A DNA stretch of 64,000 nucleotides from NCBI RefSeq assembly GCF_034347425.1, contig NZ_CP133779.1, positions 558,001 through 622,000 on the forward strand, in the 5' to 3' direction. Source of the stretch: Undibacterium sp. CCC3.4. GTDB taxonomy: Bacteria > Pseudomonadota > Gammaproteobacteria > Burkholderiales > Burkholderiaceae_D. Positions within the stretch are counted from its first letter, which is position 1. Each line of letters starts with the position of its first letter. Of this stretch, positions 1 through 64,000 are shown piece by piece. Made by a program: the position numbers and the translations under genes. The notes under the pieces were generated by a model. That model saw only the letters and a list, made by a program, of their open reading frames with translations, ran no database searches and was not told where the DNA came from.

Positions 1-179
1 GACAAGGTCGCCGCTTTACCAGCAACAGCGGCCGCAACGTCCGGTAAGGCTTGTGCATCGAGTACCGCGCGGATGTCCGGATACCGGGCCAGCAGGCTGG
101 CATCGAGTTCGATAATTTGTTGGCCGGACAAGACGCCATAGACGGCTTGCCCATTGTATTCATATGCGACTAACTTCAT
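1..179 (-). CDS. Fumarylacetoacetate hydrolase-family protein, N-terminal part (runs off the window)
   Basis: Reverse-strand reading frame open to the window edge. It starts at the ATG at 179-177, behind a good AAGGAG ribosome site about 6 bases upstream. The visible 59 residues begin MKLVAYEYNGQAVYGVL and continue with a GQQIIELDA segment, the usual opening of FAH/5-carboxymethyl-2-hydroxymuconate isomerase-type enzymes, whose catalytic core would lie beyond the edge. It is divergent from the LysR-type regulator starting at 314, the classical arrangement in which the regulator controls the enzyme. Identification rests on the N-terminal domain only, so the substrate cannot be told. Confidence 0.6.
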   Translation of the reverse strand, partial: MKLVAYEYNGQAVYGVLSGQQIIELDASLLARYPDIRAVLDAQALPDVAAAVAGKAATL

Positions 180-313
180 TGCATGTCTCCTTGGTTTTCG
201 AAGGGGGGCTGGCTTAACCAGCATTTCAGCAAAGTGTAGGCCATGCCATGATATGCGAGAAGACAGGTATCAGACATTTCAGCTATACTAAATATTACAT
301 AACTGGAGAGTGC

Positions 314-1231
314 ATGAACTACTCAGCATGGAAGTTGTTTGTCGATGTCAGTGAACTGGGCAGTCTGACCAAAGCGGCGTTTGCCTATGGCACGACACAG
401 CCTCACATCAGTCGGCAGATCAGCGAACTGGAACGTGAGTGCGGTGGGCGCTTATTCCAACGGACTGGGCGTGGCATGGTGTTGACGGAATTGGGGCGGC
501 GTATCGCGCCACGCGTGCGCGTCTGGATCACGCAGACTGAACAACTGGAAAACGATATCCGTGCCACGGCCGGTACGCCGGTGGGTACGGTACGTATCGG
601 CGTCTTGCCATCCACCTCGCATCCCTTGGCAAGCACGCTCTATCATGAATTAAAAAAACGCTATCCGCTGGTTCAGCTCATCGTACGCGAAGGCCAGGGG
701 GCGCAGCTGGAAACCTGGCTGGAAAGTGGCGAAGTGGATCTGGCAATCCTATACCGCCACAACCCCGTCCCCAGCAATGGCGACATTTATTTGACCAAGA
801 CACCGACATTTCTAGTCGGGCCACATGGCGATCCGCTGACGCGTGCAGAAACGGTCCGTTTCGATACACTCGATCACCTGCCGCTGATACTATTCTGCCG
901 CCCAAACTCATGGCGCGACCGCTTAGATCAATTGGCAGCAGACCGTGGCATCACGCTCAACGTCGCTGCCGAAGCCGATTCACTGGGTTTCCAAACCCAG
1001 CTCGTTGGCGGCGGCGGCATGTATGCCTTACTTGGCCCCTTCGCCATCTCAGGTGCCGACAAGGCACTGCGACTGCAGGCATCTCGGTTGGAAGAGCCAG
1101 AATTAAGCCGCTACATTGCCTTGGCAATGTCGCGCCATGTACAACTGACGCTGGCCTGCCGCGCCGTGATCGAATTAATTGAAGAAGTTGAACATCCTGA
1201 ACTCCATCAACTGCCTGTTATCAACAGCTGA
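314..1231 (+). CDS. LysR-type transcriptional regulator
   Basis: 305 residues, the normal LTTR length. Residues 1-60 form the winged helix-turn-helix (WKLFVDVSELGSLTKAA, then SRQISELERECG), followed by a linker helix and a two-lobed periplasmic-binding-protein-like effector domain starting near VGTVRIGVLPS. I chose the ATG at 314 over an in-frame ATG at 248 because GGAG lies 6 bases before it and the LTTR domain begins right there. It is divergent from the FAH-family gene at 1-179, its probable target. Its stop lies 11 bp from the stop of the convergent ABC transporter gene. The effector is unknown. Confidence 0.9.
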   Translation: MNYSAWKLFVDVSELGSLTKAAFAYGTTQPHISRQISELERECGGRLFQRTGRGMVLTELGRRIAPRVRVWITQTEQLENDIRATAGTPVGTVRIGVLPSTSHPLASTLYHELKKRYPLVQLIVREGQGAQLETWLESGEVDLAILYRHNPVPSNGDIYLTKTPTFLVGPHGDPLTRAETVRFDTLDHLPLILFCRPNSWRDRLDQLAADRGITLNVAAEADSLGFQTQLVGGGGMYALLGPFAISGADKALRLQASRLEEPELSRYIALAMSRHVQLTLACRAVIELIEEVEHPELHQLPVINS

Positions 1232-1242
1232 GCAAGATGGCT

Positions 1243-3123
1243 TCAGGCACCAGGGACTGGTTGGAACCCGGAAGAAATGGGGCGAATATCATCGTCACCC
1301 TCTTCCCCCAAAAAACCACCCGACTGACGCGACCACATACTGGCATACAGACCGCCGCGCGCCAGCAGGGTTTGGTGATCACCTTGTTCAAGGATTTCAC
1401 CACGATCGATGACAAGCAATCTATCCATCGCCGCAATGGTACTGAGCCTATGCGCAATCGCCAGCACGGTCTTGCCCTCCATTAATTGCGCCAAGCTGGT
1501 TTGTATGCTTGCCTCCACCTCCGAATCGAGCGCACTGGTGGCTTCGTCGAGCACTAAAATCGGCGCGTTCTTGAGCATCACGCGGGCAATCGCGATGCGC
1601 TGCCGTTGCCCACCCGATAGCTTCACGCCGCGTTCACCGACATGGGCGTCATACCCACGGCGGCCCTCGCCGTCGACCAAACTGAGTATAAAGTCATGCG
1701 CCGCTGCGCGTTTGGCGGCGGCGATCATGTCGGCCTCGCTGGCATCCGGTCGGCCATAGATGATATTGTCGCGCACCGAGCGATGCAGCAAAGAGCTGTC
1801 TTGCGTCACCAGACCGATTTGTGCACGCAAACTGTCTTGCGTGATGTGCGCGATATTCTGACCATCAATCAGCACACGGCCCGATTCAATATCGTAAGTA
1901 CGCAGCAGGATATTGACGATGGAAGACTTGCCTGCCCCCGAACGTCCGACCAATCCGATTTTTTCACCGGCACGGATATGCAGCGACAATTGATCAATCA
2001 CGCGCCGCGTACCGCCGTAAGAAAAACAGACCTGCTCAAAGCGCAGCTCGCCGCGCGTCACGCGCAAGGGTGCGGCGTCCTCTTGGTCACGCAAAAGATT
2101 GGGCCGCGCTAAGGTGTTGATGCCGTCCTGTACGGTCCCGACATGTTCGAACAGCGCCGCCATTTCCCACAACATCCAATGCGAAAAACTATTGACGCGA
2201 ATAGCCATCGCGGTTGCCGCTGCGACCGCCCCCACGCCCAACTGATCTTGCGTCCACAAGTGCATCGCCAACCCGGCCACAGCAAGTATCAACAGCATAT
2301 TGAGCGTATGCAGCAGCACATCGGAGGCGGTAATCAAACGACTTTGGCCGTAAGCCGTTTGCAAATATTCTTGCATCGCCACCTTGGCATAATTCGCCTC
2401 GCGGCGCGAATGAGAAAACAACTTGATCGTCGTCATATTCGCATACGCATCGGTGATGCGGCCGGTCAGCATTGAGTGCGCATCAGATTGCTCTTGTGAG
2501 ACTTTGGTCATACGCGGTACGAAGAAACTCAGCGCCAAAATATACAAACTGATATACACCAAGAACGGCAGCAGCAGCCAAGTATTGAGCGCGCCGGCCA
2601 ATACCACCATGGTGACGAAGGTGACGCTGACAAAGACCAGCGCATCGGCCATCACAAACGCAATATCGCGTACCGCCATCGCGGTTTGCATGACCTTAGC
2701 CGATACCCGTCCGGCAAATTCATTGGCATAGAAACTACTGCTTTGACCCAACATCAAGCGATGAAACAGCCAACGTAAGCGCATCGGCATATTGCTGCCT
2801 ATGGTTTGCCAGCGCAGCAGTGCACCGAGGCCGACCAAGAGCGGGCTGGCCAACATGATCCCAGCCAGAACAAGTAGCTGCCCGCGCGCATCAATCCAAA
2901 GGCGCTCGGGCGAGATGTTCGCCAACTGGTCAACGATGCTGCCCAGCATATTGAACAATAAAGCGTCAAATGCCCCGCTGGCAGCACTGCACAGCGCCAT
3001 CGCGGCGATATAGCGGCGCACACCGTCAGTGCAATGCCAAAGAAATGCCAATAGTCTTTGGGGCGGACGCACCGGCTCCGCATCGGGATAGGGATGAGCT
3101 AATTTTTCAAACACACCAAACAT
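1243..3123 (-). CDS. ABC transporter, fused permease and ATP-binding protein (exporter type)
   Basis: 626 residues in the half-transporter layout of MsbA-like exporters: a six-helix transmembrane domain (about 35-330) followed by a nucleotide-binding domain. The ATPase motifs are all visible: Walker A GRSGAGKSS, Q-loop region GLVTQDSSLL, signature LSGGQRQR, Walker B ILVLDEATSALD and switch histidine in AIAHRLSTI. It acts in the inner membrane as a dimer. No substrate is evident; lipid or drug export are the usual roles of this class. It stands alone, convergent with the LysR gene. The region 3124-3321 upstream holds no recognisable gene. Confidence 0.9.
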   Translation of the reverse strand: MFGVFEKLAHPYPDAEPVRPPQRLLAFLWHCTDGVRRYIAAMALCSAASGAFDALLFNMLGSIVDQLANISPERLWIDARGQLLVLAGIMLASPLLVGLGALLRWQTIGSNMPMRLRWLFHRLMLGQSSSFYANEFAGRVSAKVMQTAMAVRDIAFVMADALVFVSVTFVTMVVLAGALNTWLLLPFLVYISLYILALSFFVPRMTKVSQEQSDAHSMLTGRITDAYANMTTIKLFSHSRREANYAKVAMQEYLQTAYGQSRLITASDVLLHTLNMLLILAVAGLAMHLWTQDQLGVGAVAAATAMAIRVNSFSHWMLWEMAALFEHVGTVQDGINTLARPNLLRDQEDAAPLRVTRGELRFEQVCFSYGGTRRVIDQLSLHIRAGEKIGLVGRSGAGKSSIVNILLRTYDIESGRVLIDGQNIAHITQDSLRAQIGLVTQDSSLLHRSVRDNIIYGRPDASEADMIAAAKRAAAHDFILSLVDGEGRRGYDAHVGERGVKLSGGQRQRIAIARVMLKNAPILVLDEATSALDSEVEASIQTSLAQLMEGKTVLAIAHRLSTIAAMDRLLVIDRGEILEQGDHQTLLARGGLYASMWSRQSGGFLGEEGDDDIRPISSGFQPVPGA

Positions 3124-3321
3124 AGATTCTCCAATCGCGCTGCTACCTGCGCGTCCTTAAGCACCCACGCGCCAGCGAAGGCAGAGTGGGCCGGTGGAAT
3201 GTTTTACATGTAACAGGGGAAGCGCAGAAATTGCCTTGGAGCAAGTAGTTTCGTCGCGACGACCAGCTTAGTCATCTGAATTGGAAATTAGTTCTGAGGG
3301 GACACAGAAAAATTTTTTGAT

Positions 3322-3361
3322 GTGGGAATGCGCGGACTCCAGCAAGCTGGCCGCGCCCCAC
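3322..3361 (-). terminator. Hairpin terminator of the amidohydrolase gene
   Basis: A bulged inverted repeat (GTGGG/CCCAC outer arms, GCGCGG/CCGCGC middle, CCAGC/GCTGG inner, AA loop) begins 5 bp beyond the amidohydrolase stop. On the reverse strand an A-then-T run follows. Read directly from sequence. Confidence 0.6.
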
Positions 3362-3365
3362 AAAT

Positions 3366-4712
3366 TTAAGGCAGGCTGTTTTTATAAATCTGCCCATCCT
3401 TCATGATCACAAGAAAATTCTTGCCGGGATCGGCCACAAGCTGAAGATGGGCGAGCGGATCTCCATCAACCAGCAACAAATCGGCCAAGGCCCCCTCCTG
3501 CACCACGCCAAGTTTGCCGGCATACGGGCTGCGCGCGCCCGACAGGGCCAGCAAGGCGGCATTGTCGGCCGTTGCCATTTTCAAGGCTTCCGCCGGCGTA
3601 TACCAGCGCAGCATATCGACTAATTGTTGACCTTGTTTGGCTGCGGCTTGGGCGCTGAACAGTATGTCGGTGCCCCAGGCAGTTTTGATTTGATACTTCT
3701 TGGCCAGCGCATAAGCATGTTCGGTGCCGCCGACCATTTCGAGTTCTTTCTTACGGTTAGACGAGCCTTCGGCATGGCTGGAATGGCCGTCGTCCAAGAA
3801 CGGCTGCAAGCTCCACCAAATGCCTTTTTTCGCCATCAACTGGGCCGTCGCCTCATCGAGCAATTGCCCATGATCGATGCATTGAACGCCGGCTTCGATC
3901 GCTTGGCGCACCGCACGCGGCGTGTAGGCATGCACGGTCACATACGTGCCCCAGTTAGCAGCCGCTTCGACTGCCGCACGCAACTCTTCCACCGTATATT
4001 GGGTCACGTCGAGCGGATCCATGCTCGACGAAACGCCGCCACCGGCCATCAATTTCAGTTGCGTCGCCCCAAGTGCCAACAACTCGCGGCTGCGCATGCG
4101 CACGGTGTCGGCATTGTCGGCAATGACCGTGGCACCGACTCGCTCGGCATATGAGGAAGCACCGGCTTGGATAGGAAATTCATTGGGAAAACGAAAATCG
4201 CCATGACCGCCGGTTTGCGACAGGAAGGCACCGCTGGGCCAAATCCGCGGACCGGGTACCAAGCCACTGTCTATACCCCGTTTCAAACCGAATACCGGTC
4301 CGCCCAAGTCGCGCACGCTGGTAAAGCCGCGCTGCAACATGTCGGCGGCGGCCTTGACTGCCGCCACATTGATGTAACCGATATCGGCCGTCAGCAAGAC
4401 CATCTGCGGCACAGTTGCAAACATCAGATGGGTGTGGGCATCGATCAAGCCCGGCATCAGGGTGCGCCCTTTGCCTTGGATGATGCGGGTCGCCGAACCG
4501 GCCGCCGCTTGCAGCGGTGTGCGCGAAATTTTGACGATGTACTTGCCATCTACCAAGACATCCGATGGTGCCGACAAGCTCGTGCCGGTGCCATCAAAAA
4601 TACGTACTTGCTGGAACAGCACGGCCTCGGCCTGGGAATTTTGCGTAAAAGCAAGCATCAGGCAGGCGGCCTGCATGATGCGTACTGTGGATGTTTTCAA
4701 GATGGATGGCAT
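3366..4712 (-). CDS. Exported amidohydrolase-family protein (imidazolonepropionase/Xaa-Pro dipeptidase type)
   Basis: 448 residues. The ATG at 4712 is chosen because AAGGAG precedes it and the protein then opens with a signal peptide (MPSILKTSTVRIMQAACLML, cleavage near SQAEA); the longer frame up to 4844 would bury this signal. Metal site residues of the amidohydrolase superfamily are present: HxH in LIDAHTHLMF, a lysine in TQLKLMAGGG, histidines in VTVHAYT and CIDHGQLLD, and the aspartate in AWGTDILF. Such periplasmic enzymes hydrolyse dipeptides or cyclic amides; the substrate here is not deducible. It is divergent from the phosphoesterase gene at 5012. Confidence 0.85.
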   Translation of the reverse strand: MPSILKTSTVRIMQAACLMLAFTQNSQAEAVLFQQVRIFDGTGTSLSAPSDVLVDGKYIVKISRTPLQAAAGSATRIIQGKGRTLMPGLIDAHTHLMFATVPQMVLLTADIGYINVAAVKAAADMLQRGFTSVRDLGGPVFGLKRGIDSGLVPGPRIWPSGAFLSQTGGHGDFRFPNEFPIQAGASSYAERVGATVIADNADTVRMRSRELLALGATQLKLMAGGGVSSSMDPLDVTQYTVEELRAAVEAAANWGTYVTVHAYTPRAVRQAIEAGVQCIDHGQLLDEATAQLMAKKGIWWSLQPFLDDGHSSHAEGSSNRKKELEMVGGTEHAYALAKKYQIKTAWGTDILFSAQAAAKQGQQLVDMLRWYTPAEALKMATADNAALLALSGARSPYAGKLGVVQEGALADLLLVDGDPLAHLQLVADPGKNFLVIMKDGQIYKNSLP

Positions 4713-5011
4713 GTCTGCTGCTCCTTGTGGCTGGTGGGCTATGCATCCAATCAAGGATAGCAGTAAGCGATGAATGCGCAAGCTGCGCGCACATTGCTTC
4801 GTCTGAGCCTGGGGGTCTGCAATAGTTCCATCGAGGCGCAGCACTGCATATCGAGCAGCGCGGCCAGGCGATGGTGAAATGTCATTAAAAGTTCATATTT
4901 GCAAGTTTATTTTCTGCCATGCTGACGAACTGTGATTTTTAGCCCAAAACGATTTGGCGCTGCGATTGCACCGTTGTCTGTCGACATCCAACCTTGCTAC
5001 AGGATTATTCC

Positions 5012-7303
5012 ATGTCTAATTCGAAAAACGCATCAATGCATTTTTCTCTCAGTGCGATCGCCGCAGCGGCCGCTTTGCTGTCTGCTTGTTCCGGCAGCTC
5101 CACCGTCAGCGCTCCGACTGTCATCCTTAAGGGCGTGGTCACAGCCAGCGCCTTGATCGCCGGTTCAGCTACCGACCCGACCATCAAGGCCGGTTACCAT
5201 CAAGCGGCACTGGTCTGCGTCGACGCCAATAACAATGGCAAATGCGACAGCAGCGAAAATCCGGTCAGCACCGATGCCAACGGTAATTTCTCAATTACTC
5301 TGCCAGCCAATGCTGCGCTGATCGCCGACCTCGGTACCAGTGCAACTAACAGCGCCAGCGGCGCTAAATTAGCCAGCCGCAATGTGTTCCGTGTCTCGAT
5401 CGATCAAGTCGCCGAACAAGCTGGCACCGGCATCGTGATCAGCTCGCTGTCGTCGGAAGTGACACGCATGAGTGAAGCCAATGGCAGCACCTATGCAGTC
5501 GAAAAACAAAATCTCGCGACCCGTCTCGGCGTGGCAGTAACAGCCGTTCTGAGCGACGTCAACAGCGCTACCGGCACGACCCAAGCCGCCTTGCTGAGCG
5601 AAGCCAACACTTTGAGCAATCGCTTCGCCTACGCCATCACCAAGCTCGACCGCGGTGATTTGTTTCCCGATGCGCTGGCGGTACCGGGTGGCGATCCGCG
5701 CCTGAAAGGTTTGGGCAATGTCACGGCCATCACAGCCAATACGGCCGATACGCGCGCACCGATCACTTTCTTACAATCGCAGCAAGCCGCGTTCAACGTC
5801 GAAGGCGTGCCACGTTACGATCATATTTTCATTGTCATGCTGGAAAATAAAGCGACTTCATCGATTTTGAATTCGCCATTCGCACCGAAAATCAACGGCT
5901 ATTTGCAAGCTGGCAATCAATTGACCAGCTACTATGCAACCGGCTACCCAAGTGAGCCGAACTACACCGCACTCGGTGGCGCCGATGATTTCGGTATCGC
6001 CGATGACAGCCAATGGAATTGCGACGCCACCGGTGCCAATGCGGTACAAGACACGCCGGTACCGGACAATACCCAGCCTGGCTTAGCCAGCTCGCCGTTT
6101 GCCTCGACTTGTACCCAAGTAGCGGCGGTCAATCACAATATTGTCGGCAAAGCGAATTTGTTCAATGCTCTCAGCAAGGTCGGCTTGAGCTGGAGAACCT
6201 ATAACGAGTCGACCAATCCGGGCCAAGATTTACGTACCGACAGCGTGGCTGACGCCGCCGTGATCGCCACCGATCATGTCTATGCACCGGGCACTCTGGG
6301 CGGCAATACCAGCACCATCGGTAACGCCGCATTAACACTGTCCATGCCGGCCGGCCTGTACAAAACCAAGCATCATCCAGGCATGGCGTATCAAAATGTG
6401 CGCAGTGCCCCGGAATGGAAATACAGTAACCGCACCATGGGTGGCGGTCAGTGGGATGCTGTTTTGAAAAACGGCAGTGCCTATGCGATTCCGGCCAATT
6501 ACAATGCCGATCAATTCGGTACAGATTTGCTATCTGGTAATGTCGGCAGCATCAACTTCATCATGCCCGATCAGTGCGACGACATGCATGGCATCACCAT
6601 CAAAGGCACGCTCAATGGCGTGGTCACCTCGGCCAGTGATTGCTCCAGTGTTGCCAACAACGTCGCCGTTGCCACCGGCGGCGCGATCATCACCCGCGGC
6701 GATAATTTCATCGATGGTTTGGTGAAGAAAATCCAAGCTTCACCGTTGTGGACTAACCCGCAAAAACGCGTCGCCATCGTCTTGATGTTCGATGAAGGTA
6801 ATGCCACCACTGGTCTCAATTCCTGCTGCGGCTGGAATGTCGCCAACAGTACCGTCGCTAATCCGCTCAAGCAAAATGCTGATGGCAGTTGGTCGGTCGA
6901 CAGCAGCATCAACAACTACAGCAAGGGGAATCGTGGCCACGGTCAAAGTGTGTTCGGCATACTCAACAACCAAGCCAAAGCACCGAAGGGAATTGCCGAC
7001 AGCGATGCCTACAGCCACTTCTCCTTCGTGCGCACCTTGCAAGACATGTTCGGCCTGGCCGATCCGGTCAATGATGCGAGCTATATGAATCGTTCCAAGT
7101 ACACGGAAAAATTCATCTCGGCTAACATCCTCAATTTGCCGGAATATACAGGCAGCGCCGATACCCACTTTGACTCGGTTCGTCCGATCAATCACGCCTT
7201 CGTGATTCCGGCGACCTATGTACAAAAGCAAACCGCTGACGTCACGACACCGGCACAAACCGGTGCCGACGTCAACCAAACCAGTGTCTGGGCTTTGAAA
7301 TAA
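5012..7303 (+). CDS. Phosphoesterase-family lipoprotein (acid phosphatase/phospholipase C-like)
   Basis: 763 residues. The start at 5012 has a weak AGGA upstream and yields a lipoprotein signal ending in LLSAC (lipobox). Residues about 30-230 form an extension with an EF-hand-like DANNNGKCD segment. The catalytic domain begins at YDHIFIVMLENK, the hallmark of the PF04185 phosphoesterases, and continues with MPDQCDDMHG, the metal-binding LMFDEG and NRGHGQSVFG. It probably releases phosphate from organic phosphoesters at the cell surface. A GC-rich hairpin follows its stop, and the di-haem peroxidase lipoprotein gene begins 66 bp downstream, so the two may be co-regulated. Confidence 0.8.
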   Translation: MSNSKNASMHFSLSAIAAAAALLSACSGSSTVSAPTVILKGVVTASALIAGSATDPTIKAGYHQAALVCVDANNNGKCDSSENPVSTDANGNFSITLPANAALIADLGTSATNSASGAKLASRNVFRVSIDQVAEQAGTGIVISSLSSEVTRMSEANGSTYAVEKQNLATRLGVAVTAVLSDVNSATGTTQAALLSEANTLSNRFAYAITKLDRGDLFPDALAVPGGDPRLKGLGNVTAITANTADTRAPITFLQSQQAAFNVEGVPRYDHIFIVMLENKATSSILNSPFAPKINGYLQAGNQLTSYYATGYPSEPNYTALGGADDFGIADDSQWNCDATGANAVQDTPVPDNTQPGLASSPFASTCTQVAAVNHNIVGKANLFNALSKVGLSWRTYNESTNPGQDLRTDSVADAAVIATDHVYAPGTLGGNTSTIGNAALTLSMPAGLYKTKHHPGMAYQNVRSAPEWKYSNRTMGGGQWDAVLKNGSAYAIPANYNADQFGTDLLSGNVGSINFIMPDQCDDMHGITIKGTLNGVVTSASDCSSVANNVAVATGGAIITRGDNFIDGLVKKIQASPLWTNPQKRVAIVLMFDEGNATTGLNSCCGWNVANSTVANPLKQNADGSWSVDSSINNYSKGNRGHGQSVFGILNNQAKAPKGIADSDAYSHFSFVRTLQDMFGLADPVNDASYMNRSKYTEKFISANILNLPEYTGSADTHFDSVRPINHAFVIPATYVQKQTADVTTPAQTGADVNQTSVWALK

Positions 7304-7321
7304 GCCCTCCCCGCCTTACCC

Positions 7322-7353
7322 CTGCCGGCGTGCTGCATTGCACGCGCCGGCAG
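7322..7353 (+). terminator. GC-rich stem-loop after the phosphoesterase gene
   Basis: CTGCCGGC...GCCGGCAG arms with an inner GTGC/GCAC pair and a short bulge, followed by TTGATTT. There is no strong T-run, so it may attenuate rather than stop transcription into the next gene. Confidence 0.4.
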
Positions 7354-7369
7354 CTTGATTTGATCGACT

Positions 7370-8728
7370 ATGCATAACTCTTTCTGCCTCCCCGTCCGCC
7401 ACGTGTTCGTCAGTTTGTTAACTCTGGCGCTGTGTGCCTGCGGCGGCCCGAACAAAGTCGGCGACACCGTCGCTACCAGCAACAACGTCAGTGCCAGCGT
7501 GAGCAAGCTCAGTGCCGCAGCCTTGGTCGGACAAAAAATATTTTTTGACCAGAACCTCTCGGGTTCCGGCAAGATGTCGTGCGCCACCTGCCACGATCCG
7601 AATTTCGCGTATGGTCCGCCGAATAAGTTGGCGGTGCAATTAGGCGGTATCGCGCTCGATCAGCCCGGCAGCCGCGCTGCGCCATCCTTGCGTTATAAAG
7701 ACGTGACACCGGCCTATGCCGATCTGCTCGACAATCCCGATGGCATCAGCGCGCCCGGACCGGGCGGCGGGTTTACCCAAGACGGCCGGGTCGACAGTTT
7801 GGCGGCACAAGCCGCCATTCCCTTGCTCAATGCGGCCGAAATGGCCAATGCCAGTGGCGACGCCGTGGTCGCCAAATTGAAAACTGCCAGCTATGCTGCA
7901 CTGTTTACCGCCGCCTTCGGGACCGATGCCTTCGCCGACAGCAAGGCCGCCTTTAACAATGCCACATTGGCTTTGCAAGCATTTCAATTGGAAGACAGCA
8001 GCTTTCATCCATACAGCAGCAAATTCGATTTACATGCATCGAATAAGCTCGGCGGCACCTTCAGCGCTGCCGAGGCACGCGGATTGAAAATTTTTTCCGA
8101 CCCGAACACCGGCAATTGCGCTTCCTGTCATTATCAAGGTGCCGGACGCGAAGGCAGCTCCGGTCTGTTCACCGATTTTTCCTATGCAGCCATCGGCGTG
8201 CCGCGCAACCGTGCCAACGCAGTCAATCTGGACCCGAGCTTCATCGATGAAGGCATTTGCGGCCCGTTCCGGCGCGACCATTTGCCCGCCACGGCCAACA
8301 GCGCCAATGCTTATTGCGGCATGTTTAAAACACCGACGCTGCGTAATGTCAGCACACGCCAAGTGTTTTTCCATAACGGCGTACTGACTTCTTTGCTGCA
8401 GGTACTGCAGTTTTATAATACCCGCGATACCAATCCTGAGATCTGGTACCCGACCATCGGCGGCACGGCCTTGAAAACCCCGAGCGCCAACTTTCCGAAC
8501 TACGGTTTGATCACCACCCAGTACAGCGGTGGCACTGTCAGTAAATACGATGATTTACCGGCTCGGTATCGCGCGAATATCGATACCCAGTTGCCACTGG
8601 ACGGACGTAAAGCCGGCAGCAAGCCGCCGATGTCAGACCAAGACCTGGCCGACTTGGCCTGCTTTCTCGGCACGCTGAACGATGGCTATCAAGCCGGCAG
8701 TCCGACCAACAACGCAGCCTGCCAATAA
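7370..8728 (+). CDS. Di-haem cytochrome c peroxidase/MauG-family lipoprotein
   Basis: 452 residues. The N-terminus is a short hydrophobic signal ending in LALCAC, a probable lipidation site. Two CxxCH haem c motifs are visible: CATCH near residue 66 (SCATCHDPNFAYG) and CASCH near residue 249 (GNCASCHYQG), as in bacterial cytochrome c peroxidases and MauG-like enzymes. The C-terminal region contains GMFKTPTLRNVSTRQVFFHNG, typical of the family. It acts in the periplasm or outer membrane and reduces peroxide or oxidises a partner. It follows the phosphoesterase lipoprotein and precedes another lipoprotein on the same strand. Confidence 0.88.
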   Translation: MHNSFCLPVRHVFVSLLTLALCACGGPNKVGDTVATSNNVSASVSKLSAAALVGQKIFFDQNLSGSGKMSCATCHDPNFAYGPPNKLAVQLGGIALDQPGSRAAPSLRYKDVTPAYADLLDNPDGISAPGPGGGFTQDGRVDSLAAQAAIPLLNAAEMANASGDAVVAKLKTASYAALFTAAFGTDAFADSKAAFNNATLALQAFQLEDSSFHPYSSKFDLHASNKLGGTFSAAEARGLKIFSDPNTGNCASCHYQGAGREGSSGLFTDFSYAAIGVPRNRANAVNLDPSFIDEGICGPFRRDHLPATANSANAYCGMFKTPTLRNVSTRQVFFHNGVLTSLLQVLQFYNTRDTNPEIWYPTIGGTALKTPSANFPNYGLITTQYSGGTVSKYDDLPARYRANIDTQLPLDGRKAGSKPPMSDQDLADLACFLGTLNDGYQAGSPTNNAACQ

Positions 8729-8768
8729 GCGCGCCACATTGCGTCATTTTAAAATATTGAAGACCATT

Positions 8769-9419
8769 ATGTTCAACATGAAAAAACTGCTTCCTACCCT
8801 ATGCGTCACCGCGGCACTGAGTGTGCTGTCGGCCTGCAGCGGCCAAACCGAACTCAATCGCGAAAATCTGCAAGTCGGCATGCAAGCCTATCTGGCGCAA
8901 CGCGGCGATCTGTGTCTGGCAAAAAATACCTGGCCCATCGATGTCACGCAAAAGGAAATCGATCTCGGTGCGCGGAATGCCCTGCAAATGCCTGTACTCG
9001 AACGCCTAGGCTTGGTAAAATCTTCGGTGGCCAAAGTGATCAGCAGCGACGAAGACCGCAGTGCCGAAATGCTGGTACACCGCTATGAGTTGAGCGCACG
9101 TGGACGCGAATTTTATCTGAGCAAACCGATGCGCAGCATGAAATCCGATGGCAGCAGCAAAACTGCCAACGGCGATTTATGCGCAGCGAAACTAACGCTC
9201 GATCGCGTTGTTGACTGGCAAGCCGTCAGCAGCAGCGGCAGTGAGAAAATGGTCGTGGTCAATTACACTTATCGCGTCAGCGCCGCCGACTGGGTCAAGG
9301 ATGCGGAGATTCAAAAGGTATTCCCGATGCTGGCACGCGTCATCAACGGTGCCGGCAGCATGCAATTACAAGAAAGTTTCAAACTCACGCCCACAGCTTG
9401 GGTGGCGGTCGATTTATAA
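8769..9419 (+). CDS. Lipoprotein of unknown function
   Basis: 216 residues from the ATG at 8769 (another at 8778). The signal KKLLPTLCVTAALSVLSAC ends in a clear lipobox. The mature part has no motif I recognise; it contains KTANGDLCAAKLTLDRVVDW and a VVVNYTYRVSAADWV strand-like stretch, suggesting a small beta-rich fold. It lies 40 bp after the peroxidase gene and 18 bp before the hydroxylase gene, so it is likely in one transcription unit with them. Confidence 0.65.
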   Translation: MFNMKKLLPTLCVTAALSVLSACSGQTELNRENLQVGMQAYLAQRGDLCLAKNTWPIDVTQKEIDLGARNALQMPVLERLGLVKSSVAKVISSDEDRSAEMLVHRYELSARGREFYLSKPMRSMKSDGSSKTANGDLCAAKLTLDRVVDWQAVSSSGSEKMVVVNYTYRVSAADWVKDAEIQKVFPMLARVINGAGSMQLQESFKLTPTAWVAVDL

Positions 9420-9437
9420 GCGGAGTCTGGCCTAAGT

Positions 9438-10313
9438 ATGCATACCGTCGTCAATTTTTCACCCGAACTGGGCAGCTGGATCACGGCCCATCTCGATAGT
9501 GGCCACACGCCGACTCAGCTGATCGAAGTCATGCAAGCGCAACAGATGGAAGCCGCTGCCGCGCAAGCTATCATGGCCGCCTTTGTCAAGGCGCGTCGTA
9601 ACGGCCATGCTCTGCCCTTGCAGCAGGTGCCGCTGCATGTCGGCGTCGATACCGACGCGCTCGTGCATTTGCCAGCTACGCATGTAATCAACACGCATGA
9701 CCGCCGGATCACGGTCACGGCCCGCGCCGCCAGGCCGGCGCTGGCCTTACTGAGCAATGTACTGAGCGCGGCCGAATGCGCCGAACTGATCGCCTTGGCG
9801 CGGCCGCGTTTGCATGCCTCGACCATCGTCGACCGCCACAGCGGTGCCGACATCATCAGCCCTACCCGCAGCAGTCAGGGCATGTTCTTTCGGCTCAAGG
9901 AAAATCCCTTCATCGCCGGGCTGGATCGACGCCTGGCCGAGATCATGAATTTACCACTGGAAAATGGCGAAGGGATACAAATTTTGTATTACCCGAACGG
10001 TGCCGGCAGCGCCCCGCATTATGATTTTCTGCTGCCGGAAACAGATGCCGTGCGCGCTTCGCTGGCGCGCAGCGGGCAACGCTGCAGCACGCTGGTGTGC
10101 TATCTGAATGAAGTCGAGGCTGGCGGCGAAACGGTGTTTCCCGAAACCGACTGGCGTATCGCGCCGATACCTGGCAATGCCCTATACTTCGAATATGTCG
10201 CTGCCGACGGCACGCTCGATTACCGCTCGCTGCATGCGAGCAGCCCGGTACAAGCCGGCGAAAAATGGGTGGCGACCAAGTGGATGCGCGAAAAAGCCTT
10301 TGTTTCAGCCTGA
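9438..10313 (+). CDS. 2-oxoglutarate/Fe(II)-dependent prolyl 4-hydroxylase-like oxygenase
   Basis: 291 residues. The C-terminal half is a prolyl 4-hydroxylase alpha-subunit domain: iron ligands HxD in APHYDFL and the distal histidine in YRSLHASSPV, with the 2-oxoglutarate-binding lysine in AGEKWVATKW and the family motif GGETVFPE. Residues 1-90 form a helical N-terminal extension, as in other bacterial P4H-like proteins. No signal peptide, so it is cytoplasmic. The protein substrate is unknown. Confidence 0.85.
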   Translation: MHTVVNFSPELGSWITAHLDSGHTPTQLIEVMQAQQMEAAAAQAIMAAFVKARRNGHALPLQQVPLHVGVDTDALVHLPATHVINTHDRRITVTARAARPALALLSNVLSAAECAELIALARPRLHASTIVDRHSGADIISPTRSSQGMFFRLKENPFIAGLDRRLAEIMNLPLENGEGIQILYYPNGAGSAPHYDFLLPETDAVRASLARSGQRCSTLVCYLNEVEAGGETVFPETDWRIAPIPGNALYFEYVAADGTLDYRSLHASSPVQAGEKWVATKWMREKAFVSA

Positions 10314-10330
10314 GCACAGCGTAAAAATTC

Positions 10331-10347
10331 TCACCCCGGCGGGGTGA
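10331..10347. terminator. Short stem-loop after the hydroxylase gene
   Basis: TCACCCC/GGGGTGA arms around a GGC loop lie 17 bp beyond the hydroxylase stop. A-rich sequence follows on the forward strand and T-rich on the reverse, so it is a better terminator in the reverse direction. Confidence 0.4.
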
Positions 10348-10394
10348 AAAACTGGTGATAATGGCGACCTATGAATCCACCTCGCTACTGACCT

Positions 10395-11255
10395 ATGTTA
10401 CGCTTAAATCGTCTTTGCTTGCCGCTACTCAGCGTCACCCTGTTGCTGTCCTCGTCGGCGCATGCCGCCAGCGCAGCCGAACCGAGTGCGGCACTGCACA
10501 GCGAAGATACGGCCGCGATTCGCCGCCACCACATCAATAAGCTCACGGAACGCCTGAGCACCGATGAAGAAACGCTCAAGCAAAGCTGCCGCTTTGAATC
10601 CGAAATTTCGCTGGCACCGCCGCCCAAACAAATTGCCCTGACTTTCGATGATGGGCCCGAACCGCTACAAACCGAATTTATTTTAACGATACTCAAGAAG
10701 TACCAGATTCCCGCCACATTTTTCATGATCGGTGAAAAAGTCCGTGCCCACCCTGAGCTGCTGAAGCTGGTACAAGATTCCGGCTATGGCGTGATCGGCC
10801 AGCATTCATGGAGTCATCCGAATTTTCATGATATTTCTACTGACCAGCAGAGTGAAGAAATTCTGAAAAATTATGCCGAAACCAAGGCTTTCAATACCGC
10901 CCAATTGTTTCGCTACCCGTATGGAAATTCTACCTGCGCCGCGAATCAGTTACTGAAATCGATCAATCAGCACATCATCGGCTGGCACGTCGATTCCTGC
11001 GACTGGGCCTTCGAGCGTAAGGGTTCGGTCGACCTGAAGGAAGCACTGAGCTGCGGCGTCTCAGCACAAAACCGCAGCAATTATCAAGAGCATGTGATAT
11101 CGGCCGTGCATGCGCATAATGGTGGTATCGTATTGATGCATGAAATTCATCCATCCACGCTCAAACAAATCGATGACATCATTCGCCGTCTGCTCGAGGA
11201 AGGCTATGTTTTCAAGAGCCTGGCCGAACCCAGCTTCGAGAAGTACTTCCGCTGA
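10395..11255 (+). CDS. Secreted polysaccharide deacetylase (NodB domain)
   Basis: 286 residues with a signal peptide (LCLPLLSVTLLLSSSAHA). The NodB catalytic motifs are in order: LTFDDGPE (catalytic and metal aspartates), HSWSHPNF (metal histidines), RYPYGN, HVDSCDWAF and LMHEIHP, where the usual LxHD is LMHE. It should remove N- or O-acetyl groups from a cell-wall or exopolysaccharide chain in the periplasm. It sits between the hydroxylase and DUF2252 genes on the same strand. Confidence 0.88.
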   Translation: MLRLNRLCLPLLSVTLLLSSSAHAASAAEPSAALHSEDTAAIRRHHINKLTERLSTDEETLKQSCRFESEISLAPPPKQIALTFDDGPEPLQTEFILTILKKYQIPATFFMIGEKVRAHPELLKLVQDSGYGVIGQHSWSHPNFHDISTDQQSEEILKNYAETKAFNTAQLFRYPYGNSTCAANQLLKSINQHIIGWHVDSCDWAFERKGSVDLKEALSCGVSAQNRSNYQEHVISAVHAHNGGIVLMHEIHPSTLKQIDDIIRRLLEEGYVFKSLAEPSFEKYFR

Positions 11256-11286
11256 CCCCAACCCTAACTCTGATTGAGGCTACCCC

Positions 11287-12495
11287 ATGATCGATATCTG
11301 CGCCGTCATACTGGACTTCAACCGCAAGCGTGAAGCGGAACGTCTGGCGATGAAGTATCACAATATGACTACTTCGCCGTTTGTTTTTTTGCGTGCCACC
11401 TGCCATCTGTTTTACGCCCGTCTGGCCGCCGCGGCCAAGCTGGCACCGGTGCCGCTGACTTGGTGCATGGGCGACCTGCACTTGGAAAATTTCGGCAGCT
11501 ATAAAGCCGATAACCGCTTGGCCTATTTTGATCTCAATGATTTCGATGAAGCCGTGCTGGCACCGCTGAATTGGGAATTGCTGCGGCTATTAACCAGCAT
11601 ACAGGTGGCGGCCGACAGCATGGCCGTCAGCGCACCCGAAGCGCGCGAGTTAGCGGAAGAATTTTTGCTGCATTATCGGCAGATTCTCAGTCAGGGCAAA
11701 GCCTATTGGATCGAGCGCGAAACCGCGCAAGGCTTGGTGCGCAATTTGCTCAGCGAATTAAAATTCCGCCAACGCAGCGATTTTCTCGACCGCCGCAGTT
11801 ATTTTGAAAACGGCCAACGACGGCTGCGCATCGATGGTAAAAAAGCGCTGGCTGTAAGTGCTAAGCAAGCTGCCAAAGTGACGCGTTTTCTAAAAGCATT
11901 CGCACTGACCCAAAGCGATAAGAAATTCTTCAAACCGCTCGACATCGCGCGTCGGGTGGCCGGCAACGGCAGCCTCGGCGTCGAGCGCTACATCATTCTG
12001 GTACATGGTAAAGGCGGCACCAACGGCAATTACCTGCTCGACCTGAAACAGGCATTACCCTCCTCGTTAATTCCATTTTTAGACACCCCACAACCGCAGT
12101 GGAAATCCGAAGCCGAGCGCGTGGTGACGATACAAAAACGCATGCAAGCGATGTCGATGGCGTTTTTGCAGGATGTGCAAATCGACGGCCAATCGTATTT
12201 GCTGCGCGCTTTGCAACCAGCCGAAGACCGCATCAATCTCGATAGTTCGGCCAGTTCTTATGCCGATTTAAAACAAGCCATAGGCGTGATGGGCATAGTA
12301 GTCGCTTCGGCGCAGTTACGCAGTGCCGGCCGTTCCGGCTCGGCCAATGCCGATGCCTTGATCGCGCATGCTGCCGACCAGAGTTGGAGCAAACCACTGC
12401 TCAAACGCAGCCGCGAGTGCGCCAAACAAGTACAAGAAGATTGGAAAACCTATTGCAAGGCGTATCAGCGAGGCGATTTCAGCTTGCCAAGCTGA
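11287..12495 (+). CDS. DUF2252-family protein
   Basis: 402 residues. The family signatures are CMGDLHLENFGSYK and AYFDLNDFDEA, which resemble the catalytic and metal loops of kinase-like folds (HxxN and D motifs). Further conserved stretches are VAGNGSLGVERYIILVHGKG and SYLLRALQPAEDRINLD. The fold suggests a phosphotransferase-like protein, but no reaction is established for the family. It starts 31 bp after the deacetylase gene and is probably co-transcribed with it. It is convergent with tolC. Confidence 0.85.
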   Translation: MIDICAVILDFNRKREAERLAMKYHNMTTSPFVFLRATCHLFYARLAAAAKLAPVPLTWCMGDLHLENFGSYKADNRLAYFDLNDFDEAVLAPLNWELLRLLTSIQVAADSMAVSAPEARELAEEFLLHYRQILSQGKAYWIERETAQGLVRNLLSELKFRQRSDFLDRRSYFENGQRRLRIDGKKALAVSAKQAAKVTRFLKAFALTQSDKKFFKPLDIARRVAGNGSLGVERYIILVHGKGGTNGNYLLDLKQALPSSLIPFLDTPQPQWKSEAERVVTIQKRMQAMSMAFLQDVQIDGQSYLLRALQPAEDRINLDSSASSYADLKQAIGVMGIVVASAQLRSAGRSGSANADALIAHAADQSWSKPLLKRSRECAKQVQEDWKTYCKAYQRGDFSLPS

Positions 12496-12500
12496 ACAAG

Positions 12501-12524
12501 GGGAGCGCCGTCAGCGGCACTCCC
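12501..12524. terminator. Hairpin between convergent DUF2252 and tolC-like genes
   Basis: GGGAGCGCCG and CGGCACTCCC form a ten-pair stem with one mismatch around a TCAG loop, placed between the two stops. It is probably bidirectional. Confidence 0.5.
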
Positions 12525-12533
12525 TACTGCTTA

Positions 12534-13862
12534 TCAGTGCTGCAGCATGGCGTTGATCTCATCGAGATCGGCTTCTTTGAGAATGCCGGCCGCGGCTTTC
12601 AAGCGCAAGCCGCTCATCACGGTATCGTAACGTGCCTTGGCCAAGGTTTGGCGGGTGGTATATAACTGTTGCTGGGCATTGAGCACATCGATATTGATGC
12701 GCACGCCGACCTGATAACCGAGCTTGTTCGAGTCGAGTGCCGATTGGCTGGAAATTTCTGCCGCCTCGTAGGCCTTCACCTGAGCCAAGCCGCTGGTGAC
12801 ACCAACATAGGCTTGGCGCGCGCCGAGTGCCGCAACGCGCCGCGCCGTTTCAAAATCATTACGCGCTTTATCGGTCAGGGCTATCGCTTCGTTAACTCTG
12901 CTGCTGACGGCAAACCCGGCAAACAGCGGGATATTCCACTGCACGCCGATGGCGCTCGGATTGCTCACACCGGTGCTGGAGACGCCAGACGCACCGCCGG
13001 AAGAATTGCGCCCAGTGCTGGCGACCAGATCAACGGTAGGATAATGGCCGGCGCGATTGCGCTCGATTTCACGCTTGGCAATTTCGACACTCACTTGCGA
13101 GGCGACCACCGAGAAATTCTGTGCTTCGGCCGAACTCACCCAATCTTCGATCCGTTGCGGCTGCGGCGGCGCTAACTGTATGCCAGGTTTCAACATGGCC
13201 AATTCACCGCTTTCCTTGCCGATGATTTGCTGCAGTGCCGAGCGTTTAACTTGCAAATCGCTTTGTCCGGCAAATTCCTGCGCCACGATCAAATCATAGC
13301 GCGCTTGGGCTTCGTGGGTATCGGTGATGGTCGAAGTACCGACATCAAAATTGCGCTTGGCCGAGGCCAACTGTTCGGAAATCGCCAGCTTTTGCGCTTG
13401 TAAGGTGAGCAAGTTGTCTTGCGCCGTCAAAACATCAAAATATGCTTGCGACACGCGCACGATCAAGTCTTGACGTGCTTGTGCAAACACAGCATCACTG
13501 GCGACGACCGATAACTTACCCTGTTCGTATTGCTGCCAGTTAGCCCAACGAAACAGTGGCTGCGTCAATGCCAGCGTCACGGTGTTGACGGAATTGCGCG
13601 CTACGCCATTGCCATAGCCGGGCAAGTCGAGTTCATTGCGAGTCCGTGAAATCGTGTCAGTGCCACTCAATCCTATGCTGGGCAGCAAACCGGCGCGCCC
13701 CTGTACGCTCTTTTCCATTCCCGCCACTTGCGCCGCACGTGCGCTGGCATACTGGGCATCATTGGCAAGCGCATCTTGGTAAGTCTGCAACAAATCGGCA
13801 GCATGGGCAGGAAAAGCAAAAAACGCAGCGGCAAGCAAGCTGGCGAGAACAGGATTACGCAT
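12534..13862 (-). CDS. tolC: TolC-family outer-membrane channel protein
   Basis: 442 residues starting at the ATG at 13862 (GGAG 10 bases upstream). The signal peptide MRNPVLASLLAAAFFAFPAHA is followed by DLLQTYQDALANDAQY, a strong match to the mature start of TolC proteins. Two alpha-helical repeats typical of OEP domains can be followed, with the NSVNTVTLALTQPLF and GVQWNIPLFAGF beta segments. It forms the trimeric exit duct of type I secretion and RND/ABC efflux. Downstream of the rhodanese and pcm genes on the same strand; pcm-rhodanese-tolC is a common betaproteobacterial order. Confidence 0.9.
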   Translation of the reverse strand: MRNPVLASLLAAAFFAFPAHAADLLQTYQDALANDAQYASARAAQVAGMEKSVQGRAGLLPSIGLSGTDTISRTRNELDLPGYGNGVARNSVNTVTLALTQPLFRWANWQQYEQGKLSVVASDAVFAQARQDLIVRVSQAYFDVLTAQDNLLTLQAQKLAISEQLASAKRNFDVGTSTITDTHEAQARYDLIVAQEFAGQSDLQVKRSALQQIIGKESGELAMLKPGIQLAPPQPQRIEDWVSSAEAQNFSVVASQVSVEIAKREIERNRAGHYPTVDLVASTGRNSSGGASGVSSTGVSNPSAIGVQWNIPLFAGFAVSSRVNEAIALTDKARNDFETARRVAALGARQAYVGVTSGLAQVKAYEAAEISSQSALDSNKLGYQVGVRINIDVLNAQQQLYTTRQTLAKARYDTVMSGLRLKAAAGILKEADLDEINAMLQH

Positions 13863-13887
13863 TGAACGCTCCGAAGGATGGTATGAG

Positions 13888-14211
13888 TTAATAAGTCGGC
13901 ATCTGAGGATCGACCTGAGTAGCCCAAGCATGGACACCACCACTCAGATTGATCACCTGGGAAAACCCCTGACGTTCGAGAAAATTTGCCACTTGCATGC
14001 TGCGTGCGCCATGGTGGCACACACAGACAATCGGGCGATCGGCATCGAGCTCATTGAAACGCGCGGGCACATCGTGCATCGGTATAAGCAGCACGCCGCC
14101 TATGTGACAGGTCTCGTGTTCCCAAGGTTCCCGCACATCGAGCAGTAACGGTGCCGGCTTGGCCGAGTCGGTCAGCCAGAGTGCGAGTTCAGCCGCAGAG
14201 ATAGTTTGCAT
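13888..14211 (-). CDS. Single-domain rhodanese-like sulfurtransferase
   Basis: 107 residues from the ATG at 14211, which has GGAG 9 bases upstream. It is a complete single rhodanese domain: LLDVREPWEHETCHI near the start and the active-site loop CVCHHGARS with its catalytic cysteine, then VINLSGGVHAWA at the end. It transfers sulfane sulfur to a thiophilic acceptor in the cytoplasm. It lies 25 bp upstream of tolC and 21 bp downstream of the methyltransferase gene, so the three likely form an operon. Confidence 0.9.
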   Translation of the reverse strand: MQTISAAELALWLTDSAKPAPLLLDVREPWEHETCHIGGVLLIPMHDVPARFNELDADRPIVCVCHHGARSMQVANFLERQGFSQVINLSGGVHAWATQVDPQMPTY

Positions 14212-14232
14212 ATGCGATAACTCCTGCAAGGT

Positions 14233-14883
14233 TCAGAACGAGAAAGCTGCGGCTGGCACCGATCCCGACAGCGCAGGCAAGACGGTATCGAACACAATAC
14301 GGGTAGCAAACTCGGTGGCGCTGACACGGGTAGTTAATTGCGCATGCATCATTGGCAAGACGCCGGTCACGGCCAACAAACGACCGCCGACCTGTAACTG
14401 CTCACGCAGATGCGCCGGTACGGCATCGATGGCACCGGCTATCGCGATGACATCATATTTGCCGCTTTGTTGGGTCGACAAGCCATCGGCGAGTATGACA
14501 CTGACATTGCGCACGCCATCGGCATGCAGATTATGCTCAGCCAATTCTTTCAGGGCCGGTACGGCTTCGAGTACCGTCACATGCTGGGTCAAATGGGCCA
14601 GCAAGGCAGCCAAGTAACCGGATGCAGCACCGATGAGCAGTACTTTGTCGGTCTTGACCACGTCGAGTTCTTCGACGAAACGCGCTTCCATCTTCGGGCT
14701 CATCGCCACCGCCGTACCAGGCAGGGGTAATTCAGTATCGAAGAAAGCCAGGCTTTTCTGATCCTGCGGGAAATAATTTTCACGTTTCACAACAATCAGC
14801 ATGTCCAGAATAGCCTTGTCCAACACGTTCCACGGACGGATTTGCTGTTCTATCATGTTGAAGCGGGCTTTTTCGATATTCAT
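14233..14883 (-). CDS. pcm: Protein-L-isoaspartate O-methyltransferase-like protein
   Basis: 216 residues from the ATG at 14883. The start MNIEKARFNMIEQQIRPWNV and the block YFPQDQKSLAFFDTELPLPG correspond to PCMT proteins. The SAM-binding glycine loop reads VLLIGAASGYLAALLA where the family usually has GTGSGYQ, so two positions of the loop are changed. Isoaspartate repair is the usual role; the altered loop and the lack of the typical active-site stretch leave room for another methylation target. First gene of the pcm-rhodanese-tolC run. Confidence 0.75.
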   Translation of the reverse strand: MNIEKARFNMIEQQIRPWNVLDKAILDMLIVVKRENYFPQDQKSLAFFDTELPLPGTAVAMSPKMEARFVEELDVVKTDKVLLIGAASGYLAALLAHLTQHVTVLEAVPALKELAEHNLHADGVRNVSVILADGLSTQQSGKYDVIAIAGAIDAVPAHLREQLQVGGRLLAVTGVLPMMHAQLTTRVSATEFATRIVFDTVLPALSGSVPAAAFSF

Positions 14884-14977
14884 GTCTTCACTCGATTGCA
14901 AAAATTATGGGAACCCGCATTTTAACAAATGCCGGTGCCACGATTAAGAAATACCGCGCTGTTTTTAGCACTGACGA

Positions 14978-15631
14978 TCAATTCGCAGCGGTAGAGGCGG
15001 TCGGCTTGATCAACAAGCCATGCAAAGCCATCTCTATGTAGTGCTCGAGGTAGGTGCCGAGTTGTGCTGCCGGCACTTGACACATTCCACTCGAATGTTT
15101 CCACATCATCATCATGATCATCGGCGCGACCAGCAAACGCGTGTCAATTTCCAAATTGACAGTCCGAATTTCGCTGCGTGCCATGCCGCGTGCGAGTATG
15201 CTGGCGACCAGCTTTTCACCGCGACTGACCACTTCGTCCTGATAAAAGTTAGCCAGTTCCGGGAAGTTTCCTTCTTCGGCCATCATCAGCTTCGGCAGGC
15301 CGGAAAGCTTGGTGGCCCCGATATCAGTCCACCAACTCATTGCCACCAGCCGAAATAAGGCTTCCGTGCTGCCGGTAAATTCGTCTATGATGCCTTCGGC
15401 CCGGCCTATGCTCGGTACGATACTTTCACGAACCACGGCCTTGAACAAATCTTCTTTACTCGAAAAATACAAATACAGCGTGCCCTTGGAAACACCGGCA
15501 GCGCGTGCGACATCATCGAGTCGGGTCGCTGCAAAGCCGCGTTCGACAAACAAATCGAGGGCCGCTGCCAACAATTCCTGAGGCCGCGCTTGTTTGCGGC
15601 GCTCCCATTTGGGTTTGAATGGACATGACAT
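14978..15631 (-). CDS. TetR-family transcriptional regulator
   Basis: 217 residues from the ATG at 15631. The N-terminal helix-turn-helix is canonical (LLAAALDLFVERGFAAT, then VSKGTLYLYFSSKEDLF), preceded by a basic arm (KPKWERRKQARP). The C-terminal ligand domain has three adjacent methionine-rich turns (APMIMMMMWKHS). It lies upstream of pcm on the same strand but 94 bp away. Its ligand and targets are unknown; efflux through the nearby TolC is a guess from context only. No gene is seen in 15632-15881. Confidence 0.88.
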   Translation of the reverse strand: MSCPFKPKWERRKQARPQELLAAALDLFVERGFAATRLDDVARAAGVSKGTLYLYFSSKEDLFKAVVRESIVPSIGRAEGIIDEFTGSTEALFRLVAMSWWTDIGATKLSGLPKLMMAEEGNFPELANFYQDEVVSRGEKLVASILARGMARSEIRTVNLEIDTRLLVAPMIMMMMWKHSSGMCQVPAAQLGTYLEHYIEMALHGLLIKPTASTAAN

Positions 15632-15881
15632 AATAACAATAACCTGATTAACCAAATAGCTTTCCGGCTCGTGCCGGTGAGAATAACTTACTCTAGAGTC
15701 AGTAATATAATCCGCTACTCAGGCAGCGTCAAGCGCCCATTGCTATGCATGATCGCGAAAACAGCGCGGCAAAGCCAGAATGATGTGATGAATTGCTGAA
15801 ACAAGCAGCTGAAATGACAGCATGGCCGATCAAGCGGAAACGCTATGTCGCAGATAACAGAATATTGACGAAAGAAACGCC

Positions 15882-16160
15882 ATGAATTGTCGCGACCACT
15901 GCGGTGCCTGTTGCATCGCCCCATCAATCACCAGTCCCATCCCCGGGATGCCCAATGGAAAGCCGGCCGGCATCCGCTGCATACAGTTGGGCGACGATAT
16001 GCGCTGCCGCATTTTTGGCCGGCCGGAGCGGCCGGCATTTTGTGCCGGATTGCAGCCAGCCGCCGATATGTGCGGTAACAACCGAGAACAGGCGCTACGC
16101 TGGTTGGACGAGTTGGAATTTGCCACCAGGCCGGATAAGCTGGCCCCCCGGCTGCGGTGA
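15882..16160 (+). CDS. YkgJ-family cysteine-cluster protein
   Basis: 92 residues with the family's cysteine set: CGACC near the N-terminus, then C in GIRCIQL, MRC, AFC and MCG. These cysteines are thought to bind a metal or Fe-S cluster (UPF0153/YkgJ). The start [11 protein letters not shown] is at the typical position. Small, cytoplasmic and unlinked to its neighbours. The following 16161-16381 contains no supportable gene. Confidence 0.8.
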
Positions 16161-16381
16161 GCTGATCCATCAAACGCTAGGAGCCTGAGCAACGAGGGCG
16201 AACGATATTGGCAAGCGTGTCGGCAAGCACTGGAGCAAATATTTGAAGCGGACCGCGCGATCACTTTTCAGTCACTTATCCGCAGAACCGGCACCGGTCG
16301 ATTTCATGCTCGAGCGCTTTAAATTAGCGGCCGCCAGTGGACCACGCTGAAATATCAGCTCAAGCGCAGCGCGCCTGTCAC

Positions 16382-16837
16382 TTATAGCTTGATACGCATA
16401 CTGTCACCATTCAGAAACTGCATGGTGACACCATCCTCATGCGGCATGATGCGCGTCAGATGTTGTTCGAAGCAATTGGCATAGACTTTTTTACCATCGG
16501 CACGAAAAATACCAAACCAACGCTTACCGCTGGCCACCATCTTCGAGGCGGAATTGGCCGCTACCAGCAGGTATTCGGCATCGCGTATGCGTAAGCTGGC
16601 CGAAAGCAGTTCCCCGCGTGAAAATACCGCCGGCAAGTGCGCCGAGATGATGCGTTGACCATGGCGTTCGACTTCCATCAATACGCCCTTGGCAGCTTGA
16701 AACGGCACCACGGTAAATTGATACATGCCCATGCGCGTCGGTACACGCGCGGCGATTTTGGCGCTTTCTTCAAAATCGGCGAAATATTCGTGTTGCGCAG
16801 GCAATGCGCGGCTGGCGATAGTCGGTACGGTGCTCAT
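16382..16837 (-). CDS. Conserved-looking protein of unknown function
   Basis: 151 residues with good coding character. No signal peptide or membrane helix. The sequence is beta-rich (MGMYQFTVVPFQAAKGVLMEV, LRIRDAEYLLVAANS) and ends ...GDSMRIKL. A run SKMVASGKRWFGIFRADGKKVYANC stands out but I cannot link it to a family. Its start (MSTVPTIASRALPAQH) has GGAGGAGAAACACC upstream, a strong ribosome site. A strong hairpin lies about 110 bp upstream of the start. Confidence 0.65.
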   Translation of the reverse strand: MSTVPTIASRALPAQHEYFADFEESAKIAARVPTRMGMYQFTVVPFQAAKGVLMEVERHGQRIISAHLPAVFSRGELLSASLRIRDAEYLLVAANSASKMVASGKRWFGIFRADGKKVYANCFEQHLTRIMPHEDGVTMQFLNGDSMRIKL

Positions 16838-16947
16838 GGTGTTTCTCCTCCGGTAAGCAAAACGAGCTGGCGACTGGACGCAGATACGAGCAGAATCAGC
16901 ACTGATACAGTATTGCGAGAATAAACAAAGTTCTCAATTGAAAACTA

Positions 16948-16972
16948 AAAGGTACTGAAAAACAGTACCTTT
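16948..16972. promoter_or_regulatory. Perfect 10-bp stem-loop in an intergenic region
   Basis: AAAGGTACTG and CAGTACCTTT pair perfectly around a five-A loop. It lies between the divergent 16837 gene and uppP, so no gene ends here; the reverse strand after the stem is T-rich. It could be a regulator operator, or a leader hairpin or terminator of a short transcript from the uppP side. The rest of 16838-17134 shows no gene. Confidence 0.4.
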
Positions 16973-17134
16973 CGTCCATCCACGCAGGAGAATTGCTGGC
17001 TTAGACCAAATAGTACATAATCCGCCGCCGAACGCTGCTTGCCGTTCCGGCAAAAAGCCAAGCCCGCAACGAGCCCGCATGGTAAGCTTCGTGCCGTTCG
17101 AAACCACCTCCACTTTCTCATTTAACGGCATACC

Positions 17135-17980
17135 ATGGACTTATTACTGGCAATTAAAACGATCATTATGGGCATCGTCGAAGGCTTGACGGAATTTCTG
17201 CCTATCTCCTCAACCGGGCATTTGATTTTGACCGGCAGCTTGCTCAACTTCACTGGCGAAACACAGAAAGTATTTGAAATCGTGATACAGGCCGGTGCGA
17301 TTTTCGCCGTGTGCTGGGAATACCGCGCCAAGATCGCCAGTGTGCTCGGTGGTTTGGGCAGCGATCCCAAAGCGCGCAAATTCATGCTCAATCTGATTGT
17401 CGCGTTCTTGCCGGCGGCCGTGCTCGGTGTGCTGTTTTCCAGGAGTATTAAAGCGGTCTTGTTTGCGCCGGTTCCCGTGGCTTTGGCCTTCATCATCGGT
17501 GGTTTGATCATACTGTGGGTGGAACGCAAGCATCAGCAGGTCGATGTCAGCGATGACAGTCATGCGCGCATCAAGAGCGTCGATGATATGAGCATGCTCG
17601 ATGCCCTCAAAATCGGTCTGGCCCAATCGTTGGCTTTGATTCCAGGAACCAGCCGTTCCGGTGCCACGATTATCGGCGGCATGTTGTTCGGTTTATCGCG
17701 CAAGGCAGCCACCGAGTTTTCCTTCTTTTTGGCCATTCCTACTCTGCTCGGCGCGACTGTGTATTCGCTGTATAAAGCGCGTAATGAATTGTCGATGGCC
17801 GATTTGCCGATGTTCAGTTTAGGTACCGTCGCCGCCTTCATTTCCGCATTTTTCTGTGTGCGTTGGCTGCTGCGCTATATCAGCTCGCATAATTTTAATG
17901 TTTTCGCATGGTATCGCATCGCATTCGGGATTATGATATTAGTGACTGCTTACACTGGTACCATCGCTTGGGTTGATTAA
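17135..17980 (+). CDS. uppP: Undecaprenyl-diphosphatase
   Basis: 281 residues, a multi-pass inner-membrane protein. The UppP/BacA active-site motifs are present: [15 protein letters not shown] at residues 13-27 and [13 protein letters not shown] around residue 170. It recycles undecaprenyl pyrophosphate to the phosphate for peptidoglycan and polysaccharide synthesis, and confers bacitracin tolerance when abundant. recQ follows 19 bp downstream of its stop on the same strand. Confidence 0.96.
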
Positions 17981-17999
17981 TTCTGTGTCACTGAATCGC

Positions 18000-19838
18000 A
18001 TGAACGAAACCGCGCCCGATACCGTTGCCGAAGCCTTGCACTTGTTGCAAACGGTATTCGGTTATCCGGCCTTCCGCTTGCAGCAAGGCCAAATTGTCGA
18101 ACACGTCGTCCATGGTGGCGACGCGCTCGTGCTCATGCCTACTGGCGGCGGCAAATCGCTGTGCTACCAAATTCCTGCCTTGGTACGCAAGGGCGTCGGC
18201 ATCGTGGTCTCGCCGCTGATCGCTCTCATGCAAGACCAAGTCGATGCACTCGATGAAGTCGGCGTGCGCGCCGCCTTCCTCAATTCCACGCAAAGTTTTG
18301 AGCAAATTCTCGCGGTCGAAAAGAAAATGCGCGAAGGCGAACTCGATCTGGTCTATATTGCGCCGGAACGTTTGCTGACGCAGCGTTGCATGGAACTGCT
18401 GCAAGTCATCGACATCGCCTTGTTTGCGATCGATGAAGCACATTGCGTATCGCAATGGGGTCATGATTTCCGGCCAGAATACATCCGCCTGTCGGCCTTG
18501 CACGAGCGCTTTCCACATGTGCCGCGGATTGCCCTCACTGCAACAGCTGATCAGCAAACGCGCGATGAAATCATTCATCGGCTGCAGCTCGAAAATGCCC
18601 TGCAATTCGTGTCGTCCTTCGACCGTCCCAATATTCGCTATCAAATCGTCGAAAAAGCCAACGGGCGCAAACAATTACTCGATTTCATCGAAGCCCAACA
18701 CAATGGCGACGCCGGCATTGTGTATTGCCTGTCGCGTAAAAAAGTCGAAGAAACGGCCGAATTTCTCAATGAACACGGCATCACGGCACTGCCTTATCAC
18801 GCCGGCATGGAGATGCAATTACGCAGCCGCAATCAAGCGCGTTTCTTGCGCGAAGAAGGCATCGTCATGTGCGCCACGATTGCCTTTGGCATGGGGATAG
18901 ACAAGCCCGACGTGCGCTTCGTGGCCCATCTCGATTTACCGAAAAGCGTGGAAGGCTACTATCAGGAAACCGGTCGTGCCGGTCGCGATGGTGCGGCTGC
19001 CAATGCCTGGATGGCTTACGGTTTGCAAGATGTGGTGCAACAACGCCGCATGATCGATGAATCAGAAGCCGACGAAACGCATAAGCGTGTACTGGGCGTA
19101 AAACTCGATGCCATGCTGGCCTTGTGCGAAACGCTCAATTGTCGGCGTGTGCAATTGCTCGATTACTTTGGCCAAGCCTCGCAAGCTTGCGGCAATTGCG
19201 ATACCTGCATCACGCCGCCGACCTCGTTCGATGGCAGTGTGGCAGCGCAAAAAATTCTCTCTACCGTGTATCGGGTCGACCAGCGCTTTGCCGCCGGTCA
19301 TGTGATCGATATTTTGCGCGGCATCGATACCGAACGGGTGCAGCAATGGCGCCACGCGCAACTCTCCACCTTCGGCATCGGTTCCGATAAAAGTGAAGCC
19401 GAGTGGCGCGCCCTGTTGCGGCAATTGATCGCGCTCGGTTTGCTGGCGGTCGATTATGAAAATTACAGTTCGCTCAAACTGACCGAGCAGTCACGCGCCG
19501 TGTTGCGCGGCGAATTGAAAGTACAACTGCGCCAGTATAAAAAAGCCGAGAAGGCTGTCAAGCATAAACGGCAGTCGGCTAAAGATTTTTCCGAGAGTGA
19601 ATTATCTAATGATGAACAGGTCTTGTTCGATAAATTACGCTGGTGGCGCGTCGAAACGGCGCGCACCCACAATGTGCCGGCCTATGTGATTTTTCCCGAT
19701 GCGACGCTGCGTGAAATCGCCCGACAGGCACCGCCCTCGCTGGCCGATCTGCGCGCGATTTCCGGCGTCGGTGATAAGAAGCTCGAGAGCTATGGTGCCG
19801 AAATTCTGAGCTTGATCGCCCAGTTGCTCGGGCGTTAA
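18000..19838 (+). CDS. recQ: ATP-dependent DNA helicase RecQ
   Basis: 612 residues. The start at 18000 gives [17 protein letters not shown]; an alternative at 17973 would overlap uppP. Helicase motifs: [10 protein letters not shown] (Walker A), [15 protein letters not shown] (DEAH plus aromatic loop) and [10 protein letters not shown] (motif VI). The zinc-binding cysteines follow ([11 protein letters not shown]...CGNCDTC), then the winged helix and a C-terminal HRDC domain ([14 protein letters not shown]). It unwinds recombination and replication intermediates in RecF-type repair. Full length. Confidence 0.96.
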
Positions 19839-19842
19839 GATC

Positions 19843-20913
19843 ATGGAAGCTCATCTTAGCGCTGCCGCCTTGAGCACCGTGCCAGCGGACAGCAAACAAC
19901 AACGCCGCCTGCAAATGGCCGATATTGCCAGGCTCGCTGGCGTCTCGACCTCGACCGTGTCGCGCGCCTTGAGTGGCAGCCCGCTGGTAAATGAAGAAAC
20001 GCGTGTGCGCGTGGCTGAACTGGCACGCTCGCTCAACTATGCAATCAATATCGGTGCACAAAATTTACGTCTCAAGCAAAGCCGCACCGTGGCCGTGGTG
20101 GTACCGTATGAAAGCGAACAGCGCCAACATTTGTCTGATCCGTTTTTTCTCAGCATGCTGGGCAGTTTGGCTGATGCGCTGACTGAACGCGGTTTCGATA
20201 TGCTGCTTACGCGCGTCGATGCCGAACGGCTCGACAGCGTGGCGCAAATTTACGATACCGGCCGCGCACTCGGCATCATCCTCATCGGCCAGTGGCGCCA
20301 TCACGATCAATTGAATCAATTGGCGGCACGCCATGTACCCGTGGTGGTCTGGGGGGCGCAATTGCCGCAGCAATTGTATGTCACGGTAGGCAGCGATAAT
20401 GTCAGCGGCGGCGCTTTGGCGACTCGCCATTTAATCGACAGCGGCCGCCGACGCATCGCTTTTTTCGGTGATATCCGTTTGCCCGAAGTGGCGCAACGCT
20501 ATGCCGGTTATTGTCAGGCACTCAGTGCCGCCGGCCTCACTACCGAGCCGCAATTGCTGATTGCCGCCTCGTTTACCGCCGATGCCGGCCGCCTTGCAGT
20601 AGAGCAACTGTGCGGCAGCGGCGTGGCCTTCGATGCTCTGTTCGCTTGCAGTGATTTGCTGGCAATGACGGCCATCAATTCGCTCCGCGACAAACACTTC
20701 CGTGTGCCAGATGATGTCGCGGTGGTTGGTTTTGACGATATCGAATTAGCGCGCTACTTTCACCCACCACTGACAACGGTGCGACAAACCATCGCCGTTG
20801 CCGGTACCGCCTTGGTCAGCGCCGTGCTGGCCTTGGCCGAGCAACGCGGCAGTGCGCCGTGCTTGCTGGCTACCGAGCTGGTGATACGCGACAGTAGCCG
20901 AGCCTGCGCTTAG
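19843..20913 (+). CDS. LacI-family repressor of the sucrose locus (SuxR-like)
   Basis: 356 residues. The LacI helix-turn-helix is at about 24-50 (MADIARLAGVSTSTVSRAL), followed by the hinge helix and a sugar-binding periplasmic-type core (VVPYESEQRQHLSDPFF, GFDDIELARYFHPPLTT). It begins 4 bp after recQ but is functionally tied to the genes downstream: TonB receptor, amylosucrase and permease. Three CAATCGATTG-type palindromes lie between it and the receptor gene, including one just after its own stop. By analogy with SuxR of Xanthomonas it should repress transport and breakdown genes until sucrose or a derivative binds; the ligand is inferred from neighbours. Confidence 0.85.
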   Translation: MEAHLSAAALSTVPADSKQQRRLQMADIARLAGVSTSTVSRALSGSPLVNEETRVRVAELARSLNYAINIGAQNLRLKQSRTVAVVVPYESEQRQHLSDPFFLSMLGSLADALTERGFDMLLTRVDAERLDSVAQIYDTGRALGIILIGQWRHHDQLNQLAARHVPVVVWGAQLPQQLYVTVGSDNVSGGALATRHLIDSGRRRIAFFGDIRLPEVAQRYAGYCQALSAAGLTTEPQLLIAASFTADAGRLAVEQLCGSGVAFDALFACSDLLAMTAINSLRDKHFRVPDDVAVVGFDDIELARYFHPPLTTVRQTIAVAGTALVSAVLALAEQRGSAPCLLATELVIRDSSRACA

Positions 20914-20948
20914 GACCATATCACGCGGACAGGTGAAAACCATGGCTA

Positions 20949-20958
20949 CAATCGATTG
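20949..20958. promoter_or_regulatory. LacI-type operator half-match O1
   Basis: The palindromic core CAATCGATTG lies 35 bp after the repressor stop. It is the same core as the strong operator at 21166-21187, extended on the right side (GCAATT) but not the left. Probably an auxiliary site. Confidence 0.5.
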
Positions 20959-21165
20959 CAATTCACTCTTAATCAACTCTGTTTGATACCATTTTCAGCA
21001 CAAAATAATGCTGCATCACAGCAATTCCTTGTTGCCGCGAGCATTTGTTGCATAATTCAAACAGTATTTTCGACCCCCTCCGCCCTCTCAGTGTAGTCTA
21101 CCAACTCGAGCTTTCAGTAAATTTAACCGGATCAAGCGCGAACGCAGGAGATTTGCTGCATCGCA

Positions 21166-21187
21166 TTATTGCAATCGATTGCAATAA
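21166..21187. promoter_or_regulatory. Perfect 22-bp LacI-type operator O2
   Basis: A perfect palindrome of 22 bp centred on the CG at 21176/21177 with core TTGCAATCGATTGCAA. LacI-family operators are of this form with a central CpG. Its right arm contains the -35 box of the predicted promoter, so repressor binding would block RNA polymerase directly. Confidence 0.75.
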
Positions 21188-21207
21188 CTTTTCCTCTGCC
21201 TGATAAT
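21179..21207 (+). promoter_or_regulatory. Predicted sigma-70 promoter of the TonB-receptor gene
   Basis: -35 TTGCAA at 21179-21184, 17-bp spacer, -10 GATAAT at 21202-21207. The -35 lies inside operator O2. The coding start at 21300 is about 85 bp beyond the expected start point. Confidence 0.55.
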
Positions 21208-21262
21208 CTGTCTCACCTGCAATGTACAGGCCGCGATCAAACTGACTCAAACACACAAATTA

Positions 21263-21272
21263 CAATCGGTTG
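21263..21272. promoter_or_regulatory. LacI-type operator-like site O3
   Basis: CAATCGGTTG within TACAATCGGTTGCATA, one mismatch from the O1/O2 core. It lies downstream of the predicted transcription start and 28 bp before the receptor ATG, a position suited to looping with O2 or a roadblock. Confidence 0.45.
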
Positions 21273-21299
21273 CATATAAAACTGAACACGGAGACTCTC

Positions 21300-23603
21300 A
21301 TGCCCACATCGACACCCCAATTAACCCGTATCGCCAGCTTGGTATCGCTGGCAGTATTCCAAATGAGTTCGGCCTTGGCTCAACAAGCTGCGGTCCCGGT
21401 CGAGAACGACAAAAATTCGCTCAACCTCAATTCTGTCATCGTCACCGGTACCGCCATCCGTACCTCGAAGATGAAAGCCAGCGTTTCGATCAGCTCGCTC
21501 GATGCCGACCAAATCGCCCAGGCGGCGCCAACTAATGCGGCTGAAATTCTGCGCTCGGTACCAGGCGTGCGCGCTGAATCCTCGGGTGGTGAAGGCAATG
21601 CCAACCTGACGGTGCGCGGCGTACCCATCTCGGCCGGCGGCGCACGGTATGTACAATTTCAAGAAGATGGTTTGCCACTGCTGCAATTCGGCGATATCGC
21701 CTTTGCCACGCCCGATATGTTCTTGCGTGCTGATGGCGGCCTCAGTCATTTGGAATTCGTACGCGGCGGGACGGCTTCGACCATGGCGACCAATGCGCCA
21801 GGCGGCATCGTCAACTTCATCACTAAAACCGGCCAAGAAAACGGCGGCAGCTTGGGCATTACCAAGGGCGTCAATTTCGATGAAACCCGCTATGACTTCG
21901 ATTATGGCACTGCCATCGCGGCTAAAACACGCATGTTTGTCGGCGGTTTTTATCGCACCGGTGATGGCGCGCGCCCAGCCGGCATGAATGGCGAAGATGG
22001 CGGCCAGTTGCGCGCCAATATCACACAAGAACTCGAGAATGGCTATATCCGCCTGAGCGTCAAACATCTCGACGACAAAACACCGATGAATATGCCGCTG
22101 CCGGTAAAAACCGTCAATGGCTCGATTTCCGCCTTGCCGGGCATGGACCCGCGCACTGCCAGCTTTTATTCGCCATACTGGACACCTGACCTGGTGCTCG
22201 ACAAGAACAACAATAAAATCGCCACTAATATCAATGATGGCTTGCATGTGGTGAATAATGCCTTCGGTGCCGAAGCCTCGCTTGATGTTGGCAACGGCTG
22301 GAAGTTCGATGACAAATTCCGCAAGTCGACCAATACCGGACGTTTTATTTCGCTGTTCCCCGGCGATAACGGCTCGGTTCAAAGCGGCATGAGCTACGCG
22401 ACCGGCCCGAATGCCGGCAAAGCCTACACCGGCGCAGCCTTCACCGAAACGGTGTTCAATGTGTCGCTCGATGATCTCGGCAGCACCGTCAACGATGCAC
22501 GTTTGTCGAAAGTGTTTGAACTGGCCGGTGCCAAATTGGCGACTACGGTCGGCTATTACAGCTCGCTGCAACATGTCGGCTTGACCTGGAACTTCAACCA
22601 ATACCTGTTGCAAGCCACCGGTGACAAACCGGCCTTGCTCAATTCGGCCGCCACCATTGCCGGCTCACCGGGTTTGTTAGCGCAAGGCACCAGCGTGTTC
22701 GGCGGTTGCTGTAACCGTGTCATCGATGCGCAATACAAAACCAATGCGCTCTATACCAATTTGGGCTGGGAAAGCGGCGACTGGAATCTCGATGGCAGCC
22801 TGCGTTACGACAAACAGCAAGCCAGCGGGGTTTATAACCAAGCGGTCAAGCAGTTGTACTCAACGGCCAACGCCAAATACATCGATTACGGCGTCAACCA
22901 TACTTCGTACTCCTTCGGTGCCAATTATCGTTTGAACCGGGATCTGGCGCTGTTCGCCCGCACCAGCGACGGTATCGCTTTCAATGCCGACCGCATCATG
23001 TTCGGTAATCCACTCGACGGCAGCGTTCCTATCAGTACCAATATCGTCAAGCAAAATGAAGCTGGTGTGAAATGGAAGCGAGATAATTTCAGCAGTTTCA
23101 TCACGCTGTTCCAAGCCAAGACTACGGAATCGAATTACGAAGCAACCACGCAGTCTTTCAGCGCCAACAGTTATGATGCCAAGGGTGTGGAAATCGAAGC
23201 CAGCTATCGCCTCGGCGACTTCCGTGTCAGCGGCGGCCTGACCTATACCGATGCCAAGATCGTCGCTGCCAGTGATCCGACTACCATCGGTCACGCGCCA
23301 CGTCGCCAAGCTAAAGTGATTTATCAAATTGCGCCGACCTATACCTTTGGCAATGCTGTCATCGGTGCCAGCGTCATCGGTACCGGCAAATCCTTCGGCG
23401 ACGATGCCAACACCATCACCTTAGACGCCTTCCGAGTGCTCAATACCTTCATCAATTATCAAGCGACTGAGCGCTTGCAAGTGTCCCTGAGTGCGAACAA
23501 TCTGCTCAACACCATCGGTTATACCGAAGTTGAGGGCGATGGTCATGCCGCCCGCTCGATCAACGGCCGTACCCTCAGAGCAACTGTAAAGTACGCGTTC
23601 TGA
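21300..23603 (+). CDS. TonB-dependent outer-membrane receptor, probable sucrose uptake (SuxA-like)
   Basis: 767 residues from the ATG at 21300. A signal peptide (ending near SSALAQQ) is followed by the plug domain with NAAEILRSVPGVRAESS and LTVRGVPI, then a 22-strand-type barrel ending in an aromatic residue (KYAF), as required for outer-membrane insertion. A TonB-box-like stretch LNSVIVTG precedes the plug. Its position between a LacI repressor and an amylosucrase marks it as a carbohydrate receptor of the SuxA kind, not a siderophore receptor. A strong terminator follows its stop. Confidence 0.87.
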   Translation: MPTSTPQLTRIASLVSLAVFQMSSALAQQAAVPVENDKNSLNLNSVIVTGTAIRTSKMKASVSISSLDADQIAQAAPTNAAEILRSVPGVRAESSGGEGNANLTVRGVPISAGGARYVQFQEDGLPLLQFGDIAFATPDMFLRADGGLSHLEFVRGGTASTMATNAPGGIVNFITKTGQENGGSLGITKGVNFDETRYDFDYGTAIAAKTRMFVGGFYRTGDGARPAGMNGEDGGQLRANITQELENGYIRLSVKHLDDKTPMNMPLPVKTVNGSISALPGMDPRTASFYSPYWTPDLVLDKNNNKIATNINDGLHVVNNAFGAEASLDVGNGWKFDDKFRKSTNTGRFISLFPGDNGSVQSGMSYATGPNAGKAYTGAAFTETVFNVSLDDLGSTVNDARLSKVFELAGAKLATTVGYYSSLQHVGLTWNFNQYLLQATGDKPALLNSAATIAGSPGLLAQGTSVFGGCCNRVIDAQYKTNALYTNLGWESGDWNLDGSLRYDKQQASGVYNQAVKQLYSTANAKYIDYGVNHTSYSFGANYRLNRDLALFARTSDGIAFNADRIMFGNPLDGSVPISTNIVKQNEAGVKWKRDNFSSFITLFQAKTTESNYEATTQSFSANSYDAKGVEIEASYRLGDFRVSGGLTYTDAKIVAASDPTTIGHAPRRQAKVIYQIAPTYTFGNAVIGASVIGTGKSFGDDANTITLDAFRVLNTFINYQATERLQVSLSANNLLNTIGYTEVEGDGHAARSINGRTLRATVKYAF

Positions 23604-23628
23604 TTGTCTTTATCTCCTCGTAGTGTTG

Positions 23629-23664
23629 GCTGCCCTTGCTGGTAAAAGCAAGGGCAGCGTTTTC
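23629..23664 (+). terminator. Rho-independent terminator after the TonB-receptor gene
   Basis: GCTGCCCTTGCT (23629-23640) pairs perfectly with AGCAAGGGCAGC (23647-23658) and is followed by GTTTTCTTTC. It sits between the receptor and the amylosucrase gene and would make receptor transcripts more abundant than the downstream genes. Confidence 0.8.
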
Positions 23665-23700
23665 TTTCACTCCTTAATTTCTTAATTTTCACGACCCACC

Positions 23701-25653
23701 ATGCTTTCTCGCTCGCTCCACGATCGTTGCCTGTCCCAATTACTGACTGCCGTGCCAGCGGCATTGCATGCGTCCGTCAGCGCGCGCTTTCACCAACATG
23801 CAGACCATCTGCTGACGCGCTTGCAGGCGCTGTATGGCAGCAGCTTCGCCGACGCAGCGGCCTACCAAACTTGGCTCGACAGCTTTTTGTGCAGCATAGG
23901 CGAAACCCTGGCACAGCGGCCAGCGGCATTGCTGGCCCACGATGCACAACGGGTGGCTGAGCCGGACTGGTTTTTACGTGAAAACATGCTCGGCTATTGC
24001 GCCTATGTTGATCGCTTCAGCGGTACGCTGTCGGGTTTATCGGCGCGCATTCCGCACTTGCAAGAACTGGGCGTCAACTATTTACACTTACTGCCGTTTT
24101 TACAAGCCCGCGCCGGCGAAAACGACGGTGGTTTCGCGGTGGCCGACTTTGATCAAGTCGAAGCAGCCTTAGGCCAGAATGCCGATCTGGAACAGTTGAG
24201 CGCGCAATTACGCGCGGCCGGCATCAGTCTGTGTGCCGATTTCATCCTCAATCATGTGGCCGACGACCATCGCTGGGCGCAAGCGGCAAAAGCCGGTGAT
24301 CCGCACTACCGCGACTTTTTTCATCATTTCCCCGATCGTCAATTGCCCGACGCGTATGAAGCGCAGTTGCCGCAAATTTTTCCGCTGGTCGCTCCCGGTA
24401 ATTTCAGTTACATCGAGCCTATGCAAGCCTGGGTCTGGACCACTTTTTATCCGTATCAATGGGATTTGAACTATGCCAATCCGGCCGTGTTTGCCGAGAT
24501 GAGCAGCGCCATGCTGCGCTTGGCCAACCGCGGCGTCGAAGTGTTTCGACTCGATTCCACGGCGTTTTTATGGAAGCGCGCAGGCAGCAATTGCATGAAT
24601 CAGCCGGAAGCGCATTGGCTGCTGCAAGTCTGGCGCGCACTGACAGCCATCGTCGCGCCGGCGGTATTACTCAAAGCGGAAGCCATCGTGCCGACGGCCG
24701 ACTTGCCAGCCTACTTAGGCGGCCCGCAACAGCCAGAGTGCCATATCGCTTATCACAGCACCTTGATGGCAGCATCTTGGGCGGCGCTGGCCGAACAAGA
24801 CACCAGCATGCTGCAGGCGGTGATCGCCACCACGCCGGCACTGCCGCCAAAGACCAGTTGGCTGACCTATGTGCGCTGCCATGACGATATCGGTTGGAAT
24901 GTATTGCGTCCCGAAGCCAGTTTACTCAATGCCGATGGGGGCGCGCGCTTGGCAGCGATCAGCCGTTTTTATGCCGGTACCGATGGCAGTGGCGCGCGCG
25001 GCGCCAGCTTTCAAGCCAGCGATCCACAAGCCGTGCACGGCACGGTCGGGATGGCGGCGGCGCTGTGCAGTCTCAGTCTGACACCGAGCCCGGCGCAGCG
25101 CGCTGCCGCACGCGCACGCATGTTGCTGTTGTTTGGCGTGAGTCTGTATTTCGGTGGTCTGCCTTTGCTTTATATGGGCGACGAATTCGCTCAAGATAAT
25201 GATGCGCAGTATGCCGATATGACGGCGCAAGCCTTGGATAGTCGCTGGCTGCACCGACCGCACTGGGATGAGCAAAGCTACCGCAGCCGCCATGACCGCA
25301 GCAGCGACGCCGGTGCGATGTTCACGGCCTTATCGAATTTATTACGCACCCGCCGCCAATTGCCGCAACTGGCAGCACGCCAGCCGCGCCGCTTGCTAAG
25401 CTGCGCCAATCCGGCCATCTTGGCCTTGTTGCGCGGTGAAGGCAGCCAAGTACTGCTGTTACTGGCGAATTTTTCTGAACACGCCTGCGTGCTCGATCTG
25501 GCTACCCTGCTGCCGCCGCAAGATGCCGCGCAAGCTTGGTTCGATCAGCTCAGCAACACGCAACTGAGCACCCAGATCACGCTGGCAGCTTGGTCGCAGC
25601 AGTGGCTGACGCCAGTCCCGGTCTTACCTCACCATCAGGAGTCCATCGCATGA
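23701..25653 (+). CDS. Amylosucrase (GH13), SuxB-like
   Basis: 650 residues without a signal peptide, close to the length of Neisseria amylosucrase. The GH13 catalytic set is visible: nucleophile D285 in VFRLDSTAF, acid/base E327 in LLKAEAIV, and the third aspartate in VRCHDDIGW near 395. The N-terminal helical domain and the LGYCAYVDRFSGTL start of the barrel agree with amylosucrases. It converts sucrose to an alpha-glucan plus fructose inside the cell. Its last four bases overlap the start of the permease gene. Confidence 0.88.
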   Translation: MLSRSLHDRCLSQLLTAVPAALHASVSARFHQHADHLLTRLQALYGSSFADAAAYQTWLDSFLCSIGETLAQRPAALLAHDAQRVAEPDWFLRENMLGYCAYVDRFSGTLSGLSARIPHLQELGVNYLHLLPFLQARAGENDGGFAVADFDQVEAALGQNADLEQLSAQLRAAGISLCADFILNHVADDHRWAQAAKAGDPHYRDFFHHFPDRQLPDAYEAQLPQIFPLVAPGNFSYIEPMQAWVWTTFYPYQWDLNYANPAVFAEMSSAMLRLANRGVEVFRLDSTAFLWKRAGSNCMNQPEAHWLLQVWRALTAIVAPAVLLKAEAIVPTADLPAYLGGPQQPECHIAYHSTLMAASWAALAEQDTSMLQAVIATTPALPPKTSWLTYVRCHDDIGWNVLRPEASLLNADGGARLAAISRFYAGTDGSGARGASFQASDPQAVHGTVGMAAALCSLSLTPSPAQRAAARARMLLLFGVSLYFGGLPLLYMGDEFAQDNDAQYADMTAQALDSRWLHRPHWDEQSYRSRHDRSSDAGAMFTALSNLLRTRRQLPQLAARQPRRLLSCANPAILALLRGEGSQVLLLLANFSEHACVLDLATLLPPQDAAQAWFDQLSNTQLSTQITLAAWSQQWLTPVPVLPHHQESIA

Positions 25654-26987
25654 CTATCCGCTCCGCTTGGCAACGCGTGACGCACAAACCAATGCTGAGT
25701 TTTCGGCAGATACTGAATATGAATATCGGCTTTTTCGGGATTCAGTTCAGCTTTGGTCTGCAACAAAGCAGCATGAGTCCGATTTACAGCTATCTCGGTG
25801 CCGATGAAGCCAGCCTGCCCTATCTGTGGCTGGCCGGGCCAGTCACCGGCTTATTGGTGCAACCGCTGATAGGCGCGCTCAGTGACCGCACGGTCAGTCC
25901 TTGGGGCCGGCGCACGCCGTATTTCTTGATCGGTGCCATCTTGTGCAGCCTCGGTTTGCTGCTGATGCCTTTCAGTTCCAGCTTGTGGATGGCCGCCAGT
26001 ATTTTGTGGATACTCGATGCCGCCAACAATGTCACCATGGAACCTTACCGTGCCTTCGTCAGCGACCGCCTCGAACCGAGCCAGCACTCACTCGGCTTTC
26101 TGACACAAAGCGCCATGACCGGCTTGGGCCAGACGCTGGCTTACCTGACCCCGTCGCTGCTGGTTTGGTTCGGTATGAGCCGGGATGCAGTCAATGGCAA
26201 CCAGATTCCCTACATCGTCATCAGCGCCTTCTTAATCGGTGCGGTGTTCTCGCTGTCATCGATACTGTGGAGCCTGAAGACGACCCCGGAACTTGCGCTC
26301 GATGCCCAGCAATTGGCAGCAATTCAAAGCCAGCCACGCGGTTGGCGTGCCATCGCTACCGAGCTCATCAGCGCCGTCCTCGAGATGCCGCCAACGATGC
26401 GACAACTGGCGCTGGTCAAACTGTTTCAATGGTATGGCATGTTCTGTTACTGGCAATATATCGTGCTCTCGCTCGGGCGTACCCTGTTCGACAGTACGCT
26501 GCCGGGCGCTGCCGGTTTGCGCGAAGCCAGCCTGCTCAACGGTAAAATCGGGGCCTTCTATAATTTCGTCGCCTTTGTCGCCGCCTTCGCCTTGGTACCG
26601 TTTACCCGCAGATATGGCCCGAAAATCACCCATGCGGTGTGCCTGGTTCTGGCCGGCCTTGCCATGCTCAGCATTCCTTCGCTGCATACGCCATTCTGGC
26701 TATGGCTGCCGATGTTAGGCATAGGTTTAGCCTGGGCCAGCATCATGGGTAATCCGTATGTGATGTTGGCCGGCTGTATTCCGGAACAACGCACCGGCGT
26801 GTATATGGGGATCTTCAATATGTTCATCGTTATCCCGATGATCATACAAATTTTTACCCTGCCCTTGATTTACCACGCTTGGCTGGGTGGCAATCCGGAA
26901 AATGTCATCCGTTTGGCCGGTGCCTTGCTAATCTGCGCGGCCGTGGCAGTGAGTATGGTGAAACTGCTGCCGGCAAAAAAAATCTGA
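25650..26987 (+). CDS. Sugar permease of the MFS (SUT/GPH type), probable sucrose transporter (SuxC-like)
   Basis: 445 residues. The ATG at 25650 overlaps the amylosucrase stop (ATGA) and has CAGGAG upstream. About twelve membrane segments. The cytoplasmic loop motif [18 protein letters not shown] is the signature of plant-type sucrose transporters and related bacterial disaccharide symporters, and [11 protein letters not shown] follows in the next loop. It would carry sucrose from the periplasm to the cytoplasmic amylosucrase. Translationally coupled to amylosucrase. Confidence 0.87.
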
Positions 26988-27028
26988 GGCCACTTGTCGG
27001 GACGGGTCGCCTATGCTTAAATAGCTGT

Positions 27029-27826
27029 ATGTCCCTGCCCACCCCGCCCACATTGTTGCCACCCGCTTTGCTCGACGCTGCCGCCGAACTGGCGCAACGT
27101 CGGCGCGACGGCAGGCGTGGTGAGCGTTTGGCAGAGGAGCAACGACCGCAGAACTGCCGACAAGCTTGGGCGCTGCAACAACGAGTCAGTGGTCTGTTGA
27201 ATTGGCCGATAGGCGGCTGGAAATGTGCGCTGCCAAACGCCGAGCAAATCGTGGTGGCACCGATCTACCGCCACAGCATCCACCAACACGGCGAGCCCTG
27301 CCCGGTTTGGCCGATCGATACCAAGGCGCGCATAGAACCGGAGCTGGCCTTCGTGTTCGCGGCCGCGCTGCCGTGCCGCCCACAGCCTTACAATCCAGCC
27401 GAAATCGACGCCGCTATCGGCAGCGTTCATCTGGCCTTGGAACTCATAGGCAGCCGCTACCAATGCCCGGAGCAAGCCAGCTTTGCCGAACATCTGGCCG
27501 ATGGCTTGTTCAATCAAGGCTTGCTGCTGGGCCCGGCCATACCAATGGAAGCGGCGGATGCGGCGCACCTGCAGATAGAAATCAGCGACGCGGCAACGCC
27601 GCGTGTGTGGTCAGGGGTACACCCGGCCGGTCAGCCGCGCGCGCCGTTGTATTGGCTGCTTGAATTTTTGCGCGCCGCCGGCATCGGCCTGCAGCGTGGA
27701 CAATGCGTGATTACCGGTTCGTATGCCGGCAGCCCCGATGTCGCGCTCGATACGCCCTTGACGATACGCTTTGGCGAACTCGGTAGCTTGGCGGTGCGCT
27801 TTACCGACGCCAGCGGTTTTGAGTAA
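27029..27826 (+). CDS. 2-keto-4-pentenoate hydratase/fumarylacetoacetate hydrolase-family protein
   Basis: 265 residues from the ATG at 27029; earlier in-frame starts fall inside the permease gene. The family core is clear: GWKCALPN, KARIEPELAFVFAAALP (metal-binding glutamates) and VHLALELIGSRY. Enzymes of this kind hydrate 2-oxopent-4-enoate in meta-cleavage pathways or act as oxaloacetate-type decarboxylases. No aromatic-degradation genes are nearby, so the substrate is open. It lies 41 bp after the permease gene. Confidence 0.75.
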   Translation: MSLPTPPTLLPPALLDAAAELAQRRRDGRRGERLAEEQRPQNCRQAWALQQRVSGLLNWPIGGWKCALPNAEQIVVAPIYRHSIHQHGEPCPVWPIDTKARIEPELAFVFAAALPCRPQPYNPAEIDAAIGSVHLALELIGSRYQCPEQASFAEHLADGLFNQGLLLGPAIPMEAADAAHLQIEISDAATPRVWSGVHPAGQPRAPLYWLLEFLRAAGIGLQRGQCVITGSYAGSPDVALDTPLTIRFGELGSLAVRFTDASGFE

Positions 27827-28543
27827 TTACTTCTTACGGAACAACAAATCCCACACACCATGCCCGAGGCGCAGCCCGCGGTTTTCGAATTTTGTTACTG
27901 GTCGGTAAGCCGGACGCGGCGCATAGCCATCGGCGGTGTTTTCCAGCGTCGCTTCGGCCCCTAATACTGCCAGCATCTGTACGGCGTAGTCTTCCCAATC
28001 CGTCGCGCAATGCAAATAGCCACCCGGTGCCAAGCGCGAAACCAGTAACTCCACCAGCGGGCCTTGAATCAGACGGCGCTTGTTATGCCGCGCCTTGTGC
28101 CATGGATCAGGGAAAAACACATGAATGCCATGCAGCGAAGCCGGTGCAATCATGTGTGTCAGTACTTCGAAAGCATCGTGTTGAATGATGCGCTGATTCT
28201 GCAAGCCCATTTCTTCACTCAGTTTCAGCAGACTGCCGACACCCGGCGTATGCACTTCGACGCCGATGAAATTTTTCTCCGGCATGCCGGCAGAAATTTT
28301 GGCGCTGGTCTCGCCCATCCCGAAGCCGATTTCAAACACCGTTGGTGCCGAACGACCGAAGCTCGCATCGAAGTCGAGCACGGTTTTTTCATAGGGAATG
28401 CAGTACCGCGGTGCCAGCGTTTCAATCGCGCGTGCCTGTGCATCAGACAGGCGCCCGGCACGAGTGACAAAGCTGCGGATGCGCCGCTCGGTAGGATCAT
28501 AAAACAGCGCTTTGGCGCGCTCTGCGAGTGTGGAATCGGACAT
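27827..28543 (-). CDS. trmB: tRNA (guanine-N7)-methyltransferase
   Basis: 238 residues from the ATG at 28543, preceded by AAGAAGAAG. The class I methyltransferase glycine loop is [14 protein letters not shown], and the TrmB signature [16 protein letters not shown] is intact. It makes m7G46 in the variable loop of tRNAs. Convergent with the hydratase gene (stop directly adjacent). The sequence between its start and 28780 shows no gene. Confidence 0.95.
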
Positions 28544-28779
28544 GGAAACTTCTTCTTGAAAGAGAAACGGCGGCAAGCGTGGTGAAAAATTCACAGTCAG
28601 GCAGCGCCAAGGTGGTGGGCACAGCAGGCTACACCACCACAAAAGCGGTATTTTACCAGACGAATCGGCAATTTCCGACCACCGCGGTGTAGTCGGTGTC
28701 GGCTGTAAAATTAATTCCCATTTGAAATAATTGACAATAAATATATAATTGGCGCTACCCTTTAAGGTCTGCTCCAGCC

Positions 28780-30372
28780 ATGCTGCCACCATTCAAGCGA
28801 TCCCCCGCCAGCGCACGACCACCAATCATTTGCTTGGCGATCGCCTTCGTGTTGCTGGTTTGTTTGTCGCTCATAGGCATGGATGGCTGGCGCAGTTGGG
28901 CCGCGCGCCGCAATCAACTCAGTCAAATGCAAGTCTCGTCGGCGAATATGGCGCGTGCCATTGCCCAACATGCTGACGATACCTTCAAAGAAGCCGACAC
29001 CGCACTGCTAGGCTTGGTCGAACGGGTGCAGACCGACGGCAGCGCTACGGCAACGCTGGGGCGGCTACGCAAACTGATGCTGTTACGCAGCGACAATTTA
29101 CCGCAGTTGCACGGTTTGTTCATCTACGACCAAAACGGCCATTGTCTGGTCCATTCCCTCAACACGTCCTTGGGCACGCAAACTAATGAAGACCGCGATT
29201 ATTTCATCCATCATCGCCAAGTCAATGATGGCGCATCGTATATCGGCGCGCCGCTACACAGCCGTTCCAACGGCGCTTGGACTCTCACTCTGTCACGCCG
29301 CATCAATCGCGCCGACGGCAGCTTTGCCGGCGTCGCCTTAGCCACCATCGAGGTCGAGTACTTCACTCGTTACTACCACAGCTTCGAAATCGGTCAAGCC
29401 GGTGCCATCATGCTGTTGGCGGAAAATGGCACGCTACTGACGCGCCGCCCTTTGCTCAGCGATTCGATCGGCAAAGACATGCGTCAGACCACGCTGTTTC
29501 GCAACGCGGCCAACAAATTTACCGGCAACTTCACGGCCGTCTCGCCCAGCGACGGAGTGAAGCGGCAAATCAGTTTTCGCCACATGGAGCATTTCCCGCT
29601 ACTGACCTCGGTTGCCCTGTCGGAACAAGAAATTTTGAGCGAGTGGTTGGCCGACACCTATATGCATACGGCCGGCGTGGCGGCGCTGATTTTGCTACTC
29701 GGCTCACTCGGCGTTTACCTGGTGCGGCAGATTCAAATGCGCGTCGACGCTGAAGTAGAAATTCTGCAGACGCGCGATGAAATGGCCGTGCTCAATCAAA
29801 AGCTCGAACGCTTGTCGCTGCAAGATGCGCTGACCGAATTAGCCAATCGGCGCCACTTCGATATCGCGCTGCAGGAAGAATTCCGGCGCGCGCAGCGCCA
29901 CGCGATGCCGCTGGCATTGCTGATGATCGACGCCGACCATTTCAAACGTTTCAATGATCGCTATGGCCATACCAGTGGCGACGACTGCCTCAAGCAGCTG
30001 AGCCGCGTCATGAAAAACCATCAGAGCCGGCCCGGTGACTTGGCGGCACGGTATGGCGGCGAAGAGTTTTGCATGATTTTTCCCAATACCGATGCGAAGG
30101 GTGCCATGCATCTGGCCGAACACATCCTCGCTGCCGTGCGCGCACTACAGATCGAGCACGCTGCGAACCGCGATGGCGGCGGCATCGTCACCGTCAGCAT
30201 CGGTGTGGCTGCCTGTGTGCCGTCCCGTGAACACGATAAGCCGCGCGAGTTATTGCAAGCCGCCGACCGCGCTTTGTATGCGGCCAAAGATGGCGGACGC
30301 GATCGCTGCGTACTGGCGCCGGCCAACCACCCAATCACCCTCCCCAGTTTGCCCCCACCCGGAAAGTCATGA
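28780..30372 (+). CDS. Membrane-bound diguanylate cyclase with periplasmic sensor domain
   Basis: 530 residues. A first membrane helix ([19 protein letters not shown]) is followed by a roughly 250-residue periplasmic region of the Cache type ([29 protein letters not shown]), a second helix ([16 protein letters not shown]) and a C-terminal GGDEF domain beginning [17 protein letters not shown]. The active site reads YGGEEF, a functional variant. No RxxD inhibitory site is seen just before it. It makes cyclic di-GMP in response to an extracytoplasmic signal. It overlaps the next small gene by 4 bases. Confidence 0.92.
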
Positions 30373-30710
30373 TGAAATTGATTTCTACTCTTAGTTTGCT
30401 CGCGCTGTTGTGCGCGCATCCCGCCCTGCAGGCCGCAGAAACCTCGGTATGCCAGTCACTGTGTACGGCCGAGCGCAACAGTTGCCGCAAACAAGCCGAT
30501 AGCAATAGTTCGGCCGATGTATCAGGCTTACTCAAACAGAATGCCCCGAACCCATCACAAGCGAGCGGTCACGACATGAACGCATACCAAAACACTGCGC
30601 AGCAACGCAGCAGTGAGGTGCAAAAATTACGCAGCGAAAAATACCAAAGTTGCGACAACATTGCTGCCAGTTGTGCGCGCAATTGCACGGGTAGTAAGCG
30701 CGGCGACTGA
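30369..30710 (+). CDS. Small secreted cysteine-containing protein of unknown function
   Basis: 113 residues; the start (30369 or 30372) overlaps the diguanylate cyclase stop, so the two are translationally coupled. A signal peptide (KLISTLSLLALLCAHPALQA) precedes a mature part with six cysteines in three CxxxC-like spacings (CQSLC, CRK, CDN, CARNC), suggesting disulfides in the periplasm. The middle is rich in N, Q and S. No family recognised. Coupling to a sensor cyclase suggests a periplasmic partner, but this is inference. Confidence 0.6.
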   Translation: MMKLISTLSLLALLCAHPALQAAETSVCQSLCTAERNSCRKQADSNSSADVSGLLKQNAPNPSQASGHDMNAYQNTAQQRSSEVQKLRSEKYQSCDNIAASCARNCTGSKRGD

Positions 30711-30772
30711 CGGCCCCGCCCCACAGCCAAGCTTACGTCAACGGCGAGTGCAAATTACAGCGCAGCGCTTGC

Positions 30773-33688
30773 TTAACCGGCGGGCAACCACAGGGTAACC
30801 GTGGTGCCGACGTCTTTTTCACTGGCCACCTCAACCCGCCCACCATGCAGTTCGATGATTTCTTTGACGATGCACATTCCCAGCCCAGTGCCGGGGATGT
30901 TACCGGAGGGATCGGCGCGGAAAAAGCGTTCGAACAAGCGCCCCATCTGCTCCGGCGTGATGCCGATGCCATGGTCACGCACGCGTAAGCCGACTTCACT
31001 CAAGCCCTCACGCACTTCGCACAAGACACTCAGGTCGATACTGCCACCAGCCGGCGAATACTTGTAGGCATTGCTCAGTACATTCATCAGTGACTGTCCG
31101 ATTTTTTCCGCATCGATACTGAGTTCTGGCAAACCTTCGGGAATCGACACATTGACGCGACGTGGATCATTATTAACTAACAGCGCGGCCACAGCATTTT
31201 CCACCACAGGAGCGATCGCTTGACGTGAAAATTTGAAGTCTTTACCGGCACGTGCTTCGATGCGCGCCAGATCTAACAATTCATTGATCAAATTAATCAT
31301 CACTGCAGCCTGGCGATGTATCGTGCCGAGCAAATCTTTCTGGGTCGCCTCATCGTATTTACGCCGCAGCAGCAATTCGGAAAAACCGAAAATACTCGCC
31401 ATCGGGGTGCGTAACTCATGTGCCGCCGTCGATAGAAATTCGCTCTTGATACGATCAATTTCTGTCTCGCGCGTGACATCGCGGAAGTACAGTACTTTTT
31501 CCAGCGAACCGGCGGCTACCATGCGCACCGAGCGAATTAAAATGCGCGGCTGCGGTGTCACCAATGTCAGCATCTGATCACCGCTCTGCATCTGCGCTTC
31601 CTCGCCGGTTTCGCCGTTCAGTGCACTGTCATTCAATGCCGAGACGTAAGCATGAGCAGGATCGCACAGCGAGCGCAGCATATCGTCGAATTCTTGCATG
31701 TTCACATTCGACAACTCGGCATTCGAAAATCCCGTCATTTCCAAGAAGGCGGGATTGACATTGGTCAGCTTACCATCAGCATCAAACGCGACCACACCAT
31801 CAGGACTGAGGGTGCAGATGGCATCGAGACGCATCGAGCGAATCAAGAAATTTTGCTCAGCCAAGACGCGATCCGTCACGTCGTTCTGACTGCTGACATA
31901 ATGGCTCACCTGGCCCTCGGCATCAAACACCGGAGCGACCGATAAATCGTTCCAAAACAAGGAGCCATCCTTGCGATAATTGCGTAGCAAAACTTTGCAT
32001 CCGCGTCCTTCCTTAATCGCCTGCGATACTTCGGCGATCTCTAACTGACAGGTATCGTCGGCCTGCAGTAGGCGGCAATTCATACCCAGCATTTCGCTGG
32101 CACTATATCCGGTGATACGCTCGAAGGCTGGGTTAGTGTAAATAATCGGCTGACTACTCATAGTCATATCGGCGATGGCGATGCCATTATTGGCCGCCTC
32201 GATCGCTTTGAGTCGCAATTGCAGTATGGCTTCGGCCATCTTGTCGTCGCTGATATCTCTGACCATCAGCGAAAAATTGATTTCGTCATTCTGCTGGAAC
32301 TGGCTCAGCGAGATCGCCAAGGGGAATTGGTCACCGGAAGAGCGGATGCCGAACGCTTCCACGCGCGCGGTACGCAAGGCACTACCGGCGTTACCATAAC
32401 TGTTGAGTAAGTCTTCGAGTCTTTCCACCTCCATGCCGACGATCAGAGTGGACAAGGGAATCCTGTCTAGCTGCTCGGCAGAGAAGCCGAAAATATGTTC
32501 GGCCGCCAAGTTTACCGACCCAACCCGACCATCACCATCGACCCGCAAAATACCATCGGCGGTCGAATCGAGCACGGCACGCAAAGTGTTCTCACTGCGA
32601 CTCAGCTGTGTCGTCATTTCCTTGGCCATATCGAAGGCGCGGTTGCGCGTGGCGGTGAGATTTTTAACGAAAAAAGTCAGTAAGATGGTCACCGCGATGC
32701 CGGCGACCAGCATCATGTGGCTGATCACATTATTCGATAAGGCTTCGAAGCTTGGCAGACTGGAAAAGCGCACGCTCCAGGTGCGTCCGTTGAATTCCAT
32801 TTGTCGCGTGCTCAAATAATGCGCATTGGCGATATCGATCGAGGTGGTACTGGAAAACAGCAAGGCGCTCGGATCGGTTTGCTTTCCTTCGAATACTTCC
32901 ACGCCGACGCTGGCATCGACATTAACGAGCACATTGCGCATCATATCGTCGGCCCGAAATGGGCTATACACATAGCCGAGTAAAGAGTCACGCCGTTCCG
33001 CCATCGAGCCGCGTGGTAAGCCATTTTTGTAGACCGGAATGAAGAGTAAAAAACCGGCTTGCCCACCTTGCTTACCTTCCTGTACCAGCGCCACCCGTCC
33101 GCTCAAGGCCGGCTCGCCAGTGTCCCTGGCTTGCTCCAAGGCCGCCTTGCGGATCGTTTCTGTGGCTAAATCAAAACCGAAGGCACGCAGATTGCGTCCC
33201 CAGAATGGCTCCAGATACAGCACCGTCAGATATTGGGCACGCTGGCCAACCGGATGGATGGTGTATTCAGGATAACCTTCGGCGCGCACTTTGGCGGTGT
33301 GAGTGATTTTCTCCGCCTCGTCGACCCGCATAATGAAGCCGACGCCTTGCATGCCGGGCGAGGTTTCATCCAGCCGCAAGCTCGACACATAGGTGCGCCA
33401 TTGTTCGCGCGAGGTAGTATTGTTCATGCTGAACAACGCCGCGCCACCGCGCAGTATTTGTTCATTGCTGTTCATGCGACGTTCCAGCGAGGTCGTGATC
33501 AATTCACCGGTGCTGATGAAGCGCGCGCGCTCGACATCTTCATGGCTGCGCAAACTAAGCACCCACACCGCCACCGACATTCCCAGGCCGATCACCAGAA
33601 TCAAGTAAGCCAGCCACTCTTTGCGTAAAAATTTAGATAGCCCGACCAACAGCCGGTGCATGCGATTAGCTTGCGTATTCTGATTCAT
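30773..33688 (-). CDS. CHASE-PAS-PAS-PAS sensor histidine kinase
   Basis: 971 residues from the ATG at 33688 (GGAG upstream). Order: membrane helix ([19 protein letters not shown]), periplasmic CHASE domain (about 45-270, with the [13 protein letters not shown] and [14 protein letters not shown] blocks), a second helix ([15 protein letters not shown]), three PAS domains, the dimerisation/phosphoacceptor domain with the H-box [17 protein letters not shown], and an HATPase domain with DHGIGI and GTGLGM. All kinase motifs are intact. It is the last gene of a reverse-strand run that also encodes two single receiver proteins, which it may phosphorylate. Confidence 0.93.
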
Positions 33689-33796
33689 GGACGACTCCTG
33701 CCGCAATCACGAGGAACGCTGCGCATCAGTGGCCGACAGCGCTGCGAGAATAAATCACATCGACATCAATTCAATCATGCTGCATTTTACAGAAGC

Positions 33797-34168
33797 TCAA
33801 TGCTGGGTAAGTCGCTCAACTTGCTCGAGCAAATCATTGAAATTAAAGGGCTTTTCAAAAAATACATCAGCCCCGGCCAGATCAGCTTGGTGTCGCTCAT
33901 CGGCGCGAAAGAACGCGCTCAGCAGTATCACCGGTATCTGTGCCAGTTGCGGATCAAGCCGAATCGCGCGGCACAAACCCAAGCCATCGATTGGGCCCGG
34001 CATACGGATATCGATGATGAAGCAATCAGGCCGTTCGGCGCGCGCCGAGCTCAAGGCCATGCTGGCGTTGCCGGCTTCGCGCACGGTGTACGATTCAACT
34101 TCCATCACCATGCGCACCAGTTGCCGGGCCTCCGATTGATCGTCGACCACCAGCACACTGCGACTCAT
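33797..34168 (-). CDS. Single-domain response regulator (receiver only) A
   Basis: 123 residues, only a receiver domain. Acidic pocket VVDDQ, phosphoacceptor aspartate in IIDIRMPG, hydroxyl residue in LLSAF and the conserved lysine in FEKPF are all present. No output domain, so it would signal by protein contact or as a phosphorelay step. Its start overlaps the stop of receiver B (ATGA), meaning the two are translated together. Confidence 0.92.
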   Translation of the reverse strand: MSRSVLVVDDQSEARQLVRMVMEVESYTVREAGNASMALSSARAERPDCFIIDIRMPGPIDGLGLCRAIRLDPQLAQIPVILLSAFFRADERHQADLAGADVFFEKPFNFNDLLEQVERLTQH

Positions 34169-34563
34169 GACAAGCCGCCGGCGGCTTCTATTTCAGAAAA
34201 ATAGTTTTCCACCGTGTCCATCAATTCCAGCGGGCTGAAGGGCTTGATCATGTAAGAATTGGCCCCCATTTTCAAACCGGTATCGATATCCGATTGCTGG
34301 CCTCGGGCGGTCAACATGACAATGCGGGTGGCGGCATAGCGCGGATCTTTTTTCAAGCGCTCACACACTTGCAGACCATCCATACTGCCCGGCATCATTA
34401 CGTCGAGCAAAATAATATGTGGCATCACCGTTTGCGCCATTTGATAGCCGCTGTCGCCGTTATCGGCTTCGTGTAATTCGTATTCGCCGAAATCGAGCGT
34501 CATACGGATGAGCTTGCGGATATCGGCTTGATCTTCCACGATCAAAATGCGTTTGGTTTTCAT
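34165..34563 (-). CDS. Single-domain response regulator (receiver only) B
   Basis: 132 residues from the ATG at 34563, spaced well from GGAG (an earlier ATG at 34569 is too close to it). Receiver motifs: IVEDQAD, phosphoacceptor in LLDVMMPG, LTARG and the lysine in MIKPFSP. CheY-like without an output domain. It lies 44 bp downstream of the degenerate kinase gene and overlaps receiver A by 4 bases. Confidence 0.92.
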   Translation of the reverse strand: MKTKRILIVEDQADIRKLIRMTLDFGEYELHEADNGDSGYQMAQTVMPHIILLDVMMPGSMDGLQVCERLKKDPRYAATRIVMLTARGQQSDIDTGLKMGANSYMIKPFSPLELMDTVENYFSEIEAAGGLS

Positions 34564-34607
34564 GTCCATCTCCGAATCATTATTCCCTCACGGGCATGCT
34601 TACTGCA

Positions 34608-35735
34608 TTATTTTTCTACTACCGGCGCTTTTTTCGCCGTCTGCATACGCCGCATCAAAGCCACCATATCATGTGCGTAGCGCTGCGCCTGTTGGGCGTC
34701 GAGTACTTGGGTATCCTGTACCGGGGCACCGGTTGCCAGCTCCAGATTAAATTCGATGATGTCATCGCCCTCGCCCTCGACCACAGTCATGCGGCCACCG
34801 TGCAGATGCAAAATTTGCTGACAAATTGGCAGGCCCAGACCAGGGCCGCCGGGCGCACCGGTTTTCACGGTTTTTTTCTCGCGCACATAGTCTTCGACGC
34901 GGTTGAAGGGCACGAACAATTTCTTTTTCAACAAACCGCTATTGGCAAAATGCCCGTGGTTGCGCAAGCTCAGAATCACATGGGTGCCAGTGCAGCGCAA
35001 CACGATTTCCAAGCGTGATTTGGGTGAAGCATGGCGCGCGGCATTAGCGATCAATTCACGTAAGGCGCGCGTCAGCCAGACACTGCTCCCATACACAGGC
35101 GGCAGCTCGGCATCCAAGCCATCCAGAAACACTTCGAGGCCGCGGGCGCTAAGTTGCTGGCTTTCGGCGTTGAGAGCATTGGAAATCATGGCATCAAACA
35201 TCAGTCGCTCTTGATCGACCAGGGGCGAACTGCCAAACAATTCAGCCAGCATTTCTATGCGTTGCAGACGCTCCGAAATCACCCGGCCGTTTTCAACCAA
35301 GCTGTGGGTTTCTTCCGAACTTTCTTCTTCAACAAAGAAATCGAGTTGTTCCGAAAATTGCTTGATAGGACGCGCCAGATCGATGCGAATAAATTCATAG
35401 AAATTTTTCAAGGTCATTTCATAGAATTGCTTCTCAGCCAACACTCTGGTCACGATGGCATATTGATTCGCTACCGGCAGGGGCATCAGTTGCGCAATAC
35501 AGCCGGCTGGGCTACCCATTTGGGTTGGTAAAGGAATAGACAGAGGAGCTTTACCGAAACCGGCGGCCAAATCACGCACACCCTTGACCACCCGCGGATC
35601 GGGAAACGGCTGGCCGACTTTGGCCGCGAAGACGATTTGACCTGGTTCGTTGACATAATCAACCACGCCATCGCTATTGGCTATCGCCACGCCATCGCTC
35701 AAAGCATCGAAAAATACTTTCATCTGCGCATTCAT
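34608..35735 (-). CDS. Histidine-kinase-like protein with degenerate catalytic motifs
   Basis: 375 residues from the ATG at 35735 (GAGGT upstream). N-terminal PAS-like segment (MKVFFDALSDGVAIANSDGVVDYVN), then a helical dimerisation region and an HATPase-like domain with an N-box (RELIANAARHASP) and a G2 loop (GPGLGLPICQQILHLHGG). Two key features are missing: where an H-box should be, the sequence reads FIRIDLARPIKQF with no histidine, and the DxGxG box is replaced by LRNHGHF. It is therefore probably a pseudokinase or scaffold. First gene of the cluster. The 266 bp upstream of it to 36001 hold no gene. Confidence 0.8.
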   Translation of the reverse strand: MNAQMKVFFDALSDGVAIANSDGVVDYVNEPGQIVFAAKVGQPFPDPRVVKGVRDLAAGFGKAPLSIPLPTQMGSPAGCIAQLMPLPVANQYAIVTRVLAEKQFYEMTLKNFYEFIRIDLARPIKQFSEQLDFFVEEESSEETHSLVENGRVISERLQRIEMLAELFGSSPLVDQERLMFDAMISNALNAESQQLSARGLEVFLDGLDAELPPVYGSSVWLTRALRELIANAARHASPKSRLEIVLRCTGTHVILSLRNHGHFANSGLLKKKLFVPFNRVEDYVREKKTVKTGAPGGPGLGLPICQQILHLHGGRMTVVEGEGDDIIEFNLELATGAPVQDTQVLDAQQAQRYAHDMVALMRRMQTAKKAPVVEK

Positions 35736-36001
35736 ACCGACCTCGTTTGTGCTGACCACCTTACTCGATGCGCACCATGGCTTGCCACAATCAATGAGAA
35801 GTGCGGCAACTCCCTGCAAAAAAAGTGCTGCCCCCTTGATGACAATAATATGCTGTTTCAAAGTATTTGCAACAAGCAATGTTTTAAACAATTGTCAATT
35901 AACATTGCTGCAATGCATCATTTTTAATCATACTGAGGGGGTTTTTGATCGCGTTGCGAGGCACTGTGTAGGCCAGCTCGTTCTTGACGCGGAGGGAATT
36001 T

Positions 36002-36372
36002 TATAGTGGATCCACATATCCGGACAACAGTTTAAACTCGTGTTTGTCGAAAAGAGACGAGGCAGACCATGAGTGAAAATAAGAGAAAAATATTTAGCGG
36101 CGCACAAAAAGCCAAGCTAGCAGTTGAGGCAATCAAAGGCGAAAAGACGGTCAATCAGATCGCCCAAGAGTTCGGCGTGCATCCGACGCAGGTCAGCCAG
36201 TGGAAGAAAGAATTACTGGAAAATGCAGGCAGTCTGTTTGAAGCTAAACGCGCTCCGAAACCAGCCAGCGGCCAGCACACAGAACGACCCAGACCGTCTC
36301 TGTGCCAAAATTGGGCAACTGAAACTATCTTAAACTCTTTGAATAATTGTCTGGACTTAGGAGGCCACTGTA
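36002..36372 (+). mobile_element. Internally deleted 371-bp derivative of the 1374-bp IS3-family element (MITE-like)
   Basis: Both ends of the IS are kept: the left TATAGTGGATCCACATATCC and a right end GTCTGGACTTAGGAGGCCACTGTA with two base changes from the full copies. The interior from just after GGGCAACTGAA to ACTATCTTAAAC is missing, about 1 kb. A small extra GGCCAGC-like duplication is present in the orfA part. The flanks (ATT at the left, CGG at the right) do not form a target duplication, unlike the four full copies. Confidence 0.85.
36069..36316 (+). pseudogene. Truncated IS orfA inside the deleted derivative
   Basis: The frame starts MSENKRKIFSGAQKAKLAVE as in the intact orfA copies and follows it for about 67 residues, with a few substitutions (L, V, A, A). 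It then loses the frame at the GGCCAGC duplication and runs into the right IS end. It retains the helix-turn-helix (VNQIAQEFGVHPTQVSQWK) and could bind IS ends, but encodes no catalytic part. Confidence 0.75.
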
Positions 36373-36388
36373 CGGGTCGCATTGGGAA

Positions 36389-37051
36389 TTATCGTGCCCG
36401 TCCCGAATCACGCATTTTTTCAATATTTGTTTCAGCAGCCTTGAATCCGTGGGCGTAGGCTTTTTTGTATAGATCGAATGCAAGCTGATCGTTTTGTGGC
36501 ACACCTTCACCTTTAAAGTACAAATTTCCTAGTTGATTCTCAGCTTTGGCATTACCTTGTTCGGCCTCATATTTGGCGATAGAAGCGGCATGTTCAAAAC
36601 GGCCCATAATCTTGGCGTTGAAAAAATCAACTAACCATGCTTCGTCATCCCACGTTGTTCCATTAACGCAAAGTATCTTGGCAACTACCTTGTCATCGCC
36701 GCGCCATTGTTTCGCACCGTGATCCAAGTTAATGGTGAAGTGAACGACGGACTCATTGAATAGACCTGTCCAGAAATAATTGTCAGATGGTCCGGTGACG
36801 AAGTTGCTTTCATACTGACGAATCACCTCTTTGGCAGTGGGTAAGCGCCAGGCAACACCGTCCTTATTGGCTAGTTGTTCGCAATACTCATAGGCACCCC
36901 TCCAGTGAACCTGGGTATCGTTTGATGTCCATTGAAGGCCTACACGGGCCTTCAATGCCGCGTTTGCAACGCCCTTGGAGTCACAGCCTGTCAGGTTGCA
37001 AAGTACCAAGGTGATGAGAAGGCCGAGCCCTTCTGATCGGATTCTTTTCAA
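36389..37051 (-). CDS. Lipoprotein with DUF1566-like and Sel1-repeat regions
   Basis: 220 residues. The signal ends in CNLTGC, a lipobox. Residues about 35-130 resemble Lcl/DUF1566 domains (AYEYCEQLA, WRLPTAKEV, NYFWTGL). The C-terminal part holds a Sel1-like repeat (NAKAENQLGNLYFKGEGVPQNDQLAFDLYKKA). The gene ends 17 bp from the deleted IS derivative. It is divergent from the interrupted histidine kinase and another Sel1-repeat gene lies 8 kb away in the same island. Function unknown; Sel1 repeats mediate protein contacts. Confidence 0.75.
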   Translation of the reverse strand: MKRIRSEGLGLLITLVLCNLTGCDSKGVANAALKARVGLQWTSNDTQVHWRGAYEYCEQLANKDGVAWRLPTAKEVIRQYESNFVTGPSDNYFWTGLFNESVVHFTINLDHGAKQWRGDDKVVAKILCVNGTTWDDEAWLVDFFNAKIMGRFEHAASIAKYEAEQGNAKAENQLGNLYFKGEGVPQNDQLAFDLYKKAYAHGFKAAETNIEKMRDSGRAR

Positions 37052-37360
37052 AATGCTCTCCGGAAAATAGATCAGGAATTTTTTGATTTGATAAAACTCA
37101 ATTTGTCTGATTCGCTTATTTAGTCGATTTCTCTAAATATATTTCCTAAAGACAATCTTGGCGACGATCCAGTAAATCTTGAGTTCATACAACAGGAATA
37201 TTTTTATTAACAATAAAAATATATAGTTTGCCAATGTTATGATGCTCCACAGTAAAAATATATTGTGTCGAATACTGGTTTCCCCTTCGGGGATTACGGA
37301 TAGCCTTCCCTTGCCATGCAGTGATAGATTGCTGTTTTAAAAATTTAATGCAGAAGTCAA
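37052..37360. other. AT-rich divergent intergenic region
   Basis: 309 bp between the DUF1566-like lipoprotein and the interrupted histidine kinase. Very AT-rich with runs such as TATTTTTATTAACAATAAAAATATA (an inverted repeat around 37198-37222). It must hold both promoters. No gene seen. Confidence 0.4.
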
Positions 37361-37766
37361 ATGACGCGATGGCAGCAAAGGGAGGAAGATAAAACGCGAA
37401 TACTTGAGGCTGAACGACAAGTGTTCTTACAAAATGCGCTCGAACCTATGCGGCTGATGTCTTTAAGAAGTGTCTTGGCTTTCTCAAAAAAAGTATGGAT
37501 GTATTTGTTTCTGGTCTGGATGACGTTCTTTTGTTCGGTAGCGACGATTCAGATTTCATCGGAAATCAAGAGGCAGGAAGATCATTTCCAGCAAACCTCG
37601 CTCAATCTATACGAATTAATCCGGCAACGTCTTTCTCAAAATGAGGCGGTATTAGGCGGGCTGGAAGCACTGCTGCATACTTTTGACCAGCTTCAATTTA
37701 ATGGTGTTCGTGCCTACGCAAAGGAAATGCTGACGCGCTATCCCCATATTTATACCGTGGGATTGC
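37361..37766 (+). pseudogene. CHASE-PAS histidine kinase, 5' part cut by an IS copy
   Basis: The first 135 codons of a sensor kinase: a cytoplasmic lead, a membrane helix (MYLFLVWMTFFCSVATIQI) and the start of a CHASE domain (NEAVLGGLEALLHTFDQLQF, RYPHIYTVGL). The frame enters the IS and stops at once. Removing the IS and one TGC duplicate joins it in frame to 39144-41062 (YTVGL then QPRIELAHL), giving 774 residues. Probably inactive as a sensor in this strain. Confidence 0.85.
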
Positions 37767-37833
37767 TATAGTGGATCCACATATCCGGACAACAGTTTAA
37801 ACTAGTGTCTGTCGAAAAGAGACGAGGCAGACC

Positions 37834-38127
37834 ATGAGTGAAAATAAGAGAAAAATATTTAGCGGCGCACAAAAAGCCAAGGTAGCAGTTGAGGCAATCA
37901 AAGGCGAAAAGACGATCAATCAGATCGCCCAAGAGTTCGGGGTGCATCCGACGCAGGTTAGCCAGTGGAAGAAAGAATTACTGGAAAATGCAGGCAGTCT
38001 GTTTGAAGGTAAGCGCGGTCCGAAACCGGCCAGCACACAGAACGACCCAGACCGTCTCTATGCCAAAATTGGGCAACTGAATATGGAACTCGATTGGCTT
38101 AAAAAAAAGTCAGGGATCAGCCTGTAA
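37834..38127 (+). CDS. IS copy 1 OrfA (transposase DNA-binding subunit)
   Basis: 97 residues. A helix-turn-helix of the IS3/IS911 orfA type (INQIAQEFGVHPTQVSQWK) is followed by a helix-rich end. The A8-G run at 38101-38109, near the stop, allows a -1 ribosomal frameshift into the orfB frame to make the fused OrfAB transposase, as known for this family. Confidence 0.92.
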   Translation: MSENKRKIFSGAQKAKVAVEAIKGEKTINQIAQEFGVHPTQVSQWKKELLENAGSLFEGKRGPKPASTQNDPDRLYAKIGQLNMELDWLKKKSGISL

Positions 38128-38135
38128 CGGAACGA

Positions 38136-39047
38136 TTGCAGTGGGTAGAGCCGCTCTCTGCCCTTTCAATCGCCACACAATGCCGTCTCGTTTCAGTCAC
38201 GCGCTCGGTCGTGTACGACAAGAAAAAGCGCTTGCAAGAAGAGATCAATCCGTTTGATAGTTTGCTGTTGCAATTGCTTGACGAGGAATACACCAGACAT
38301 CCATTTTACGGCACGCGACGCATGACGCATTACTTGCGAGACTGTGGCCATGCAGTGAACCGCAAGCGCGTACAGAGGCTGATGCAGCAACTGGGATTGG
38401 CAGGTATGGCCCCAGGCCCCAACACCAGTAAAGCGCATCCGCAGAACAAGATTTACCCGTACTTACTGAGAGGTATCGATGTCACTCGACCAAATATGGT
38501 CTGGAGTACAGACATCACATTCATCAGGCTGCCGCGGGGTTTTGTGTATCTGGTGGCGATCGTTGACTGGTATAGCCGGAAGGTGCTGTCTTGGCGGTTG
38601 TCGAACACGATGGATGCGGGGTTTTGCGTGGACTGCTTGGAAGAAGCCATAAAATGGTATGGAACGCCGGAGATTTTTAATACCGATCAGGGTGCGCAGT
38701 TTACCAGCCAGGCCTTTACTGGGCTGCTGCTTAGAAACGGCATCAAAATCAGTATGGACGGTCGCGGTCGGGCGTTGGATAATATTTTTGTTGAGCGTCT
38801 ATGGCGCAGTGTGAAATATGAAGAAGTGTATTTGAAAAAGCATGAAAGTATGCCGGAGTTGGTGATCGGCTTGGCGAACTATTTTATGTTCTACAACGCT
38901 GAACGTAAACATCAATCATTGGGTTATCAAACGCCGGAAACCGTGTATCGATCAGGCGTGGGCGGCGGTGCCAAGATCGTAAACAAATTTGGTACTGAAC
39001 TGCCTGATTCAAAAATGATAGAAAAGAAAAGCACGGTAGTGATGTAG
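38136..39047 (+). CDS. IS copy 1 OrfB (DDE transposase catalytic part)
   Basis: 303 residues from a TTG; the frame is open back to the slippery run, so the functional product is likely the OrfAB fusion. Catalytic triad: D in WSTDITFI, D in FNTDQGAQFTS and E in NIFVERLWRSVKYE, with the family spacing. HTH_21-like lead (FYGTRRMTHYLRD). Confidence 0.93.
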   Translation: MQWVEPLSALSIATQCRLVSVTRSVVYDKKKRLQEEINPFDSLLLQLLDEEYTRHPFYGTRRMTHYLRDCGHAVNRKRVQRLMQQLGLAGMAPGPNTSKAHPQNKIYPYLLRGIDVTRPNMVWSTDITFIRLPRGFVYLVAIVDWYSRKVLSWRLSNTMDAGFCVDCLEEAIKWYGTPEIFNTDQGAQFTSQAFTGLLLRNGIKISMDGRGRALDNIFVERLWRSVKYEEVYLKKHESMPELVIGLANYFMFYNAERKHQSLGYQTPETVYRSGVGGGAKIVNKFGTELPDSKMIEKKSTVVM

Positions 39048-39139
39048 TGCGAATAACGGGGCAGCGCCGCGCAGCTGTGGCAGAAACAGGCACTATCTTA
39101 AACTCTTTGAATAATTGTCTGGACTTAGGGGGCCACTTT

Positions 39140-41062
39140 ATGCAACCGCGTATCGAACTGGCGCATTTGCATGAATTTGAAAGGGAGGCTCAGCACTCGA
39201 TTCGTGCCGATTATCAGATTCGGGACTTTGGTTTAGATGGCGAGCGCAGTTGGCGCAGAGCCGCACCGCGTCCATTTTATTATCCGGTCACCTTTATGGA
39301 ACCGCCCATTGCATCGGCCTCTCCGGTTTTAGGATTGGATGTCTATGCGGATAAGAAGCTGCAATTGGCGATTGATGAGAGTGTGATGACGCAAAAAATC
39401 ATTGCATCAGCACCGTTTAATCTGGTCGAAGGTGGGCGCGGATATATTTTATTTAAAGCCTTGTTCAATACGTCGTCACCATCAGCTGATTATTTCACTC
39501 GGCAACAGCAGGCGACCCGTTTAGTGTCTCTGCTGATCAGTGCTAAGAATTTACTTCATGCAGATGAATTGCCGCCATCGAATATGACAATGCGGCTTTT
39601 TCACAAACAGTATCAGCCTGACGACGTAAGCGGACAGATTTACGCGTTAAATGAAATGAAGAAGTCATCGGTTGAACGGCATCTCTTACCGCTATTCACC
39701 TACGAACATGCTATTCCTAGCGAATTCCAACCGTTTTTATTTGAAACACAAAGGCAGATCGGCTGGGAAGTGTTTCGACTCTCCGGCTTGGTGGTTTCTG
39801 CCTGTGTGACCTTGTTGCTGACATTGTTAGGTGCGATGGCATTCAATTGGCGGCGCATGCAGCAAGAGGAAACGCGGCTGGCGAATGAATTATTGTATCG
39901 GGAACGGGACCGCGCTTTTGTCACGTTACGATCTATTACTGATGCGGTGATGACGCTCAATTCTGATGGTGTTGTCGAATACGTCAATCCTGCGGCAGAA
40001 GCCATTCTTCAGAAAAAACTTGCGGACATCCAAGGAAAACAAGTAACTGCGGTAATGGCCTTGAGGTATGAACTTTCCACTTCAAAAATAGTAGACCCAT
40101 TTTCTCAATGTATTGCTGATCAACGTGTCGTCGATCTTCCAGATAATGCGGTGATACAGGATAACGATGGACAGCGCAAACTGATTGAAGGGAACGTATC
40201 GCCCTTGTTTGGCAGTCAGCAGGAGTTTATCGGCGCAGTGGTTGCATTTAGAGATATGGGGCCAATACGCAAGAAAGCGCTTGAGGCCATCGAAGCTAGT
40301 GAGAAACGCTTGCGTCAGCACCAAGTAGAATTAGCTCACGTCGCTCGTTTGAATACGATGGGTGAAATGGCAGCAGGGATTGCGCACGAAATCAATCAAC
40401 CATTGGCAGCTATTCTGAGCTACAACCAAGCCTGCATTCGTATGCTGCAATCTGACGATGCGAATGATGATGAAATTATTCAGGCAATGAAATCCTCTGC
40501 GTTGCAATCAAAGAGAGCTGCCGAGATTATTACGCGCCTACGTGCATTCGTCAGTAAGAAATCATCAAAGACAGCCCCTGTCGATTTGAATCAAGTGATA
40601 CATAACGTCCTATCTCTGAGCGAGCATCATTTGAAAGATTTTCAGGTGATTACTGAAACCGAACTGATGTATGGCTTGCCAGTTGTCACGGCTGATCCGA
40701 TAGGTATGGAGCAAGTGGTTTTGAATCTGGTCAGGAATGGCATGGAAGCGATGCAGGAGTTTCCAACTGATGCCAGAATCATCCACATACAAACCGCCGT
40801 CCAAGAAAGCAGAGTCGTGCTGACGGTTCGAGATGGCGGCGCAGGTATTCCAGCAGAGGTGCTCCCGCATCTGTTTGATCCCTTCCTTACAACCAAAGAT
40901 AACGGCATGGGATTGGGACTCACTATTAGTTACTCCATTGTCGAATCTTATGGCGGAACACTATCTGCAAAAAACTTACCGCATGGCGGCGCTGAGTTTA
41001 GTTTCTCCTTAGCGATTCGTTATCCGAATATTGTTGACCTCGATTTATCTGAAAGAGAATGA
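39140..41062 (+). pseudogene. CHASE-PAS histidine kinase, 3' part (kinase core intact)
   Basis: Continuation of the gene begun at 37361. It holds the rest of the CHASE domain, a second membrane helix (LVVSACVTLLLTLLGAMAF), a PAS domain (SITDAVMTLNSDGVVEYVNPAAEAIL), the FixL-type H-box AAGIAHEINQPLAAILSY and an HATPase domain (VRDGGAGIP, NGMGLGLTISYSIVESYGG). An ATG is created across the IS/target junction at 39140-39142 in the correct frame, so a 640-residue protein lacking the first membrane helix could in principle be made. It overlaps the response regulator by ATGA. Confidence 0.85.
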
Positions 41063-41673
41063 TGTTAGAACCTGTCGTATTTTTAGTAGATGACGACCTC
41101 GCTGTTCGCGACTCGCTCAGCTTATTGATTAAATCAGTCGGCCTAAATGTGATTGCGTATGAACATCCGCAGGCATTCTTAGATGACTACGATGCGAGCC
41201 AAGTGGGGTGCTTGATATTAGACATCCGTATGCCAGGTATCAGTGGCTTGACGATACAAGACATACTCAAACAAAAAGGGTATGTGATTCCCATCATTTT
41301 TATTACCGGCCATGGTGATATTGCGCAATGTACACGTGCATTCAAGGCTGGTGCAGTTGATTTCTTGACTAAACCAGTAGATGAACAATCGTTGATTGAT
41401 AGTCTGCAAATGGCGATCAAGTCGAGTATTGAGTTGCATCGTCAATCAAAACTGAATGCCGATGTGTATGAAAAAATCAGCCGCTTGTCAGAGCGCGAAA
41501 ATCAAGTGTTGCACTTGCTTGTGGAAGGTATGCCGAACAAGGTCATTGCAGACAGGTTAAAGGTCAGTACAAGAACGGTCGAGTCCCATCGTGCCAAGCT
41601 CTTTGAAAAACTGGAAGTGAGTTCGCTGGCGGAATGCGTCAGGATTCAGTTGAGTGCGGCCAAATCGATTTGA
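41059..41673 (+). CDS. FixJ/LuxR-type response regulator
   Basis: 204 residues. Receiver domain with VDDDLAVRD, phosphoacceptor aspartate in ILDIRMPG, ITGHGD and the lysine in TKPVD; then a LuxR-type helix-turn-helix (LSERENQVLHLLVEGMPNKVIADRLKVSTRTVESHRAKLFEKL). Its start overlaps the kinase stop, marking them as a cognate FixL/FixJ-like pair. The kinase is split by an IS, so the regulator may be unphosphorylated or driven by the C-terminal kinase fragment. The HEPN gene starts 26 bp downstream. Confidence 0.92.
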   Translation: MMLEPVVFLVDDDLAVRDSLSLLIKSVGLNVIAYEHPQAFLDDYDASQVGCLILDIRMPGISGLTIQDILKQKGYVIPIIFITGHGDIAQCTRAFKAGAVDFLTKPVDEQSLIDSLQMAIKSSIELHRQSKLNADVYEKISRLSERENQVLHLLVEGMPNKVIADRLKVSTRTVESHRAKLFEKLEVSSLAECVRIQLSAAKSI

Positions 41674-41699
41674 GCAGAATGTGATTTTAGGATAATAAA

Positions 41700-42917
41700 A
41701 TGAATGCAAACTGGAAAAAAAATACGAAACCAGACGTTGTTCTTAAAAGAATCGAAGAATCAAAGAATGTGTCTGTTGACGGAAAGGTTTCATTTTCTGG
41801 CTTCGGATTTTTTGATGCAAAGGCAACCCTCGATGGAATGGTTGATTTTAAGGATAAATCACATTCAATTGAAATAGAAGGCGTTATTTGGACAGCTATC
41901 AGTAACGTCGCTAAAAAACAGGTACTTGAGAAGCAGAGCGTAATTGAAGAAATTAATCGTTTAATTAAGGAGGAGCGAAAGACAAAGGAAACAGAGTTTC
42001 ATGTTTTAACAACAATTTCGCTCGGTAAGCCATTTCCGTTAAAAACAATCAATACTGAAGGCTGCAAGATTACTTTCTTAAATAATTTTTTTCCAAAAAG
42101 GTATGAATCGAGGAATTCTGTAATTAGAAATAAATTTGATTTTTCTGACGATACACCTGATAGCTATAGCAAAATTATTGTATCGGTAAAGTCAAAATCT
42201 ATTAAAGGAGCTGCAACCAAGGCTTTGTATGTGATTGATATTCAACGAGCGATATGGTCACTACTTGCAAATTCAAGTACGTCGCTTTTTGGAGATGAAT
42301 GGAAGCCAATAAATAAGATACGAATGGGGCGTGTTCATACAGTCCACCAAATCAATGGGGCAGTCGCTGATGAACAATTTTGGTATGAACCGAACTTTGC
42401 AAAAGTAGATTTGTTTGTAGCGGATGATTTTGCAGGTTTTAAAAAGTTTTACAAACGAATTTTTACCAAGTTAAATCAAATTCCATATTCTTATGAATTA
42501 CGCGATGCATTGGTTCGATTTGTCCGAGCTTTAGATGAACGAGATCAGAACGTTAGCCTAATAAAGCTGTGGGGTGCACTAGAGTCCATCACATGCCAAG
42601 GTGATGCTAAATACGATTTAATAGTACGTCGATGTTCATTTCTGTTTAAAGATTCTGAATATCACCAACAAGTACTAGAGCATTTGCGGGATTTTAGAAA
42701 CAGAAGCGTTCATGCCGGAGACCAGAATGAGAATGCAAAGTTTAGGTGCTACCAACTAAAGTTCTACTTTGAACAACTTATCTTTTTCCATCTACGAAAT
42801 ACGGGGACTTTTAAAACTTTGAACGAAGCAAATCTTTTCCTTGATTCGCCAAGAGATATGACTGACTTAATCAATAAAAAACGGTTGATCGAACGTGCAA
42901 TAAAGTTTTTGTTATAA
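41700..42917 (+). CDS. HEPN-domain protein of the Apea-like type
   Basis: 405 residues, AT-rich codon use. Residues about 1-250 are a beta-rich region without recognised motifs. The C-terminal 140 residues are helical and fit Apea-like HEPN domains: LIKLWGALESITC, IVRRCSFLF and LRDFRNRSVHAGD. R333 and H338 (RNRSVH) form the Rx4H signature of HEPN ribonucleases. Such proteins occur in abortive-infection and other anti-phage systems, where they cut RNA. It follows the response regulator by 26 bp, so co-expression is possible. No antitoxin-like partner is adjacent. Confidence 0.75.
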   Translation: MNANWKKNTKPDVVLKRIEESKNVSVDGKVSFSGFGFFDAKATLDGMVDFKDKSHSIEIEGVIWTAISNVAKKQVLEKQSVIEEINRLIKEERKTKETEFHVLTTISLGKPFPLKTINTEGCKITFLNNFFPKRYESRNSVIRNKFDFSDDTPDSYSKIIVSVKSKSIKGAATKALYVIDIQRAIWSLLANSSTSLFGDEWKPINKIRMGRVHTVHQINGAVADEQFWYEPNFAKVDLFVADDFAGFKKFYKRIFTKLNQIPYSYELRDALVRFVRALDERDQNVSLIKLWGALESITCQGDAKYDLIVRRCSFLFKDSEYHQQVLEHLRDFRNRSVHAGDQNENAKFRCYQLKFYFEQLIFFHLRNTGTFKTLNEANLFLDSPRDMTDLINKKRLIERAIKFLL

Positions 42918-43017
42918 AGACGATTGCGTAACATATTTCTTATAAAAAAAAAGAAGCGCCATTCGTAACAAGTTATCTTATTCACGGTGTTTGTCAAACA
43001 ACCTGTCGCACAACCCG

Positions 43018-44049
43018 TCAAGCCGCCTGCTTCATTTCTTCCGTTTGAGCCCGTTCTGGGTTGAGCCAAACGTGATCATGTAAAGTCCAGTTTCTCGTAT
43101 GTTGAGCCCAGCGTTCGGGACGTCGACGTTTCGCCTCAACATAGACGCTATCCCGATGCTGCAATATTTTCACAGCCGTTCCGTTATGCCGCTGTTCCGG
43201 CGTTACAAACTTCAATCCACTGTGCTTATGCACTTGGTTGTACCATCTAACAAACTGGAGCATCCAAGTCTGCGCGGCCTCGACATTGTCGAACGGCTTT
43301 GTCGGATAATCGGGCCGATATTTGCAAGTATGGAAGAGCGATTCTGCGAATGGCTTATCATTCGAAACACGCGGACGACTAAAGGACGCGGCGATACCTA
43401 AATTCTCCAACGTAGCAAGCATCGTGGCTCCCTTCATCGAGCTGCCGTTATCCGAGTGTAGTACCAATGGACGCCCCGCCAATCCCTCTGCCAAACTGGT
43501 CCGACGGATTAACATCGATGCCAATTCAGCAGATTCAGCTTCATGCACTTCATGCCCAACGATCTTCCTGCTAAACACATCTAAGATCATGTACCAGTAA
43601 TAATATTTACCCTGAATTTGTGCAGGCAACCACGTGATATCCCAAGACCAAACCTGGTTGGGGCCTGTCGCACAATGACTAGTCACGACTCTAGTTGATG
43701 GTTGCTTCGCACGTCCACGGTGGTGCTGCATTTTATTCGCTTTCAATATCCGGTAAATCGTCGATTCAGAGGCCAAATAGTCGCCTCGATCTGCCAAGGT
43801 AGGAACGATCTGGCTTGGCGGAAGGCTAGCAAACTCAGCCGTATTCAACACCTTCAGAATATGGACAATTTCGTCGGCTTTTATCTTGTTCGCCGGTGCC
43901 GCTCGAACGTTGGTAGTACGCCTGTCGGCTACGACGGCGGCATCGCCATCACACACCCATCGTTGGAAGGTACAGACGCAGATATCGAGTTCCCTACAAG
44001 CGCAATTGAGGCGAGAACCGGAGGCGACCGCTTCGCGAATCAATTCCAC
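43018..44049 (-). CDS. OrfB transposase of the second IS3-family element
   Basis: 343 residues as an ATG/GTG-type frame; the frame extends upstream to about 44076 (ISIPDRLLC before VELIREAVASG), where it overlaps the orfA stop, and the true start may be a rare codon there. DDE residues: D in VWSWDITWLP, D in VLHSDNGSSMKG and E in KPFAESLFHTCKYRP. The orfB frame is +1 relative to orfA, so a simple -1 frameshift would not join them. Complete. Confidence 0.88.
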   Translation of the reverse strand: MELIREAVASGSRLNCACRELDICVCTFQRWVCDGDAAVVADRRTTNVRAAPANKIKADEIVHILKVLNTAEFASLPPSQIVPTLADRGDYLASESTIYRILKANKMQHHRGRAKQPSTRVVTSHCATGPNQVWSWDITWLPAQIQGKYYYWYMILDVFSRKIVGHEVHEAESAELASMLIRRTSLAEGLAGRPLVLHSDNGSSMKGATMLATLENLGIAASFSRPRVSNDKPFAESLFHTCKYRPDYPTKPFDNVEAAQTWMLQFVRWYNQVHKHSGLKFVTPEQRHNGTAVKILQHRDSVYVEAKRRRPERWAQHTRNWTLHDHVWLNPERAQTEEMKQAA

Positions 44050-44071
44050 ACATAACAGGCGATCTGGGATA

Positions 44072-44572
44072 CTAATCAGTCTTCCGATTTGCCCCCCAGA
44101 TCGCCTGGGCTTTTTTTCTTAAGACCAGCAAAGCGGCTACTTCAGCTAAGGCTTTCTCCTTGCGATTCAATTCTTTCTCTAAGGCCCGGATACGTTTTTG
44201 ATCGCCTTTGCTTTGCTCGCGCTGGCTTTTAGCGGCTTCTGCAGCGTTCGCATTCGCGCCTATGCATGCTTGACGCCACTCTTTGATTTGTTCAAGGAAC
44301 AGGCCTTTACGGCGGCAATACTCAGCCTGTTCCGCCATGCTCATCGTTGCTGTTTCCAGTACGACCGCGAATTTATCTTCTGAGCTCCATTGCGCACTAT
44401 TTTTTCCATTACCTGGCACGACTATTCCCTGATTTTTAAGCTGACGACGCCAAGTATAAAGCGTTTGTTCGGTGATCCCTGTTTCGCGTGCGAGTGCCGA
44501 TATCGGCATATTTTCTGGGGGCATCATACGCCGCTGAGCGGCTTCTTTTCGTTCTGGTGAGTACATGCGCAT
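44072..44572 (-). CDS. OrfA of the second IS3-family element
   Basis: 166 residues from the ATG at 44572 (GGAGAA 12 bases upstream). Two helix-turn-helix-like regions (ISALARETGITEQTLYTWRRQ and the YCRRKGLFLEQIKEWRQAC block) and a C-terminal coiled-coil (KRIRALEKELNRKEKALAEVAALLVL), typical of the long orfA of this IS type. Confidence 0.88.
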   Translation of the reverse strand: MRMYSPERKEAAQRRMMPPENMPISALARETGITEQTLYTWRRQLKNQGIVVPGNGKNSAQWSSEDKFAVVLETATMSMAEQAEYCRRKGLFLEQIKEWRQACIGANANAAEAAKSQREQSKGDQKRIRALEKELNRKEKALAEVAALLVLRKKAQAIWGANRKTD

Positions 44573-44628
44573 AGTGATTCTGTTCTCCGTCCCCGTTTGG
44601 ATTTCTGGCGACACTGCCAGTCTTACCA

Positions 44629-45116
44629 GGTTCTGATGTAAGCCAAAAAAATCAAAGTCTTGAGGGAAAGGGTTCCGCTTCGCTCCACCCTTAACCCCGA
44701 TCTGTAACGCCGATCAAAGCCATTGAGTAAGAAGCAAAAACACTGACATTCACACAAATTGAAAAATAAATCTGTATATTTTTGTTTTACAAAAGACATG
44801 TGACAGGTAGCCTAACACCGGGGGTTCAGATCACGAGGCGGACAGCTGATCGCTTTCGTTACGACTTGATTATGGTTACCTGTTGCTCCTTTGAATGTGA
44901 CGAAATTAAATTGAGATGTTTCTTTCTGAATAGAAATATATCCTTCAAAACATGGTTTTTTTTTCGTCTTCTTTGCGGATATCCGTACCCGTACGTAAAA
45001 CCCGAAGGTGTTGCAGGTAATTCCCACTATAGTAATTTTGTTGCATAAAAAGCTAATATCAATCCTAATTTTTTTTGCTAATTTTTTTAATTAAATAACG
45101 ATTGATTGGGTTGAAT
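44629..45116. other. AT-rich region without recognisable gene
   Basis: About 490 bp between the second IS and the zinc-ribbon membrane gene. Short frames on both strands lack ribosome sites and family motifs. Long T runs at 45070-45090 precede the next gene. Confidence 0.4.
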
Positions 45117-45413
45117 ATGAGCAAGGTTATTCCAGAAAATATACGAAATAATTTGAAGAAATATCCTGATCACACACATTTGACTTGCTTAGAGTGTGGC
45201 TATGTAGGACTTGGAGGGTGTTTGAAAATTTCAAAACCCTTAATATATCGGTTGTCGATATATGGAGCAGGAGTGTTCATTTATTTCGTTGTTTATTTTT
45301 ATGGCTATGTCACATCCTTTTGGCAAAATCTGGTCTTTGGTGCCTTTGTAGCTTTGTTGGCACGATCCACAAAAATTTTTGTTTGCCCCAATTGTGGTAT
45401 TCAATTTAAATGA
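45117..45413 (+). CDS. Small membrane protein with split zinc-ribbon cysteines
   Basis: 98 residues from the ATG at 45117. It carries CLECG near residue 25 and CPNCG at the C-terminus, with two hydrophobic helices between (YGAGVFIYFVVYFYGYVTSF and NLVFGAFVALLA). The four cysteines could form one zinc site if both ends face the cytoplasm. Very AT-rich. No family recognised. It lies between the second IS and the Sel1-repeat gene, on the same strand as the latter. Confidence 0.6.
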   Translation: MSKVIPENIRNNLKKYPDHTHLTCLECGYVGLGGCLKISKPLIYRLSIYGAGVFIYFVVYFYGYVTSFWQNLVFGAFVALLARSTKIFVCPNCGIQFK

Positions 45414-45533
45414 CTATTAGGTAATCTAATAGTTAATTCAATATAGGTTTGTGATATCAACTTTGTTTGTCTCATACATCAACTTTGAGACGGGCTTCTA
45501 TAATTTTCAAGACTATTTTTTAAGATTAAATAA

Positions 45534-45768
45534 GTGATGAACAAGCAACCTAATGACGATATTTTCTTGCAGGCGGTTAAGTTTTTGAAAGGAGATGGAG
45601 TAGAGAGAAGTGTCGATATCGCATCTAAATTGTTTCATGTAGCTGCCGAGGCTGGGCATGATAAAGCCCAGTTCAACCTAGGAGTGATGTATCTAAATGG
45701 GATTGGTGTAGTTAAAAATAAGCTACTAGCGATTTATTGGCTAGAGCGTGCCGCATCTTTGGGAAATC
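45534..45768 (+). pseudogene. Sel1-repeat membrane protein, 5' part cut by an IS copy
   Basis: 78 codons plus one base. Two Sel1-like repeats (FLQAVKFLKGDGVERSVDIASKLFHVAAEAG, DKAQFNLGVMYLNGIGVVKNKLLAIYWLERAASLG). Removing IS copy 2 and one ATC duplicate joins it in frame with 47146-47753 (AASLGN then RQAQHTLEKIK), restoring 280 residues and completing the second repeat. Confidence 0.85.
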
Positions 45769-45861
45769 TAAAGTGGCCCCCTAAGTCCAGACAATTATTC
45801 AAAGAGTTTAAGATAGTGCCTGTTTCTGCCACAGCTGCGCGGCGCTGCCCCGTTATTCGCA

Positions 45862-46773
45862 CTACATCACTACCGTGCTTTTCTTTTCTATCATTTTTGA
45901 ATCAGGCAGTTCAGTACCAAATTTGTTTACGATCTTGGCACCGCCGCCCACGCCTGATCGATACACGGTTTCCGGCGTTTGATAACCCAATGATTGATGT
46001 TTACGTTCAGCGTTGTAGAACATAAAATAGTTCGCCAAGCCGATCACCAACTCCGGCATACTTTCATGCTTTTTCAAATACACTTCTTCATATTTCACAC
46101 TGCGCCATAGACGCTCAACAAAAATATTATCCAACGCCCGACCGCGACCGTCCATACTGATTTTGATGCCGTTTCTAAGCAGCAGCCCAGTAAAGGCCTG
46201 GCTGGTAAACTGCGCACCCTGATCGGTATTAAAAATCTCCGGCGTTCCATACCATTTTATGGCTTCTTCCAAGCAGTCCACGCAAAACCCCGCATCCATC
46301 GTGTTCGACAACCGCCAAGACAGCACCTTCCGGCTATACCAGTCAACGATCGCCACCAGATACACAAAACCCCGCGGCAGCCTGATGAATGTGATGTCTG
46401 TACTCCAGACCATATTTGGTCGAGTGACATCGATACCTCTCAGTAAGTACGGGTAAATCTTGTTCTGCGGATGCGCTTTACTGGTGTTGGGGCCTGGGGC
46501 CATACCTGCCAATCCCAGTTGCTGCATCAGCCTCTGTACGCGCTTGCGGTTCACTGCATGGCCACAGTCTCGCAAGTAATGCGTCATGCGTCGCGTGCCG
46601 TAAAATGGATGTCTGGTGTATTCCTCGTCAAGCAATTGCAACAGCAAACTATCAAACGGATTGATCTCTTCTTGCAAGCGCTTTTTCTTGTCGTACACGA
46701 CCGAGCGCGTGACTGAAACGAGACGGCATTGTGTGGCGATTGAAAGGGCAGAGAGCGGCTCTACCCACTGCAA
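45862..46773 (-). CDS. IS copy 2 OrfB transposase
   Basis: 303 residues, identical to copy 1 OrfB, with the complete DDE triad (WSTD, NTDQG, FVERLWR). Ends in MIEKKSTVVM. Likely made as the OrfAB fusion by frameshifting. Confidence 0.93.
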   Translation of the reverse strand: MQWVEPLSALSIATQCRLVSVTRSVVYDKKKRLQEEINPFDSLLLQLLDEEYTRHPFYGTRRMTHYLRDCGHAVNRKRVQRLMQQLGLAGMAPGPNTSKAHPQNKIYPYLLRGIDVTRPNMVWSTDITFIRLPRGFVYLVAIVDWYSRKVLSWRLSNTMDAGFCVDCLEEAIKWYGTPEIFNTDQGAQFTSQAFTGLLLRNGIKISMDGRGRALDNIFVERLWRSVKYEEVYLKKHESMPELVIGLANYFMFYNAERKHQSLGYQTPETVYRSGVGGGAKIVNKFGTELPDSKMIEKKSTVVM

Positions 46774-46781
46774 TCGTTCCG

Positions 46782-47075
46782 TTACAGGCTGATCCCTGAC
46801 TTTTTTTTAAGCCAATCGAGTTCCATATTCAGTTGCCCAATTTTGGCATAGAGACGGTCTGGGTCGTTCTGTGTGCTGGCCGGTTTCGGACCGCGCTTAC
46901 CTTCAAACAGACTGCCTGCATTTTCCAGTAATTCTTTCTTCCACTGGCTAACCTGCGTCGGATGCACCCCGAACTCTTGGGCGATCTGATTGATCGTCTT
47001 TTCGCCTTTGATTGCCTCAACTGCTACCTTGGCTTTTTGTGCGCCGCTAAATATTTTTCTCTTATTTTCACTCAT
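46782..47075 (-). CDS. IS copy 2 OrfA
   Basis: 97 residues, identical to copy 1 OrfA, including the helix-turn-helix and the A8-G slippery run near the 3' end. Confidence 0.92.
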   Translation of the reverse strand: MSENKRKIFSGAQKAKVAVEAIKGEKTINQIAQEFGVHPTQVSQWKKELLENAGSLFEGKRGPKPASTQNDPDRLYAKIGQLNMELDWLKKKSGISL

Positions 47076-47145
47076 GGTCTGCCTCGTCTCTTTTCGACAG
47101 ACACTAGTTTAAACTGTTGTCCGGATATGTGGATCCACTATAATC

Positions 47146-47753
47146 GTCAAGCACAACACACCCTTGAGAAGATAAAATCATCGACAAATGCAGATGTTCA
47201 GCAGAAGACGGTGTTGCTAAGTGGGAATAAAATCACTCCAATCGTGACAGAAGTCCTTGCTGCCGTTGATACTGATTCAATTAAACAAGGCGAAGAAAAG
47301 GTAGAACCAGTTCAACGCCCCATAAGCGCAAGTAATAAGGACGTCTTAATTAGCTTTGCATTTTTAGTTCTTCTTTGTTACCTAATATGGCACTTTATTC
47401 TGGCTCCTCTTGGACATTTCGTATTTGGAACTAGTGGTAAATTTCTTTACGGACAATATCTCTCTGCTGGTAACAATGCGATTGAATTTTTTGATGAGAA
47501 ATATATTGATGGAGAGGTTCTAGAGGAAAAACGCACAGAAAATGGAAGATGTTATTTTGGATGGATTGAGCTTAAATCAACGGCAGTCTTAGGTCAGCCT
47601 TTAATTTCGAAACATACCAACATTCTCTACATATTTACGTATGAGCAAGATGGTCGATACTGGACGGGTTTTAGGGGATTAAATTACATTGATGATTTGA
47701 GGCAAAGTTGGGAAGAATACCAATGTGGTGAGTTCCCTAAAGGACGGAAATGA
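47146..47753 (+). pseudogene. Sel1-repeat membrane protein, 3' part
   Basis: Carries the end of the second Sel1 repeat (RQAQHTLEKIK), a polar linker, one membrane helix (VLISFAFLVLLCYLIWHFIL) and a C-terminal region of about 100 residues (KFLYGQYLSAGNNAIEFFDEKYIDGEVLEEK, YIFTYEQDGRYWTGF) of no known family. In the absence of the 5' part there is no good start codon after the IS, so it is probably silent. Confidence 0.8.
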
Positions 47754-48121
47754 AGTGAGTTATCGAAATTGGGCTTTCTTATTTTTATTCCTTAGTTGAT
47801 GTGTTGATTGGCGGATTTAATAACTTGGCTATCACGTGGGTAATTTGGTTTTGAGTAACAATGCTGGTGAGTTTTCTTAAAGAATAAAAGCCGTAAAAGC
47901 AAGAAATAAAGGCTGGATGAAAATTTACCTGAGGATTGCGTGAGGGTTCAATTAAATGCGACGAAACTGATTAGGGAGATGTTAATAAATAATAACTTGA
48001 AATTACAAATTTGTTGTAAATTTAAGTTTGTGTATTTTTATTACTAATCATAATGCATTGAAATCTGATTTCTTTGTATTGTTACCCAAATCTTAGCCAA
48101 CTAGTTGAAAGAAATCTTCAA
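47754..48121. other. AT-rich region with decayed gene remnants
   Basis: No intact gene. 47865-47890 resembles the end of the Sel1 gene just upstream (GGTGAGTT..CTAAAG). 47909-47972 reads KRLDENLPEDCVRVQLNATKLI with an interruption before it, resembling the last 20 residues of the FixJ-like regulator (EKLEVSSLAECVRIQLSAAKSI). The two regions suggest a lost paralogous regulator gene. Confidence 0.45.
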
Positions 48122-49359
48122 ATGGGAATCGTCCAAGTAACCGCAAAAAAAGATTTTCTTGAATCAATAACATCTTCTCGTCCGATAGCGGCTTTGGCTG
48201 AATTAATTTGGAATGGATTTGATGCGGCCTCGAACAAAGTGGAGGTCTTCCTTGATATTAACGAAATGAATGGTCTTGAATCCGTTCGTGTACGAGATTA
48301 CGGTGACGGTATAACGTTCTCTAAAGTCGACAAATTGTTTGGTAGTTTAGGCGACTCGTGGAAGAAAGCTGCTGTTCGCCAACATGGACGTTCATTACAT
48401 GGAAAAAATGGAAAAGGCAGATTTAAGGCATTTTCTTTAGGCCATAAGGTTGAGTGGGCTACGACATTTAAAGAAAATGGGAAATCGCACTCATACAAAA
48501 TTGTTGGCAATTCAACATCCCTTGATAATTTTAATGTTGGTAAAGTTGTAGAGGTCGATACGAATGTAAGTGGAACTGAAGTTACCATACACAATGTAGT
48601 TAGTGATTTTCGGTCACTAAAAGATGAAACTGCTCAAATGAGTTTGGCGAAAATATTTGCGGTGTTTCTTACTGAATATCCTGAAACCTCAATTGAGTAT
48701 GATGGGAAAAATGTAGACCCTAATGCAGTTCAGCACCATCGAGAAGAGTATGACCTTGGCGAAATTGGACTTAATAGCGGTAATAGAGTACGTGTTTCGA
48801 TAGTTGTTATTGAATGGAATATTCCTACTGAACGTGTTGTTCATTTGTGTGATGCGTCAGGAATCTCATTGTTTGAAACTCCTGCGGGTCAACAAATTCG
48901 TGCACCGGGCTTTAATTTTACTGCGTATATAAAATCTGATCATTTTCGTGAGTTAGATAAGTTGGGCCAATTGGCACTTGCAGATTTGCATGATGATGTT
49001 CAGGTTATTGTGCGTGCGGCAAAAAATAAAATGAAAGAGCACTTTAGAAAACGTTTGGCTTCTCAACATAGCCAGATTGTTGAAAAGTGGAAAGAAGAAA
49101 AAATTTATCCTTATGAAGACAACGATAATATTGATCCTGTCGAATTTGCAGAGCGACAGGTTTTCGATATTTTGGCTGTTAACGTACAAAGTTATTTACC
49201 TTCTTTTGAAGACTCTGATAGTAAACAAAAGAAGTTCACTTTCTTTTTGCTTGCCCAGGCAATTCGTCAAAATCCTGATTCCGTGCAATTTATTATCGGC
49301 GAAGTGCTTGGTTTAAAGAAAGAGGCTCAAGATGATCTAGCTTTACTGCTAGAAAAAAC
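48122..49359 (+). pseudogene. GHKL-ATPase/PD-(D/E)XK nuclease fusion, 5' part cut by an IS copy
   Basis: 412 codons plus two bases, from the ATG at 48122 (an in-frame start at 48074 is possible). A GHKL (Hsp90/MutL/MORC-like) ATPase: E27, N31 and D34 in ALAELIWNGFDA (Bergerat N-box), D59-x-G61-x-G63 in RDYGDGIT, and the glycine lid HGKNGKGRF at 93-101. After it comes an S5-like transducer region and a charged helix (KNKMKEHFRKRLASQHSQIVEKWKEEK). Removing IS copy 3 and one AAC duplicate joins it in frame with 50737-51484 to give 661 residues. As it stands, only the ATPase half could be made, with a short IS-derived tail. Confidence 0.85.
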
Positions 49360-49426
49360 TATAGTGGATCCACATATCCGGACAACAGTTTAAACTAGTG
49401 TCTGTCGAAAAGAGACGAGGCAGACC

Positions 49427-49720
49427 ATGAGTGAAAATAAGAGAAAAATATTTAGCGGCGCACAAAAAGCCAAGGTGGCAGTTGAGGCGATCAAAGGCGA
49501 AAAGACGATCAATCAGATCGCCCAAGAGTTCGGGGTGCATCCGACGCAGGTCAGCCAGTGGAAGAAAGAATTACTGGAAAATGCAGGCAGTCTGTTTGAA
49601 GGTAAACGCGGTCCGAAACCGGCCAGCACACAGAACGACCCAGACCGTCTCTATGCCAAAATTGGGCAACTGAATATGGAACTCGATTGGCTTAAAAAAA
49701 AGTCAGGGATCAGCCTGTAA
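49427..49720 (+). CDS. IS copy 3 OrfA
   Basis: 97 residues, the same protein as in the other full copies; slippery A8-G run at 49694-49702. Confidence 0.92.
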   Translation: MSENKRKIFSGAQKAKVAVEAIKGEKTINQIAQEFGVHPTQVSQWKKELLENAGSLFEGKRGPKPASTQNDPDRLYAKIGQLNMELDWLKKKSGISL

Positions 49721-49728
49721 CGGTACGA

Positions 49729-50640
49729 TTGCAGTGGGTAGAGCCGCTCTCTGCCCTTTCAATCGCCACACAATGCCGTCTCGTTTCAGTCACGCGCTCG
49801 GTCGTGTACGACAAGAAAAAGCGCTTGCAGGAAGAGATCAATCCGTTTGATAGTTTGCTGTTGCAATTGCTTGACGAGGAATACACCAGACATCCATTTT
49901 ACGGCACGCGACGCATGACGCATTACTTGCGAGACTGTGGCCATACAGTGAACCGAAAGCGCGTACAGAGGCTGATGCAGCAACTGGGATTGGCAGGTAT
50001 GGCCCCAGGCCCCAACACCAGTAAAGCGCATCCGCAGAACAAGATTTACCCGTACTTACTGAGAGGTATCGACGTCACTCGACCAAATATGGTCTGGAGT
50101 ACAGACATCACATTCATCAGGCTGCCGCGGGGTTTTGTCTATCTGGTGGCGATCGTTGACTGGTACAGCCGGAAGGTGCTGTCCTGGCGGTTGTCGAACA
50201 CGATGGATGCGGGGTTTTGCGTGGACTGCTTGGAAGAAGCCATAAAATGGTATGGAACGCCGGAGATTTTTAATACCGATCAGGGTGCGCAGTTTACCAG
50301 CCAGGCCTTTACTGGGCTGCTGCTTAGAAACGGCATCAAAATCAGTATGGACGGTCGCGGTCGGGCGCTGGATAATATTTTTGTTGAGCGCTTATGGCGC
50401 AGTGTGAAATATGAAGAAGTGTATTTGAAAAAGCATGAAAGTATGCCGGAATTGGTGATCGGCTTGGCGAACTATTTTATGTTCTACAACGCTGAGCGTA
50501 AACATCAATCATTGGGTTATCAAACGCCGGAAACCGTGTATGGCTCAGGCGTGGGCGGCGGTGCCAAGATCGTAAACAAATTTGGTACTGAACTGCCTGA
50601 TTCAAAAAAGCTAGAAAAGAAAAGCACGGTAGTGATGTAG
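49729..50640 (+). CDS. IS copy 3 OrfB transposase
   Basis: 303 residues with the DDE triad intact. Small differences from copy 1: T for A in GHTVNRK, G for R in VYGSGV, and KKLEKK for KMIEKK near the C-terminus. Confidence 0.93.
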   Translation: MQWVEPLSALSIATQCRLVSVTRSVVYDKKKRLQEEINPFDSLLLQLLDEEYTRHPFYGTRRMTHYLRDCGHTVNRKRVQRLMQQLGLAGMAPGPNTSKAHPQNKIYPYLLRGIDVTRPNMVWSTDITFIRLPRGFVYLVAIVDWYSRKVLSWRLSNTMDAGFCVDCLEEAIKWYGTPEIFNTDQGAQFTSQAFTGLLLRNGIKISMDGRGRALDNIFVERLWRSVKYEEVYLKKHESMPELVIGLANYFMFYNAERKHQSLGYQTPETVYGSGVGGGAKIVNKFGTELPDSKKLEKKSTVVM

Positions 50641-50736
50641 TGCGAATAACGGGGCAGCGCCGCGCAGCTGTGGCAGAAACAGGCACTATCTTAAACTCTT
50701 TGGATAATTGTCTGGACTTAGGGGGCCACTTTAAAC

Positions 50737-51484
50737 ATCACTTTCCTCGATCATCAGTTCCGCAAAAATTGTTGCAAATAGACTGGATATGTTGAATGGA
50801 TTAGAGGCGCTTATTTTTCATAAGAAAAGTAAGAAGAAACTGTTGGAAAGAGATCAATTACATAAAATACTTGAAACAGAGGCTTGGTTATTTCACGAAG
50901 AATTCTCTCTGGCAGGTAGCGAGCAGCGGTTAGAAGAAGTTTTGCAAAGGCATTTATCTGAATTAGGTCCACGTGAAGATGATTCTAAAATTGTTGATCT
51001 AGGAGATGGGAAGACTGGGCGGATAGATCTGATGTTGCAAAAAGTTGTCCAACCTCGAACTGGTGAATATGATTATCTAATTGTTGAGCTCAAGCGACCT
51101 TCACAAAAAATCAATAGCGATGTACTAACCCAAATAAAAAAATATGCTATCGCAGTTGCAAGTGACGAAAGATTTGCTGGAGTTCCTGCTAAATGGACAT
51201 TCGTCGCTGTGTCAAATGAGCTGGACTCTTTTGCAAAGAAAGAGGCCAATCAGAAGGGACGACCTAAAGGACAAGTTTATGACGACTCAGAATTGAATAT
51301 TACGGTCTGGGTAAAAGAATGGGCAGAGGTAATTAACGATGCACGATCTCGTCTTCGATTTATTAATGAACAATTGTCTTATGAGGCGGATAGGGATAGT
51401 GCTAAAGCCTATTTACAAAGAGCGCACGCGAAGTTTATTCCTAATCTTTCTGACGACGATACAGATGTCGATTTGCCCAATTAA
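50737..51484 (+). pseudogene. GHKL-ATPase/PD-(D/E)XK nuclease fusion, 3' part (nuclease domain)
   Basis: Completes the gene begun at 48122. In the restored numbering, D510 (TGRIDLML), E530 and K532 (LIVELKRP) and Q545 (LTQIKKYA) form the D-ExK-Q pattern of PD-(D/E)XK nucleases. A helical linker (KKLLERDQLHKILETEAWLFHEEFSLAG) precedes it. An ATG at 50789 could start a free-standing 231-residue nuclease domain, but no ribosome site of note is seen. The PIN gene starts 14 bp after its stop, so both were one operon. Confidence 0.85.
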
Positions 51485-51498
51485 TTTCTAAAAAAATT

Positions 51499-51849
51499 AT
51501 GTCTTCAGAAGAATACGCAGAAATTAGGTTGCGAATTGCCCAAAAAAAGATTTCAGCAATTACCGTCGATACAACAACTTTTGATGATCACGGCATGCGT
51601 CTCGATCGAGGGATATTTTCTCAGCTAAAACAATTTAATCGGCATCCTGCAAATTTGGTTATTTCGGAAGTAGTTTTAAGGGAAATTGGTCGTCATCTGA
51701 CAAAATCGATCACAACAAAAAAAGAACGATTTGGTCGTGATATGTCTGATGCGGCTGATTTTGTTGGATTTGATCAAAAGTACCTCGAAGAGATAAATAC
51801 AAAATTTGCAGAACTGCCATCTCCGCAAGAAATTTGCAAATTGCAGATC
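51499..51849 (+). pseudogene. PIN-domain protein, 5' part cut by an IS copy
   Basis: 117 codons. It holds the first PIN-domain strand with D24 (ISAITVDTTTF) and the second acidic helix (LVISEVVLREIGRHL, E57/E62). Removing IS copy 4 and one ATC duplicate joins codon 117 (I) to D118 at 53227 in frame, restoring 384 residues. On its own the fragment lacks half of the active site. Confidence 0.82.
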
Positions 51850-51942
51850 TAAAGTGGCCCCCTAAGTCCAGACAATTATTCAAAGAGTTTAAGATAGTGC
51901 CTGTTTCTGCCACAGCTGCGCGGCGCTGCCCCGTTATTCGCA

Positions 51943-52854
51943 CTACATCACTACCGTGCTTTTCTTTTCTAGCTTTTTTGAATCAGGCAGTTCAGTACCA
52001 AATTTGTTTACGATCTTGGCACCGCCGCCCACGCCTGAGCCATACACGGTTTCCGGCGTTTGATAACCCAATGATTGATGTTTACGTTCAGCGTTGTAGA
52101 ACATAAAATAGTTCGCCAAGCCGATCACCAACTCCGGCATACTTTCATGCTTTTTCAAATACACTTCTTCATATTTCACACTGCGCCATAGACGCTCAAC
52201 AAAAATATTATCCAACGCCCGACCGCGACCGTCCATACTGATTTTGATGCCGTTTCTAAGCAGCAGCCCAGTAAAGGCCTGGCTGGTAAACTGCGCACCC
52301 TGATCGGTATTAAAAATCTCCGGCGTTCCATACCATTTTATGGCTTCTTCCAAGCAGTCCACGCAAAACCCCGCATCCATCGTGTTCGACAACCGCCAAG
52401 ACAGCACCTTCCGGCTATACCAGTCAACGATCGCCACCAGATACACAAAACCCCGCGGCAGCCTGATGAATGTGATGTCTGTACTCCAGACCATATTTGG
52501 TCGAGTGACATCGATACCTCTCAGTAAGTACGGGTAAATCTTGTTCTGCGGATGCGCTTTACTGGTGTTGGGGCCTGGGGCCATACCTGCCAATCCCAGT
52601 TGCTGCATCAGCCTCTGTACGCGCTTGCGGTTCACTGCATGGCCACAGTCTCGCAAGTAATGCGTCATGCGTCGCGTGCCGTAAAATGGATGTCTGGTGT
52701 ATTCCTCGTCAAGCAATTGCAACAGCAAACTATCAAACGGATTGATCTCTTCTTGCAAGCGCTTTTTCTTGTCGTACACGACCGAGCGCGTGACTGAAAC
52801 GAGACGGCATTGTGTGGCGATTGAAAGGGCAGAGAGCGGCTCTACCCACTGCAA
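51943..52854 (-). CDS. IS copy 4 OrfB transposase
   Basis: 303 residues, DDE triad intact; C-terminus KKLEKKSTVVM as in copy 3. Confidence 0.93.
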   Translation of the reverse strand: MQWVEPLSALSIATQCRLVSVTRSVVYDKKKRLQEEINPFDSLLLQLLDEEYTRHPFYGTRRMTHYLRDCGHAVNRKRVQRLMQQLGLAGMAPGPNTSKAHPQNKIYPYLLRGIDVTRPNMVWSTDITFIRLPRGFVYLVAIVDWYSRKVLSWRLSNTMDAGFCVDCLEEAIKWYGTPEIFNTDQGAQFTSQAFTGLLLRNGIKISMDGRGRALDNIFVERLWRSVKYEEVYLKKHESMPELVIGLANYFMFYNAERKHQSLGYQTPETVYGSGVGGGAKIVNKFGTELPDSKKLEKKSTVVM

Positions 52855-52862
52855 TCGTTCCG

Positions 52863-53156
52863 TTACAGGCTGATCCCTGACTTTTTTTTAAGCCAATCGA
52901 GTTCCATATTCAGTTGCCCAATTTTGGCATAGAGACGGTCTGGGTCGTTCTGTGTGCTGGCCGGTTTCGGACCGCGCTTACCTTCAAACAGACTGCCTGC
53001 ATTTTCCAGTAATTCTTTCTTCCACTGGCTAACCTGCGTCGGATGCACCCCGAACTCTTGGGCGATCTGATTGATCGTCTTTTCGCCTTTGATTGCCTCA
53101 ACTGCTACCTTGGCTTTTTGTGCGCCGCTAAATATTTTTCTCTTATTTTCACTCAT
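52863..53156 (-). CDS. IS copy 4 OrfA
   Basis: 97 residues, identical to the OrfA of copies 1 and 2; A8-G slippery run near the 3' end. Confidence 0.92.
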   Translation of the reverse strand: MSENKRKIFSGAQKAKVAVEAIKGEKTINQIAQEFGVHPTQVSQWKKELLENAGSLFEGKRGPKPASTQNDPDRLYAKIGQLNMELDWLKKKSGISL

Positions 53157-53226
53157 GGTCTGCCTCGTCTCTTTTCGACAGACACTAGTTTAAACTGTTG
53201 TCCGGATATGTGGATCCACTATAATC

Positions 53227-54030
53227 GACAGTTTTTTAGCAGATTCTGGTACCTTAGTTTTGAACTCCGATGACTATATTAATGTCAGTGACCTTCTCAG
53301 TAGTTACTTTGGTAATGAACCCCCGTTTCAGAAGGAAAATAACAAAAAATCTGAGTTTCCAGACGCAATTGCGTTAAAGACCCTTGAAAATTGGGCGTTA
53401 GATGAGGATACCGAAATAGTTGTTGTATCCAGAGACGGTGATTGGATATCGTATTGTGAAATATCCGATAGGTTGCATCATGTAAAAGAACTTGCAACTG
53501 CGCTTGCACTTTTTCAAACACCGGACGAGGCCGTCCAACATATGATTAAGGGTCTGCGACGAGACTTAAATGATGGAAACTCGAAAATTTTCTTAAGGAT
53601 TGAAGAGGAAATTAAAGACTTCGAATGGAGCGAAGCTGTTATCAGTGATGTTTATTCACAATTTGAATATGAAGAAGATGAGTTTTATGTTGAGTTGAAT
53701 AAATGTACATTTGAAGATGTGCCAAATGCCATTAAAGTTACTGATATTGATCAGGAGGGAGTCTCTGTAATTTTTAGTCTCCAAGTGCAAGGTACATTTA
53801 TTGGAAGTTATTCATTTCAGAAATGGGATGGAATTGATAAAGAATATATTTCTATGGGAAACGGTCTAGTCACGGATAATTTCGATGAATCGGTTTCTAT
53901 TGTTTTGCGTATTCCTAACAAATCAAATGAAGTAGATGATATTGAGCTTGAAATAGAACCAAATACATTGCATTTTGAATTTGGTGAGATAGAACCTGAT
54001 TGGATGAGTGGACGAGATAATGTTGATTAA
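53227..54030 (+). pseudogene. PIN-domain protein, 3' part
   Basis: Completes the gene begun at 51499. D163 (SEFPDAIALKTLENWA) and D187/D189 (VVVSRDGDW) are the third and fourth acidic sites of a PIN_8/DUF4935-like domain. After it comes a region of about 190 residues (LRRDLNDGNSKIFLRIEEEIKDFEW, then beta-rich) of unknown fold and strongly acidic character. A TTG at 53260 is the only start-like codon near the IS, so it is probably not expressed. Confidence 0.82.
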
Positions 54031-54098
54031 CTTAGATTAAGTTGGTTCCCAGAATTTTTCGCTGCTATGTTGTCATGGTACTGTTCAATTCGGAACAA

Positions 54099-54140
54099 TT
54101 TCTAAAGAATAGAAGCCATCACAGTAAGGAAATAAAGGCC
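54099..54140. repeat. Diverged repeat of 47873-47913
   Basis: TTTCTAAAGAATAGAAGCC...GGAAATAAAGGCC resembles TTTTCTTAAAGAATAAAAGCC...AGAAATAAAGGCT at 47873-47913, with one or two indels. Both copies follow the end of an IS-interrupted gene. Probably remnants of the same ancestral sequence. Confidence 0.45.
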
Positions 54141-54214
54141 ATCACATTTTCGCTCACAGCAGCCATCGCCGGAAGTTGTCAACACCCTTGAAACCCGCGT
54201 AGAATGTGGGGATC

Positions 54215-54288
54215 GCGGGTGTAGTTCAATGGTAGAACGGCAGCTTCCCAAGCTTCATACGAGGGTTCGATTCCCTTCACCCGCTCCA
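54215..54288 (+). tRNA. tRNA-Gly (anticodon CCC)
   Basis: 74 nt including the encoded CCA. Acceptor GCGGGTG/CACCCGC, D-arm GTTC..GAAC, anticodon loop TTCCCAA giving CCC, and a T-arm with GGTTCGATTCC. It stands at the right border of the AT-rich island. Confidence 0.95.
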
Positions 54289-54680
54289 GCTTACGAACTT
54301 TGCTGATGTTTTTCGGCCAAACGTTCCGCGCAAGCCGATAGCCGATATGCCCCAAACACAGTCGCTGTCCTTGGCTCGCTGTTTTAATATGCCCTTGACC
54401 AGGCTTTGCCTCTACCCGGTGTCGGCTGAGGTGCGCAAAAGAGACGCCAACAGGCCCTGCTTGCGAACCGATATTTCCACTACAGCAGATCAATCGCAGC
54501 TCTGCTCGCCCCACCACAAGTTTGACCAGATGCGCGACCAGCCTCGTCCAAGCGATCGCTTGGGCAGCAAACTACAGGAAAGCCGTCGAGTTTGGGCAGG
54601 GAAGGATAGCGCGGATGAGGAAGCCGTCCTTGCCTGGTGATTGAGTGAGATGTTTTCTGTTGCTCAATATTTTACAATTT
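54289..54680. other. Region after the tRNA without recognisable gene
   Basis: About 390 bp of mixed composition. A forward frame at 54347-54640 has no ribosome site and no motif; I see no attachment-site repeat of the tRNA 3' end within the window. Confidence 0.4.
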
Positions 54681-54974
54681 TTAAGTCTCAGAATGTAAAA
54701 CCAGCCACTCGCGCATGGCCTCGTTTACACGAGTCTGCCAGCCGCGCCCGCTAGCCTTCAAGGCTACCAGCACGTCTTGGTCAAAGCGGATCGTTGTCGC
54801 CACTTTGGGCGCAAGCTTCACACTGCCGACTGGACGACCACGCCGCCGAACCTCAATTTGCTCCGGCCTGGTTTTTCGCCCCTCCCCTCGTAGCCCGTCA
54901 TCAATGCTCCGCAGCAAAGCTGCCTCGAATTCGAGCATTTCCGGATCGATCGCTGGCTTATTTCGTCTTGTCAT
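54681..54974 (-). CDS. BrnA/DUF4415-type antitoxin
   Basis: 97 residues from the ATG at 54974. The C-terminal part is the ribbon-helix-helix of the family: RGRPVGS, then KVATTIRFDQDVLVALKASGRGWQTRVNEAMREWL. It would neutralise a toxin and repress its own operon. The gene start overlaps the decayed end of a RelE-like toxin frame, so it appears to be an orphan antitoxin left after the toxin was destroyed. Confidence 0.85.
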   Translation of the reverse strand: MTRRNKPAIDPEMLEFEAALLRSIDDGLRGEGRKTRPEQIEVRRRGRPVGSVKLAPKVATTIRFDQDVLVALKASGRGWQTRVNEAMREWLVLHSET

Positions 54975-55068
54975 CAAATTTTTCCTTCACCTTCAGTAAA
55001 AACTCTGGTCGCTAATTGTCGAATTTCGCCTTTGCGTAAACCAGCAACAACACGATTTCACCGCTCAA
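54958..55068 (-). pseudogene. Decayed 3' end of a RelE-like toxin gene
   Basis: The reverse frame reads SGEIVLLLVYAKAKFDN, a stop (TAG at 55014-55012), then RPEFLLKVKEKFDDKTK and a TAA at 54960-54958. This matches the last helix and strand of RelE-family toxins (..LLLIYAKxxxDNLPxxFLKxLKEE..) with one nonsense codon. The upstream part is replaced by transposon-like sequence. The 17-nt overlap with the antitoxin gene is as in intact toxin-antitoxin operons. Confidence 0.6.
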
Positions 55069-55101
55069 CAGCTTCGTGAATTGGCATCCTCCCCGCCCTA
55101 A

Positions 55102-55337
55102 AGAGGCTGTCGCAAAAGCCTGATGGACGTTTTTTACACCTGAAACACCGCATACCTCGTCATTCCCGCATGCTTTTGGCGGGAACCCAGCGTCGTTTTT
55201 TACACTGAAAATGCCACAATTTCTGGCATTTTCAGTTAACCACGAACGCCGCTGGGTTCCTGCCAAAAGCGCGCAGGAATGACGTGGCCACCAGTTAGGG
55301 TAATGACACCGACTCAATACCCTTTTGCGACAGCCTC
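55102..55337. mobile_element. 236-bp fold-back MITE-like element
   Basis: Perfect 17-bp terminal inverted repeats (AGAGGCTGTCGCAAAAG at 55102-55118 and its complement at 55321-55337). Inside is a second, imperfect pair (55158-55192 and 55250-55284, with CGTCATTCC, GGGAACCCAGCG and their complements) and at the centre a perfect 12-bp hairpin (CTGAAAATGCCA at 55205-55216, complement at 55224-55235). It encodes nothing. The flanks CCTCCCCGCCCTAA and GAAGGCCGGGGTTTC look like the two arms of one hairpin, as if the element landed in its loop. Confidence 0.8.
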
Positions 55338-55533
55338 TGAAGGCCGGGGTTTCAAACCCTAGTCAGATTTTTGATCAACCTAAGCTTTCTGCTCTTGGTG
55401 GCATTTCGCTGAAAGGCTAAGCATCAATACTGCTGGCAGTAATCAGCCGCCCCGAGACCTGACTGTCAGCAACTTTTCAGTTTAGTTTTGTCTAGTTAGC
55501 GCTAGACTAGCGGCGCTGCAACAATAATGAAAA

Positions 55534-55551
55534 ACACCGCCTAAGCGGTGT
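55534..55551 (-). terminator. Rho-independent terminator of the XRE regulator gene
   Basis: ACACCGC (55534-55540) and GCGGTGT (55545-55551) around CTAA; on the reverse strand the stem is followed by TTTTTC. It lies 59 bp beyond the regulator stop. Confidence 0.8.
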
Positions 55552-55609
55552 CGCGATAATTTGTTGCGGGCGAGCAGAAATGCAGTGCCGGGGTGGTAGC
55601 GGACTCGGC

Positions 55610-56002
55610 TCAATCGCGCCGTAGCTGGACGATCAAATCTTCGATCAAATAACGCTGATGCGCCGGCAGGGCTTGGATTTTTTGCGCCAGAATGATCATT
55701 TCAGGGGTAGGTGGCAAGAGTTCGATTTTCTTGCTTTCATCTAAAGCAGAAGGTGGTGGGCCATAGTGTAGCCAGTGCTCTTCTACCCCTAGCCAGATGG
55801 CGATGGTGTGCAATTTGTCACTGCGCGGAATCGCCCTACCGGTCAGCCATTTGTGCGCGGTCTGGGGGGAAATCGATTCGCCTTTGTAGCGTAAATTAAA
55901 ACGCAAAGCGAGTTCGGTCGCGCCTCGGACTGGCTCTGGACTGCGTCGCAAAGCCACCTCGAGACGCTTGGAAAACAGTGCTCTTTTTTCATGGGTAGAC
56001 AT
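55610..56002 (-). CDS. XRE-like helix-turn-helix transcriptional regulator
   Basis: 130 residues. Residues about 5-75 contain a lambda-repressor-type helix-turn-helix (ATELALRFNLRYKGESISPQTAHKWLTGRAIPRSDKLHTIAIWLGVEEHWLHYG). The C-terminal 40 residues are helical (MIILAQKIQALPAHQRYLIEDLIVQL), likely for dimerisation. Proteins like this are common single regulators in Burkholderiales. Targets unknown. Confidence 0.85.
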   Translation of the reverse strand: MSTHEKRALFSKRLEVALRRSPEPVRGATELALRFNLRYKGESISPQTAHKWLTGRAIPRSDKLHTIAIWLGVEEHWLHYGPPPSALDESKKIELLPPTPEMIILAQKIQALPAHQRYLIEDLIVQLRRD

Positions 56003-56212
56003 AGGCCTATTTTGCGGCAGCCGTGCGAATTGTTGTCAACTTTCAACGACATTATTAACGCTAACTGGCAATAAACAAGAGAATCACCAGGAGAGGGGTG
56101 GATTTCGCCTGCTCGAAGTCAAAAGATTCGTGTAAAGTACGCGGTGGCAGCCCTTATCTGCGGCTGAGTAGGCGCTGGATGCCTCTTTTTTTTGTTTACT
56201 TTTCTCGTTTTT

Positions 56213-56656
56213 ATGGCACGCCTGACACTACATTTTCCGGAAGACCAGTTTTATTACACGACCCAATTAACCGTGCGGGTAACCGATATCAACGGTGCTA
56301 ATCACCTCGGCAACGACTCGATGATTTCCATGATTTCTGAAGCGCGCGCGCGCTTTCTGTATGACTTCGGCATACGCGAAACTGGTCTCGATGGCATCGG
56401 CATCATCGTCACCGATCTGGCCACGACATATAAGGCAGAAGCCCACGCGCGTGACCAGTTACAGTTTGAAGTGGGCGTGATGGATTTCAACCGCTACGGC
56501 GGCGACATCACGTTTCGCATCACGCGACCGGCCGATGGTGCCCTGATTGCGATGGCAAAATCTGGCTTTGTGTTTTTTAATTATGCTAAAGCGGCAGTGA
56601 TGGCCATGCCGCCCATATTCAGTGACAAATTTTCCCGCGTCAATCACATCGACTGA
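56213..56656 (+). CDS. Acyl-CoA thioesterase-like (hotdog-fold) protein
   Basis: 147 residues from the ATG at 56213. The 4HBT pattern is visible: QLTVRVTDINGANHLGNDSMISMISEARARFLYDFG, with the aspartate and histidine of the active-site helix, then VTDLATTYKAEA and GFVFFNYAKAAV. It would hydrolyse a small acyl-CoA in the cytoplasm. The DUF1304 gene follows by 34 bp on the same strand. Confidence 0.82.
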   Translation: MARLTLHFPEDQFYYTTQLTVRVTDINGANHLGNDSMISMISEARARFLYDFGIRETGLDGIGIIVTDLATTYKAEAHARDQLQFEVGVMDFNRYGGDITFRITRPADGALIAMAKSGFVFFNYAKAAVMAMPPIFSDKFSRVNHID

Positions 56657-56690
56657 TCGCGCTACGCTACTTCTCTCAGAAAGTTCACTC

Positions 56691-57047
56691 ATGCTGTTAC
56701 TTGCCAATATTGTGGTCGCCTTGCTGGCGATCTTGCACGTCTATATTCTGATCTTGGAAATGTTCCTGTGGGAAAAGCCGGCCGGTTTGCGCGCATTCCG
56801 TCAAACGCCGGCGTCCGCGGCAGCGAGCAAGGTCTTGGCTGCCAATCAGGGTTTGTATAATGGTTTTCTGGCAGCCGGCTTGGTCTGGAGCTTGCTGGCA
56901 CAATCAGGCGGGCAAGACATCAAGGTATTTTTTCTTGGCTGCGTGTTGGTGGCCGGTTTGTATGGCGCGGCCACAGTTGGACGTAAAATTCTTTTCGTTC
57001 AAGCCATCCCGGCGCTGACCGGTCTGGCCTTGTTGCTGGCAGCCTGA
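56691..57047 (+). CDS. DUF1304 small membrane protein
   Basis: 118 residues from the ATG at 56691, four predicted membrane helices. Family features: ILHVYILILEMFLWEKPAGLRAF near the start and the NQGLYNGFLAAGLVWSL block. Inner-membrane protein of unknown role. Convergent with the LOG-family gene, stops 4 bp apart. Confidence 0.9.
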   Translation: MLLLANIVVALLAILHVYILILEMFLWEKPAGLRAFRQTPASAAASKVLAANQGLYNGFLAAGLVWSLLAQSGGQDIKVFFLGCVLVAGLYGAATVGRKILFVQAIPALTGLALLLAA

Positions 57048-57051
57048 AGCC

Positions 57052-57789
57052 TCACAAGTAGAGCATGCGTGCACGTTCGTCATCAGACGGTTCGAGCTCG
57101 CGTGCTTCGTAAAATGCAAAGATGGCTTCGATGATGTTGACCGGCTCATCGATCAGTTGTACCAGATCGAGGTCGGCGGCGGCGATCATGCCATTGCCGA
57201 CCATCTGGTCTTTCAACCATTCCAAGTAGCCGCCCCAGAACGTGGTACCAACCAAGATCACTGGAATGCGGCGAGTTTTACCGGTTTGTATCAAGGTCAG
57301 CACTTCGCTGAACTCATCCATGGTACCGAAACCGCCGGGAAAGACCACATAGGCGTCGGCGTATTTGACGAAGGCGACTTTACGAGCAAAGAAATGGCGA
57401 AATGTCAGGCTGATGTTTTGCCATGGGTTGCTGCGCTGTTCATGCGGCAATTCGATATTGAGCCCGACCGAGGGCGAGGGACCGTCGAAAGCGCCCTTGT
57501 TGGCCGCTTCCATAATGCCAGGACCGCCGCCGGAAATGACGGCAAAGCCTTCATCCGAAAGCCGACGCGCCAGCTCGACACAGCTTTGATAATAGCCGCT
57601 CTCAGGCGAGATGCGGGCCGAGCCGAAGATGCTCACCGCTGGACGGATGTTAGAAAGCCGTTCGGCGGAGTCGATAAATTCTGCCATAATCGTGAACATA
57701 TGCCACGATTCGCGCGCCTTTAAGGCCGTCGCCTTATCTTTATCGATAATTTGGCGCAACCTTGTCACACTTTTTCTGTTTTCACTCAT
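57052..57789 (-). CDS. LOG-family protein (nucleotide 5'-monophosphate phosphoribohydrolase-like)
   Basis: 245 residues from the ATG at 57789. The family motifs GGGPGIMEAANKGA and PGGFGTMDEFSEVL (catalytic arginine/glutamate region) are intact. Enzymes of this family split cytokinin or other nucleoside monophosphates to base and ribose phosphate. The start codon abuts that of the divergent polA gene with no base between, so both 5' regions overlap the other gene. Confidence 0.88.
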   Translation of the reverse strand: MSENRKSVTRLRQIIDKDKATALKARESWHMFTIMAEFIDSAERLSNIRPAVSIFGSARISPESGYYQSCVELARRLSDEGFAVISGGGPGIMEAANKGAFDGPSPSVGLNIELPHEQRSNPWQNISLTFRHFFARKVAFVKYADAYVVFPGGFGTMDEFSEVLTLIQTGKTRRIPVILVGTTFWGGYLEWLKDQMVGNGMIAAADLDLVQLIDEPVNIIEAIFAFYEARELEPSDDERARMLYL

Positions 57790-60561
57790 ATGCAAAATAC
57801 CTTGTTGTTAGTCGATGGCTCGAGCTATCTGTACCGCGCCTTTCATGCCATGCCTGACCTGCGCAATCCGCAGGGCGAGCCGACCGGTGCCATTTACGGC
57901 ATGATCAATATGTTGCGGCGTCTGCGCAGCGATTATCCGGCAGCATACATGGCTTGTGTATTTGATGCAAAAGGGAAGACTTTCCGTGATGACCTGTACC
58001 CAGAGTACAAGGCGCAACGCGCACCTATGCCGGACGATTTACGTTTGCAAATAGAACCGATTCATGCCGCCGTCACGGCCATGGGTTGGCCGATCCTGAT
58101 GGTCGAAGGGGTGGAGGCCGATGATGTGATCGGCACCCTGTGTGTGGCTGCCAGTGAACTCGGCATGAAAACGGTGGTATCGACCGGGGATAAGGATTTG
58201 GCTCAGTTGGTCAATGCGAATGTCACGCTGATTAATACCATGAGCAATGAAACGCTCGATGAAGCCGCCGTATTGAGCAAATTCGGCGTGCCGCCGAATC
58301 GCATCATCGATTACCTCAGCCTGATCGGCGACACCGTCGATAATGTCCCGGGGGTGAGCAAGTGCGGCCCGAAAACGGCCGTCAAGTGGCTGGCCGAGTA
58401 TGACAGCCTCGAGGGTGTGATCGCCCATGCCAGTGCCATCAAGGGCGTGGTCGGCGACCATCTGCGCGCCGCGCTCGAGTGGTTGCCGCAAGCACGTGCG
58501 CTCATCACCGTAAAGACCGATTGCGACCTCAGCGCCCACTATGCCTCAATTCCAGCCAGCCTGACGGCGCAGCCGGAAAGTAAGGAAGCCATGCTGGCTT
58601 TTTTCAGCCGCTATGGTTTCAAATCGTGGTTACGTGAATTGAGTGGTGACGCCACGGCCGGTGCCACTCCGCTCAATCCGGCGGCGGCCGGTAATACACC
58701 GGTACAGGCCGGCTTGTTTGCCGAAGCGGCTGCCGGTGCGACGCTGCCGACAGCAATAAAAAATTATGAAACTATTTTGACCGAGGCGGCGCTCGATGCC
58801 TGGATCGTGCGCATTCGTGCCGCCAAGCTGACGGCCGTCGATACCGAAACCACTTCGCTCGAACCGATGACGGCACAATTGGTCGGCATTTCACTTTGCT
58901 GCGAGGTCGGTCACGCGGCCTACATCCCGGTAGCGCACCAGTATGCCGATGCGCCGACGCAGTTGTCGCGCGCGCTGGTATTGGAAAAACTCCGGCCTTG
59001 GCTGGAAGATGCCGGCGCCGCTAAGCTCGGTCAGAATCTCAAATACGATAGCCATATTTTTGCCAACCATGGCATCCTCTTGCGCGGTATCGCCCACGAC
59101 ACGCTGCTGCAATCCTATGTGTTCGAATCACATAAGGCGCATGATATGGATAGCCTGGCGCTGCGCCACCTCGGTAAGAAAACCATCAGCTTTGCCGAAG
59201 TCTGCGGCAAAGGGGCGGCACAAATTTGTTTCGACCAAGTCGAGATTGGCCGCGCCACTGAGTATGCGGCCGAAGATGCCGATATCACGCTGCAATTGCA
59301 CCTGGCGATGTGGCCGGAAATCGAACCCGATCCGAAATTGCTGCGCGTATATCGCACGATAGAATTGCCGACTTCGGTGGTGTTACAAAAGATAGAACGC
59401 AATGGCGTACTGATTTCCAAAGAGCTGTTGGCGACGCAATCGAATGAGCTCGGCAAGCGTTTGCTCGAACTCGAACAACGCGCCTATGAGTTGGCGGAAC
59501 AGCCTTTCAATCTGAATTCACCAAAACAATTGGGCGAAATTTTCTTTGGCAAGCTCGGTCTGCCGGTCGTGAAGAAAACCCCTTCAGGCGCGCCCTCGAC
59601 CGATGAGGAAGTGCTGCAAAAGTTGGCCGAAGATTATCCGCTGCCGAAGGTGTTGTTGGAATACCGCGGGCTGGCCAAACTGAAGTCGACCTATACCGAT
59701 AAATTGCCGAAGATGCTTAATCTTGCCACCGGCCGCGTGCATACCAATTACGCCCAAGCGGTGGCAGTGACCGGGCGCTTGGCTTCGAATGATCCGAATC
59801 TGCAAAATATCCCGGTGCGCAGCGCCGAAGGCCGGCGCATACGCGAAGCTTTCATCGCCGCCCCCGGCCATGTGCTGGTGTCGGCCGATTATTCACAGAT
59901 AGAATTGCGCATCATGGCGCATATTTCGGGCGATGCCAGTTTGTTGGCCGCATTTGCCAATGGCGAGGATATTCATCGCGCCACGGCGGCAGAAATTTTC
60001 GGTGTGGCGCTGGCAGAAGTCAGCAGCGAGCAACGGCGCTATGCCAAGGTGATCAATTTTGGTCTGATTTACGGCATGAGCGCCTTCGGTTTGGCCGGCA
60101 ACCTCGGTATAGAACGGGCCGCGGCACAAAGTTATATCGATAAGTATTTTCAACGCTACCCGGGCGTGGCGCAGTATATGGCCGATACGCGGGTCAAGGC
60201 CAAGGCGCACGGCTATGTGGAAACCGTGTTCGGACGGCGCTTGTGGCTGGCCGAAATCAATTCGGCCAATGGCCCGCGTCGTCAGGGTGCCGAACGCGCC
60301 GCCATCAATGCGCCTATGCAGGGTACGGCAGCCGATCTGATCAAGCTGGCGATGATTGCCGTGCAAGATTGGTTAGAGCGCGATGGTTTGCACAGTAAAA
60401 TGATTATGCAGGTACACGATGAATTGGTGCTCGAGGTACCACAGGCGGAACTCGAACTGGTGCAACGCAAATTGCCGGAACTGATGGCAGGCGCGGCGAG
60501 CCTCGATGTGCCATTGTTGGCCGAAGTAGGGGTGGGAAATAATTGGGAAGAGGCGCACTGA
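57790..60561 (+). CDS. polA: DNA polymerase I
   Basis: 923 residues, full length. The 5'-3' exonuclease domain begins MQNTLLLVDGSSYLYRAF and contains VEADDVIGTL and GDTVDNVPGV. The 3'-5' proofreading domain has an intact VDTETTSLEP and the YAAEDADITLQLH motif. The polymerase domain shows SADYSQIELRIMAH (motif A), RRYAKVINFGLIYGMSAFG (motif B) and MQVHDELVLEV (motif C). It fills gaps in repair and removes Okazaki primers. Start at 57790; no clear ribosome site is visible upstream. Confidence 0.97.
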   Translation: MQNTLLLVDGSSYLYRAFHAMPDLRNPQGEPTGAIYGMINMLRRLRSDYPAAYMACVFDAKGKTFRDDLYPEYKAQRAPMPDDLRLQIEPIHAAVTAMGWPILMVEGVEADDVIGTLCVAASELGMKTVVSTGDKDLAQLVNANVTLINTMSNETLDEAAVLSKFGVPPNRIIDYLSLIGDTVDNVPGVSKCGPKTAVKWLAEYDSLEGVIAHASAIKGVVGDHLRAALEWLPQARALITVKTDCDLSAHYASIPASLTAQPESKEAMLAFFSRYGFKSWLRELSGDATAGATPLNPAAAGNTPVQAGLFAEAAAGATLPTAIKNYETILTEAALDAWIVRIRAAKLTAVDTETTSLEPMTAQLVGISLCCEVGHAAYIPVAHQYADAPTQLSRALVLEKLRPWLEDAGAAKLGQNLKYDSHIFANHGILLRGIAHDTLLQSYVFESHKAHDMDSLALRHLGKKTISFAEVCGKGAAQICFDQVEIGRATEYAAEDADITLQLHLAMWPEIEPDPKLLRVYRTIELPTSVVLQKIERNGVLISKELLATQSNELGKRLLELEQRAYELAEQPFNLNSPKQLGEIFFGKLGLPVVKKTPSGAPSTDEEVLQKLAEDYPLPKVLLEYRGLAKLKSTYTDKLPKMLNLATGRVHTNYAQAVAVTGRLASNDPNLQNIPVRSAEGRRIREAFIAAPGHVLVSADYSQIELRIMAHISGDASLLAAFANGEDIHRATAAEIFGVALAEVSSEQRRYAKVINFGLIYGMSAFGLAGNLGIERAAAQSYIDKYFQRYPGVAQYMADTRVKAKAHGYVETVFGRRLWLAEINSANGPRRQGAERAAINAPMQGTAADLIKLAMIAVQDWLERDGLHSKMIMQVHDELVLEVPQAELELVQRKLPELMAGAASLDVPLLAEVGVGNNWEEAH

Positions 60562-60643
60562 CGAGCGGGCGACGGTGGGCGGGCGGCGCTTCCATCGTTG
60601 CCGATCCGCCACGCCATGCTGCGCTCAAGTCCATCTATGCAAT

Positions 60644-61042
60644 TCAGTCGTCGGCAGCAAAATTGAGTTCGATGCCATTGCCCAGCGGGTCGCTGAAAAA
60701 CACTTGCCATTGCGTCGCAAAGCCTGGGCTGGCGGCGATTTCAGCAGCGCGCCAAACGATGCCATCTTGGCTCAGACGCGCGCACATGGCGGCACGCTCG
60801 CTGCAATGAAATGCCGTATGGTCGAAGCTGCTTTTGAGAGCACTCTGACGGCTTTCGCCGGCGCGATTGGGCGACAAGTGCAGCACCGCTTGGTCGCCGG
60901 CGTAGAGCCAGTAACCGGCGTTGCTCAGTGGTGGCCGTGGACCATCTTGTAAGCCGACATAGCGCTGGTAAAACTGCGCCAGTTCGAGCAATTGCTGCGG
61001 TGTGCCGCGTAAGTTGTAGTGACTCAATGACAATGCTGGCAT
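60644..61042 (-). CDS. VOC-family (glyoxalase-like) protein
   Basis: 132 residues. The two beta-alpha-beta halves of the VOC fold can be seen: LSHYNLRGTPQQLLELAQFYQRYVGL at the start, with a metal-ligand histidine, DHTAFHC in the middle and FFSDPLGNGIELNF at the end with the typical glutamate. Cytoplasmic, substrate unknown. Downstream of the mtgA gene group on the same strand. Confidence 0.85.
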   Translation of the reverse strand: MPALSLSHYNLRGTPQQLLELAQFYQRYVGLQDGPRPPLSNAGYWLYAGDQAVLHLSPNRAGESRQSALKSSFDHTAFHCSERAAMCARLSQDGIVWRAAEIAASPGFATQWQVFFSDPLGNGIELNFAADD

Positions 61043-61067
61043 GGCAGGTTTCCTTGCGGTGGGGATA

Positions 61068-61544
61068 TTATTTCGTGGTTTTTTGCTCGGCCCGGCTGAT
61101 CGCTTGGTCGAGGATTTTTTTGCTCATATCGGTATCGCTGCTGTCGGCTTGTGTGTCACTGACAACAACTGGATGCACGAAGCCTTGGGTGTCATGCAGT
61201 TTGACTGCTCGACTGGTCGGGTTCTGCGCGCTGCAGGCGGTATCGGAAAACACTGTCTTGCCATCGATTTGACAGCGGCGCACGCCGGATTCAAGCGTCA
61301 CCGGTGCTGCCATGCCGCCACCATCCGCGGTGGGTAAGCTGATTTTGAGGGTATCGGCGCCGCTGGCTTTTTTCAATTCATTGCCGATCACGCCGGCTGA
61401 ATGGCCCCAGCGCGCCAAGCTGTCTTGGAACGGCAGATGACCGTAGCGTATCGTGTAGAGAAAAGTCATGCCACCACCGGCCAGCAGCATGAAAAATACT
61501 GAAACGAAGAATAAATTCAAACCGCGTTGACGCTGTAAATTCAT
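61068..61544 (-). CDS. Membrane-anchored protein with DUF4124-like segment
   Basis: 158 residues. One N-terminal membrane helix (NLFFVSVFFMLLAGGGMTFLY) and a periplasmic part. The stretch VRRCQIDGKTVFSDTAC resembles DUF4124 domains, with two cysteines for a probable disulfide. Its start overlaps the mtgA stop (ATGA), so it belongs to the tonB-aroE-mtgA operon. Role unknown. Confidence 0.7.
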   Translation of the reverse strand: MNLQRQRGLNLFFVSVFFMLLAGGGMTFLYTIRYGHLPFQDSLARWGHSAGVIGNELKKASGADTLKISLPTADGGGMAAPVTLESGVRRCQIDGKTVFSDTACSAQNPTSRAVKLHDTQGFVHPVVVSDTQADSSDTDMSKKILDQAISRAEQKTTK

Positions 61545-62236
61545 GGGATTTCCGCATTATTAATTCGTCGAACAATGATCTCAGTGCGTCTTTGCAGATA
61601 GCCCGAGCCCTGATTTTTATCAAAATAGCGCGGTTTCGGCAGCATCACGGCCAAGCGCGCGGCTTGGGTCGAGCTCAGTGAGGCAGCATTGATACCGTAA
61701 TAATGTTGTGAGGCGGCTTCCGCACCAAAAACCCCGACACCCCATTCCACCACATTGAGATAAATTTCCAAGATGCGCTGCTTACTCATGCACATTTCGA
61801 GCATGTAGGTGATGATCAATTCCTGCCCCTTGCGCAAGTAGCTGCGCTGACCGGATAAGAATAAATTTTTCGCCAACTGCTGCGTGATGGTTGAACCGCC
61901 GGAGACGACTTTACCTTTTTTCTGGTTTTTTTCATACGCTTTTTGTAAGGCTTCCCAATCCACGCCTTCATGATCGACAAAACTATCGTCTTCAGAAGCG
62001 ATAACGGCATGCTTGAGGCGGTCGGAAATCCGCTTGTAAGGTACCCATTTATGCTGCAGCGTGGCGGCCGGATTTTTTTCCTGCAGGACGCTGAGCTGCT
62101 GGCGCATGAAGCTGGTGGAGGATGGATTGAAGTTGACCCACCAAGCGATCTGCACCAGAAAATATACTTGCAACAGCAGGACCAGCAGCAGGGGCACGCC
62201 GATCAGCCAAAACACACAGCGCCGCAAAAACTTCAT
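61541..62236 (-). CDS. mtgA: Monofunctional biosynthetic peptidoglycan transglycosylase
   Basis: 231 residues from the ATG at 62236, which overlaps the aroE stop (ATGA). One N-terminal membrane helix, then the GT51 domain: catalytic glutamate in AVIASEDDSFVDHEGVDWEA, GGSTITQQLAKNLFLS, KGQELIITYMLE and the second glutamate region ILEIYLNVVEWG. It polymerises lipid II glycan chains at the inner membrane. Confidence 0.95.
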   Translation of the reverse strand: MKFLRRCVFWLIGVPLLLVLLLQVYFLVQIAWWVNFNPSSTSFMRQQLSVLQEKNPAATLQHKWVPYKRISDRLKHAVIASEDDSFVDHEGVDWEALQKAYEKNQKKGKVVSGGSTITQQLAKNLFLSGQRSYLRKGQELIITYMLEMCMSKQRILEIYLNVVEWGVGVFGAEAASQHYYGINAASLSSTQAARLAVMLPKPRYFDKNQGSGYLQRRTEIIVRRINNAEIP

Positions 62237-63093
62237 GCGGCCACCGTGCGGTTCAATTCGGCCCGCATCTGCGCCAGTACCGCCGCCGTCTGCGGCCTTA
62301 CTCCGCGCCACAACAAGAAGGCTTCGGCCGCTTGTTCGACCAGCATGCCCAAGCCATCGCGCGCCGGTACGCCACACTGGCTAGCAAAGCATAAAAAGGC
62401 GCTCGGTACGGCAGCGTACATCATGTCGTAAGCCAGTTCGGCACCGGCAAACAAGCTCGCGGCCAGCGTCGGCATGCTGCCGTTGAGACTGGCCGAGGTA
62501 GCGTTGATGATGAGGTCAAAGCGGCCCTCGAGATTATCGAGTTGGCGCGCTTCAAGCGCGCTGCCGGGAGAAAATTGCTGCGCCAATTGCAGTAGTTCTT
62601 GGGCGGTGGCCAGCCTGCGATTGGCGATCACCAACTGCGCCGGGCCTTGCGCCAACAGCGGCAGCAGCGCGCCGCGCGCGGCGCCACCAGCGCCGAGTAA
62701 TAAGATACGTTTGCCGGTGATAACGATGCCTGCATTGGCGACGATATCGGTTACCAAACCGACCCCGTCGGTATTATCGCCGACCACGCCGGCTGGGCTG
62801 AAACTGAGGGTATTGACGGCGCCGGCGGCGGCGGCGCGCGCCGTCAGTTGATCGGCCAAGGCGCAGGCTTCGAGTTTAAACGGTACCGTAACATTGGCAC
62901 CTTTGACGCCGCGCGCGCGTAATTGCGCGACGCTGGCGGCAAAACCATCGAGTGGTGCCTGTAGGGTCTGATAAGTCAAATCTTGCCCGGTTTGGCGCGC
63001 GAACGCAGCGTGGATCGCCGGTGATTTGCTGTGGCTGACAGGATGACCGATGACGACATATTGATCAATTGAAGGAGTGGATGCAGTGTTCAC
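62233..63093 (-). CDS. aroE: Shikimate dehydrogenase
   Basis: 286 residues. Substrate site GHPVSHSKSPAIHAAF, catalytic lysine in NVTVPFKLEA, NTDGVGL, NADP-binding LLLGAGGAARGAL with the NRRLATA motif, and DGLGMLVEQAAEAF near the end. It reduces 3-dehydroshikimate in the aromatic amino-acid pathway. Overlaps both neighbours by four bases. Confidence 0.96.
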   Translation of the reverse strand: MNTASTPSIDQYVVIGHPVSHSKSPAIHAAFARQTGQDLTYQTLQAPLDGFAASVAQLRARGVKGANVTVPFKLEACALADQLTARAAAAGAVNTLSFSPAGVVGDNTDGVGLVTDIVANAGIVITGKRILLLGAGGAARGALLPLLAQGPAQLVIANRRLATAQELLQLAQQFSPGSALEARQLDNLEGRFDLIINATSASLNGSMPTLAASLFAGAELAYDMMYAAVPSAFLCFASQCGVPARDGLGMLVEQAAEAFLLWRGVRPQTAAVLAQMRAELNRTVAA

Positions 63094-63989
63094 TTATTTC
63101 CTCCCCGCAGTTCGGTTTCGAGTTGCTGTTCGCGGGTAAATTTGAAACGTGTGATCACGACCCATAAGTCATCTTTATCGTTAGAGCGCATATTCTGCGG
63201 AAATTTGCCAAATGGTGCGGCATGCCGGACGATGCGCAGTGCCGCTTTGTCGAGGGCTGGGTTGCCGGAGGATTTTTCTACTCGCGGGCCGCCATCTTTT
63301 TCATAGATGCTGCCATCTTGGAAGATGGGGATATAAATGATCAGTTCGCCATACAATTTTTTACCGTCTTTTTGCGGAAAATGCACGGTGCCGAAATCTT
63401 CCACGCGCTTTTGTAATTCTTTGTAATACATGGCGTAACCGACTTTTTGCGTGCTCGGTGTAATGAATGTTTTGCGTGGCCGTTTGTTTTGATCTTCGAT
63501 CGTTTGCGAGATTTCCGCCGCCATGCGTGCCAGCGCTTTACTGGTATCGCGATCGTCACTGCCTTGGCTAGGCGTGTGGCTGTCGTCGAGGCGGCGTTTT
63601 TCTTGTTGCGGCAGGCGGAAATTTTCGCGCCGCTGGGTTTGCGCGAGTAATTGCTGCTGTTGCTGTTCGAGTTCTTGGATACGACGGGTGGCCACGCGCA
63701 CGTTATCACCATCTTCGCTGCGTTGCATGTCGGGTAGCGGTGATTTGCTACGCCCGCTGTCATGCGCCCCACCACCATCAAGGTCAGCTTGTGCCAGCGC
63801 CTCGGCCTTGAGCGGTTTTTTATCATGTTTGGCATTGACCAGAATGACTTCGAGGCCGGGATCGACGGCGCGGCTTTCGGCCGGTGGTGGCGCGACAAAA
63901 TGTACCAACATGGCAGCGGCATGCAGTGCCACCGAAATGGCGACCGCAATACTCAATATCAAATGATCATGAATGAATTTGAAGCGCAT
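63090..63989 (-). CDS. TonB-family energy-transducing protein
   Basis: 299 residues. N-terminal membrane anchor (LILSIAVAISVALHAAAMLVHF), a long polar and coiled-coil region (IQELEQQQQQLLAQTQRRE), and a C-terminal TonB-like domain (YYKELQKRVEDFGTVHFPQ, GELIIYIPIFQDGSI, NPALDKAALRIVRHAAPFGKFP). It couples inner-membrane energy to outer-membrane transport, or has a related envelope role. First visible gene of the operon with aroE, mtgA and the DUF4124-like gene; the start lies 11 bp from the window edge. Confidence 0.88.
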   Translation of the reverse strand: MRFKFIHDHLILSIAVAISVALHAAAMLVHFVAPPPAESRAVDPGLEVILVNAKHDKKPLKAEALAQADLDGGGAHDSGRSKSPLPDMQRSEDGDNVRVATRRIQELEQQQQQLLAQTQRRENFRLPQQEKRRLDDSHTPSQGSDDRDTSKALARMAAEISQTIEDQNKRPRKTFITPSTQKVGYAMYYKELQKRVEDFGTVHFPQKDGKKLYGELIIYIPIFQDGSIYEKDGGPRVEKSSGNPALDKAALRIVRHAAPFGKFPQNMRSNDKDDLWVVITRFKFTREQQLETELRGGNK

Positions 63990-64000
63990 GGTAGCTGTCT

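What the first reader, a model, noticed from the sequence alone, without database searches (positions are those of the whole stretch)
48122..54030. Two-gene GHKL ATPase-PD-(D/E)XK nuclease plus PIN nuclease module, silenced by two IS copies
When IS copies 3 and 4 and one 3-bp duplicate each are removed, two adjacent genes 14 bp apart appear. The first (661 aa) has a Bergerat-fold ATPase (E27, N31, D34; DYGDG; GKNGKG) and a C-terminal D-ExK-Q nuclease (D510, E530, K532, Q545). The second (384 aa) has a PIN_8/DUF4935-like nuclease with an acidic C-terminal region. GHKL ATPases of the MutL/MORC type linked to nucleases are known from restriction-like systems, but I do not recognise this ATPase-nuclease fusion paired with a PIN protein as a named defence system. 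An ATP-gated DNA nuclease with an RNA-cutting effector is a reasonable hypothesis.
Basis: partly seen in the sequence, partly recalled or inferred. Interest (0 to 1): 0.82.

Follow-up and report, generated by a model that had tools for sequence, protein, structure and literature searches.

The report
Broken phage-defence nuclease plus RNA-cutter
Two neighbouring genes, both cut by copies of the same jumping element, look like a known type of ATP-driven DNA-cutting phage-defence protein followed by a probable RNA-cutting protein; the first is a known kind that usually works alone, and the pairing is rare but turns up elsewhere.

Summary
In detail: two adjacent genes, 14 bp apart, are each cut by a 1374-bp IS3-like element with 3-bp duplications.

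Gene A is a GHKL ATPase fused to a PD-(D/E)XK nuclease. That architecture is in print (paraMORC3, 2008), and one such fusion, VcSduA, was shown in 2025 to block phages. A's family is widespread and mostly solo. Gene B is a PIN_12 nuclease with a C-terminal beta domain, also mostly solo.

Pairing is rare. Of 135 non-redundant A-family frames, one (L087) has a PIN gene 15 bp behind it, with an in-frame stop. One PIN gene (L173) follows a GHKL-nuclease of another clade. The two A-family pairs lie apart in the tree.

Best reading: A was a self-sufficient ATP-gated restriction factor; B is a separate, optional RNase cassette. "Two-gene module" is only partly supported. The loss looks recent: 24 near-full-length IS copies at 98-100% identity, catalytic codons still in place.

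The parts
48122..49359 (+). gene A, first piece: GHKL ATPase and following domain, residues 1-412
   Evidence: PF13589 E 3.6e-13; E27, N31, D34, D59 codons
49360..50733 (+). IS3-like element copy inside gene A, AAC duplication
   Evidence: transposase with rve domain
50737..51484 (+). gene A, second piece: PD-(D/E)XK nuclease half
   Evidence: weak PF08011 and PF13588; D 51026, E 51086, K 51092, Q 51131, Y 51143; 53-57% identity to intact relatives L012 and L013
51499..51849 (+). gene B, first piece: N-terminal part of a PIN domain
   Evidence: PF16289 E 1.3e-8; acids at 51568 and 51682
51850..53223 (-). IS3-like element copy inside gene B, ATC duplication
53227..54030 (+). gene B, second piece: rest of the PIN domain and C-terminal beta domain
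   Evidence: PF16289 E 7.6e-12 for 53260-54030; acids at 53362, 53434, 53440; beta domain from the model of a homologue

Best explanation
Gene A was an ATP-gated DNA endonuclease of the paraMORC3 (GHKL-nuclease) kind, acquired horizontally and sufficient on its own. By analogy with VcSduA and with MORC and MutL, a dimer would close its N-terminal ATPase clamp on invading DNA or a DNA-bound complex, and ATP binding or hydrolysis would license the C-terminal PD-(D/E)XK domain to cut (inferred; dimerisation and DNA cutting are not shown for this family). Gene B, starting 14 bp on, was a PIN ribonuclease cassette that mostly occurs alone and has been placed behind GHKL-nucleases a few times; here it was at most an optional add-on (inferred). 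Both genes are now interrupted by recent insertions of one expanding IS (shown).
For: GHKL motifs and the nuclease D-ExK-Q-Y are invariant in 64 of 64 aligned relatives. 64 of 64 hit HATPase_c_3 and 54 of 64 HSDR_N_2 at E<=1. Model of the L087 homologue: GHKL plus S5 like MORC2 and MORC3; elements 461-468, 502-510, 519-526, 535-550, 559-567 fit PD-(D/E)XK order. A is mostly solo: a co-directional downstream gene within 60 bp in 19 of 105 non-redundant loci, with no recurrent family seen by eye. It sits on plasmids beside RM, DRT2 and Abi genes, in viral contigs and in a Pasteurella phage tail module. Precedent: VcSduA protects, needs E27 and K557, and the culture survives. B: PIN fold and invariant acids; a one-protein PIN defence system without an antitoxin, DS-3, is reported. 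B's relatives are also mostly solo: an upstream co-directional gene within 60 bp in 8 of 36, downstream in 7 of 36.
Against: A's relatives do not match SduA_C (PF14082): window pieces at E<=1, 11 intact relatives at E<=0.1; so the VcSduA analogy rests on architecture. No activity or phage data exist for this family here. Genes more than 6 kb from A also hit defence models, so enrichment near A is not shown. A role in DNA repair or plasmid conflict is not excluded. The repeated pairing at L087 and L173 speaks for a closer tie than 'optional'.
Confidence: 0.6

Rival explanations
1. A and B act together: A is the ATP-gated DNA cutter and B a second, RNA-cutting layer triggered by A or by its failure.
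For: Same order and strand with short gaps in the window, at L087 (15 bp) and, with another GHKL-nuclease clade, at L173 (120 bp). In the A tree the window and L087 need two changes, and none of 200 bootstrap trees joins them.
Against: 1 of 135 A-family frames, 1 of 7 second-clade frames and 1 of 53 PIN frames are paired; sister genes of L087 (L036, L053, L079) have none; four plasmid relatives of the L173 ATPase have no PIN neighbour annotated or found.
Confidence: 0.28
2. A and B are an obligate two-gene system.
For: 14-bp spacing in the window and 15 bp at L087.
Against: Most A-family and PIN genes lack the other; B was found in 2 of 80 genomes of the kept A loci.
Confidence: 0.06
3. A is not a defence gene but a DNA-repair or plasmid-competition nuclease of the MutL/MORC kind.
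For: MutL and MORC are the best sequence matches among solved structures; plasmid-borne relatives are frequent.
Against: Patchy spread (9 of 369 class genomes, own included), carriage by prophages and phages, VcSduA precedent.
Confidence: 0.15

Closest known systems
paraMORC3 family (Iyer, Abhiman and Aravind 2008, PMC2292703; parts 1-2 of 4 and passages read)
   Same: N-terminal GHKL plus S5 domain, C-terminal restriction-endonuclease-fold domain with an acidic-ExK signature; a subset standalone; spread by transfer
   Different: No member sequence was named in the text read, so the filing rests on architecture; the text read mentions no PIN partner
VcSduA, called Shedu type I-D (PMC12137116; passages read)
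   Same: GHKL ATPase with Glu at position 27, then a PD-(D/E)XK nuclease; protects alone
   Different: VcSduA's nuclease is assigned to DUF4263; A's relatives are matched by HSDR_N_2 instead. No direct sequence comparison was made. hhalign of A's C-terminus with a rough SduA_C-locus alignment: probability 85%, 76 columns
BbrUII/HgiDII-type restriction enzymes (NCBIfam NF050001)
   Same: GHKL region similar: E 2e-15 for L011 and L087
   Different: 56 bits against a cut-off of 550; best stretch is the GHKL part; no hit listed for L012 and L013
PHROG 6203 (phage proteins of unknown function)
   Same: near full-length match, E 3e-151 for the Pasteurella phage Pmp14 protein
   Different: no function recorded
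PIN_12 (PF16289) proteins; defence PIN protein DS-3 (PMC13092281; passages read)
   Same: PIN nuclease; DS-3 has no antitoxin gene
   Different: homology of B to DS-3 was not tested; B has an added beta domain

Membership tests
paraMORC3 (gene A) | GHKL ATPase with intact motifs | tested here: met
   E27, N31, D34, D59, G61, G63, G98, G100 invariant in 64 of 64 relatives; the window has E27, N31, D34, D59
paraMORC3 (gene A) | S5-fold domain after the GHKL domain | tested here: met
paraMORC3 (gene A) | C-terminal RE-fold nuclease with E-D-ExK | tested here: met
   E441, D504, E525-x-K527 invariant in 64 of 64, element order in the model. That part was not searched alone against solved structures; E441 as the first E is my assignment
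paraMORC3 (gene A) | direct homology to a named 2008 member | not tested
   no member sequence at hand
Shedu (gene A) | SduA_C / DUF4263 nuclease domain (PF14082) | tested here: not met
   absent at E<=1 for the window pieces and at E<=0.1 for 11 intact relatives; not among the 25 families shown of 52 for 64 relatives. Profile-profile similarity weak, 85%
MORC proper (gene A) | GhXhhpXXRhl motif in the S5 domain | not tested
   motif known only
PIN_12 (gene B) | PF16289 match above the curated cut-off | tested here: met
   35.8 and 46.4 bits against 32 for the two pieces; 78-122 bits for four relatives
PIN fold (gene B) | PIN fold with conserved acidic residues | tested here: met
VapBC-type toxin-antitoxin (gene B) | small antitoxin gene next to the PIN gene | tested here: inconclusive
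   gene A lies 14 bp upstream; no ORF of 80 aa or more between the end of B and 54179, but smaller antitoxin genes were not searched
a named defence system held by PADLOC | hit to a PADLOC-DB model | tested here: not met
   no family at E<=1 for the A pieces and the second B piece; first B piece 17 bits to CARF_PIN, E 5.8e-4. Intact A relatives hit REase_II or Cas4 models weakly. The library is of 2023

The most novel reading that the evidence does not exclude
A PIN_12 ribonuclease is a transferable second effector that GHKL-nuclease ATPases of at least two clades have picked up separately, giving a two-layer immune system: an ATP-gated DNA cutter first, and RNA cleavage that stops the cell if the first layer fails.
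Probability: 0.28. Interest if true: 0.68.

Novelty: new variant of a known kind. Interest (0 to 1): 0.4.

Why it matters
The ATPase-nuclease belongs to a large, little-studied family (347 confirmed relatives in one genome scan, 80 kept; PHROG 6203 in phages) for which VcSduA is the nearest tested model by architecture. If the PIN add-on works with it, GHKL-nuclease immunity would have a modular second layer joining DNA cutting to RNA cleavage. Interruption by IS in 3 of 11 plasmid loci viewed, besides the window, also makes the cost of keeping such a nuclease a testable question.

Tried and rejected
The two protein-database searches could not be made: the shared database is switched off. The single-sequence scan of genome contigs found no relative; the alignment scan then found 347. 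Among 98 near relatives of the genome, 8 (own included) match at E<=0.001, the best other at 2.5e-6. The PDB sequence search with the B alignment found nothing at E<=1. The nuclease domain of A and the beta domain of B were not folded alone (both fold jobs used), so nothing is claimed on their nearest solved folds; no Shedu structure is among the rows shown, but the GHKL domain filled those lists. PADLOC census: 135 of 157 eligible genes within 2 kb of A in 34 loci against 150 of 185 genes beyond 6 kb; 176 against 73 families hit at E<=1e-10, but one gene can hit many models and counts per gene are not given, so no enrichment is claimed. Four of five plasmid relatives of the L173 ATPase seen at 49% identity or more... 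all four fetched have no PIN neighbour by annotation or HMM. Rejected: A as a Shedu member by domain; an obligate pair. Tiamat as a name for A is a recalled lead, not tested; the Tiamat passages read give no domain detail. Literature searches (open-licence PMC texts only) that showed me no GHKL-PIN system. Papers: PMC2292703 parts 1-2 of 4 and passages; PMC12137116, PMC3710099, PMC7824862, PMC13092281, PMC12629846 passages only; others listings only. In one search the Shedu alignment used open frames from 11 of 15 loci, some probably in the wrong frame (L228, L233).

Full report
Observation. The window holds two adjacent genes on the + strand, each interrupted by a 1374-bp element: 49360-50733 in gene A and 51850-53223 in gene B, with a third copy at 45769-47142. 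It encodes a transposase with an rve integrase core and makes 3-bp duplications (AAC, ATC, ATC), which I read as the IS3 family (from general knowledge). The genome search listed 37 matches, 24 of them full length or within 2 bp at 98-100% identity, so the insertions look recent. The A and B pieces have GC 0.36-0.39 against 0.519 for the window, which suggests horizontal acquisition. I left the inserts in place and searched the pieces apart.

Is the pair real? Across the 390 loci then held I counted 135 non-redundant (90%) A-family frames of 450 aa or more, 7 of a second GHKL-nuclease clade, and 53 non-redundant PIN frames of 300 aa or more; the broken window genes and the L087 PIN fall below these lengths. 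Adjacent pairs outside the window: L087 (Rhodospirillales MAG; A, then B 15 bp later, B with an in-frame TAG) and L173 (viral contig; a 713-aa protein with GHKL-like and nuclease-like motifs, Pfam matches below cut-off, GHKL similarity 96% by hhalign, then PIN 120 bp later). L149 has both, 4.6 kb apart on opposite strands. No plasmid record with A is among the 60 listed of 63 with B, compared by eye. B was found in 2 of 80 genomes of the kept A loci, one being L087, against 3 of 321 class genomes, own included. On the A tree the window and L087 need two changes, and none of 200 bootstrap trees joins them; one old gain with many losses is not excluded. L087's sister genes (L036, L053, L079) have no PIN within the held flank. 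So the pairing is rare and labile, but repeated in the same order and strand.

Context. A is mostly solo: a co-directional downstream gene within 60 bp in 19 of 105 non-redundant loci, upstream in 19 of 104, with no recurrent family seen by eye. Defence genes are nearby in several viewed plasmids: a type ISP RM gene overlapping it in Phaeobacter, DRT2 and an LlaMI-type RM pair in Psychrobacter, an abortive-infection gene in Bradyrhizobium; and an SduA_C protein lies about 750 bp away in G109. Other viewed loci show no defence neighbour (for example). Whether this exceeds background was not shown.

Known or new. Iyer et al. 2008 described paraMORC3: GHKL, S5 and a C-terminal restriction-endonuclease-fold domain, a subset of it standalone without conserved neighbours. 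The 2025 paper shows that VcSduA, of similar architecture and called by its authors paraMORC3-like and Shedu type I-D, protects against phages, needs Glu27 and Lys557, and spares the culture. Gene A meets the architectural features but not the SduA_C domain test, so I file it as paraMORC3-like and working like VcSduA, not as a Shedu member. I saw no PIN partner for such proteins in the papers searched (open-licence texts only).

Mechanism. Shown: domain content, invariant residues, IS interruption, rare repeated pairing. Inferred: ATP-driven clamp closure that licenses DNA cutting by A; RNA cleavage by B as an optional second layer. In the window the pieces remain as stop-to-stop frames of 443, 249, 132 and 278 codons; whether they make protein is unknown.

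Noticed in passing
L009, L017, L021 (plasmids of Sinorhizobium meliloti, Methylobacterium, Paracoccus yeei): Relatives of gene A are also interrupted or cut short by IS elements (IS21, IS5, IS3) in or near the nuclease half: 3 of 11 plasmid loci viewed, two of the 11 being unannotated, besides the window.
   Followed up: partly
window 54681-54977 (-): A BrnA-type antitoxin (PF14384 E 1.4e-18) lies just past gene B; the BrnT partner was not looked for.
   Followed up: no
window 41700-42917 (+): A 405-aa protein with only weak Pfam hits (DUF4145 E 0.048, RHH_4 E 0.009); by eye its C-terminus looks HEPN-like, so it may be another defence gene.
   Followed up: no
window 37767-39140 (+) and the ORF at 39047-41062: Another full-length copy of the same IS (converted from genome coordinates) ends at the start of a sensor-kinase ORF whose first residues come from the IS end, so that gene is probably cut short as well.
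   Followed up: no
L013 6001-7959 (Pasteurella phage Pmp14): A gene A relative sits as cargo among tail genes, upstream of the tape-measure gene, in a phage genome.
   Followed up: no
L250 1740-7378 (Sphingomonas morindae plasmid p1): A UvrD-type helicase, a second-clade GHKL-nuclease and a restriction endonuclease follow each other on one strand, a possible three-gene defence run.
   Followed up: no
L087 5873-5875: The PIN gene of the only other A-family pair carries an in-frame TAG, so both A-family pairs found have a broken PIN gene; the MAG sequence could be in error.
   Followed up: partly
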